DNA of 32,382 bases from a virus: the IMG/VR virus record IMGVR_UViG_3300033979_000086, positions 1 to 32,382 of that record; one strand, written 5' to 3'. Position numbers and translations under genes: made by a program. A model generated the notes under the pieces. That model was given only the letters and a program-made list of their open reading frames with translations. It did no database searches and was not told where the DNA came from. This document shows, one piece after another, positions 1 through 32,382 of the stretch (its first letter is position 1; every line of letters starts with the position of its first letter).

Positions 1-122
1 AACTCCCATCCGAAGCCCCGAAGCCAACCGCCTCTGCAATCGTGGAGCAACGGAAGGCATCAGCCGCCCAAAACTTTGCGGCCATCGCACAATCAATCCA
101 AACTCTTAAAAACTCCAAATAA
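1..122 (+). CDS. C-terminal end of prohead scaffold-like protein (partial)
   Basis: An open frame runs from base 3 to the TAA at 120-122 and encodes 39 residues rich in Ala, Gln and Lys, ending ...TLKNSK. It has no start in the window. It directly precedes the major capsid gene, which is where a scaffold gene usually ends. The gene at 31882 runs off the right edge, is acidic and helical, and lacks its C-terminus, so this piece is most simply its missing end across a circular junction. Joining the two needs one extra base (or 1+3n) to keep frame. The helical, charged character fits a scaffold, but no family motif is certain. Confidence 0.6.
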   Translation, partial: LPSEAPKPTASAIVEQRKASAAQNFAAIAQSIQTLKNSK

Positions 123-146
123 CCTTAACCCCCTAAAAACAAAATC

Positions 147-1082
147 ATGGCATTTTCTTTCGGAAACCTATCAGCCTACACCGACCAACAAAGGCTGCCC
201 CTCATCACCAAAGCGGTTTTCGCCGCTCGCTCTGCTGCCCTCTTTACCAAGCAAGTTGGTATCAAGTCGGCTGCTGCCCTCAACCTCATGGACACCGATG
301 CAAACATCGGGTCAGGAACTGTCTGCGGTTGGTCTGCAACAGGCAACACGACCTTCAGTCAGCGTAACATCACCGTTGGCGTGATGAAAATCCAAGAGGC
401 TCTTTGCCCTCGCTCACTTGAACAATACTGGATGCAGTCCCAGTTGACTGCTGGTAGCCAATACGATGGCGTTCCATTTGAGCAGGCTTTCTCCGAGCAG
501 AAGGCTCTGCGTATCGCCGAAGCCTTGGAAACCGCCATTTGGCAGGGTAACTCCTACTTCAGCGGTGTAAACCAACTGCTGAACGCCGCATCGGGTTCCA
601 CGGTTCTCGCCAACGCCTCATCTACAACTTGGAATCCAGTATCGGCTTCCGTCGGTATCACGACTTCCAATGTCATCACCATCTTTGACAAGGTTTACAA
701 CGACATCCCGCAAGCCATCCTCACCAAAACTGACCTCGTCATTTTCTGCGGATGGAACAACTTCCGCACCTTGATTGGAGCGTTGAAGTCGCAGACAGGT
801 GTCATGTATAACCAAGTGGACCTCCAAGGGTTGGCCGATGGTGACATCATCTACCCTGGTACAAATGTCCGCATCGTTGCCGTCCCAGGTTTGACCTCTA
901 CCAACCGCATCGTTGCAACTTACCTCGGCAACCTGTTCTACGGAACCGACTTGCTCTCCGACGAGGAAAACTTTGAGTTGTGGTACTCCAAGGACAACGA
1001 TGAAGTCCGATTCCAAGCCGCCTTCAAAGCAGGTGTGCAGTTCGCCTATCCCGACTTGATGGTTGACTTCCGCCTGGCCTAA
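147..1082 (+). CDS. Major capsid protein
   Basis: This 311-residue protein is the best candidate for the main head subunit. It lies directly after a prohead protease gene and a scaffold-like gene across the circular junction, and it is followed by a strong hairpin terminator, an arrangement typical of a highly expressed capsid gene. The ATG at 147 has an A-rich leader with no Shine-Dalgarno sequence, as is usual in Bacteroidota. The C-terminal third (about 210-311) has alternating beta strands ending in a stretch around FQAAFKAGVQFAYPD, which resembles the closing strand of HK97-fold P domains. The middle contains a helix-rich part (about 120-140) of E-loop/spine type. Sequence alone does not prove the fold. 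The main support is position, length and overall pattern. Confidence 0.8.
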   Translation: MAFSFGNLSAYTDQQRLPLITKAVFAARSAALFTKQVGIKSAAALNLMDTDANIGSGTVCGWSATGNTTFSQRNITVGVMKIQEALCPRSLEQYWMQSQLTAGSQYDGVPFEQAFSEQKALRIAEALETAIWQGNSYFSGVNQLLNAASGSTVLANASSTTWNPVSASVGITTSNVITIFDKVYNDIPQAILTKTDLVIFCGWNNFRTLIGALKSQTGVMYNQVDLQGLADGDIIYPGTNVRIVAVPGLTSTNRIVATYLGNLFYGTDLLSDEENFELWYSKDNDEVRFQAAFKAGVQFAYPDLMVDFRLA

Positions 1083-1088
1083 GTGTAA

Positions 1089-1120
1089 GGGGGGAGGGAA
1101 ACTTCCCCCCGTTATTTTGT
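1089..1120 (+). terminator. Intrinsic terminator after the capsid gene
   Basis: The arms 1089-1097 and 1102-1110 form a 9-bp stem (six G-C pairs, A-T, a G-T wobble, G-C) closed by a GAAA tetraloop. The T-rich tract GTTATTTTGT follows. The tract is interrupted, so termination may be partial. That would make more capsid mRNA than downstream tail mRNA. Confidence 0.75.
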
Positions 1121-1145
1121 TCCACCCTAAAATAAAATATACACT

Positions 1146-1679
1146 ATGTCTTGCTCCCTAACTACGGGCTACGCCCTCGGATGCCGTGACGCCGTTGGCG
1201 GTATCAAAACTATTTATGTCCAAGCGATAAACGCTACGGGTTCCGTGAACACGAACGGCAGCGGCTTGGTAACTGGATTCACGCCTACCTCGGTATCGGG
1301 GTCTTGGTTTGAATACGACCTCACAAAGGCGACCTCTTCAATGACGGAAACGCTGAACGCAAGCACCGAAAACGGTACTTTGTTCTACACCCCCGAAGTG
1401 ACCTTCACCATCAACAAGTTGCAGACCTCCGTCCGCAATGAGTTGCGCCTCTTGGCTCGGAATCGCCTCTTGGTCATCGTCCTTGACAACAACGGACGCT
1501 ACTGGTTGCTTGGTGCTGCGAATGGCTTGGAAGCCTCCGCTGGAACTGCTGGAACTGGTACTGCATTCGGTGACAGGAGTGGCTACGAGATGACGCTGAC
1601 GGGCATGGAACCCGATGCAATGCTGAACATCTTGCCAGCAACATTCTCTGCGCTGACCGCACAAATCAGCGGTTCGTAG
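1146..1679 (+). CDS. Tail-tube-like major tail protein
   Basis: This protein has 177 residues, begins MSCSLTTGYALGCRDAVGG and has an ATG at 1146 behind an AT-rich leader. The sequence is mostly predicted beta strand, with a turn-rich Gly/Thr/Ser loop around 125-145. It ends in a strand reading YEMTLTGMEPDAMLN, similar to the closing strand of tail tube proteins. It follows the capsid gene and precedes connector genes. Length and beta character fit a siphovirus tail tube subunit, but a head decoration or stopper protein is possible. No enzyme motif is visible. Confidence 0.5.
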   Translation: MSCSLTTGYALGCRDAVGGIKTIYVQAINATGSVNTNGSGLVTGFTPTSVSGSWFEYDLTKATSSMTETLNASTENGTLFYTPEVTFTINKLQTSVRNELRLLARNRLLVIVLDNNGRYWLLGAANGLEASAGTAGTGTAFGDRSGYEMTLTGMEPDAMLNILPATFSALTAQISGS

Positions 1680-1681
1680 CG

Positions 1682-1689
1682 TATCTTTG
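1682..1689 (+). promoter_or_regulatory. Bacteroidota-type -7 box TATCTTTG
   Basis: The box matches the TAnnTTTG consensus and starts 3 bases after the preceding stop codon. No TTTG -33 element is seen at the usual distance. Any transcript starting here would meet the terminator at 1729-1760 after about 65 bases. The 12-base string TATCTTTGACCT recurs at 18253. Confidence 0.35.
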
Positions 1690-1728
1690 ACCTGCGGGTT
1701 CTCATACGCCCGCATGGTTTAGTGGTCT

Positions 1729-1760
1729 GGGCCATCTCGCAAGGGGTGGCCCTTTTTTTT
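1729..1760 (+). terminator. Strong intrinsic terminator
   Basis: The arms GGGCCATCTC (1729-1738) and GGGGTGGCCC (1743-1752) form a 10-bp stem with two G-T wobbles and a GCAA tetraloop. Eight T residues follow at 1753-1760. This closes the capsid/tail-tube unit. Confidence 0.9.
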
Positions 1761-1761
1761 G

Positions 1762-1769
1762 TACCTTTG
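1762..1769 (+). promoter_or_regulatory. Leaderless-type promoter box TACCTTTG
   Basis: The box matches TAnnTTTG and begins 2 bases after the terminator T-tract. The ATG of the glycosyltransferase lies 3 bases further on (1773). In Bacteroidota the start of transcription lies a few bases after TTTG, so the mRNA would begin at or very near the ATG. No clear -33 element is visible. Confidence 0.55.
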
Positions 1770-1772
1770 TGT

Positions 1773-2846
1773 ATGAGAATTTGCATCGTTTACAACGCCC
1801 ACCCGACGGGGTGTTCTTTCTACCGACTGGAAATGCCGAACGCCTACCTCGGCGACAACTACACGGAGTTTGACTATGTCTGCGTGGACAACATCGCCAA
1901 TGTCAAGGACGAGGACCTAAAGACGGTTGATGTGTGGCTATTTAATCGCTTGTGGTGTCAAGGTACACTTGACCAAATCCGTGGCGTTTACAAGGCTCTG
2001 ACGGCGTTTGGAGCGAAGGTAATCTTGGACCTTGACGACTATTGGGTGCTGGAATCGGGACACATCATGTATCGGCACTATTTGGACACCAAGTTGGATG
2101 AGCAAATCCGTGAACACATCCGCTTGGCTGACCATGTGACCACGACCACGGAACACTTGGCGCAGAAGATTCGCCTGCTCAACAAAGCCGTGACCATCCT
2201 GCCCAACGAACCCTACGAGGCTTACCAGCAGTACTTACCCGACACGAATGCCGAACCCGAACCGCATCTCTTTAAAATCGGCTGGTTCGGAGGGGCGCAG
2301 CACCAGGAGGACATCGCCTTGGTGGAACATTCGTTTTCCCTGCTTGCCCACGACAAGTCGCTGGATGGGCGATACAAAATCTACCTTGGCGGGTGGAACG
2401 AGAACCCTGTCTATGCGGACTACGAGCGGATGCTCTCCTGTGCTGGCAAGAACGCCAACTACGGCCGCATCCAAGCGGCGGACATTTACTCCTATGTGGG
2501 CGGTTACAACTTCATCAACGCCACCATCGCCCCGCTCCGTGATACCAAGTTCAACAGGCTCAAAAGCGAACTGAAAGTGGTTGAAGCAGGCTGGATGGGC
2601 AAGGCTATCATCGCCTCGGAAACCATCCCCTACACGGACATAATCGTCCACGGGCACAACGGTCTGCTCATCCCCTACGGGAAGAAAGACGCTTGGTACA
2701 AGGCGGTCCGCAAGTTTGTGAACGAGCCCGACTACGCCAAAGCCCTGGCCGTGCAGTTGTCTAAAGATGTACGGGAGCGGTTTGACATCACCAAGACCGC
2801 CGAACGCAGGGCCGAACTCTACCGAAGCATCGGGCGCAAATTGTGA
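1773..2846 (+). CDS. GT4-like glycosyltransferase
   Basis: This 357-residue protein probably transfers a sugar from an activated donor to an acceptor. The start at 1773 (MRICIVYNAHPTGCSFYR) was chosen over an in-frame upstream start at 1722 because the upstream stretch is the terminator and promoter. The N-terminus has a Rossmann-like strand and the HPTGCSFYRLEMP loop. There is a VILDLDDYW motif near 90 and TTTEHLAQKI near 130, typical of GT-B proteins. In the C-terminal half KIGWFGGAQH (about 180) and a stretch around LKVVEAGWMGKAIIAS (about 285-300) correspond to the donor-binding E-x7-E region of GT4 enzymes. The acceptor is unknown. It could be a virion protein or the host surface glycan. 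The gene sits between structural genes behind its own terminator and promoter, so it looks like a moron. Confidence 0.75.
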   Translation: MRICIVYNAHPTGCSFYRLEMPNAYLGDNYTEFDYVCVDNIANVKDEDLKTVDVWLFNRLWCQGTLDQIRGVYKALTAFGAKVILDLDDYWVLESGHIMYRHYLDTKLDEQIREHIRLADHVTTTTEHLAQKIRLLNKAVTILPNEPYEAYQQYLPDTNAEPEPHLFKIGWFGGAQHQEDIALVEHSFSLLAHDKSLDGRYKIYLGGWNENPVYADYERMLSCAGKNANYGRIQAADIYSYVGGYNFINATIAPLRDTKFNRLKSELKVVEAGWMGKAIIASETIPYTDIIVHGHNGLLIPYGKKDAWYKAVRKFVNEPDYAKALAVQLSKDVRERFDITKTAERRAELYRSIGRKL

Positions 2847-2877
2847 AATTCGGGCGCATCCTACATTTAGGGGTAGA

Positions 2878-3276
2878 GTGATTTACCTATCCCCCAACAC
2901 CACCAACACCATCGTCGTCACTTGGACGCAGCGGGCCTCATCGGGGGACCGTTACATCTTGCGGCTGACCAACATCGCCAAGAATGTCACGACCGACTTC
3001 ACCCTGCTGAAATCAGCCAACCTTTCTTCCTACACGAACCGCTATGACAAATTTCAGATTACCCTGGGGGCGGTTGAAACAGGCTCGTATCGTTATGAAG
3101 TTTACGATACCAGTAGCACGGTTGCAGCAGCCGTTGCGGTGGTTGAAACGGGCTTGGCGTATGTACAGGTAATCAGCCTCACATTTAACACCTTCGCCAA
3201 TACCATCCAATACAATGTTTACGGCGCAAGTGCCGTCAGCATCTTTGATTCAACCTTTGACCAAACATTCCAATGA
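2878..3276 (+). CDS. Small beta-rich structural protein
   Basis: This 132-residue protein most likely starts at GTG 2878, which has AGGGG a few bases upstream, a rare SD-like site in this genome. Earlier in-frame starts would overlap the glycosyltransferase. The sequence (VIYLSPNTTNTIVVTW, then YILRLTN and a YRYEVYD strand) is a run of beta strands with the look of an Ig-like or fibronectin-like domain. The gene ends in an ATGA overlap with the next gene, so the two are probably co-translated. It is probably a virion surface, neck or tail-fibre component. No catalytic motif is seen. Confidence 0.5.
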   Translation: MIYLSPNTTNTIVVTWTQRASSGDRYILRLTNIAKNVTTDFTLLKSANLSSYTNRYDKFQITLGAVETGSYRYEVYDTSSTVAAAVAVVETGLAYVQVISLTFNTFANTIQYNVYGASAVSIFDSTFDQTFQ

Positions 3277-3827
3277 GCGTACAAACACGCAGTCAGTTAC
3301 AGGCTTCGGCCCTGACCATCACCAACGAAACCGCCGCCGCAGCCAATACCGCCGCTCGTGTGGGTGGACTCTTTGACGACCTCGCAGATACCGCCACCTT
3401 GGACCGAGAGCGGGGCGTGGCGAACCTGTACCTTGACACGGACACCAACTTCACCCCAACCCAAGGGAGTGCGGTAAAACTGACCTCTGCAATGAAGTCG
3501 GGTCTGCTGACTACCTACAATTTTTCACGGACGACCAGTTCCATCACCTACACAGGCACAACCAATGCGTCGCTTCGGGTGTCGGTTAACATGGTGATTT
3601 CACAAGGAAACGGCAACCAGGTCAAGATTTACATTGCAAAGAACGGAACCGCTATAAATCAGTCCATGGCTGACCTCACGCTATCGCACGACAACGGCCA
3701 TGCGGTGTTCACCGAAACCGTTCTGCAAGGTGCGGTCAATGACGAATTTACCATCTTGGTCAACGCTATAAGTAGTGGGTCCAATATCACGATTTCGGCT
3801 CTATCCTTCACCGTCCACACACTATGA
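3273..3827 (+). CDS. Fibre-like structural protein with C-terminal beta domain
   Basis: This 184-residue protein has an N-terminal Ala/Thr-rich helix (about 1-45, TITNETAAAANTAARVGGLFDDLADT) that could trimerise. A beta domain follows (about 50-184). The domain reads like a C1q/TNF-type jelly roll, with strands such as LRVSVNMVIS, VKIYIAKNGTAI and DEFTILVNAISSGSNITIS. Helix plus jelly roll is a common design for phage fibres and head spikes. It overlaps both neighbours by ATGA, so it belongs to the same translational unit as the portal. The role in host contact is inferred from fold type and position. Confidence 0.5.
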   Translation: MSVQTRSQLQASALTITNETAAAANTAARVGGLFDDLADTATLDRERGVANLYLDTDTNFTPTQGSAVKLTSAMKSGLLTTYNFSRTTSSITYTGTTNASLRVSVNMVISQGNGNQVKIYIAKNGTAINQSMADLTLSHDNGHAVFTETVLQGAVNDEFTILVNAISSGSNITISALSFTVHTL

Positions 3828-5932
3828 GCAGCATAAAACAATCGTTCACCCAATGGTTGGGTATTGAACACAAAGTCCCCGTGATGCTTGAAAACAAAGC
3901 GGGCAAGTACATCACTTATGGGGCGTTCAACGAGTACCCCTACTATCTGCTGGACAACTACCGCCGAAGTTCAAAGCACAACGCAATCGTCAACGGGAAG
4001 GTCAATTACATCGTGGGCGGTGGATGGCAACCAGGGGAAAAGATGACGGTTGAGCAGCAGGCCCGCTACGCCAAGTTCTTTGATGGTTTGTCCGAACACG
4101 ACGACCTCAACGACATCACCGAGAAACTCGTCCTTGACTTGGAACTATTCAACGGGTTTGCCGTTGCGGTTACTTGGAACAAGATGGGGACGATTGCGAA
4201 AATGGAACACATTCCCTTTGAAAAGATTCGTGTTGACAAGGACGAGCGGATGTTCCAAGTGGCTGACTGGTACGACGATGCAATGGTCCAACTATACCCC
4301 AAAATTGGCGATGTAGAGAAAATCCCCGCCTTTGATGCTGACAATCGCATCGGCAAGCAACTATTCTATTACAGGGTCTATGCCGCTGGCGTGAAGTCCT
4401 ATCCTTTACCCGAATACATGGGGGGGTTGGCATATATTGAAGCGGACTGTCAAATTGCCAACTTCCATGTGAACAACCTCAAAAACAACTTTTGGGGCGG
4501 GTACTTGATAAACTTCAACAACGGGATTCCTACACCCGAAGAACAGGGCGACATTGAGCGGCAAATCAAGCGCAAGTTCAGCGGGACCGACAATGCGGGT
4601 CGCTTTGTGGTGACCTTCAACGATGATATCAGCAAGGCTCCCACCTTGGAACCGCTCACACCGAGCGACATGGACAAGCAGTTTGAAATCCTCAACAAGA
4701 CCGTGCAGCAGGAAATCTTCATCAGTCACAGGGTCGTGAACCCCATGCTATTCGGCGTGAAGACCGAAGGCCAACTGGGTGGACGGCAGGAAATGGTGGA
4801 GGCTTACGAACTATTCAAGGCGACCTATGTGAACGACCGTGTTCGCAAGGTGGAGCGGATGATTAACTACTTGGGGTCGTTCAATGGCGTTGAAGGGATG
4901 GAACTTATTCCCGTGGAGCCGATTACGGAGCGACTATCCGAGCAAGCCCTGCTGCAAATCATGACCCCCGAAGAACTCCGTGAAAAAGCGGGCCTCCCTG
5001 CATTGGAGAAGCAACCCGCCGATGTGGTGGGACCCAATCCCCAACCCGACGAGGTTCCGCAAACGCCCGTGGTCATGGGCAACGACAACATCAAGAAACT
5101 ATCAGGCCGTGAGTACCAAAACCTCATGCGAATCGTCCGTCACTACGCCCAAGAAAAAATCACCTTGGAGATGGCCCGCACCATGTTGTCCGCTGGTTTC
5201 GGTCTAACCCCCGAAGAAGTGAACACCTTATTGGGCGTGCAGGAGCAAGCCTTCAGCGAGCCTATGTGGGGCGAAGAAGACACCGAGGACTACGGATGGG
5301 GGGAAGAAGAGTTCAAGGTCTTGGAGGTGGTCGCAAGCAAGTTTGGGAGCAGTTCCGACGACTATGTGGTCATGCACTCCAAGCCCATGCGGTTTGACAC
5401 CGACTTAGACGACCAAGTGCGTCAAGCGTTTGCAGAACTTGGGGAGGAAGAAAAGGAACTTGACGAGAAGATTGAAAAGTACCGCAAGAAGAATCGGGAT
5501 GCTTCCGTGGAAGAAATGGCCAAGGAGTTCGGGGTCAGCAAGGCGAAGGTCGCCAAGCGTGTGGCGTACTTGATTACGAAAGACCGCTACCCCATCGCAA
5601 GGGCCGTGGACCAAATCGCCAAGGAAGGGGCAAAGCCAACGGATGAACCCGTGCTGGAGGTCCGCTACAAATATTCTTGGGCGGCAGGTTTCAGCAACAA
5701 GGACAAACGGACGAGCCGTGAGTTCTGCAAGGTCATGCTGGACCTCGCTGACCAAGGGAAGGTGTACACACGGGACGATATAAATGGCATCTCCAACATC
5801 ATGGGCTATAGCGTTTGGAATCGCAGAGGCGGGTGGTATCACACAGCCAGCGGAGTGAATCGCCCCCAATGCAGGCACATTTGGGAGCAGCAAATTGTAA
5901 TCCGCAAAGGCAATAAAATCACTAAAGCATGA
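3824..5932 (+). CDS. Portal protein with long C-terminal extension
   Basis: The first roughly 400 of 702 residues look like a phage portal, the dodecameric ring through which DNA is packaged. The N-terminus has the usual wing strands (KAGKYITYGAFNEYPYYLLDNY) and KHNAIVNGKVNYIVGGG. The middle has IPFEKIRVDK and YYRVYAAG. The stretch IFISHRVVNPMLFGVKTEG with GGRQEMVEAYELFK matches the portal crown/stem region. Residues about 420-702 are extra: a helical part, a highly acidic segment, an HTH-like helix pair around EEMAKEFGVSKAKVAKR, and a terminal domain with REFCKVMLDLADQGKVYTRDD, WNRRGGWYH and CRHIWEQQIVIRKG. This end resembles the MuF-like domain often encoded next to portals. Start ATG 3824 overlaps the previous stop. 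Confidence 0.8.
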   Translation: MSSIKQSFTQWLGIEHKVPVMLENKAGKYITYGAFNEYPYYLLDNYRRSSKHNAIVNGKVNYIVGGGWQPGEKMTVEQQARYAKFFDGLSEHDDLNDITEKLVLDLELFNGFAVAVTWNKMGTIAKMEHIPFEKIRVDKDERMFQVADWYDDAMVQLYPKIGDVEKIPAFDADNRIGKQLFYYRVYAAGVKSYPLPEYMGGLAYIEADCQIANFHVNNLKNNFWGGYLINFNNGIPTPEEQGDIERQIKRKFSGTDNAGRFVVTFNDDISKAPTLEPLTPSDMDKQFEILNKTVQQEIFISHRVVNPMLFGVKTEGQLGGRQEMVEAYELFKATYVNDRVRKVERMINYLGSFNGVEGMELIPVEPITERLSEQALLQIMTPEELREKAGLPALEKQPADVVGPNPQPDEVPQTPVVMGNDNIKKLSGREYQNLMRIVRHYAQEKITLEMARTMLSAGFGLTPEEVNTLLGVQEQAFSEPMWGEEDTEDYGWGEEEFKVLEVVASKFGSSSDDYVVMHSKPMRFDTDLDDQVRQAFAELGEEEKELDEKIEKYRKKNRDASVEEMAKEFGVSKAKVAKRVAYLITKDRYPIARAVDQIAKEGAKPTDEPVLEVRYKYSWAAGFSNKDKRTSREFCKVMLDLADQGKVYTRDDINGISNIMGYSVWNRRGGWYHTASGVNRPQCRHIWEQQIVIRKGNKITKA

Positions 5933-6510
5933 AGGCACTCTTTATCAGCGAACAAACCCTGCTGGACAACTCCGTAATCAACGAGAATGTTTCCTTTACG
6001 CAGATACGGCCCACGATCGTAAAGGTGCAAGAAATGCGGATCCAACCAATAGTCGGATCGGCCCTGTACTCGGAAATGGTGACGCAGGTGGTGAGCGGCA
6101 CGACCACGGCCCTGAACACCACCCTGCTGGAGGACTACATCCAACCCGCCATGGTGCAATGGCTTTATTACGAGTTACCGATGGTCTTGGCGTTCAAGTA
6201 CATGAACAAGGGCATGGTCCGCCGTACCAGCGAGGAAAGTTCCCAAATGTCCATGGACGAAATCACAAGGTTGACGGACAAAGTGAAGAACGATGCCGAG
6301 TGGTACTCCGAGCGCATCACCCGCTACTTGATGGAGAACCGCACCGACTACCCGCTCTTTAACTCCCCGCCATCGGCCCTTGATACTATTTACCCGAACG
6401 GAACCAACTACAACACAGGCATGGCCTTGGACGCTCGGACCCTCCGCCGTGGCGCTGGGCTTGATAGACCATGGCCATACGGTTACGACCCTTACTGCAA
6501 CAACTGCTAA
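5929..6510 (+). CDS. Head-tail connector-like protein (DUF6712-like)
   Basis: This 193-residue protein begins MKALFISEQTLLDNSVINEN. It then has a helix with QIRPTIVKVQEMRIQPIVGSALY, a pattern I associate with DUF6712 head-tail adaptor proteins of Bacteroidota phages. The helical bundle (about 20-140) and the location directly after the portal (ATGA overlap) support a role as the first connector ring below the portal. The C-terminal 50 residues are Pro/Tyr/Asn/Gly-rich and end with Cys-Asn-Asn-Cys. The family assignment is from memory of the pattern, not from a search. Confidence 0.6.
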   Translation: MKALFISEQTLLDNSVINENVSFTQIRPTIVKVQEMRIQPIVGSALYSEMVTQVVSGTTTALNTTLLEDYIQPAMVQWLYYELPMVLAFKYMNKGMVRRTSEESSQMSMDEITRLTDKVKNDAEWYSERITRYLMENRTDYPLFNSPPSALDTIYPNGTNYNTGMALDARTLRRGAGLDRPWPYGYDPYCNNC

Positions 6511-6552
6511 CGATGGGCGCACATTCTAAAAACATTCTGAAACTCCAAGCAT

Positions 6553-7056
6553 ATGTCATGGATAAAAATCAAGCAGGCACTCCTTGCGCTTGCAAATGCT
6601 CACCCTCAAGTAAACTCCTTCGGGACGGGGGACCCTCTTGCAATCGGAACGGACAACACCATCAACCTGCGAACCCCAAGTCGTGAGCGAATCGTCTATC
6701 CGCTCGTCTTTGCGGATGTTCAGTCAGCAAGCACGGACTTGGGCAGTTTGGCTCTTACTGTGGGTGTCTATTTTAGCGACCGAGTGGAATCCATTGCCAC
6801 GATGGGCGGAGTGGTTTCGGGAAGCCCGACGCTTGGTTGGCAAGACAATGAGGATGAAGTTTTGAGCGACCAACTACAAATCGCCCAGGACTTCATATCG
6901 TCGCTTACAAACGACCCGACGCAAGAGTGGACGCTAAGTACCTCCGTGTCGCTTACGAGGTTTGTAGAGAGCCGTGACGACCGCACGGCGGGATGGGTGG
7001 CTACGATGTCATTCCAACTCCCATACGGCCACAACATTTGTGAAATTCCTACCTAA
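6553..7056 (+). CDS. Tail completion or neck protein candidate
   Basis: This protein has 167 residues and starts MSWIKIKQALLALANAHPQVNSFG. An N-terminal helix is followed by strands (IVYPLVFADVQS, LALTVGVYFSDRV), a helix (DEVLSDQLQIAQDFISSL) and further strands. This alpha/beta plan and length are those of tail-terminator or tail-completion proteins, and the gene lies just after the connector. The ATG at 6553 is preferred over an overlapping ORF in another frame starting near 6513, which lacks protein-like character. Confidence 0.45.
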   Translation: MSWIKIKQALLALANAHPQVNSFGTGDPLAIGTDNTINLRTPSRERIVYPLVFADVQSASTDLGSLALTVGVYFSDRVESIATMGGVVSGSPTLGWQDNEDEVLSDQLQIAQDFISSLTNDPTQEWTLSTSVSLTRFVESRDDRTAGWVATMSFQLPYGHNICEIPT

Positions 7057-7084
7057 GATACATTTACCCTAAATACCCCAAGCA

Positions 7085-7360
7085 ATGCCTACACCTATTT
7101 TACAACAAATGCTCGGACAGGGCGGTTCCATGCGATTCGTGGACGCTGCGGTATCGGGCCAAAACTTTGACTTCATCGTGGTGAACACCGCCGCTACCTT
7201 CACGACCCTAACGGGTTCGGGAGGGGAGGATTTGCTGACTGCTTACGCTATGAGCGGCAAGTCCGTTTCCGCTGGCATCGTCATAAGCGGAAGGAACGGC
7301 GGCAAGATTACGGCGGTCACTCCGTCGGTCGGTAGCGTCATCGGATATACATTCCTGTAA
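7085..7360 (+). CDS. Small structural protein
   Basis: This 91-residue protein begins MPTPILQQMLGQGGSMRFVD. Strands follow that contain FDFIVVNTAATFTTLTGSGGEDLL and KITAVTPSVGSVIGYTF. It is compact, beta-rich and without Cys or catalytic motifs. It lies between neck and fibre genes and is probably a minor virion or tail-tip protein. An ACATTTAC element lies at 7060-7067, 25 bases upstream of the ATG. I do not recognise a named family. Confidence 0.45.
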   Translation: MPTPILQQMLGQGGSMRFVDAAVSGQNFDFIVVNTAATFTTLTGSGGEDLLTAYAMSGKSVSAGIVISGRNGGKITAVTPSVGSVIGYTFL

Positions 7361-7363
7361 GCG

Positions 7364-7537
7364 ATGTTTTTAGGCTACGGCTACGGCTATCCATTAAGCA
7401 CCCTGCAAGGCGGTGGCTTATCGGCTTCGGCATGGGCTGCCTTCAACACCCGTGCTGATGCGGATGGAGCAACCACGGCAGAGGCTGCGGTCAGCGGTTG
7501 CCTGTTCGGTCGCTTTGCTACGATTTACAATTTCTAA
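7364..7537 (+). CDS. Small Gly/Tyr-rich protein
   Basis: This 57-residue reading frame, MFLGYGYGYPLSTLQGGG to the end ...FATIYNF, exactly fills the gap between two structural genes, 3 bases after one and 2 bases before the next. The Gly-Tyr repeat at the start and the Ala-rich middle (SAWAAFNTRADADGATTAEAA) suggest a small virion component or fibre-associated peptide. Function is unknown. The tight spacing on both sides is the main evidence that it is translated. Confidence 0.55.
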   Translation: MFLGYGYGYPLSTLQGGGLSASAWAAFNTRADADGATTAEAAVSGCLFGRFATIYNF

Positions 7538-7539
7538 CA

Positions 7540-8850
7540 ATGCCGACACCTTCGCTCCTAATCGTTCCCGCCCGCTTCAAGTCGGGCAAACTTTACTCGC
7601 AGTTACCAACCAGCGGGGCGGGTGATTTCACGGTCACCCGTGCGACTACTGCAACCCGTGTAAACGCAAGTGGACTTATTGAGTCGGTGGCTTCGGGGAT
7701 ACCGAGGTTGGACTACTTGTCAAGCGATGGAACGGTTGGGTGTCCTGCGCTTTTGGTGGAGCCGAGTGGGACGAATACGCTATCGGGGTCGGTTAGCCTT
7801 GATACTGGATGGACGATAACGGCAGACACAATAGTAACATCAGGGATTATTTCACCAAGTGGAAGTACAAATGCGACCTTGTTTCAAGCGACAAATACCG
7901 CATCACGGGTGCGTCAAACGGCAACGCTTGCAAGTGGTTCAACCTACACTTTCTCTTGTTTCGGAAAATTTGGCGCATTGTCAAGCGGATTTTCACTCAA
8001 TGTTTTTGACGAAAATGCTGCAAGTTATGGGAGCGGTGTTTGTCAAGCGTTTAACCTCAATGAGGGAACATTAGGTGCAAGCGGAACAACTGGTGCTGGA
8101 TTTACGCTTCAAAGCGTTGGAATGGAAAACTACGGCAGTGGTTGGTATCGTTGCAGAATGACCGTGCTGATGGGTTACACGCCAACAACCCCAAGAGTTG
8201 GATTTAGGGTTGGTACGCAAATAAGCGGAAGACCTCTATCGGTAGCCAGCGGCACGGTCAATGCTTGGGGCGCACAACTTGAAACAGGCTCGGTAGCAAC
8301 ATCCTACATCCCCACCACCACCGCAGCGGTCACCCGCAACGCAGATGCAATTAGGGTCAGCGGAGCGGTGAGCGGAAGTATCGGGCAGACGGTCGGAACC
8401 ATCTACTGCGAATTTGCGTATTTTGGAAGACCATCAGTTCAGTCGGGGCCGATATTTTTAAGGGAAACAAGTTTGAGGGGGTTGAGCATTGGAACAGCAG
8501 GGGTTACAAACATAAACTTTACCTCAAGGAATAACGCAGGCTCAACTTCCCTTGCAATAGTTACTGGTTCAGTTCAACTTAATACCTACTATAAAGTAGC
8601 AATCGCATACGATGCAAATGGAACTGCGGCAGGAGGTTCTGAGGTAAGTGGGGTTGTTGCGTATGTGAATGGAGTGCAAACCAATATCGGAACATTTCGT
8701 GTACCTGATGGAGTATTAAGCGAATTTAGAATGTTTGGCGCACCTGCCGCAAGTGCTGACACCGACCCATTTAATGGTCGCATCCTTGCCGCCGCTCTCT
8801 ACACCACCCGCTTGTCCAACGATGAACTCGCAGCCCTCACAAGCCTTTAA
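7540..8850 (+). CDS. Tail fibre / receptor-binding protein with lectin-like domains
   Basis: This 436-residue protein starts at ATG 7540. An in-frame start at 7498 would overlap the preceding small gene. The N-terminal part has FTVTRATTATRVNASGLIE, then PRLDY and CPALLVEPSGTN. That module is widespread at the front of phage fibre and virion proteins (R-x-S/T-x-A-T-R-V-N-x-x-G-x-I ... LLVEPxxTN). Two beta-sandwich regions follow (about 85-265 and 280-430). Their features (TYTFSCFGKFGA, GTIYCEFAYFGR, VVAYVNGVQTNIGTF, and FNGRILAAALYTTRLSNDELAAL at the end) are typical of concanavalin-A/LamG-like carbohydrate-binding domains. It probably binds host surface glycans. Low-complexity Ser/Gly/Thr content is high, as in many fibres. 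Confidence 0.7.
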   Translation: MPTPSLLIVPARFKSGKLYSQLPTSGAGDFTVTRATTATRVNASGLIESVASGIPRLDYLSSDGTVGCPALLVEPSGTNTLSGSVSLDTGWTITADTIVTSGIISPSGSTNATLFQATNTASRVRQTATLASGSTYTFSCFGKFGALSSGFSLNVFDENAASYGSGVCQAFNLNEGTLGASGTTGAGFTLQSVGMENYGSGWYRCRMTVLMGYTPTTPRVGFRVGTQISGRPLSVASGTVNAWGAQLETGSVATSYIPTTTAAVTRNADAIRVSGAVSGSIGQTVGTIYCEFAYFGRPSVQSGPIFLRETSLRGLSIGTAGVTNINFTSRNNAGSTSLAIVTGSVQLNTYYKVAIAYDANGTAAGGSEVSGVVAYVNGVQTNIGTFRVPDGVLSEFRMFGAPAASADTDPFNGRILAAALYTTRLSNDELAALTSL

Positions 8851-8852
8851 CA

Positions 8853-9116
8853 ATGGCCACCTTCCGCAAGTTCGCATTCCCGTCGCAGAAGGTCGCAGAC
8901 CAGTTGTTGCAATCCCTGCAACCGCTTGACACGGCCGTTCCCCTCGGAGAACTGGATGGCTTGGTATGCTACGACATACTATTCCAAGACGCTTATCCCG
9001 ATTCCTTCGCCGCTTACATCGTATGGCCCACGCCTTGCGGAGTGCATTCCTTCCTCGGATGGGACGCTCAATACGCTGCTGACTACAAAGAATTTGCAAC
9101 ACCGCAAAGCAAATAA
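8853..9116 (+). CDS. Small conserved-looking hypothetical protein
   Basis: This 87-residue protein has an N-terminal helix (MATFRKFAFPSQKVADQLLQSL) and ends with strands containing AAYIVWPTPCGVHSFLGW. It starts 2 bases after the fibre gene and stops before the holin. Position suggests a fibre partner (for example an assembly helper) or a minor virion protein. I do not recognise the family. Confidence 0.45.
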   Translation: MATFRKFAFPSQKVADQLLQSLQPLDTAVPLGELDGLVCYDILFQDAYPDSFAAYIVWPTPCGVHSFLGWDAQYAADYKEFATPQSK

Positions 9117-9127
9117 CATTTACAACC

Positions 9128-9352
9128 ATGGGACTATTTCGCCGCAACCCTAACAAACCCAACCTTATGCAATCAGCCATCATCGCTCTACTTCGTCACT
9201 TGCTCACCTTCATCGGCGGTACACTCGTCGCCAAAGGCGTCATTGATACCGCAACTCTGACCGAAATCATCGGTGCGATAATTACTTTGTTGTCAGTTGG
9301 TTGGATGGCCGTTGAGAAAGTAAAGGCTAAACCCGAAGCACCGAAGGCGTGA
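9128..9352 (+). CDS. Holin-like membrane protein
   Basis: This 74-residue protein has a basic N-terminus (MGLFRRNPNKPN) and a first hydrophobic helix around RHLLTFIGGTLVAKGVI. A short turn (DTATLTEI) leads to a second helix around IIGAIITLLSVGWMAVEKV and a charged tail. This two-helix pattern with G-x-L-V-x-x-G-x-I-D resembles the Pam3-gp28-type holin family. It would form the membrane lesion that starts lysis. The next gene overlaps it by GTGA and looks like a spanin, and an amidase is nearby, which supports a lysis role. Confidence 0.65.
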   Translation: MGLFRRNPNKPNLMQSAIIALLRHLLTFIGGTLVAKGVIDTATLTEIIGAIITLLSVGWMAVEKVKAKPEAPKA

Positions 9353-9624
9353 ACTTGATTGAAACCACTATCATCGGGTCCATCTCCGCAATCGTCGGGG
9401 GTGCAGTTGCTTGGCTGACCAAAGGCAAATTCACGGCCGATAGTTTGCAGGTCAAGCAAGCCCAAGCGGTGCTGGCTATGTGGCAGGCAACCGCCGAAGC
9501 ACAAAACAAAGAGTTGACTGAATTACGCAATGAACTTGTAGTTTTGCGTCAACGGATTGAGAGTTTGGAACATACCATCCATGCCCTTGAATCCGAGAAC
9601 GCAACACTAAAAGCCATGCAATGA
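9349..9624 (+). CDS. Spanin-like membrane-anchored coiled-coil protein
   Basis: This 91-residue protein starts at GTG 9349, inside the holin stop codon overlap. A single N-terminal hydrophobic segment (IGSISAIVGGAVAWL) is followed by a long charged coiled coil (about 35-88, ending LESENATLKAMQ). This is the form of an inner-membrane spanin (Rz-like) or a small membrane-tethered lysis accessory. No separate outer-membrane lipoprotein partner is seen next to it. The lipoprotein at 18505 is far away. It overlaps the next gene by ATGA. Confidence 0.5.
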   Translation: MNLIETTIIGSISAIVGGAVAWLTKGKFTADSLQVKQAQAVLAMWQATAEAQNKELTELRNELVVLRQRIESLEHTIHALESENATLKAMQ

Positions 9625-10505
9625 TTCTACCACTCACCAAGCACAGCCGAAACATCCATGACATCACCTGCCAAAGCGGGCAGGAGTTTCTTCTAATCAG
9701 CGACCTGCATTGGGACAACCCCCATTGCGATAGGGGACTGCTGACCAACCACCTAAAGGAAGCCCAACGGCGCAGCGCAGGAGTCATCGTCAACGGTGAC
9801 TTTTTTTGTTTGATGCAAGGCAAGGGCGACCCAAGACGGAGCAAGGAAGACATACGGGAAGAACACAATAACGCCAGGTACCTGGACTCCATCGTCAACA
9901 CGGCCGTGGAATGGTTTGCACCCTATGCAAAGAACCTGCTGCTGGTTGGCTACGGGAACCACGAAACATCCATCATCCACCACCAAGAAACCGACATCCT
10001 GCAACGCTTCGCAAGCACGCTGAACTACGCCACGGGGTCAGCGGTTGAGGTTGGCGGATACGGCGGCACGATTGATATCCGAGTGCAACACGACAACCTC
10101 CGTGGGGTCAACTTCGTAGTGCATTATTTTCATGGTGCAGGTGGGGGAGGCCCCGTCAGCCGTGGAGTAATTCATGACCAACGGTTACTCGCATCCACCG
10201 AAGGCTACGACTTGACTTGGATGGGCCATGTCCACGAGTTATACTACCACCAAAACATGATTCACCGCTATGACCGTTCCACGAAGACGCTCCTTCAAAA
10301 ACCTATTCACCAACTTAGGACGGCGACTTACAAGGAAGAGTGGGACGGAGGGTACATGGGCTTTCATACTGAACGAGGAAGAGGCCCGAAGCCTTTGGGA
10401 GGCTATTGGATGAAATTGGAAACGAGCCGCAATGCCAGCAAGGACAACAAAGGTCCCGAACTGCAACTGCACGCCACCTTCACTCCTGCGGATAGGTTGT
10501 ATTAA
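9621..10505 (+). CDS. Calcineurin-like metallophosphoesterase
   Basis: This 294-residue protein has all the metal-binding motifs of the family in order. SDLHWD gives D28 and H30, NGDFF lies near 58-62, GNHET near 112-116, HYFHG near 167-171 and GHVHE near 201-205. It should hydrolyse phosphomono- or diester bonds with two metal ions. The substrate could be nucleic acid, a nucleotide signal or a lipid or cell-wall phosphate, and the sequence does not decide. It overlaps the spanin-like gene by ATGA and is the last plus-strand gene before the convergent endolysin operon. Its stop TAA shares the TTAA at 10502-10505 with the stop of the opposing gene. Confidence 0.85.
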   Translation: MILPLTKHSRNIHDITCQSGQEFLLISDLHWDNPHCDRGLLTNHLKEAQRRSAGVIVNGDFFCLMQGKGDPRRSKEDIREEHNNARYLDSIVNTAVEWFAPYAKNLLLVGYGNHETSIIHHQETDILQRFASTLNYATGSAVEVGGYGGTIDIRVQHDNLRGVNFVVHYFHGAGGGGPVSRGVIHDQRLLASTEGYDLTWMGHVHELYYHQNMIHRYDRSTKTLLQKPIHQLRTATYKEEWDGGYMGFHTERGRGPKPLGGYWMKLETSRNASKDNKGPELQLHATFTPADRLY

Positions 10506-10927
10506 TCCTCCTGCGTATCGGAGGCGGTCAAGTACAGGTAACCGTACTCTTTCTCCGCATTGAACTGCGGACATTCCTTGGCCACTCCTGGGAAGTCCCG
10601 ATGGCCACAAATGCGGGCCTTGGGGTACTTCTGCAACCACGATAGCAACACCCCTGCGATGGCTTGGCGTTGCTGTATGGTGCGGTCATCCGTGTCCTTC
10701 CCCCCGATATACGACACATGCAGGCTCGTTGCGTTGTGTCCTGCAACCCCGTTGGTCACCTTGTCGTCGGTGGCCAAGGTCGTGATGTTCCCGTTGGGTT
10801 CAATGATTTTGTGATACCCCACGGCCTTCCAGCCCAATCCCTCCTTCCAATGTTTGCGGATGGATGCGATGGTTGTGTTCTTCGGGGTGGCGGTGCAATG
10901 GACGACGAGGTGGGTGATATTTCTCAT
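10502..10927 (-). CDS. N-acetylmuramoyl-L-alanine amidase (endolysin)
   Basis: This 141-residue single-domain enzyme cuts the bond between N-acetylmuramic acid and the stem peptide of peptidoglycan, releasing progeny. It fits the Amidase_2/T7 lysozyme family. THLVVHCTAT supplies H10, GYHKII lies near 38, AGHNATSLHVSYIGG near 63-76, and CGHRDFPGVAKECP supplies H109, K117 and C119. H10, H109 and C119 are the expected zinc ligands. There is no signal peptide, so it needs the holin at 9128. It is encoded on the minus strand and overlaps the upstream 83-residue gene by ATGA. Confidence 0.9.
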   Translation of the reverse strand: MRNITHLVVHCTATPKNTTIASIRKHWKEGLGWKAVGYHKIIEPNGNITTLATDDKVTNGVAGHNATSLHVSYIGGKDTDDRTIQQRQAIAGVLLSWLQKYPKARICGHRDFPGVAKECPQFNAEKEYGYLYLTASDTQED

Positions 10928-11175
10928 TCTTCGGGGTTAAGGAGTGGGTAGTAACAAACGGTATGGTCCTGCTCGGTGGGTAACTGGGAGGCTGACACTT
11001 CATGAACCCCCGCCCATTGAGCCTTGGCGGGGTCGTACCCAAGCAACTCGCAAGCACGGCGGTACTCGCACAGGAGGGCGTGGTTCTGCTCCAAGTCAGC
11101 GGGCGATATGGCTATCATCAGCCGCTCCAAGGCGTTTGTGAGGGCTTTGGCGGGTCGGGTAGAGTGGTAGGTCAT
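10924..11175 (-). CDS. Small unknown protein co-transcribed with endolysin
   Basis: This 83-residue, mainly helical protein contains LTNALERLMIAISPADLEQ and ALLCEYRRACELLGYDP. It is the first gene of a two-gene minus-strand operon, starting next to a TAAATTTG box. It has no membrane segment or known motif. Because it leads the amidase operon, it may act in lysis control or be an unrelated early gene. I cannot assign a function. Confidence 0.5.
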   Translation of the reverse strand: MTYHSTRPAKALTNALERLMIAISPADLEQNHALLCEYRRACELLGYDPAKAQWAGVHEVSASQLPTEQDHTVCYYPLLNPEE

Positions 11176-11179
11176 ACCG

Positions 11180-11187
11180 CAAATTTA
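11180..11187 (-). promoter_or_regulatory. Minus-strand -7 box TAAATTTG
   Basis: On the minus strand TAAATTTG lies 4 bases before the ATG at 11175, so the mRNA may be nearly leaderless. A TTTG further upstream is 24 bases away, a little longer than the usual spacing. The box overlaps the left arm of the inverted repeat at 11183-11256. Confidence 0.5.
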
Positions 11188-11256
11188 TACCCGATAGCGC
11201 AGAAATATGCCCAAAACAGAGAGTTTTGAAAATCTTATACCGCATCGGGTGTAAAT
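11183..11256. promoter_or_regulatory. Inverted repeat in the divergent control region (operator candidate)
   Basis: ATTTATACCCGAT (11183-11195) is repeated in inverted form as ATCGGGTGTAAAT (11244-11256), with 12 of 13 bases matching. In addition ATACCGCA occurs directly at 11174-11181 and 11237-11244. The region separates the minus-strand endolysin operon from the plus-strand early operon. A dimeric regulator bound at both arms could control both directions. The rest of 11176-11334 holds no gene that I can support. Confidence 0.5.
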
Positions 11257-11305
11257 GCTCCAAAAGAAAAATGACTACAATGGTCGCAAAAGGGTAGAGG
11301 CGTTG

Positions 11306-11313
11306 TAACTTTG
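11306..11313 (+). promoter_or_regulatory. Early promoter -7 box TAACTTTG
   Basis: The box is a perfect TAnnTTTG match 21 bases before the ATG at 11335, at the head of the plus-strand early region. The -33 element is not obvious. The same octamer occurs at 13833 and 22484. Confidence 0.55.
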
Positions 11314-11334
11314 TCGGACACTAAACCACCAACC

Positions 11335-11580
11335 ATGCCACAAACCATCAAAAAGTACCCCGTCGTCGTTGTAGAATCAGCGACTGACCCCGTGTCCAAA
11401 GAAACCTGCGGAGGCGACCAATACACCCTTGTAACCCCAAAGAGCAAGGCGAGAGCATTTTCAATGGCCAAACTATTGAAGAACTTTTACGAAGTCCATG
11501 TGTACGAAGAAGACACCGATGTCCGAGGCCATTGGATTTTTAAGAATGGCGTTATGATTGAAAATATGTTCAGCAACTAA
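11335..11580 (+). CDS. Small early protein of unknown function
   Basis: This 81-residue protein starts at ATG 11335 (MPQTIKKYPVVVVESATDP). A TTG start at 11311 would lie within the promoter box. It has an alpha/beta pattern, with a strand VVVVESA, a helix around AFSMAKLLKNFYEVHVYEE and a closing strand GHWIFKNGVMIENMF. As the first gene of the early operon it could be a host-takeover or anti-defence protein, but nothing in the sequence shows this. Confidence 0.5.
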   Translation: MPQTIKKYPVVVVESATDPVSKETCGGDQYTLVTPKSKARAFSMAKLLKNFYEVHVYEEDTDVRGHWIFKNGVMIENMFSN

Positions 11581-11590
11581 CCCCAAAACC

Positions 11591-11710
11591 ATGACCCACG
11601 AAACCAAAACCAAACTCAAAGCCGCCCTTGCGACGGGCTACATCGTGCTGACCGCCTGCCTCGGCCTCGCATTTTTCGGCAGATTCTTTCTTGCAATCAT
11701 CACCAACTAA
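11591..11710 (+). CDS. Membrane micropeptide (39 aa)
   Basis: The protein has a short charged start (MTHETKTKLKAA) and one hydrophobic helix, TGYIVLTACLGLAFFGRFF, followed by LAIITN. It has an ATG after an ACC spacer, as do its neighbours (11335, 11721), with 10-base gaps on both sides. The motif FGRFFL is shared with the membrane micropeptide at 22496. Function is unknown. It is too short for a domain assignment. Confidence 0.55.
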   Translation: MTHETKTKLKAALATGYIVLTACLGLAFFGRFFLAIITN

Positions 11711-11720
11711 ACCCCAAACC

Positions 11721-12359
11721 ATGAAACCACTATCCCCCGAACAACTCGCTAAGATTGCCAAGCCACTCCCCCCCGAAGCCATTGCCGCTCATCCCCGCAT
11801 GGCGGGCCTCTCAACCATTAAGGGCATCTTTGTAACCGAACGCCTCAACCAGGTATTCGGTGTCGGTGCGTGGGTCGTCAAGACCGACTTGTCTGCCCCC
11901 ATTGCAACCGTCCACACCACAACAAATGCTGGCCGTGAGCGGATTGAGTACACCGCCGTCGCCAAGACCATCTTCACGGTTCCCGAACACGACATCTACT
12001 ACGAGTGCATCGCATCCAGCACCAACTCCGACCCAGGCGATGCCGCCAAGGGTGCGACCACGGATGCAATTACCAAGATTGCGTCTTGGATTGGAATCGG
12101 CATTGATGTGTACAAAGGCAAGCACGGAGCGGCCCCCAAGCCCGCCAACGCCAACCTGCTGGACCTCAACGACAAACTCGGCCTCGTTCCCGCCTACGAT
12201 GACCTCACCGCCGCAACGCTACGGGCGGACTTCATCAAACTGGTGCAGAAGTTACCCGCCGACCAACAGGAGCGATTCATGAAGGACCTGGACCAAATGA
12301 CCCCCGCCCGATTTGAGAAAGGCATTCAATTCATTCAAAATCAACTCTCTAAAAAATAA
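11721..12359 (+). CDS. Rad52-like single-strand annealing protein (candidate)
   Basis: This 212-residue protein starts at ATG 11721, after an in-frame upstream start was discarded because it overlaps the preceding micropeptide. The core has LNQVFGVGAWVVKTDL (about 45), a beta region with EYTAVAKTIFTV, and GDAAKGATTDAITKIASWIGIGIDVYKGK (about 115-145). The order of an F-G-x-x-W strand followed by an A-x-K-G-A/S-T-D-A-x-x-K helix and GIG is that of Rad52-type annealing proteins (Sak-like). The C-terminal part is helical. It would anneal homologous single strands during phage replication and recombination. The nearby SSB-like, helicase and nuclease genes support a recombination module. Confidence 0.6.
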   Translation: MKPLSPEQLAKIAKPLPPEAIAAHPRMAGLSTIKGIFVTERLNQVFGVGAWVVKTDLSAPIATVHTTTNAGRERIEYTAVAKTIFTVPEHDIYYECIASSTNSDPGDAAKGATTDAITKIASWIGIGIDVYKGKHGAAPKPANANLLDLNDKLGLVPAYDDLTAATLRADFIKLVQKLPADQQERFMKDLDQMTPARFEKGIQFIQNQLSKK

Positions 12360-12362
12360 GCC

Positions 12363-12605
12363 ATGACCAACCTACTGACACAGTGCAACGCCGATGTTTA
12401 CAAGGCAATCCTTGACATCAAAGAAAAAAGCTTTGAAATTGGGGAGAAACTCATCTCCATCCTTCAAATACACCAATACTGGTGGCAAATGACTGCGGGC
12501 GATATGCTTTGGTTCTCTGCCCATCTTCCTCGCGAAATTTGGGACGGCAAAGCCCACACCTTCCAATTTCTTTTTCAATCCAAACAAACCACCCAAATGC
12601 CATGA
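12363..12605 (+). CDS. Small unknown early protein
   Basis: This 80-residue protein begins MTNLLTQCNADVYKAILDIKEKS. It is helical in the first half and aromatic-rich in the middle (HQYWWQMTAGDMLWFSAHL). It starts 3 bases after the annealing-protein gene and overlaps the next by ATGA. There is no recognised domain. Gene-tight spacing supports translation. Confidence 0.45.
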   Translation: MTNLLTQCNADVYKAILDIKEKSFEIGEKLISILQIHQYWWQMTAGDMLWFSAHLPREIWDGKAHTFQFLFQSKQTTQMP

Positions 12606-13051
12606 ACCATATCGTCACCATCCCCAAGTGGGACATCAGCAAGTATGAAATTGCCCACATCGCCGATGGCCTTATAGCCCGAATCAACGAAGGCGAGGTC
12701 AACCCCATCGCCGCCCATGTACGCTTGAAGGCCGTTGTCAAGGCCTTGGAGCAAGTCCTCAAAGCGACCGAGGACATCGTCCGTGACGAAGCCGAAAAGC
12801 ACGGCAAGACCTTCTCCGCCTTCGGTGCGGAGATTCAAGTCAAGGAGGGGGCGTTAACTCCCGACTACCAGCACGATCAAGTGTGGAGTGATCTGCAAGC
12901 AGCCATGAAAGCGAGAGAAGAACTGCTCAAGATGGCCTTCCGCAACGCTGGCAAGGCAACGGTCTATGACGAATCCACGGGCGAAGCGGTCCCCGTGTGT
13001 CCCGCCAAAGGGACAAAACCGAGCATCGCAGTAACTTTTAAAGCCAGTTAA
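12602..13051 (+). CDS. Helical early protein of unknown function
   Basis: This 149-residue protein starts at ATG 12602 (MNHIVTIPKWDISKYEIAHIAD). The longer frame upstream overlaps the neighbouring gene in a different frame. It is mainly helical, with the charged stretch LKAVVKALEQVLKATEDIVRDE and a C-terminal strand region (CPAKGTKPSIAVTF). It lies between the annealing protein and HTH/SSB-like genes, so a role in replication or recombination is likely but unproven. I do not recognise the family. Confidence 0.5.
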   Translation: MNHIVTIPKWDISKYEIAHIADGLIARINEGEVNPIAAHVRLKAVVKALEQVLKATEDIVRDEAEKHGKTFSAFGAEIQVKEGALTPDYQHDQVWSDLQAAMKAREELLKMAFRNAGKATVYDESTGEAVPVCPAKGTKPSIAVTFKAS

Positions 13052-13052
13052 G

Positions 13053-13361
13053 ATGAAAGACGGACAAACATTCGGCCAATGGCTGAAGTGGGATTTTGAG
13101 GGGAATGGAAATTTGAATATCAATAACAAAAACGGTTCCCTAATCTACTTTGAGGCTTCAAATGGATTTTGGGAAAAGTATGAATACGATTCTCAACGCA
13201 GAACAATCTACAGAGAGGATTGCTCTGGATTTTGGGCTAAGTGTGAATATGATTCCGAAAGCAATACTATTTACTATAAGAATTCAAATGGGGTAATCAC
13301 AGACAACCGACCACCTCAAATCATTGAACACAAAGGCCACAAATATCAACTAATCCCCTAA
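13053..13361 (+). CDS. Aromatic repeat protein, AT-rich gene
   Basis: This 102-residue protein has about two and a half imperfect repeats of 21 residues: YFEASNGFWEKYEYDSQRR, YREDCSGFWAKCEYDSESN, then YYKNSNGV. The repeats have the S-x-G-F/V-W-x-K-x-E-Y-D-S core seen in YD-type beta-hairpin repeats. It ends with a short IIEHKGHKYQLIP strand. The DNA is clearly richer in A and T than its neighbours, a sign of separate origin. Function is unknown. Such repeats could be recognition surfaces. Confidence 0.55.
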   Translation: MKDGQTFGQWLKWDFEGNGNLNINNKNGSLIYFEASNGFWEKYEYDSQRRTIYREDCSGFWAKCEYDSESNTIYYKNSNGVITDNRPPQIIEHKGHKYQLIP

Positions 13362-13363
13362 CC

Positions 13364-13591
13364 ATGCCCAAACCCAAAGGAAAAGAAATCCAACGAAGGG
13401 TGGCCACCATCTACGCCGTGTCATACCTCGCACAACGCCCATACAGGGCCACAGAACTCGCCGAAGTGCTTGGGGTGACCATCCGTACCACCTATCGAAT
13501 CCTAAGCGATTTGCGGGCCTCTAATTGGCTCGTACTGGAAAACTGCAAATACTCAATTCAACCTAACCAAACCCCAACCCAAAACCCATGA
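13364..13591 (+). CDS. Small helix-turn-helix protein
   Basis: This 75-residue protein has a winged-helix-like HTH in about 15-60 (IYAVSYLAQRPYRATELAE, then VLGVTIRTTYRILSDLRA). A wing strand WLVLENCKYSI follows. This is the layout of IclR/DeoR-type DNA-binding domains without any effector domain. It is a good candidate for binding the inverted repeat upstream of the early operon or other phage promoters. It overlaps the following SSB-like gene by ATGA. Confidence 0.6.
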   Translation: MPKPKGKEIQRRVATIYAVSYLAQRPYRATELAEVLGVTIRTTYRILSDLRASNWLVLENCKYSIQPNQTPTQNP

Positions 13592-13830
13592 GCGATTACA
13601 CCCCCCAACCCAACACCTTCACCCTGTTCGCTAACGACAAAGGTGACAACCCCAAGCGTCCCGACTACAAGGGCGACATCATCATGCCCGACGGGACCAA
13701 GATGCGGCTCTCCGCATGGGTCAAGGAAGGCAAGAGCGGAAAGCGGTTCCTGTCAGGCAAAGTGGAACCCATGCAGCAGCAGACCAGCGGCGGGAATTTT
13801 GCCCCTCAAGATGGTGATATGCCTTTTTAG
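13588..13830 (+). CDS. SSB-like DNA-binding protein
   Basis: This 80-residue protein has a compact beta core (FTLFANDKGD, DYKGDIIMPDGTKMRLSAWVKEG, KRFLSGKVEP), a Gln/Gly-rich linker and a C-terminal tip DGDMPF. The core order matches the short DUF736-like proteins (x-L-F-x-N-x-K ... L-x-A-W-x-K-E-G-K-x-G-x-x-F-L-S). The tip matches the acidic-x-P-F end by which SSB proteins bind partners. It probably coats single-stranded DNA during replication. The stop is followed at once by a TAACTTTG box. Confidence 0.55.
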   Translation: MSDYTPQPNTFTLFANDKGDNPKRPDYKGDIIMPDGTKMRLSAWVKEGKSGKRFLSGKVEPMQQQTSGGNFAPQDGDMPF

Positions 13831-13832
13831 TG

Positions 13833-13840
13833 TAACTTTG
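13833..13840 (+). promoter_or_regulatory. -7 box TAACTTTG before the primase leader
   Basis: The box is a perfect TAnnTTTG match 2 bases after the SSB-like stop. It lies 126 bases before the primase-helicase ATG, with a terminator hairpin in between, so a transcript from here may end at 13959 unless it reads through. Confidence 0.5.
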
Positions 13841-13959
13841 TGAACTAATTACATTTACTACTATAGCCCATTTGAAATTGCAGCCAAATGGTGCTTCCGA
13901 TAAAGGGTTCATTCTCTAACCCCTGCCCTGGCTGCTGCAATCAGTCAGGGTTTTTTTTT
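13841..13959 (+). ncRNA. Structured leader or small RNA candidate
   Basis: Between a TAACTTTG box and a T9 terminator this stretch holds three hairpins. The arms are CCATTTG/CAAATGG (13868-13874 with 13885-13891), GGGTT/AACCC (13905-13909 with 13918-13922), and the terminator. It has no convincing ORF. It could be an attenuator for the primase gene or a free small RNA. The pieces are seen, the RNA is inferred. Confidence 0.35.
13926..13959 (+). terminator. Strong intrinsic terminator before primase
   Basis: CCCTGGCTG (13926-13934) pairs with CAGTCAGGG (13942-13950), 9 bp including one G-T wobble, with a 7-base loop. Nine T residues follow (13951-13959). CTTTGCC then leads into the ATG at 13967, so the primase gene may have its own leaderless start. 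Confidence 0.9.
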
Positions 13960-13966
13960 CTTTGCC

Positions 13967-16201
13967 ATGGCAACAATTTCACTATTCAAGGCCGCAAAAG
14001 GAGCGGCAACACGGAACACAACTCCCGACGATCACCTGGACTTTACGGAGTACATCACCAATATCCGTGATGGGTATTGGTATAACGAGGTGACCGCATA
14101 CCGTGCGTCCAAGACCGACGAAACCAAACGCAGGCTTTCTGCCGTTACACCCAGCGGCAAGTTTAAGAAGCAGGGCAGGGATGGCCTTGACACCCATTCG
14201 GGGATCCTCTGCATTGACATTGATGCCAAGGACAACGAAGGCGTGAACATGAAGGCTCTGCTGAATGACGAGTTTCTGCTTGCCATGCACAAGTCCACAG
14301 GGGGGGAAGGGTATGCCGCCTATTACCGCATTGAACCCGATCGTCACTTGGAGGCCTTCTTCGCACTGGAGAAACGATTGGCCGATAAGTACCACATCAT
14401 TATTGACCCTGCATGCAAGGATGTGTCCCGCCTGCGGTTCGTCAGTTTTGATCCCGAAGCCTACCACACCGAACGCAAGGTGGCCGTATTCAAAGCCTAC
14501 CTACCCAAAGCCAAGGCAACACCTGCACCAAAATTCTATCCCCACGGCGAGCATGATGTGGAGCATATCGTCCAGCAGATTGAAGCCAAACGAATTGACC
14601 TTACCAACTCCTATGCGGACTGGGTGAAGATCGGCTTTGCCATTGCCGCAAAGTACCAGGACATGGGTGCGGACCTATTCCATCGGGTGTCAGCCATATC
14701 CCCGAAGTACGATCCGCAAGCCTGCGATCGGAAGTACAAAGCCCTCTGCCAAACCAAGCAGAACTCCGTGTCCTTTGCATCCTTCATGTGGCTGGCTAAG
14801 AATGCGGGCGTTGAAATCCAAACCCCGCAAACCCGCCACATCGTGTCAACCGCCAAGACCCACCGCATGCGGGTGGGAACCAATGGTGGCCCCAAGGACA
14901 TCGCCTCCGCTACCGAAACGGCGGTCCGCATCCTTCGGGAAATTGATCAGATTGATGTCGAGCAGTTGGATGAGATCGTCGCACACACCATGCAAATGGA
15001 TAGCGATGAACTGAAAACCGCATCAACCGAGGATTCGCCCATCAAGCAGATCAAAGCCTACCTCCGATCGTACGACCTGCGCCGCAACGCCGTGACCAGG
15101 AACATCGAACTGAACGGCCAACCTATTAACGATACGGACCTCAACAACATCTATGTCGCATGCTTGGAGAACTTTGGCAAGAAGGAGGTCAACATGCAAC
15201 TGGTCAACGCCATCGTGGATTCGGATTTTGTCATCACCTACAATCCGTTCTTGGAGTTCTTCGCCAAAAACGCTCACCGCCAACCAAAGGGGTGCATTGA
15301 AGCCCTGACCAACACGATCACCAGCACGACCCAAGAACACGCATTCGTGCAGATGTGTATCTACAAGTGGCTCTGCTCCGTTGTTGCAAGCATGCAGGGC
15401 GATTACTCGCTGGCCATCTTGGTGCTATGCGGCGATCAAGGAATCGGCAAGACCAACTTCTTCCGCAACCTGCTCCCTGCCGAACTGCGCTCCTATTACG
15501 GGGAATCCAAACTGGATGCAGGCAAGGACGACGAGATCCTCATGTGCAAAAAGATAATTCTCTGCGACGACGAGTTCGGCGGCAAATCCAAGCAGGAGGC
15601 CAAGAAACTAAAGGAACTATCCTCCAAGCAGACCTTCAGCATCCGCAAGCCTTACGGACGGGTCCACGAAGATTTGAACCGTTATGCGGTTCTTTGCGGG
15701 ACTTCCAACGACGAAGAAGTCATCAACGACCCGACGGGTAACCGACGGATCCTGCCCGTGGTGGCCGCAAGCATTGACTGGGATGCCTACGATGCCATTG
15801 ACAAGACCGACCTATTCATTGAGTGCTACCATGCCATCCAAACCCACGGAAGCGATGCCTGGCAACTATCAAGAGCCGAGATCGCAATCCTCAACGATCG
15901 GACCCAACTGAATGTCCAGCCCGCCGTGGAGAAAGAACTCCTGCTCAAATTGTTTACCATCCCCGATCGGAGCGACGACCCTGAAGGCAAGTGGCTGACC
16001 AACTCCGAGATCAAGGATGTCATTGAAACCTGCACCCGCCAGCATGTGTCCGCACACAAACTTGGAGCCATCCTAAAGTCCCTTGGGTGTCAAAAAGTAT
16101 GCCGAAGGGAGCGGAATTTCCTCGGATGCTATTTTGTAGTCAGAAATTACGAAAGAAGTGACTACGCCCAAACGCCTACTAATCAAGGCATTCCGTTTTA
16201 A
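13967..16201 (+). CDS. Primase-helicase, VirE/BT4734-like
   Basis: This 744-residue multidomain replication protein makes primers and unwinds DNA. The N-terminal part (about 60-180) resembles the BT4734/VirE_N primase-like domain, with the acidic motif GILCIDIDAKDN. A PriCT-2-like helical domain follows (about 205-275: YADWVKIGFAIAAKYQ ... YDPQACDRKYKAL). The C-terminal half is a VirE/D5-type helicase, with Walker A GDQGIGKTNFF near 487, Walker B ILCDDEFGG near 530, and GTSNDEEVINDPTGNRR near 577-593, the sensor and arginine-finger region. The ATG at 13967 follows a terminator and CTTTGCC. The end of the gene contains two copies of the GTGACTAC repeat found in the origin candidate. Confidence 0.85.
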   Translation: MATISLFKAAKGAATRNTTPDDHLDFTEYITNIRDGYWYNEVTAYRASKTDETKRRLSAVTPSGKFKKQGRDGLDTHSGILCIDIDAKDNEGVNMKALLNDEFLLAMHKSTGGEGYAAYYRIEPDRHLEAFFALEKRLADKYHIIIDPACKDVSRLRFVSFDPEAYHTERKVAVFKAYLPKAKATPAPKFYPHGEHDVEHIVQQIEAKRIDLTNSYADWVKIGFAIAAKYQDMGADLFHRVSAISPKYDPQACDRKYKALCQTKQNSVSFASFMWLAKNAGVEIQTPQTRHIVSTAKTHRMRVGTNGGPKDIASATETAVRILREIDQIDVEQLDEIVAHTMQMDSDELKTASTEDSPIKQIKAYLRSYDLRRNAVTRNIELNGQPINDTDLNNIYVACLENFGKKEVNMQLVNAIVDSDFVITYNPFLEFFAKNAHRQPKGCIEALTNTITSTTQEHAFVQMCIYKWLCSVVASMQGDYSLAILVLCGDQGIGKTNFFRNLLPAELRSYYGESKLDAGKDDEILMCKKIILCDDEFGGKSKQEAKKLKELSSKQTFSIRKPYGRVHEDLNRYAVLCGTSNDEEVINDPTGNRRILPVVAASIDWDAYDAIDKTDLFIECYHAIQTHGSDAWQLSRAEIAILNDRTQLNVQPAVEKELLLKLFTIPDRSDDPEGKWLTNSEIKDVIETCTRQHVSAHKLGAILKSLGCQKVCRRERNFLGCYFVVRNYERSDYAQTPTNQGIPF

Positions 16202-16404
16202 GTAGTCAGTGTAGTCAGTTTTGACCCCTATTTTACATTGGCAATATATACGAGCGTGTGCATGTGTGCATGTGTGTTGTATATCTACTCATAAGAAAAA
16301 AAGTAACTACAAGTGACTACACTGACTACAACCGCCTCCACGCTATCAGGAAGGCCGTTTTTTGTAGTCACTTCTCAAAAACCAAAGTGACTACAAGTGA
16401 CTAC
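16136..16404. repeat. Iteron-like repeat cluster, replication origin candidate
   Basis: At least ten short repeats of one family occur in 270 bases. GTAGTCA is at 16136. AAGTGACTAC occurs at 16156, 16311, 16385 and 16395, with AAGTAACTAC at 16301. ACTGACTAC is at 16321. In the other direction, GTAGTCAGT occurs twice in tandem (16202-16219) and GTAGTCACTT is at 16364. Copies lie in both orientations around an AT-rich and alternating purine-pyrimidine stretch. The 195-base gap 16202-16396 holds no gene. It lies between the primase-helicase and the SF2 helicase, a common place for an origin. An operator array is the main alternative. Confidence 0.55.
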
Positions 16405-17830
16405 GCTCCGACCCTACCAAAACCAAGCCATTGACCAAATGCGGACAAGTATCGCAGAGGGCAAGAGGCACATCATCCTGTGCGCTCCAACGGGAAGCGG
16501 CAAGACCGTCATGTTCACCTTCATGGTGGCATCGGCCCTCCAGCGGGGGAAACGGTGCATCATCTTCACCGATCGGGTAGAACTGCTGAAACAATCCAAC
16601 GGAGCCTTGGACCAGTTCGGGATCCTGCCAACCCTCATTGAAGCGGGCAAGCCCCGACTGGATGTTTCGGGGAACTGCTTTATAGCCATGGCGCAGACCT
16701 ACGCCCGACGCAAGAACAAGGCCGACTATGCCGACCTCATGGCGGGCATGGACCTGGTGATCATCGACGAGGCGCACAAGCAAACCTTCAACCCTCTACT
16801 TGCAAGCATCCCCGCCAAGGCCGTAGTCATCGGCGCTACCGCAACCCCGCTCCGTCGTGGGAACCAGGAGTGCCTATCCAAGTTCTACGAGGTTTTGCAT
16901 GTACCAGTTCAGGTGCAGGAATTGATTGACCAAGGGTTCCTTTCCAACCCCGTGACCTATGGCGCCAACCAAGACCTTTCCGGAATCCGCATGAAGGGGA
17001 ATGATTACGACACCGAGCAGATGGCAACCGTCTATTCCAAGCGGAGGGTATTTGATGGCGTGGTCCAAAACTACGGGAGACATTGCAGGGGCAAGAAAGC
17101 CATCGTGTTTGCCAGCAACATCGCATCGAGCAAGGAGGTCTGCGCCGCTTTGCAGATTGCAGGTCACAACGCCCGACATGTGGACGGGACCATGGGCAAG
17201 CAGGAACGGGCCGATGTGCTTGCTTGGTTCAAGCATGCACCCGACGCTATCCTTTGCAACTGCGACTTGATGACCACCGGCTTTGACGAGCCAACCATCG
17301 AGGTCGTAATCCTATACCGGGCGACCGCAAGCCTGCCGCTATTCATGCAGATGGTGGGCCGTGGTTCCAGGGTGACACCAACCAAGAAGGAGTTCACCAT
17401 CCTTGACTTCGGGAACAACGTGCAGACCCATGGCTTTTGGGAGAACCGGCAGCAATGGTCCCTCAAAAAGAAACGCAAGAAGAAATCCGATGGCGTTGGC
17501 GGGGCGAAGAACTGCAAGGGATGCGAGGCGATTATTCCCGTGGGGGCTATGAAGTGCAAGCATTGCGGCTACGAGTACCAGCGCAAGGCGCAAGAGCAGG
17601 GCGAGATGGTGGACCTTCACCTGATGACCAAAGCGCAGGGCATGCAGTTGGCCACGACCAGCAGCATGTACCAAAAGGCACAACTGGCCAAGGCCAAAGT
17701 AATTTCGCCGTTCTGGGTGTTGCACAACCAATGCAAGAGCAAAGCCGAAGCCTTGGAGTTTATCCGCTATATGGGCTGGAAGCCAGGCTGGGCCTTCCAC
17801 AACAAAGACCGTTTCCCAATCCTAAAATAA
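16397..17830 (+). CDS. SF2 DEAH-box helicase
   Basis: This 477-residue protein starts at GTG 16397, the first possible start after an in-frame TGA at 16388. The start lies inside the last iteron. An ATG at 16439 would remove the LRPYQNQAID motif that opens such helicases. Motifs in order are APTGSGKT (about 30-37), IIDEAH (about 121-126), GATATP (about 141-146), the C-terminal ATASLP region, and QMVGRGSR (about 317-324). A zinc ribbon CKGC ... CKHC follows at about 373-391, then a basic helical tail. It unwinds or remodels DNA, probably at the origin or in recombination, and is likely the phage's second helicase beside the primase. Confidence 0.85.
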   Translation: MTTLRPYQNQAIDQMRTSIAEGKRHIILCAPTGSGKTVMFTFMVASALQRGKRCIIFTDRVELLKQSNGALDQFGILPTLIEAGKPRLDVSGNCFIAMAQTYARRKNKADYADLMAGMDLVIIDEAHKQTFNPLLASIPAKAVVIGATATPLRRGNQECLSKFYEVLHVPVQVQELIDQGFLSNPVTYGANQDLSGIRMKGNDYDTEQMATVYSKRRVFDGVVQNYGRHCRGKKAIVFASNIASSKEVCAALQIAGHNARHVDGTMGKQERADVLAWFKHAPDAILCNCDLMTTGFDEPTIEVVILYRATASLPLFMQMVGRGSRVTPTKKEFTILDFGNNVQTHGFWENRQQWSLKKKRKKKSDGVGGAKNCKGCEAIIPVGAMKCKHCGYEYQRKAQEQGEMVDLHLMTKAQGMQLATTSSMYQKAQLAKAKVISPFWVLHNQCKSKAEALEFIRYMGWKPGWAFHNKDRFPILK

Positions 17831-17837
17831 CTTACCC

Positions 17838-18230
17838 ATGCAAGAGTTCAAGATTCAAGCCGAGTGTTTCCAATGGCACTGGAACAACTTCCCCGACCAG
17901 CGGGGCCGATTGTTCACCGTCAACAACAACGCCCCGTCTGCCTATGCTGGAAGCGTGATGAAGGCTATGGGCGTGGTTGCGGGGGTGAGCGACATGATAT
18001 ACCTGTCTACCGCTGGGGCCGTGTTCCTGGAGTTCAAAGACCCCAAGGGCAAGCAGTCACTCTCGCAGAAATGGTGGCAGGGGGTGGTTCAGGAGGCGGG
18101 GTACAGGTACGAGATAATCCGAAGCGTGGAAGATTTCCAGCGGGTGTTGGCTGAATGTGGGTGCTATAAACCCACCCCGCCCAAAACAAAGTGGGGGCAT
18201 TGCGGGTGTTGGCTGAATTGCGGGTGTTAG
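17838..18230 (+). CDS. VRR-NUC nuclease
   Basis: The first part of this 130-residue protein holds a VRR-NUC type PD-(D/E)xK fold. GVSDMIYL (about 50-57) supplies the Asp, and AVFLEFKDPKGKQSLSQKW (about 61-79) supplies Glu-x-Lys and the following Q-x-x-W helix. YRYEIIRSVEDFQRVL closes the fold. It would cut structured or single-stranded DNA during replication or recombination. Stand-alone VRR-NUC proteins often lie beside phage helicases, as here. The last roughly 25 residues are Cys/Gly/Trp-rich and arise from a local duplication of a 17-base repeat, so the original C-terminus may have been shorter. Confidence 0.75.
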   Translation: MQEFKIQAECFQWHWNNFPDQRGRLFTVNNNAPSAYAGSVMKAMGVVAGVSDMIYLSTAGAVFLEFKDPKGKQSLSQKWWQGVVQEAGYRYEIIRSVEDFQRVLAECGCYKPTPPKTKWGHCGCWLNCGC

Positions 18231-18236
18231 CTGAAT
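18140..18236 (+). repeat. Three copies of a 17-base repeat
   Basis: GCGGGTGTTGGCTGAAT occurs at 18140-18156 and 18202-18218, and with one change (TAGC for TGGC) at 18220-18236. The first copy reads RVLAE in the nuclease frame. The others read in another frame and supply the Cys/Gly tail and the stop codon. This looks like local slippage or duplication. Confidence 0.7.
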
Positions 18237-18252
18237 GTTCCTAACTTGTGTA

Positions 18253-18260
18253 TATCTTTG
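18253..18260 (+). promoter_or_regulatory. -7 box TATCTTTG
   Basis: The box is a perfect TAnnTTTG match in the 50-base gap after the nuclease gene, 20 bases before ATG 18281. It is the same 12-mer TATCTTTGACCT as at 1682. No -33 TTTG is seen. Confidence 0.5.
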
Positions 18261-18280
18261 ACCTACTAAACCATAAAGCC

Positions 18281-18493
18281 ATGATAGTACCAAAAAGAAA
18301 ACCACAAATCACATCAACTCCCGAACAAGAAGAAAAGAATTATTGGGACACCTTAAAATTTGATAGCCATAAGTTTATAGAACACCAAGAAGGGTATTAT
18401 CAATGCGATTTTTGTAAAATATGGATAACCTCAATGATGCCTCTTCATGTTGCTGGTCATTCTATATGCAAGGAAAACCCTCATTTAAAATAG
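18281..18493 (+). CDS. Small zinc-finger-like protein
   Basis: This 70-residue protein starts at ATG 18281. The GTG at 18248 lies upstream of the promoter box and is unlikely. The segment YYQCDFCKIWITSMMPLHVAG followed by HSICKENPHLK has Cys-x2-Cys and His/Cys residues spaced like a single C2H2-type or C2HC finger. The gene is AT-rich compared with its surroundings, which suggests separate acquisition. It may bind nucleic acid or protein. Confidence 0.5.
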   Translation: MIVPKRKPQITSTPEQEEKNYWDTLKFDSHKFIEHQEGYYQCDFCKIWITSMMPLHVAGHSICKENPHLK

Positions 18494-18504
18494 TGGATTG
18501 CCCC

Positions 18505-18909
18505 ATGCGCCGCTTCCTGCTCCTTCTGCTCCTGACCGCCTGCACCAACAACCGCCCTTGGAAGGTGATTGAGGTCAGGCCGAAAAATGATGCCTGTGAG
18601 TATGTGCTATCTCGGAGCAACGGCTTCGGGCCGCAGGTAAAAATCAAGACCGATAAATGCGGGAAATATCAATTATTCCAAACCATTAACCCCTCACAAA
18701 TGAACAGTTCAGATAAAGCAAGTCAAATGATAATTGACTTACAAGACAAAAACGCAAAATTAAGACTGGGATTAGGAAAACTTTTGCAAGTATGTAAAAA
18801 TACCAAAATGAATGAGCGATCTGAAATTTGGAATCATTACATGGGGTTAGCACAGCAAATGATGGATGAAACAGACCCTAATGGCAAATGGAACGGAATG
18901 CGTCTTTAG
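18505..18909 (+). CDS. Small lipoprotein, possibly fused to a second gene
   Basis: This 134-residue protein starts MRRFLLLLLLTACTNNRPW, a basic start, a Leu run and the lipobox LTAC, so residue C13 would be lipid-modified and the protein exported. It then has WKVIEVRPKNDACEYVLS and KTDKCGKYQLF. From about residue 66 (ATG 18700, MNSSDKASQMIID) the character changes to an AT-rich helical segment. The bases before that ATG (TTAACCCCTCACAA) resemble the spacers between other genes here. It may therefore be two genes joined by loss of a stop, or a gene with an internal start. The lipoprotein may be an outer-membrane partner in lysis or superinfection exclusion. Confidence 0.5.
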   Translation: MRRFLLLLLLTACTNNRPWKVIEVRPKNDACEYVLSRSNGFGPQVKIKTDKCGKYQLFQTINPSQMNSSDKASQMIIDLQDKNAKLRLGLGKLLQVCKNTKMNERSEIWNHYMGLAQQMMDETDPNGKWNGMRL

Positions 18910-18956
18910 CATTGCCACTAACTCGCATATTTGTCCAACCCCCCAACCCCTAACCC

Positions 18957-19109
18957 ATGAAACCAACCCCCACCGATTTCCGCCGCTGGCAGATTCACAT
19001 CCGCAAGGAGTGCGTGAACTGCGACCGCCCCGACCGCTCCGAAACCATTTCTCCGTGGAGAGTGAACTGGACCCTCCTTGGAAGAATCCTCCAAGCCAAA
19101 AACGCCTGA
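18957..19109 (+). CDS. Small Cys-x2-Cys protein (50 aa)
   Basis: The frame MKPTPTDFRRWQIHIRKECV continues with NCDRPDRSE, so it has CVNC, a possible half zinc-binding site. It has an ATG after the usual AACCC spacer and ends 2 bases before the next start. It is basic and short. Unknown function. The tight fit in the operon is the main support. Confidence 0.45.
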   Translation: MKPTPTDFRRWQIHIRKECVNCDRPDRSETISPWRVNWTLLGRILQAKNA

Positions 19110-19111
19110 CC

Positions 19112-19288
19112 ATGCCCTGGATAAGACCCCAAGACCAAATGCCCAAGGAGAATGAACCCGTGCTGATAACCGATGTGGAAGGAATGCAAGCCGTTGCTTG
19201 GTATGATGGGAATAGATGGTATTCCGAGAGTCACTCTTGGTTTCCCCGTGAAGTCAACTACTGGATGCCCATCCCCGAAATCGTTTAA
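19112..19288 (+). CDS. DUF551-like small protein
   Basis: This 58-residue protein starts at ATG 19112. It shows the DUF551 plan: an opening W-I-R-P-Q-D-Q-M-P, then NEPVLITDVEG, AWYDGNRW and a closing VNYWMPIPE. The family is common in phage genomes and its role is unknown. An upstream in-frame ORF start (18866) overlaps other genes and was rejected. Confidence 0.65.
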   Translation: MPWIRPQDQMPKENEPVLITDVEGMQAVAWYDGNRWYSESHSWFPREVNYWMPIPEIV

Positions 19289-19291
19289 GCC

Positions 19292-19642
19292 ATGACCCCA
19301 GCCCTCATCCACCACCTCGTTGACACCACCGCCGCGATATTCGGCATCACCCCCGACCAAGTGCGGTCCCCGTCACGGGAACGGCCCTGCGTCATCGCTC
19401 GGAACATCGTGGCCGACATTGCCTATAACGAGTACCTGTTCACCTTCATGGCTATCGGCAAGGAACTCAACCGCCACTACTCCACGATTATCATCAACTT
19501 GGAATCCTTCCACAACGACTGCAAGGCCAAACCCCAACTCCGATACCTACGGAGGCAAGTTTTCAACAACGCCCAAGAGTATTTGCAGACGGCAGAAGGG
19601 GCGTATATCACTGACACTCTGCTACTTCCTCCCACCGAATAG
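19292..19642 (+). CDS. DnaA domain IV-like DNA-binding protein
   Basis: This 116-residue protein has an N-terminal helix with VDTTAAIFGITPDQVRSPSRERPCVIARNI, matching the DnaA domain IV start (F-x-I-x-x-x-x-L-x-S-x-S-R-x-x-x-I-x-x-A-R). It continues with FMAIGKELNRHYSTIIINLE, matching the D-H-S-T signature region that reads DnaA boxes. The AAA+ domain is missing, so it can bind DNA but not act as a full initiator. It could bind the repeats at 16136-16404 or regulate transcription. It is followed by a strong terminator. Confidence 0.7.
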   Translation: MTPALIHHLVDTTAAIFGITPDQVRSPSRERPCVIARNIVADIAYNEYLFTFMAIGKELNRHYSTIIINLESFHNDCKAKPQLRYLRRQVFNNAQEYLQTAEGAYITDTLLLPPTE

Positions 19643-19666
19643 CCCAAAACCGCACACATCCCCAAG

Positions 19667-19697
19667 GGGTCGGCCTAACCGCTGACCCTTTTTTTTT
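19667..19697 (+). terminator. Intrinsic terminator after DnaA-like gene
   Basis: GGGTCGGC (19667-19674) pairs with GCTGACCC (19681-19688), 8 bp with one G-T wobble and a 6-base loop. Nine T residues follow at 19689-19697. It ends the early/replication operon. Confidence 0.9.
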
Positions 19698-19699
19698 GC

Positions 19700-19707
19700 A
19701 ATCTTTG
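19700..19707 (+). promoter_or_regulatory. Leaderless-type box AATCTTTG
   Basis: The box lies 2 bases after the terminator T-tract and 3 bases before ATG 19711, with one mismatch to TAnnTTTG. This is the same arrangement as at 1762. It would start the sigma/terminase operon. Confidence 0.45.
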
Positions 19708-19710
19708 TGC

Positions 19711-20262
19711 ATGGCATCCGCAGAACAAACGATACTGGACCTCTACCGCACGGGCGAAATCCGAAAAGCCTGCCTCACCATCACGGGCGGCGACCCGCTT
19801 TGGCGTGACTTGGAGCAGGAGTGCGTGCTGATTCTGCTGGAAAAAGACCCCGCCAAAATCCTGCAAATCCAATCGCAGGGGTACTTCAAGTTCTATGTGG
19901 TGCGCCTCCTGCTGAACCTCTACCGAGGCAAGAACAACCAGTTTGCCCAAAAGTACCGCCACCACGATTTGCTGGAGGAACTGGACCCCGATTCCCCGAT
20001 TCCCCAAGCCGAGTACGATTCGCTGATGGATGACCTGTGGGCCATCGCCGAAGCGGAGATGGACACTTGGGCCAAGGATGGGGCGTTCCCGTATGACAAG
20101 GAACTGCTCCGCTTGCACCTCCGCACGGGGAACATGAAGAAACTATCCCGTGACACGGGCATCCCGTACCGTTCTATAATCTATTCCATTGACCAAGCCA
20201 AGGCCAAAATCAAGGCCGCCATTCAATCCCATGGACACGCTGATATTTCCCCTGCTGATTAG
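19711..20262 (+). CDS. Sigma-factor-like transcription protein
   Basis: This 183-residue protein starts at ATG 19711. The N-terminal part, GDPLWRDLEQECVLILLEKD and YFKFYVVRLLLNLYRGKNN, resembles sigma region 2 (D-L-x-Q-E ... F ... W/Y-L/V-x-x-I/L-x-x-N). The C-terminal part, LHLRTGNMKKLSRDTGIPYRSIIYSIDQAKAKI, is a region-4-like HTH. The linker is acidic. Size fits a minimal ECF-type sigma factor. It heads the operon that leads into the terminase and probably the virion genes, so it may direct late transcription. It could also be a non-sigma HTH protein. Confidence 0.6.
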   Translation: MASAEQTILDLYRTGEIRKACLTITGGDPLWRDLEQECVLILLEKDPAKILQIQSQGYFKFYVVRLLLNLYRGKNNQFAQKYRHHDLLEELDPDSPIPQAEYDSLMDDLWAIAEAEMDTWAKDGAFPYDKELLRLHLRTGNMKKLSRDTGIPYRSIIYSIDQAKAKIKAAIQSHGHADISPAD

Positions 20263-20482
20263 TTCGCTGACCGCCCTCGCTATTGCGGAGTACCATGTCC
20301 TCCCCCAGGCCTGGTACAAGACCTGGTTAGCAAGGCACAAGCCGTTCTCCTGCGTCACCTGCCTGACCTTTTGGGTGGCGGTGGCCCTGACGCTGCCCAC
20401 CTGCGGATGGGTCCTCGCCCCCGTTTACGGCCTCGCATCGGCGGGGCTGACCGTTGTCATCCTGCAAGTCACGAACCGATGA
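20231..20482 (+). CDS. Small membrane protein with Cys-x2-Cys
   Basis: This 83-residue protein starts at ATG 20231 and overlaps the sigma-like gene by 32 bases in another frame. Hydrophobic segments are MDTLIFPLLISSLTALAIA, the stretch around CLTFWVAVALTLP and the final LASAGLTVVILQV, so two to three membrane helices. FSCVTCLTFW sits at the membrane face and could bind a metal or form a disulfide. Function is unknown. Confidence 0.5.
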   Translation: MDTLIFPLLISSLTALAIAEYHVLPQAWYKTWLARHKPFSCVTCLTFWVAVALTLPTCGWVLAPVYGLASAGLTVVILQVTNR

Positions 20483-20742
20483 CCCAAGACGAGTACCTGC
20501 TGGCAACCAAACACCGCCACTATTGGGACCAGTACCAGGCCGCCCTGTTTATGCGGTTGTCCCCCGAAGCGGTCCACGACCTGCAGACCATCCTCGTGGC
20601 CCACGGCAGGCCCAACACGAATTGGTGGTGCGCTGACTGCGTAAAATCGGCCCTCCAATACATTTACTCACAAGCGGACCAGTTCGCCGAAGCCAACCAG
20701 CACCAAGTCAGCCATGCCCTCAACCAAAGCCCCCAACGATGA
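20479..20742 (+). CDS. Small unknown protein
   Basis: This 87-residue protein starts at ATG 20479 in ATGA overlap with the membrane protein. It is helical, with HRHYWDQYQAALFMRLSPEAV, then WWCADCVKSALQYIYSQADQ. The CADC motif may bind a metal. It lies in the run leading to the terminase, so a packaging accessory is possible but unproven. Confidence 0.45.
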   Translation: MTQDEYLLATKHRHYWDQYQAALFMRLSPEAVHDLQTILVAHGRPNTNWWCADCVKSALQYIYSQADQFAEANQHQVSHALNQSPQR

Positions 20743-20902
20743 GGCCCAAGTCCAAGCCCGCATGGATTCGCTGATGATGGTCATTACCACTCTCTGCGAC
20801 TGCATCGGAGCGGTGGAGGAATCCAACTCGCCCAACGCTTTTGCCGTCAAGATGAAAATCGTGGACAAGATTGACGAACTCATTGACAAAATTGAGTACT
20901 GA
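20714..20902 (+). CDS. Small helical protein before terminase
   Basis: This 62-residue protein overlaps the previous gene by 29 bases and shares its TGATG stop/start with the small terminase. It is almost entirely helical (MDSLMMVITTLCDCIGAVEE, then IVDKIDELIDKIEY). It may oligomerise as a coiled coil. Unknown role. Confidence 0.45.
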   Translation: MPSTKAPNDEAQVQARMDSLMMVITTLCDCIGAVEESNSPNAFAVKMKIVDKIDELIDKIEY

Positions 20903-21318
20903 TGGGAGCAGGAAGGCCACGGGTATTTGCGACCCCCCAAGAACTATGGGATGAGTTCAGCGAGTATTGCGTCAATACAAAGAAACAACCCATCCTTGTA
21001 AAAGATTGGATTGGCCCCAAAGCCGTGGAGGTCTTTCGGGAAAAAGAAGCCCCATTGACCATGGAGGGGTTTAAATTGCACCTTTGGGACAAGGGTATTG
21101 CTGATGGGGGGAGGGACTATTTTAACAACAAAGGGGGAGCATACGAAGAATTTACCGCAATCTGCCAGCGCATAAAGGAAGCCATCCGAGCCGACCAAAT
21201 CAAGGGAGGTATGGCGGGCATCTACAACCCCTCCATCACCCAGCGGTTGAATGGCTTGGTGGAAAAGCAGGAAACGAGTATCACGATTGAGCAACCCCTA
21301 TTCGGGGATGGACTTTAA
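20902..21318 (+). CDS. terS: Terminase small subunit
   Basis: This 138-residue protein begins GAGRPRVFATPQELWDEFSEYC, a start typical of phage small terminases and DNA-packaging proteins (G-R-P-x-x-F-x-T-P-E-E-L). A helical domain with LTMEGFKLHLWDKGIADGG follows as the HTH region, then a helical oligomerisation part and a C-terminal tail (TSITIEQPLFGDGL) that probably contacts the large subunit. It recognises the packaging site. The large subunit gene overlaps its end by 11 bases. Confidence 0.8.
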   Translation: MGAGRPRVFATPQELWDEFSEYCVNTKKQPILVKDWIGPKAVEVFREKEAPLTMEGFKLHLWDKGIADGGRDYFNNKGGAYEEFTAICQRIKEAIRADQIKGGMAGIYNPSITQRLNGLVEKQETSITIEQPLFGDGL

Positions 21319-22486
21319 GTACACCACCGCTATCCGCAAGATTCGGGCGATGACCGCTCGGAAGAAGGTCATCCAAGGCGGGACAAGTGCGAGCAAAACC
21401 TTCGGCATCCTTGCGGTACTGATTGACCACGCCGCTCGCCATCCCAAGTCGGAGATTTCCGTGGTCAGCGAATCCGTGCCTCACCTGCGACGGGGGGCGA
21501 TTAAGGACTTCGCCAAGATTATGCAATGGACCCACCGATGGGTTCCCGATAGGTGGAACAAGACCCTGCTCCAGTACAACTTCGCCAACGGGTCCACGAT
21601 TGAGTTCTTCTCCGCTGATTCGGAAGCCCGCCTAAGAGGGGCAAGGCGGCAGGTCCTATACATCAACGAGGCCAATAATATTGACTTTGACTCGTACTAC
21701 CAGTTGGCCATCAGGACCAGCCAAGAAATCTACATTGACTTCAACCCAACCCACGAATTTTGGGCGCACACGGAGGTCTTGCCCGAAACCGATGCGGAGT
21801 TCCTCATCCTCACCTACCAAGACAACGAAGCGCTTCCTGATACGATTCGGAACGATATAGAACTAAACCGAGCCAAAGCGGAGCATTCGGCCTACTGGGC
21901 CAACTGGTGGAAGGTGTATGGCCTCGGCCAAGTCGGGACGCTACAGGGGGCTATCTACGGCGATTACACGGTTGTCGAGGGTATAGACCCATCCACGATG
22001 AAATTCGTCGCCTACGGGCTTGACTGGGGGTTCAGCAACGACCCTACGGCCTTGGTCGCCGTGTACCGCAGGGGTGACGACTTGTTTGTGCATGAGTTGC
22101 TCTACCATCGGGGGCTCACCAACTCCGACATCGCCGTCCGACTGAAAGAATTCGGGATTACCCGTGCGTGGGAAATCGTGGCCGATTCCGCAGAACCGAA
22201 GTCCATCGAGGAAATCTATCGGATGGGGTTTAACATCAAGCCCGCATCCAAGGGACCCGATAGTGTGAGGCAGGGGATAGATGTGCTGAAACGGTTCAAC
22301 CTTCATGTGACCAAGGATTCGGTCAACTTGATTAAGGAACTCCGCTCGTACACTTGGGCCACCGACAAGGACGGCAAGGACACGGGGGTTCCGATTGATT
22401 CGTACAACCACGCCTGCGATGCGCTGCGCTATGTGGCCCTTAACAAACTCGCCGTCAGTAACTCAGGGAAGTACTTGGTGGTGTAA
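21308..22486 (+). CDS. terL: Terminase large subunit
   Basis: This 392-residue packaging motor starts at ATG 21308. An upstream in-frame start would overlap terS by more. The ATPase part has a Walker A variant IQGGTSASKT (about 22-31) and Walker B VLYINEAN (about 117-124). The nuclease part has GLDWGFSNDPTALV (about 237-250), IVADSAEPKSIEEI (about 291-304) and NHACDALRYV (about 365-374). The three acidic residues of the RNase H-like fold are in these motifs. It resembles the PBSX/Terminase_3 type. It cuts concatemers and pumps DNA into the portal encoded at 3824. Confidence 0.9.
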   Translation: MDFKYTTAIRKIRAMTARKKVIQGGTSASKTFGILAVLIDHAARHPKSEISVVSESVPHLRRGAIKDFAKIMQWTHRWVPDRWNKTLLQYNFANGSTIEFFSADSEARLRGARRQVLYINEANNIDFDSYYQLAIRTSQEIYIDFNPTHEFWAHTEVLPETDAEFLILTYQDNEALPDTIRNDIELNRAKAEHSAYWANWWKVYGLGQVGTLQGAIYGDYTVVEGIDPSTMKFVAYGLDWGFSNDPTALVAVYRRGDDLFVHELLYHRGLTNSDIAVRLKEFGITRAWEIVADSAEPKSIEEIYRMGFNIKPASKGPDSVRQGIDVLKRFNLHVTKDSVNLIKELRSYTWATDKDGKDTGVPIDSYNHACDALRYVALNKLAVSNSGKYLVV

Positions 22487-22491
22487 CTTTG
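22484..22491 (+). promoter_or_regulatory. Leaderless-type box TAACTTTG before glycan cassette
   Basis: The box is a perfect TAnnTTTG match that overlaps the terL stop codon and lies 4 bases before ATG 22496. It is the same octamer as at 11306 and 13833. It would let the glycan cassette be transcribed separately from the terminase. No -33 TTTG is visible. Confidence 0.5.
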
Positions 22492-22495
22492 GGGC

Positions 22496-22588
22496 ATGAA
22501 CCTTGAATCCATCATTGATTTGCTTTTGATTTTTGGCAGATTCTTCCTCTTATTGGTCTTGATTTTTGCAATTGTTTCCATATTATGA
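22496..22588 (+). CDS. Membrane micropeptide (30 aa)
   Basis: MNLESIIDLLLIFGRFFLLL, then VLIFAIVSIL, is almost wholly hydrophobic and would span the membrane once. It overlaps the next gene by ATGA, which supports translation and links it to the glycosyltransferase. FGRFFL and the underlying GGCAGATTCTT bases are shared with the micropeptide at 11591. It might anchor or recruit a partner. Function is unknown. Confidence 0.5.
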   Translation: MNLESIIDLLLIFGRFFLLLVLIFAIVSIL

Positions 22589-23244
22589 AACTCGTACACT
22601 ACTACCACATCTATTGCGGCGGAGGCGGGCAATGGCAACTCATCATGCACCAGCACATGATGGCCCTCTGCAATTACGGGCTGATAGAACAGTTGGACGA
22701 AATTCGTGTTGGCATTGTCGGGCCTCCCGACCAGCGGAAGGTGGTCAAGGAAATCTTGGACAACTCGCTCGTGGCGGCAAAGATTAAGGTCGTGGTAACC
22801 CGCACGAACGCTTGGGAGCAAGCAACGCTGACCGAGATGTACAAGGCATCGCAAATTGAGGATGCCGCCTACCTGTACGCCCACACCAAGGGCAGTTCCG
22901 ACCCCAGCCTGATAAACCAACTTTGGTGCAGGTCCATGGTGTTCTTCAATGTGGTCGCATGGGAGCGGGCCATTGCAGAACTTGCCAATGTGGACTGCGT
23001 GGGTGCCTACTGGCTTACCAAGGAAGAGTTCCCCCAAATCGCTGACCACAACAACCCCAACGGGTATCCCTACTTTGCGGGGACTTTTTGGTGGGCTAAG
23101 TCGTCCCACATCCGTGAACTGGGCGAACCCGTTCGGGAGCATCGCTGGCAAGCGGAGCATTGGATAGGGAAGCGGGAAGGCATGACCGTTTACAACTCCT
23201 GCAAGGGATGGCCAGGTCCCGATAAGTTCGTCATCACATTTTAG
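22585..23244 (+). CDS. Glycosyltransferase-like protein
   Basis: This 219-residue protein starts MKLVHYYHIYCGGGGQWQLI. It contains AYLYAHTKGSSDPS (about 91-104) and YFAGTFWWAKSSHIREL (about 158-174). The pattern Y-x-H-T-K-G ... F-x-G-x-F-W-W-A/R-x-S marks a group of glycosyltransferase-like proteins found in capsule loci and large viruses. The acceptor is not evident. It begins the cassette of two transferases and one methyltransferase between terminase and tail genes. Confidence 0.6.
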   Translation: MKLVHYYHIYCGGGGQWQLIMHQHMMALCNYGLIEQLDEIRVGIVGPPDQRKVVKEILDNSLVAAKIKVVVTRTNAWEQATLTEMYKASQIEDAAYLYAHTKGSSDPSLINQLWCRSMVFFNVVAWERAIAELANVDCVGAYWLTKEEFPQIADHNNPNGYPYFAGTFWWAKSSHIRELGEPVREHRWQAEHWIGKREGMTVYNSCKGWPGPDKFVITF

Positions 23245-23246
23245 CC

Positions 23247-23996
23247 ATGGCCAAAATCCCCGTCATCATTACCAACTTCAACCTCTACACTTGGCCGAAA
23301 GCGATGGTCAAGAAACTGATGCGGATGCCTGGGGTTGGACCCATCCTAATCGTGGACAACGATTCCACCTACGGCCCCACGCTGGAATGGTACGAGCAGT
23401 TGAAAATAGAAGCCAATGAGGTTGCAGTCATCCGCACGGGGGGCAACTTCGGCCACCTCGTAGCATGGCAGGCGCAAATCCCGCAGCAGTTGTTTGACAT
23501 GGGATATCCCGACTACATCGTCACGGACCCCGACCTTGACCTTTCGGCGCTGCCCGATGACACGCTCCTGCGTATGCGGGAATTTTGGTATGATTTGCCC
23601 GAAAAGACCTATATGTACGAACAGGAGGAAGGCGACCCGTTTAACGGGGTTAAGTTCTCGGTCAAGGACAAAATCGGCCTTGGCATTCGGACGGACGATG
23701 TTCCTACCGATGCCCTGTTCTTCCAGCAAGCCGAACTACGCTACAAGAACCAACCGTACTTCCACGACCTGCAACTTGCGCCCGTTGACACGACCTTTGC
23801 CTTCTACCATCACCAACGCTATCAGCGGGTGGTCATCGGAGGGGCAAGGATGGTCGCACCTTACGAGTGCAGGCATCTTCCCTACTACCTGACCGCCGAT
23901 GACTTGAATGCGGACTTGGAGTTTAGGCAGTACCTTGACAAAGCCAACCACGCCAGCACCGCCAAGAAGATTGCGGACGGCCTTAAAATCTTTTGA
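23247..23996 (+). CDS. GT2/GT-A-like glycosyltransferase
   Basis: This 249-residue protein begins MAKIPVIITNFNLYTWPKAM. GPILIVDNDSTY follows (about 31-42), the nucleotide-sugar pocket typical of GT-A enzymes. YIVTDPDLDLS (about 91-101) contains the metal-binding D-x-D. Further on come PVDTTFAFYHHQ and GGARMVAPYECRHLPYY. It probably adds a sugar to the same glycan as the preceding gene. Spacing is 2 bases upstream and 2 bases downstream, so the three genes are one unit. Confidence 0.75.
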   Translation: MAKIPVIITNFNLYTWPKAMVKKLMRMPGVGPILIVDNDSTYGPTLEWYEQLKIEANEVAVIRTGGNFGHLVAWQAQIPQQLFDMGYPDYIVTDPDLDLSALPDDTLLRMREFWYDLPEKTYMYEQEEGDPFNGVKFSVKDKIGLGIRTDDVPTDALFFQQAELRYKNQPYFHDLQLAPVDTTFAFYHHQRYQRVVIGGARMVAPYECRHLPYYLTADDLNADLEFRQYLDKANHASTAKKIADGLKIF

Positions 23997-23998
23997 CC

Positions 23999-24616
23999 AT
24001 GCAACGATACTGCAACGCCATCCGAACCGCAGGAATAGTTCCAACAACCGTGCTGGAAATCGGCTCACGGGATGGACACGATGCGAAGGCGATTGCAGAC
24101 CATTTCGGGGCAAGTTCCGTGTGGGTCTGCGAACCAAACCCAAGCCAAGCGGATTACATCGCCCAAGCCTACCCCAACTTCAACCTAGTCCGCAAAGCCA
24201 TCTATAAGCATTCGGGCAAGTTGGAGTTCATCCAAATGCAGGGCAGTCCTAACGAGGTAGGAACTTCATCGCTCCTTGACCGTTCCTACGACAACCTATA
24301 CGCCAACGCCAACAGGATTGAGGTGGAGGCTATCACGGGTCGGGAACTGCTCGCAATGATTGAAGGCCCGATTGGGGCTTGCAAAGTGGATGTGGAGGGG
24401 GCAACCCTTGAAGTCCTGCAAAGCATGGGTAATTCCATCCATCGGGTGCAGACCTTTCACCTTGAATGCGAACACGAGGAAGTGTGGGTCGGTCAGGCAC
24501 TCTACAACCAGGTCGCAGCGTTTATGATTGCGAAAGGGTATGAGCAGGTGGACTTTGACTTCGTGATGCCTGGACTGCAAAGCGATTCTATTTGGATTAA
24601 AACTGCCAACCTATGA
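23999..24616 (+). CDS. FkbM-family methyltransferase
   Basis: This 205-residue protein starts at ATG 23999. A TTG two codons earlier is less likely. It has the SAM-binding motif VLEIGSRDGHDAKAIA (about 18-33), then VWVCEPNPSQADYI, and CKVDVEGATLEVLQSM (about 125-140), the D-V-E-G-A signature of FkbM (Methyltransf_21). Such enzymes O-methylate sugars. After two glycosyltransferases this suggests capping or tailoring of a glycan. The gene overlaps the tail chaperone gene by ATGA, which ties the cassette to late expression. Confidence 0.85.
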   Translation: MQRYCNAIRTAGIVPTTVLEIGSRDGHDAKAIADHFGASSVWVCEPNPSQADYIAQAYPNFNLVRKAIYKHSGKLEFIQMQGSPNEVGTSSLLDRSYDNLYANANRIEVEAITGRELLAMIEGPIGACKVDVEGATLEVLQSMGNSIHRVQTFHLECEHEEVWVGQALYNQVAAFMIAKGYEQVDFDFVMPGLQSDSIWIKTANL

Positions 24617-25179
24617 AACTCCAAGACCTCACCATTGACCAGTTCCAACGCATCGCTGCGTTGGAGTTCTCGCCCGTGCTGACCGATTACGACAAGCGTG
24701 CAGGGGTCGTTGCGATAGTTGAGGGGGTGGATGTATCACTCGTCCGAGAAATGCCCGCCAAGGGGCTAACCAAACGATATAAGACCATCATCGCAGAGTG
24801 GAACGAACTGCCTACCTTGGCATATCGCAGGCGGTTCAAAGCGGGCGGCAAGTGGTGGATTCCAACCGTCTTCACGGACGAGTTGACCGCTGGCCAACTG
24901 ATAGACCTGATGGACACCGACACGACGGACGAGAAGAAGTTGGTCCAAAACCTGCACCGCATCATGGCGACCCTTTGCAGGGAGGGCGGGTTCCTTGGCC
25001 ACTTCCCGAAGAAATACGACGGGGCATCCCACCAAGAGCGGGCCGAACTGCTCAAAGCCCACGCCAAGATTGGCGATGTTTGGGGGGTGGTCAGTTTTTT
25101 TTTGTTAAGTTCAGAATCCTACTTGAAAGTTTTGAGCGACTATTCCAAGCACCTGACGAAGGGGATGCAGGGCCAGTAA
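24613..25179 (+). CDS. Tail assembly chaperone, short form (gpG-like)
   Basis: This 188-residue protein begins MKLQDLTIDQFQRIAALEFS. It is helical and acidic, with ELTAGQLIDLMDTDTTDEKK, matching the plan of phage tail assembly chaperones. It is the in-frame product. At 25095-25103 a T9 run can shift ribosomes to the -1 frame to give the longer form. The short form ends with a 24-residue tail (about SESYLKVLSDYSKHLTKG). It helps tape measure and tube proteins to assemble. The gene lies ahead of the tail genes, as expected. Confidence 0.7.
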   Translation: MKLQDLTIDQFQRIAALEFSPVLTDYDKRAGVVAIVEGVDVSLVREMPAKGLTKRYKTIIAEWNELPTLAYRRRFKAGGKWWIPTVFTDELTAGQLIDLMDTDTTDEKKLVQNLHRIMATLCREGGFLGHFPKKYDGASHQERAELLKAHAKIGDVWGVVSFFLLSSESYLKVLSDYSKHLTKGMQGQ

Positions 25180-25358
25180 CCAACCCGCTTGCAGGGTATG
25201 GTTGGCTGATGGTCGTATGGCGAATGGCCAACAAGGATGTGCTGAAGTTTGAAGCCATCTTTGCAATGAAAGCGGTGGAGTTCCTGAACTATGCGCTACT
25301 CATCCACGACATCTTGGAAGCCGAGCGGATGGAAGCGGAGCGGATGCGGAGGCGGTAG
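24613..25358 (+). CDS. Tail assembly chaperone, -1 frameshift long form (gpGT-like)
   Basis: Translation enters at 24613 and slips back one base in T_TTT_TTT within 25095-25103. It then reads FVKFRILLESFERLFQ and continues to the TAG at 25356-25358, giving about 248 residues. The extension contains NPLAGYGWLMVVWRMANKD, then VLKFEAIFAMKAVEFLNYALL, a coherent helical domain with no start of its own near its beginning. This is the lambda G/GT arrangement, known in many siphoviruses, where the T domain binds the tape measure. Frame arithmetic is direct. Use of the site is inferred. Confidence 0.7.
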
Positions 25359-25390
25359 GACACAATTTGCGAGGCTGGACATTTACCACC

Positions 25391-26059
25391 ATGGAAACCA
25401 AAGTACTTGCCAAGTTCGGAAGCGGTAATTTGAAGGAAGTCAACATCGCCGACCTTCAAGCCATTGGTATAACCGTAGGCCCGAAAGGTGGAGGCGTGGA
25501 CCCACGGCAACAAGTGCTGATTGATTGGCTGAAGAATATCATCAAACTTGCACAAAAGAACCTGCTCACGGGTCGGGAGGACGGCAAGGATGTGAACGCC
25601 AAGGGGACGCTATCCGCAAGCCTTGATTTTGACCCTATCCCCTTGACCGCCGAAAAGATTGCGGTCAACTTGCTTGCCAACCCTTACTGGAAATTTGTGG
25701 ACCAAGGAGTGCGAGGGACCGTCAGTTCAACCCGTGCGCCAAACTCACCATTCTCATTCAAGAAGAAGGGCGGAGGCAAGAGCGACCAAGTTGGACCGAT
25801 GACCCAAGCGATTGCGGACTGGATTACCGACAAAGGGATTTTGGTCACGCCAACCTATTCCCGTGAGAAGAAAGCCATGCGGACGGTGGAGGAGCAGAAA
25901 CTCGCAGACGCAAGGTCTATCACCTACTTTGTCCGCAGGCGTGGCCTATACGCCACCAAGTTCCTCACCAATGCCCTCACCCCCGAACAAATAGATTTGC
26001 TCGTCAATACTATTTCCGATGTCTTGGGCAAGCAGGTCAGCCTTTCAACTTCCCGATAA
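25391..26059 (+). CDS. Neck or tail structural protein (HK97 gp10-like candidate)
   Basis: This 222-residue protein starts at ATG 25391. A start at 25367 is less likely because the ACATTTAC element precedes 25391. The N-terminal half is mixed. The centre has LANPYWKFVDQGVRGTVSST, then APNSPFSFKKKGGGK, a loop pattern like gp10-type head-tail joining proteins. The C-terminus is helical (ARSITYFVRRRGLYATKFL). It lies between the tail chaperone and tail-tip proteins. Assignment is tentative. Confidence 0.45.
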   Translation: METKVLAKFGSGNLKEVNIADLQAIGITVGPKGGGVDPRQQVLIDWLKNIIKLAQKNLLTGREDGKDVNAKGTLSASLDFDPIPLTAEKIAVNLLANPYWKFVDQGVRGTVSSTRAPNSPFSFKKKGGGKSDQVGPMTQAIADWITDKGILVTPTYSREKKAMRTVEEQKLADARSITYFVRRRGLYATKFLTNALTPEQIDLLVNTISDVLGKQVSLSTSR

Positions 26060-26062
26060 CCC

Positions 26063-27292
26063 ATGTCCATATCCGTTCTTTCGGGTTCGCCTCAAACGGC
26101 AACCCCTGTTTACAACAAAATGATTTTTAAGGTCAGCGGCTCGCTGACGAGTGCGACCAATTACCGCTATGTCTGCGATGTCAAGAACGGAGCAGGCACG
26201 ACCACGCTGGCACGGCTGAAGTGCGACAAACTACCTACCACGAATTACGGGTTCTTTGATGTCAGCAGGGTCGTTGAAACCTTGATGGCTCCAACCGTGC
26301 CAACGCTGGCCCAGGTTGGCTTCGCTGACCATGCGGGGTTCTATTCGGGGTATCGCCTCACATTTATGGAGGAATACGGAAGCACTCCAGTTGTGCAGAC
26401 GGGAACCACCACCAATGTCAGCGGAGTCCTTGCCTTTGCAGGAAACCTGGAGCAGTTAGAACTTGCCGATTGGAGTGGTGGCACTTACTTCCCGCCTTCG
26501 CCCTTGACCGCAAATACAGGCAAGTCACTCACGACCACGCAGGACGGCACAAGCGTCAGCAATGCGATTGCGGTGGTTTACGCCGAATCCTACGCTTACC
26601 TGTGCTACGGCAAAGGCTCCGCAAACACAACCAACGCCGTAAGGGTCCGATATAGGGACGCAAGCAATGCGCTTACAAGGGAGTTCTTCGTACAGGAGGG
26701 AGCAGCAAGCGGAAGCAGCATCGTCCGCTTTGGTTCGGGTCCGATGAACTTAAACGCCTTGACTTCTGCGCAATGCTCGGACGGATTGGCGGGGTCTGCA
26801 AGTTTCCCGATTTTGGAAGGTGCGGGCTACTCCATTGAACCCATTGACACGCTCAATACGGGGTTGCCTTATTACGCCGTGTACTATCGCCTTGGCCCTT
26901 GCGAACGGTTCAACTCTATCCCGATCCACTTCATCAACAAGTACGGCGGGATTGACTCCTACACCTTTACCATGAAGAATCGCAAGCGAGCCAATGTAGA
27001 GCGTGAGGTGTACGGCTACAACTCGGATGTGTACGCAACCACGACTTACAACAAGATGTGGGCGGGTTCGTTTGACTATGTCTATGCGCTGAACTCCGAC
27101 TGGCTGACCGATGCCGAATCCGAGTGGTTGATTGAGATGGTCCGAAGCGGGCAGGTGTGGTTGGAATTAGACGGCCAACTTGTGGAAGCGGTGGTCAACG
27201 CCAACCAGTATCAATTTGTAACCAGACGGAATGACCGCCTCACGCAGTTGCAGATTGAGGTTGCGGTGGCCTATGACAACTCCATCCTATGA
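26063..27292 (+). CDS. Tail protein, probably distal tail/baseplate component
   Basis: This 409-residue protein is beta-rich. It has NKMIFKVSGSLTSATNYRYVC in the first part and IPIHFINKYGGIDSYTFTMKN near 290-310, then YNKMWAGSFDYVYALNSDWL and a C-terminal WLELDGQLVEAVVNANQYQ. This size and pattern fit a distal tail or adaptor protein that links tube and tip. It shares an ATGA overlap with the next large tail gene. I do not recognise a named family with certainty. Confidence 0.5.
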   Translation: MSISVLSGSPQTATPVYNKMIFKVSGSLTSATNYRYVCDVKNGAGTTTLARLKCDKLPTTNYGFFDVSRVVETLMAPTVPTLAQVGFADHAGFYSGYRLTFMEEYGSTPVVQTGTTTNVSGVLAFAGNLEQLELADWSGGTYFPPSPLTANTGKSLTTTQDGTSVSNAIAVVYAESYAYLCYGKGSANTTNAVRVRYRDASNALTREFFVQEGAASGSSIVRFGSGPMNLNALTSAQCSDGLAGSASFPILEGAGYSIEPIDTLNTGLPYYAVYYRLGPCERFNSIPIHFINKYGGIDSYTFTMKNRKRANVEREVYGYNSDVYATTTYNKMWAGSFDYVYALNSDWLTDAESEWLIEMVRSGQVWLELDGQLVEAVVNANQYQFVTRRNDRLTQLQIEVAVAYDNSIL

Positions 27293-29535
27293 GCGTAACC
27301 CTAATCGCCTACCCGCTCAACGATAGCAACACCGAGGTCCCCTATGTGCTTGACACCATGGGCGGCACGGACATTGCCGTCACCTATTCCATTGGTGACA
27401 TTGAGGATGTGACCAAGCAACGGGGGTCGTTCAGCAAAACTATTACCCTACCGAACACCCCGACGAATCGGGCCTGCTTTGCCTACGCTTACAACATCCA
27501 GTCCTTCGTGGGTGGCTTCCAACCCAACAAGCGGATTCGTGCCGCCATGTGGGAGGACGGGGTGCAGGTGTTCAGCGGAGTGTTGCAGTTGCTATCAATG
27601 TCCAAGACCAAGGGAACCGTCACCTACGAGGTGGGCTTGTTCACCGATAATGTGTCCTTGTTCAAAGCCATTGAGGGCAATATGCTCGTCAACACGGCTG
27701 GCGTTACGGGAATGAACCACACGCCTACCAGCGGCCATGTCAGCGGAACTTGGACTGCATCGGGTGCGGCATCAAGCGGGTATGTTTACGGGGTTGTGGA
27801 TGCGGCGGGGTTTACGGATATTCTCAACCAAGGAGGCGGTTGGTTCCAAGCGCCATGGTGGAGGCTCGGCCCAAGCATCTATGTCAAGAAGATGGTGGAT
27901 TTGATATTCACGGAGGCGGGGTTTCGCTACTCGTCAAGTTTCTTCAACTCGTCGCTATTCAATAAACTGGTCATCCCATACGCAGCGGGGACCATGCCCG
28001 TAAACTTGTCGGGGTCCAATATCCTTGCGCAAAGTACGGGGAATGTGACCTTTGCAGGAAGCACAAACGCAACCGCTCTATTCCCCAAAGACACCCCTGC
28101 GCCGTTCTACGACAACCCAGGTTATTGGGTCGCATCGTCCAGCGTATTCTCAAATCCAGCCGTTGCAACCCGTTGGAATGTGGATGTCACCCTAACCGTC
28201 AGCGGCACAACTGCTGGAAGGTTCGGGGCGAGTATGTCCATCCGAAACATCACGAACTCCACGGATAACGCAGTCATCACGGGGATAAGTTTTGCAACCA
28301 ATACCCAGTTCACGGTCCGCTTCCAAAATGTAACCATCCCAGCCAACACGACGGCCAACATTGGTTTCGCAGTCACGGCGGGTCCAAACTTTTTGACGAG
28401 TACTTTCTCCATCCTGTCGGGGGCAACGGTCCAATGGACCTGCCTTGAAAACCCCGTTGGTATCGGCGTGCTGGATATGCGGACCGCACTCCCTGCCGAT
28501 GTCAAGCAGAGCGACCTCCTGCAAGATTTGCAGAAGATGTTCAACCTGCAGTTCATGCCCGACCCGCAAGACCCCAAACTCCTGTACATTGAACCGTGGA
28601 AGGACTTCTACTCATCGGGTTCCTTGGACTGGTCGCAAAAGTCCGACGAGAATGCCGAGCAGAACATCACCAACGGCGACCCCAACGCTTACACCAATGT
28701 CATGTTTAAGTACAAAGACATGGGTGACTATTTATCCAAAACCTACAAGCAGTCCTATCCATTGGCCCGTGAGGGCTACGGAGGCCGAATCTTCAACACT
28801 TCCAACTTCTACGGCAAGGGGGACAAGGTCGTTGAAACCCTATGCGGGACTTTGATACCCGCATCCTTCAGCACCGACAAAATCGTTGGAAGAACTTGGG
28901 ACATTGACGGAACGCTTGCAAGCGGAACGGTCAAAGCCTTGCAAACGGGCTACCGATTGGCGCAGTATAACTTGATTGAGGGGCAGACCGAATGGGCCTA
29001 CCAATACGGGGTCAGCGGGAACACGGCCCTATCCGTCGGCATCCTCAAGATGCCATTCGTCAGTCACATTGACAACCCCTACGCCCCGAATGTGGACCTC
29101 GCCTTTGGTCAGCCTCGCTTGGTGTACTACAACGCCGTGAACGCAAGCGGGACGCCATACGCCTACACCAACAACAACCTCTACAACACCTACTGGCTGA
29201 ACTACATCAACGAAACGGTGTCCCAAGAAGCCTTGCAGTTGGAATTGACAATGATGCTATCCTCGGTGGACATTTACCAACTTGACTTCCGCAAGCCCAT
29301 CTATTACGGCGGTATCCGTTGGCGACTGCTGGAAATCCGTGACTACCTGGTCGGGCAGATGAAACCTTGCCGTGTCACGCTCCGCCGCATCCTTAACCTT
29401 GCGGACTTTGCCGCTACCACGACCACGCCGATTGCAAACGACCCGTCGGCGTTGTTTAATGGCCCGATTGACCCCGACCCTGTGGACCCAGGGTATGAAG
29501 CACCCGTAAACCCCGAACTCCCTTCTGAAGGATAA
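27289..29535 (+). CDS. Large tail/baseplate protein
   Basis: This 748-residue protein begins MSVTLIAYPLNDSNTEVPYVL. IEDVTKQRGSFSKTITLPNT (about 38-57) and VQVFSGVLQLLSMSKTKG (about 86-103) recall the N-terminal domains of Bacteroidota phage tail-hub proteins, where a short strand pair carries S-F-S-K-T-I-T-L-P. The middle (about 200-380) is a long Thr/Asn/Ser-rich beta region and the end is Pro-rich (NDPSALFNGPIDPDPVDPG). It is probably the hub or tip that carries fibres. Confidence 0.55.
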   Translation: MSVTLIAYPLNDSNTEVPYVLDTMGGTDIAVTYSIGDIEDVTKQRGSFSKTITLPNTPTNRACFAYAYNIQSFVGGFQPNKRIRAAMWEDGVQVFSGVLQLLSMSKTKGTVTYEVGLFTDNVSLFKAIEGNMLVNTAGVTGMNHTPTSGHVSGTWTASGAASSGYVYGVVDAAGFTDILNQGGGWFQAPWWRLGPSIYVKKMVDLIFTEAGFRYSSSFFNSSLFNKLVIPYAAGTMPVNLSGSNILAQSTGNVTFAGSTNATALFPKDTPAPFYDNPGYWVASSSVFSNPAVATRWNVDVTLTVSGTTAGRFGASMSIRNITNSTDNAVITGISFATNTQFTVRFQNVTIPANTTANIGFAVTAGPNFLTSTFSILSGATVQWTCLENPVGIGVLDMRTALPADVKQSDLLQDLQKMFNLQFMPDPQDPKLLYIEPWKDFYSSGSLDWSQKSDENAEQNITNGDPNAYTNVMFKYKDMGDYLSKTYKQSYPLAREGYGGRIFNTSNFYGKGDKVVETLCGTLIPASFSTDKIVGRTWDIDGTLASGTVKALQTGYRLAQYNLIEGQTEWAYQYGVSGNTALSVGILKMPFVSHIDNPYAPNVDLAFGQPRLVYYNAVNASGTPYAYTNNNLYNTYWLNYINETVSQEALQLELTMMLSSVDIYQLDFRKPIYYGGIRWRLLEIRDYLVGQMKPCRVTLRRILNLADFAATTTTPIANDPSALFNGPIDPDPVDPGYEAPVNPELPSEG

Positions 29536-29538
29536 GAT

Positions 29539-31269
29539 ATGGCAGATGTAACTAAAGAAATTGCCCTTGAAGTAAGCATCAAGGATAGCACAAGCGCAGG
29601 AACGCAAAGCGCAAAGCAGCGTCTGCGTGAGATGCAGAAAGAATTGATTGCAATGGCCGAAGCAGGCCAGCAGGGGACCGACGCATTCAGGCGATTAGAA
29701 CAAGCGGCAGGGGAACTGAAGGATGAAATCGGCGATGTAAATCAACGCATTAAAAACCTCGCATCCGACACCAAAAGGATTGACGCTTTTGTTGGTGCGG
29801 TGCAGGGCATAGCAGCAGGCTTCCAAATCGCTCAAGGAGCGGCGGCATTGTTCGGCGATGAAAATGAGGACTTGCAGAAAGCAATGCTCAAGGTGCAGGG
29901 GGCGATTGCTTTAGCCAACGGGGTGCAACAGGTGGCCAACCTATTGCAGAAGGAATCGGCGGTAATGATGGGAATCAATACGGCAGCGACCAAACTGTAT
30001 GCGGCCGTTGTTGGTACTGCAACGGGTGCAATGCGAGCATTCAGGATTGCACTTGCGGCAACGGGTATCGGTGCGATTGTGGTTCTAATTGGTCTTGCTG
30101 CGGATGCGATGGGCTTGTTTTCAAGCAACACCAAAGAAGCGGCTAATGACCAAAAGAACTTGAAACGCTCCTTGGAAGATACCGCTGGAACGCTTGAGTA
30201 CTATGAACGGAAACTCAAAGCCAACGGAGCAACCGAGGCAGACCTTGCCAAAATCCGCAGGAAGGCACTTGAAGCAGAAAAGGCTGAACTTGACCGCAAG
30301 TTGCAGGAAGATGTCGCTCGCTTTGGGGTCAAAAATGATAAGTACCAAACGGCTTTGCGCCAAGAGATTGAGTTGCTTGACATCAAAATCAAGGAAGAAT
30401 CCAATATAATTAACCAAGCGGCAAGCACTCTATCAGCAGCAGAAAAGTCAAGAAGGGACAAAGCCAATGCCGATCGCAAAGCCGCCAGTGACAAAGCCAT
30501 TGCAGATCGGATCGCAGAGAATGAACGCATCGCCATCCTTGCCGCTGCTGAACTTCAAGCGGAGGCCGATTCGGTGGCCTACGAGAAAGCATTGTTAGAG
30601 CAGCAGACCGCTGACTTCAACGCATTTGCAGAAGCCTACTTTGCCGAAAGCGATGCCATCCTTGAACACGACCGCAAGAATGCCGAAGAACGCAAGGCCA
30701 TTGAGAAAGCCGTTGCCGATTACAAGGAGCAGGTCGTCTTTGATTCCGTTGCAGCCATCGGGCAGACGCTCTCCGCATTTGCAGGGGAAAACAAAGGCTT
30801 GGCCATTGCAGCCTTGGCAATTGAGAAAGGTGCGGCGATTGCTAATGTCATCGTAAACCTAAACAAAGAAATGGCGGCCAATGCGGTCATGGCTGCGGCC
30901 AACCCTGCGAATGTCGTGACGGCGGGAGCGGCGGGTATCGCACAACTCAAAGCGTTCAACACTATGGCCAAGATTCGTGCAGGCTTGCGGATTGCAGCCA
31001 TTACGGCGGCAGGCATTCAAGCGGGCAAGGCCATCACAAGTGGTGGCGAAGGAGGCGGTGCGCCTTCACCTGCTGGACCGATGCCTTCGGGTGCGGGTGG
31101 GGCTGCTGCTCCCCCCATCTTCGCCAACCCCAACACGACCGACCTATCCTCCTTTGGGAACGGCCAAGGCCAAGGGATGCAACCCATGCGGGCCTATGTC
31201 GTGGAGCGTGACATCCAGCAGACGACCAGCAGGGTGCGCCGCTTGTCCGAATTTGCAACATTGGGCTAA
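29539..31269 (+). CDS. Tape measure protein
   Basis: This 576-residue protein is Ala-rich and helical. It has a coiled N-terminal half (SAKQRLREMQKELIAMAEAG and following) and hydrophobic stretches RAFRIALAATGIGAIVVLIGL (about 168-190) and GLAIAALAIEKGAAIANVIV (about 420-440). A long charged coiled coil (about 200-390) lies between them, and the tail is Gly/Pro-rich. This is the standard layout of a siphovirus tape measure, with membrane-inserting segments used for DNA entry. At about 1.5 angstrom per residue the tail would be roughly 85 nm. It lies three genes after the chaperone, not directly next to it. Confidence 0.8.
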   Translation: MADVTKEIALEVSIKDSTSAGTQSAKQRLREMQKELIAMAEAGQQGTDAFRRLEQAAGELKDEIGDVNQRIKNLASDTKRIDAFVGAVQGIAAGFQIAQGAAALFGDENEDLQKAMLKVQGAIALANGVQQVANLLQKESAVMMGINTAATKLYAAVVGTATGAMRAFRIALAATGIGAIVVLIGLAADAMGLFSSNTKEAANDQKNLKRSLEDTAGTLEYYERKLKANGATEADLAKIRRKALEAEKAELDRKLQEDVARFGVKNDKYQTALRQEIELLDIKIKEESNIINQAASTLSAAEKSRRDKANADRKAASDKAIADRIAENERIAILAAAELQAEADSVAYEKALLEQQTADFNAFAEAYFAESDAILEHDRKNAEERKAIEKAVADYKEQVVFDSVAAIGQTLSAFAGENKGLAIAALAIEKGAAIANVIVNLNKEMAANAVMAAANPANVVTAGAAGIAQLKAFNTMAKIRAGLRIAAITAAGIQAGKAITSGGEGGGAPSPAGPMPSGAGGAAAPPIFANPNTTDLSSFGNGQGQGMQPMRAYVVERDIQQTTSRVRRLSEFATLG

Positions 31270-31286
31270 CCGCTACATCTACCACC

Positions 31287-31880
31287 ATGGAACTTCCCGT
31301 GTACCGAATGACCGTGGATGAGGTTGACGAAGGCGTGCAATTCGTGGCCCTCGTTGATATGCCTGCGATTGAGAAACCCTTCCAAGCCTTCGCCAAGACC
31401 CCGCAAAGATTCGCTGAAACGGGAGAACGCAGGGTGCTGACGGGACCGCTCATGCTTGCCGATACGCCCATATATCGGAAGGACGAGACCTACGGTGAGT
31501 ACTATGTGGTGTTTGATAAGGCCACCATCCGCAAAATCGTGCAGAAGTATTTCAAGCAAGGGAACCAGCACAATGTGAACGCTTACCACAACGCCGAACT
31601 AGATGGGGTCTTCATGTTTGAATCCTACATCACCGACACCGAGCGGGGCATCCTTGCACCCAAAGGCTACGAGGACACCCCCGACGGCTCATGGTTCGGC
31701 TCCTTCAAGGTGGAGAACGACGAAGTTTGGGAGAACCGCCACGCCTTCAAGGGTTTCTCCGTGGAAGGCCTCTTCGGCATGAAGAACACGGGCACGGAAT
31801 TAGAGGTCGCACTTGCGGGCCTCGCAGACGATTTGACTAACTTTTTGCAACATATCCAACCTCAATACAAATCCCAATAA
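31287..31880 (+). CDS. Prohead protease, XkdF-like
   Basis: This 197-residue protein begins MELPVYRMTVDEVDEGVQF, then VALVDMPAIEKPF. GPLMLADTPIYRKDE, YYVVFDKATIRKIVQKYFK and NQHNVNAYHNAELDGVFMFES follow, then WFGSFKVEN and FKGFSVEGLFG. These are the signature segments of XkdF-type peptidases (Peptidase_S78_2). The His in NAYHN and the Ser in GFSVEG are candidate catalytic residues. It would cleave the scaffold and capsid during head maturation. It starts 17 bases after the tape measure with ACATCTACCACCATGG, similar to the element before 25391, and is followed by the scaffold-like gene. Confidence 0.75.
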   Translation: MELPVYRMTVDEVDEGVQFVALVDMPAIEKPFQAFAKTPQRFAETGERRVLTGPLMLADTPIYRKDETYGEYYVVFDKATIRKIVQKYFKQGNQHNVNAYHNAELDGVFMFESYITDTERGILAPKGYEDTPDGSWFGSFKVENDEVWENRHAFKGFSVEGLFGMKNTGTELEVALAGLADDLTNFLQHIQPQYKSQ

Positions 31881-31881
31881 C

Positions 31882-32382
31882 ATGAACCTAAAATCAGCCA
31901 TTGACACTTTGCGGACTGAACTCCGCAAGTTCACAACCCAAAAGCAATCCTTTGCCGACTACAAGTTGGTAGATGGAACCATTGTCCGTGTGGACGGCGA
32001 CCTCGTTGCAGGTACCGCCGTTTATGTAATTACCGAGGACGAAACCCTGCCTGCCCCCGATGGTGAGCATCAAGTTGAGGGCGTTGGCACAATCAAGACC
32101 GAAGGTGGCAAAATCACCGAAGTTGTCGTGGCCGAAGCCCCAGCACCTGCCGAGGAAGTGGCCGTTGCTGCTGAAATAACCCCCGAAGTTGCGGGTGAAG
32201 TGGTGAGTGAAATCGCCGAAGGCTACCCAATGGTGGACCCGTTGATGGTTGAAGAAATCGTCAAGAAGCACTTGGTGAGCATCATGGAAGAACTCAAAGC
32301 CGCCTACACCGAGATGGGCAAGATGAAGGACAAGATGGCCGCATTTGCAAGTCAAATGGAAACCATGACCGACATCGTAGAG
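31882..32382 (+). CDS. Prohead scaffold-like protein (partial, runs off the right edge)
   Basis: The frame encodes 167 residues and is still open at the last base. It begins MNLKSAIDTLRTELRKFTTQ, has a beta module with DYKLVDGTIVRVDGDLVAG and DETLPAPDGEHQVEG, then an Ala/Glu/Val-rich acidic linker and a helix with HLVSIMEELKAAYTEMGK. The missing end is most likely the piece at 1-122. Protease, this gene and capsid in that order are typical of a scaffold. The beta module is unusual for a pure scaffold, so it may also be a head decoration precursor. Confidence 0.6.
   Translation, partial: MNLKSAIDTLRTELRKFTTQKQSFADYKLVDGTIVRVDGDLVAGTAVYVITEDETLPAPDGEHQVEGVGTIKTEGGKITEVVVAEAPAPAEEVAVAAEITPEVAGEVVSEIAEGYPMVDPLMVEEIVKKHLVSIMEELKAAYTEMGKMKDKMAAFASQMETMTDIVE

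Follow-up and report, generated by a model that had tools for sequence, protein, structure and literature searches.

The segment at positions 16136–16404 of the 32,382-nt viral contig analysed here over its whole length (hereafter, the window) is very probably a replication start site built like the origins of phage satellites. Most likely it serves as the origin of a tailed phage, which would be read and melted by VapE, the product of the gene lying directly upstream, and this initiator would then load itself in both directions. The assignment is based on sequence features and on analogy with experimentally studied initiators. Three observations are established here: the repeat architecture, its conservation accompanied by switching of the repeated unit, and the fact that the type of unit travels together with the winged helix at the C-terminus of VapE. 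The original prediction placed here an origin to which a phage initiator binds, and both conservation and architecture support it well. A PICI satellite as the element itself is ruled out by the gene of the terminase small subunit (gp3 family), which is present at position 20902 of this 32-kb contig.

The array fills the gap between the 3′ end of vapE (13967–16201, plus strand) and the start codon of an SF2 (ResIII-type, Pfam) helicase gene (16397–17830, plus strand). It is composed of nine exact TGACTAC/GTAGTCA copies and a single degenerate TAACTAC, dispersed in both orientations. The first two copies have opposite directions (16136–16142, minus strand, and 16159–16165, plus strand) and are followed by the left inner tandem pair (16202–16208 and 16211–16217, both on the minus strand, with 9 bp spacing). 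Further on lie the degenerate copy (16304–16310, plus strand), the right inner tandem pair (16314–16320 and 16323–16329, both on the plus strand, with the same 9 bp spacing), one more copy on the minus strand (16364–16370) and two final copies on the plus strand (16388–16394 and 16398–16404), spaced by 10 bp. The “ten or more” copies announced in the original prediction are thus reached only if the one-mismatch TAACTAC is counted, while the head-to-tail spacing of 9 and 10 bp was described correctly, as was the extension of the repeats into both neighbours, since two copies belong to the coding end of vapE and the last one overlaps the GTG start codon (16397). Such clustering is far beyond chance. 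TGACTAC occurs 14 times in the whole window with 1.75 occurrences expected, and this number was reached in none of 100 shuffles. In 200 Markov-1 sequences the largest cluster of this motif per 276 bp contained two copies, and for any 7-mer outside the array the largest cluster has four (three to four in random sequences) versus nine registered here.

The copies form two nearly mirror-symmetric arms around an AT-rich centre. Four inverted pairs of sites have a common centre to within 1 bp, an agreement also reached by 21 of 5000 random layouts preserving the blocks, in a test that was set up after the pattern had been seen. The centre itself (16220–16303, 36% GC) belongs to the lowest 2% of 84-bp stretches by GC content and is proposed as the melting site; the 50-bp stretch starting at 16279 is the 13th least stable of 32,332 in the window. 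The least stable 50-bp stretch of all is found outside the array, at about 13816, just upstream of vapE. Of all alternating purine-pyrimidine stretches of the window, the longest (24 bp, 16254–16277) is GT-rich, is located at the centre of the array and is possibly prone to adopt the Z-form. Alternating runs of 24–38 bp flanked by ATATATA are present in most of the relatives examined and absent in L053. GC skew, which had been suggested as a check of the origin, makes no turn at 16136–16404.

Since one copy overlaps the start codon of the helicase and the array occupies the entire intergenic gap, the repeats might be considered as operators, through which a regulator (perhaps VapE) controls the downstream helicase operon, with replication starting elsewhere. 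Ten sites, of which two belong to vapE, arranged in two mirrored arms with a weak AT-rich centre are nonetheless more than a usual operator needs; the promoter search in the array region gave none above chance, and in PICIs such a layout works as an origin (PMC6092414), so that we consider this explanation rather improbable. Autoregulation by VapE may exist in addition to the origin function.

Comparison with relatives, which had been recommended as another check, revealed a conserved array. Among relatives with 65–100% identity of VapE most sites retain their offset and orientation, while the unit varies from clade to clade (TGACTAC, TGACTAT, TAACTA or TAACCAC/T) and changes at most sites at once. 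The copies residing in the coding end of vapE also switch. Between L056 and L057, for instance, the first coding copy is converted from GTA GTC to GTG GTT by two synonymous changes, which leave the protein unaltered. Repeat arms flanking an AT-rich centre, with further units, were found in the distant relatives L068, L071, L160, L222 and L223 and in several Bacteroidota prophages, and the layout recurs behind vapE of several Streptococcus, Lactobacillus, Paenibacillus and Flavobacterium phages. No array was detected 3′ of vapE in Xanthomonas FoX2, E. coli ECOO78, Bacteroides BF503P2, Croceibacter P2559Y, Leuconostoc LN25, Cellulophaga phi46:1 and Flavobacterium mumin; the layout is therefore common, though not universal. 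In L013 the vapE frame is broken in its C-terminal part, probably by a sequencing error, and the array is intact. The TGACTAC unit is also present in Javan337 (L230), Javan739 (L241) and Lactobacillus phage phiJB (L242), which are unrelated elements with differently looking VapE C-termini, and the units of other families likewise resemble one another (TAACCAC, TTACCAC, TACCACC).

Most copies have an inverted partner, and the inverted copies could pair, forming 19-bp arms (16202–16220 with 16311–16329) and smaller stems. One can therefore suppose that the repeats are conserved by base pairing in RNA or DNA hairpins instead of recognition by a protein. However, separate stems and copies of the same orientation adopt one and the same new unit together. 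Pairing would not demand this, and it is thereby ruled out as the only cause. The Rfam search gave no match to a known structured RNA in the array region, and the unit type tracks the winged helix of VapE. The chances of the hairpin explanation appear to be very low.

As for the protein reading the repeats, natural variants indicate that it is probably the C-terminal winged helix of VapE. The protein combines a BT4734_N primase, PriCT_2 and a VapE helicase (Pfam; 1.5e-28 for the VapE-like match) with this winged helix; its PHROG match is DNA primase, and its profile matches PDB 7pds, annotated as “Similar to D. nodosus vapE” (E 1.2e-10). The winged helix comprises residues 648–729 (coding part 15908–16153, plus strand), and its AlphaFold2 model is confident (pLDDT 90.7). 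Foldseek places mostly DNA-binding winged helices at the top of its list, led by DNA-bound Orc1, with no significant E-value for either of two models of the domain, and its sequence profile has no credible relative in PDB. In pairwise distances the correlation with the unit is 0.86 for the winged helix and 0.82 for the adjacent N-terminus of the downstream helicase. Since the latter value is nearly as high, trees and natural pairs were used. Maximum-likelihood trees were built for 16 representatives, with the winged-helix segment ending before the iteron-holding codons, and changes of unit label were counted on each of them. The winged-helix tree requires three changes, which is the minimum, versus seven for the body of VapE. 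For the downstream helicase, taken in two parts, the numbers are five and six, which argues against this protein as a determinant of unit type.

One natural pair is formed by the sisters L056 and L057. Both genes are nearly identical over most of their length in this pair, and the VapE proteins (98% identity) differ mainly in the last 40 residues: 10 of 17 differences fall within residues 701–739, among them the wing substitutions V709H and A710N. The same T-to-C change is found in 7 of 11 unit matches (ten places, as two of the matches overlap) versus a background of 0.086 (P ~1e-5). In L061, which has the same KKHNR wing, the units are of the ACCA type too. In L042 residues 1–300 are 98–99% identical to those of L021, while the winged helix and the unit are of the other clade. 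In L054 the situation is reversed: the body is 94–97% identical to that of L033, and the winged helix and the array are window-like. L054 and L065 reside on one 40.2-kb contig about 33 kb apart, and this contig may be a chimeric assembly because it carries two different modules of vapE and the DnaA-like gene. Within clades sampled at 65% identity or above, recognition helices starting with NPN or NQN correspond to TGACTAT, and those starting with SAH or SSH to units ending in TAC, TAA or CCAC.

The winged helix adjoins the array, and physical linkage therefore explains a part of this association. Taken further, the same argument would leave the origin real, with another protein bound to it and the domain following the unit as a mere hitch-hiker on neighbouring DNA, as the pairwise distances of the helicase N-terminus, located equally close on the other side, might suggest. 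On trees, however, this N-terminus shows a weaker association, and five relatives (L020, L021, L042, L048 and L050) with nearly identical helicase N-termini have two unit types. In the L056/L057 pair the dispersed units change in place together with the very end of VapE. Hitch-hiking is thus hardly probable as a full explanation, and of the two candidates listed for gel shift the protein encoded at 13967 is a likely binder via its C-terminal domain.

The other candidate, the DnaA domain IV-like protein (Pfam; 19292–19642, plus strand), was named in the original prediction as a possible binder. It has a DNA-binding domain of DnaA and is common in close relatives, so the array could be an origin whose units are recognised by this protein, with VapE merely recruited. 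But its sequence is unrelated to the unit type, and the number of label changes on its tree is at the chance level. L021 and L042 have different units, and the branch length between their DnaA-like proteins is zero. The protein of the window is 99% identical to those of L033 and L039, which have a different unit, and only 44–51% identical to those of L014–L017, which share the unit with the window. It was not found in the array-bearing contigs of L056 and L057 (the latter of 39 kb), nor in the complete array-bearing genomes FPSV-S1, PH15, CHPC1282, phiJB, lotta8-1 and Javan337. As a determinant of specificity it is therefore ruled out by identical proteins accompanying different units and by arrays existing without it, and its role as the reader of the units is very improbable. 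An origin of the DnaA/oriC type is rejected as well: DnaA boxes TTATNCACA are absent at the array, and the whole window contains fewer of them than expected by chance. The DnaA-like gene is exchanged freely among these phages, being nearly identical across origin types and 40–50% identical within one type; its product may aid replication in another way.

By analogy with SaPI Rep and SCCmec Cch2, one can assume that replication is initiated as follows. The winged helix of VapE would bind the TGACTAC units, and the protein would assemble on both mirror-image arms, probably as one hexamer per arm; such loading is suggested by the symmetry of the arms and by a published proposal according to which two hexamers of SaPI Rep bind to its origin. 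VapE could then melt the weak AT-rich centre and load itself as a helicase in both directions, and synthesis would be primed either by its own N-terminal primase domain or by the host.

With a roughly even chance of being correct, these data can be generalized: VapE phages would carry exchangeable cassettes composed of a winged helix and an origin, which switch together on an unchanged body and thereby create replication-specificity groups among near-identical phages. Switching may proceed by recombination or by concerted point changes, with the domain and the dispersed iterons changing type jointly. Being common to phages and satellites, the layout would then not be unique to PICIs, contrary to the statement made in 2018 that no known bacterial replicon other than PICIs has a two-arm iteron origin. 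Both the competition between phages and the satellites having the same origin type might be affected by such specificity groups. The array and VapE would provide an origin and initiator pair for a large set of phages that are uncultured and have relatives within genomes of Bacteroidota. One prophage, L248 of Chitinophaga polysaccharea, has a culturable host. As the natural switches between TGACTAC, TGACTAT and TAACCAC are accompanied by few amino-acid substitutions, the code by which VapE/Rep proteins read DNA becomes directly testable.

Among phage origins, some of which have been studied experimentally in Streptococcus thermophilus phages, that of lambda, recognised by protein O, also combines iterons with an adjacent AT-rich element within the replication module. 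Its iterons, which are direct, occupy a single side, and protein O is no helicase, while the window has two arms and a proposed initiator of the helicase type. In the alpha protein of phage P4 a primase, a helicase and a C-terminal winged-helix domain that binds the origin (ori/crr) are fused; P4 differs in its iteron and has two separate sites. In the Foldseek search with the longer model 1ka8 ranked tenth (E 0.59, not significant), and with the trimmed domain it did not appear in the first 50 hits. A parallel with SV40 large T and papilloma E1 was already drawn for initiators of this kind (PMC7581432); these are self-loading hexameric helicases with short repeats in a mirror arrangement, their DNA-binding domain is N-terminal, and the likeness to the window is by description. 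In SCCmec the isolated C-terminal domain of Cch2 binds AAGTG repeats of a putative origin downstream of its gene (PMC7581432). A helicase binding short repeats directly behind its own gene through the C-terminal domain is also what we infer for the window, but Cch2 has only three iterons, a separate polymerase-primase and a helicase of the D5/Primase_Cterm type, whereas the protein of the window is a VapE match. PICI origins lie 3′ of rep and consist of an AT-rich region with an iteron set on either side (PMC6092414), and SaPI Rep recognises the iterons of its downstream origin with the C-terminal domain (PMC7581432). Similarly, in the window the array lies immediately 3′ of the gene of the proposed initiator helicase, beginning in the last codons of vapE; the initiator belongs to the Rep/VapE helicase family (Pfam, PDB 7pds), primase and helicase are fused in it as in SaPI5 Rep, and satellites Javan337 and Javan739 share the TGACTAC unit and a similar spacing in the right arm. 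The differences are that the window represents a tailed phage with terminase genes and not a satellite, and that its arms are nearly mirror-symmetric and extend into both neighbouring genes. Since layout, gene context and the inferred reader all fit the PICI/SaPI kind, we file the array as a probable phage member of the satellite-type iteron origins.
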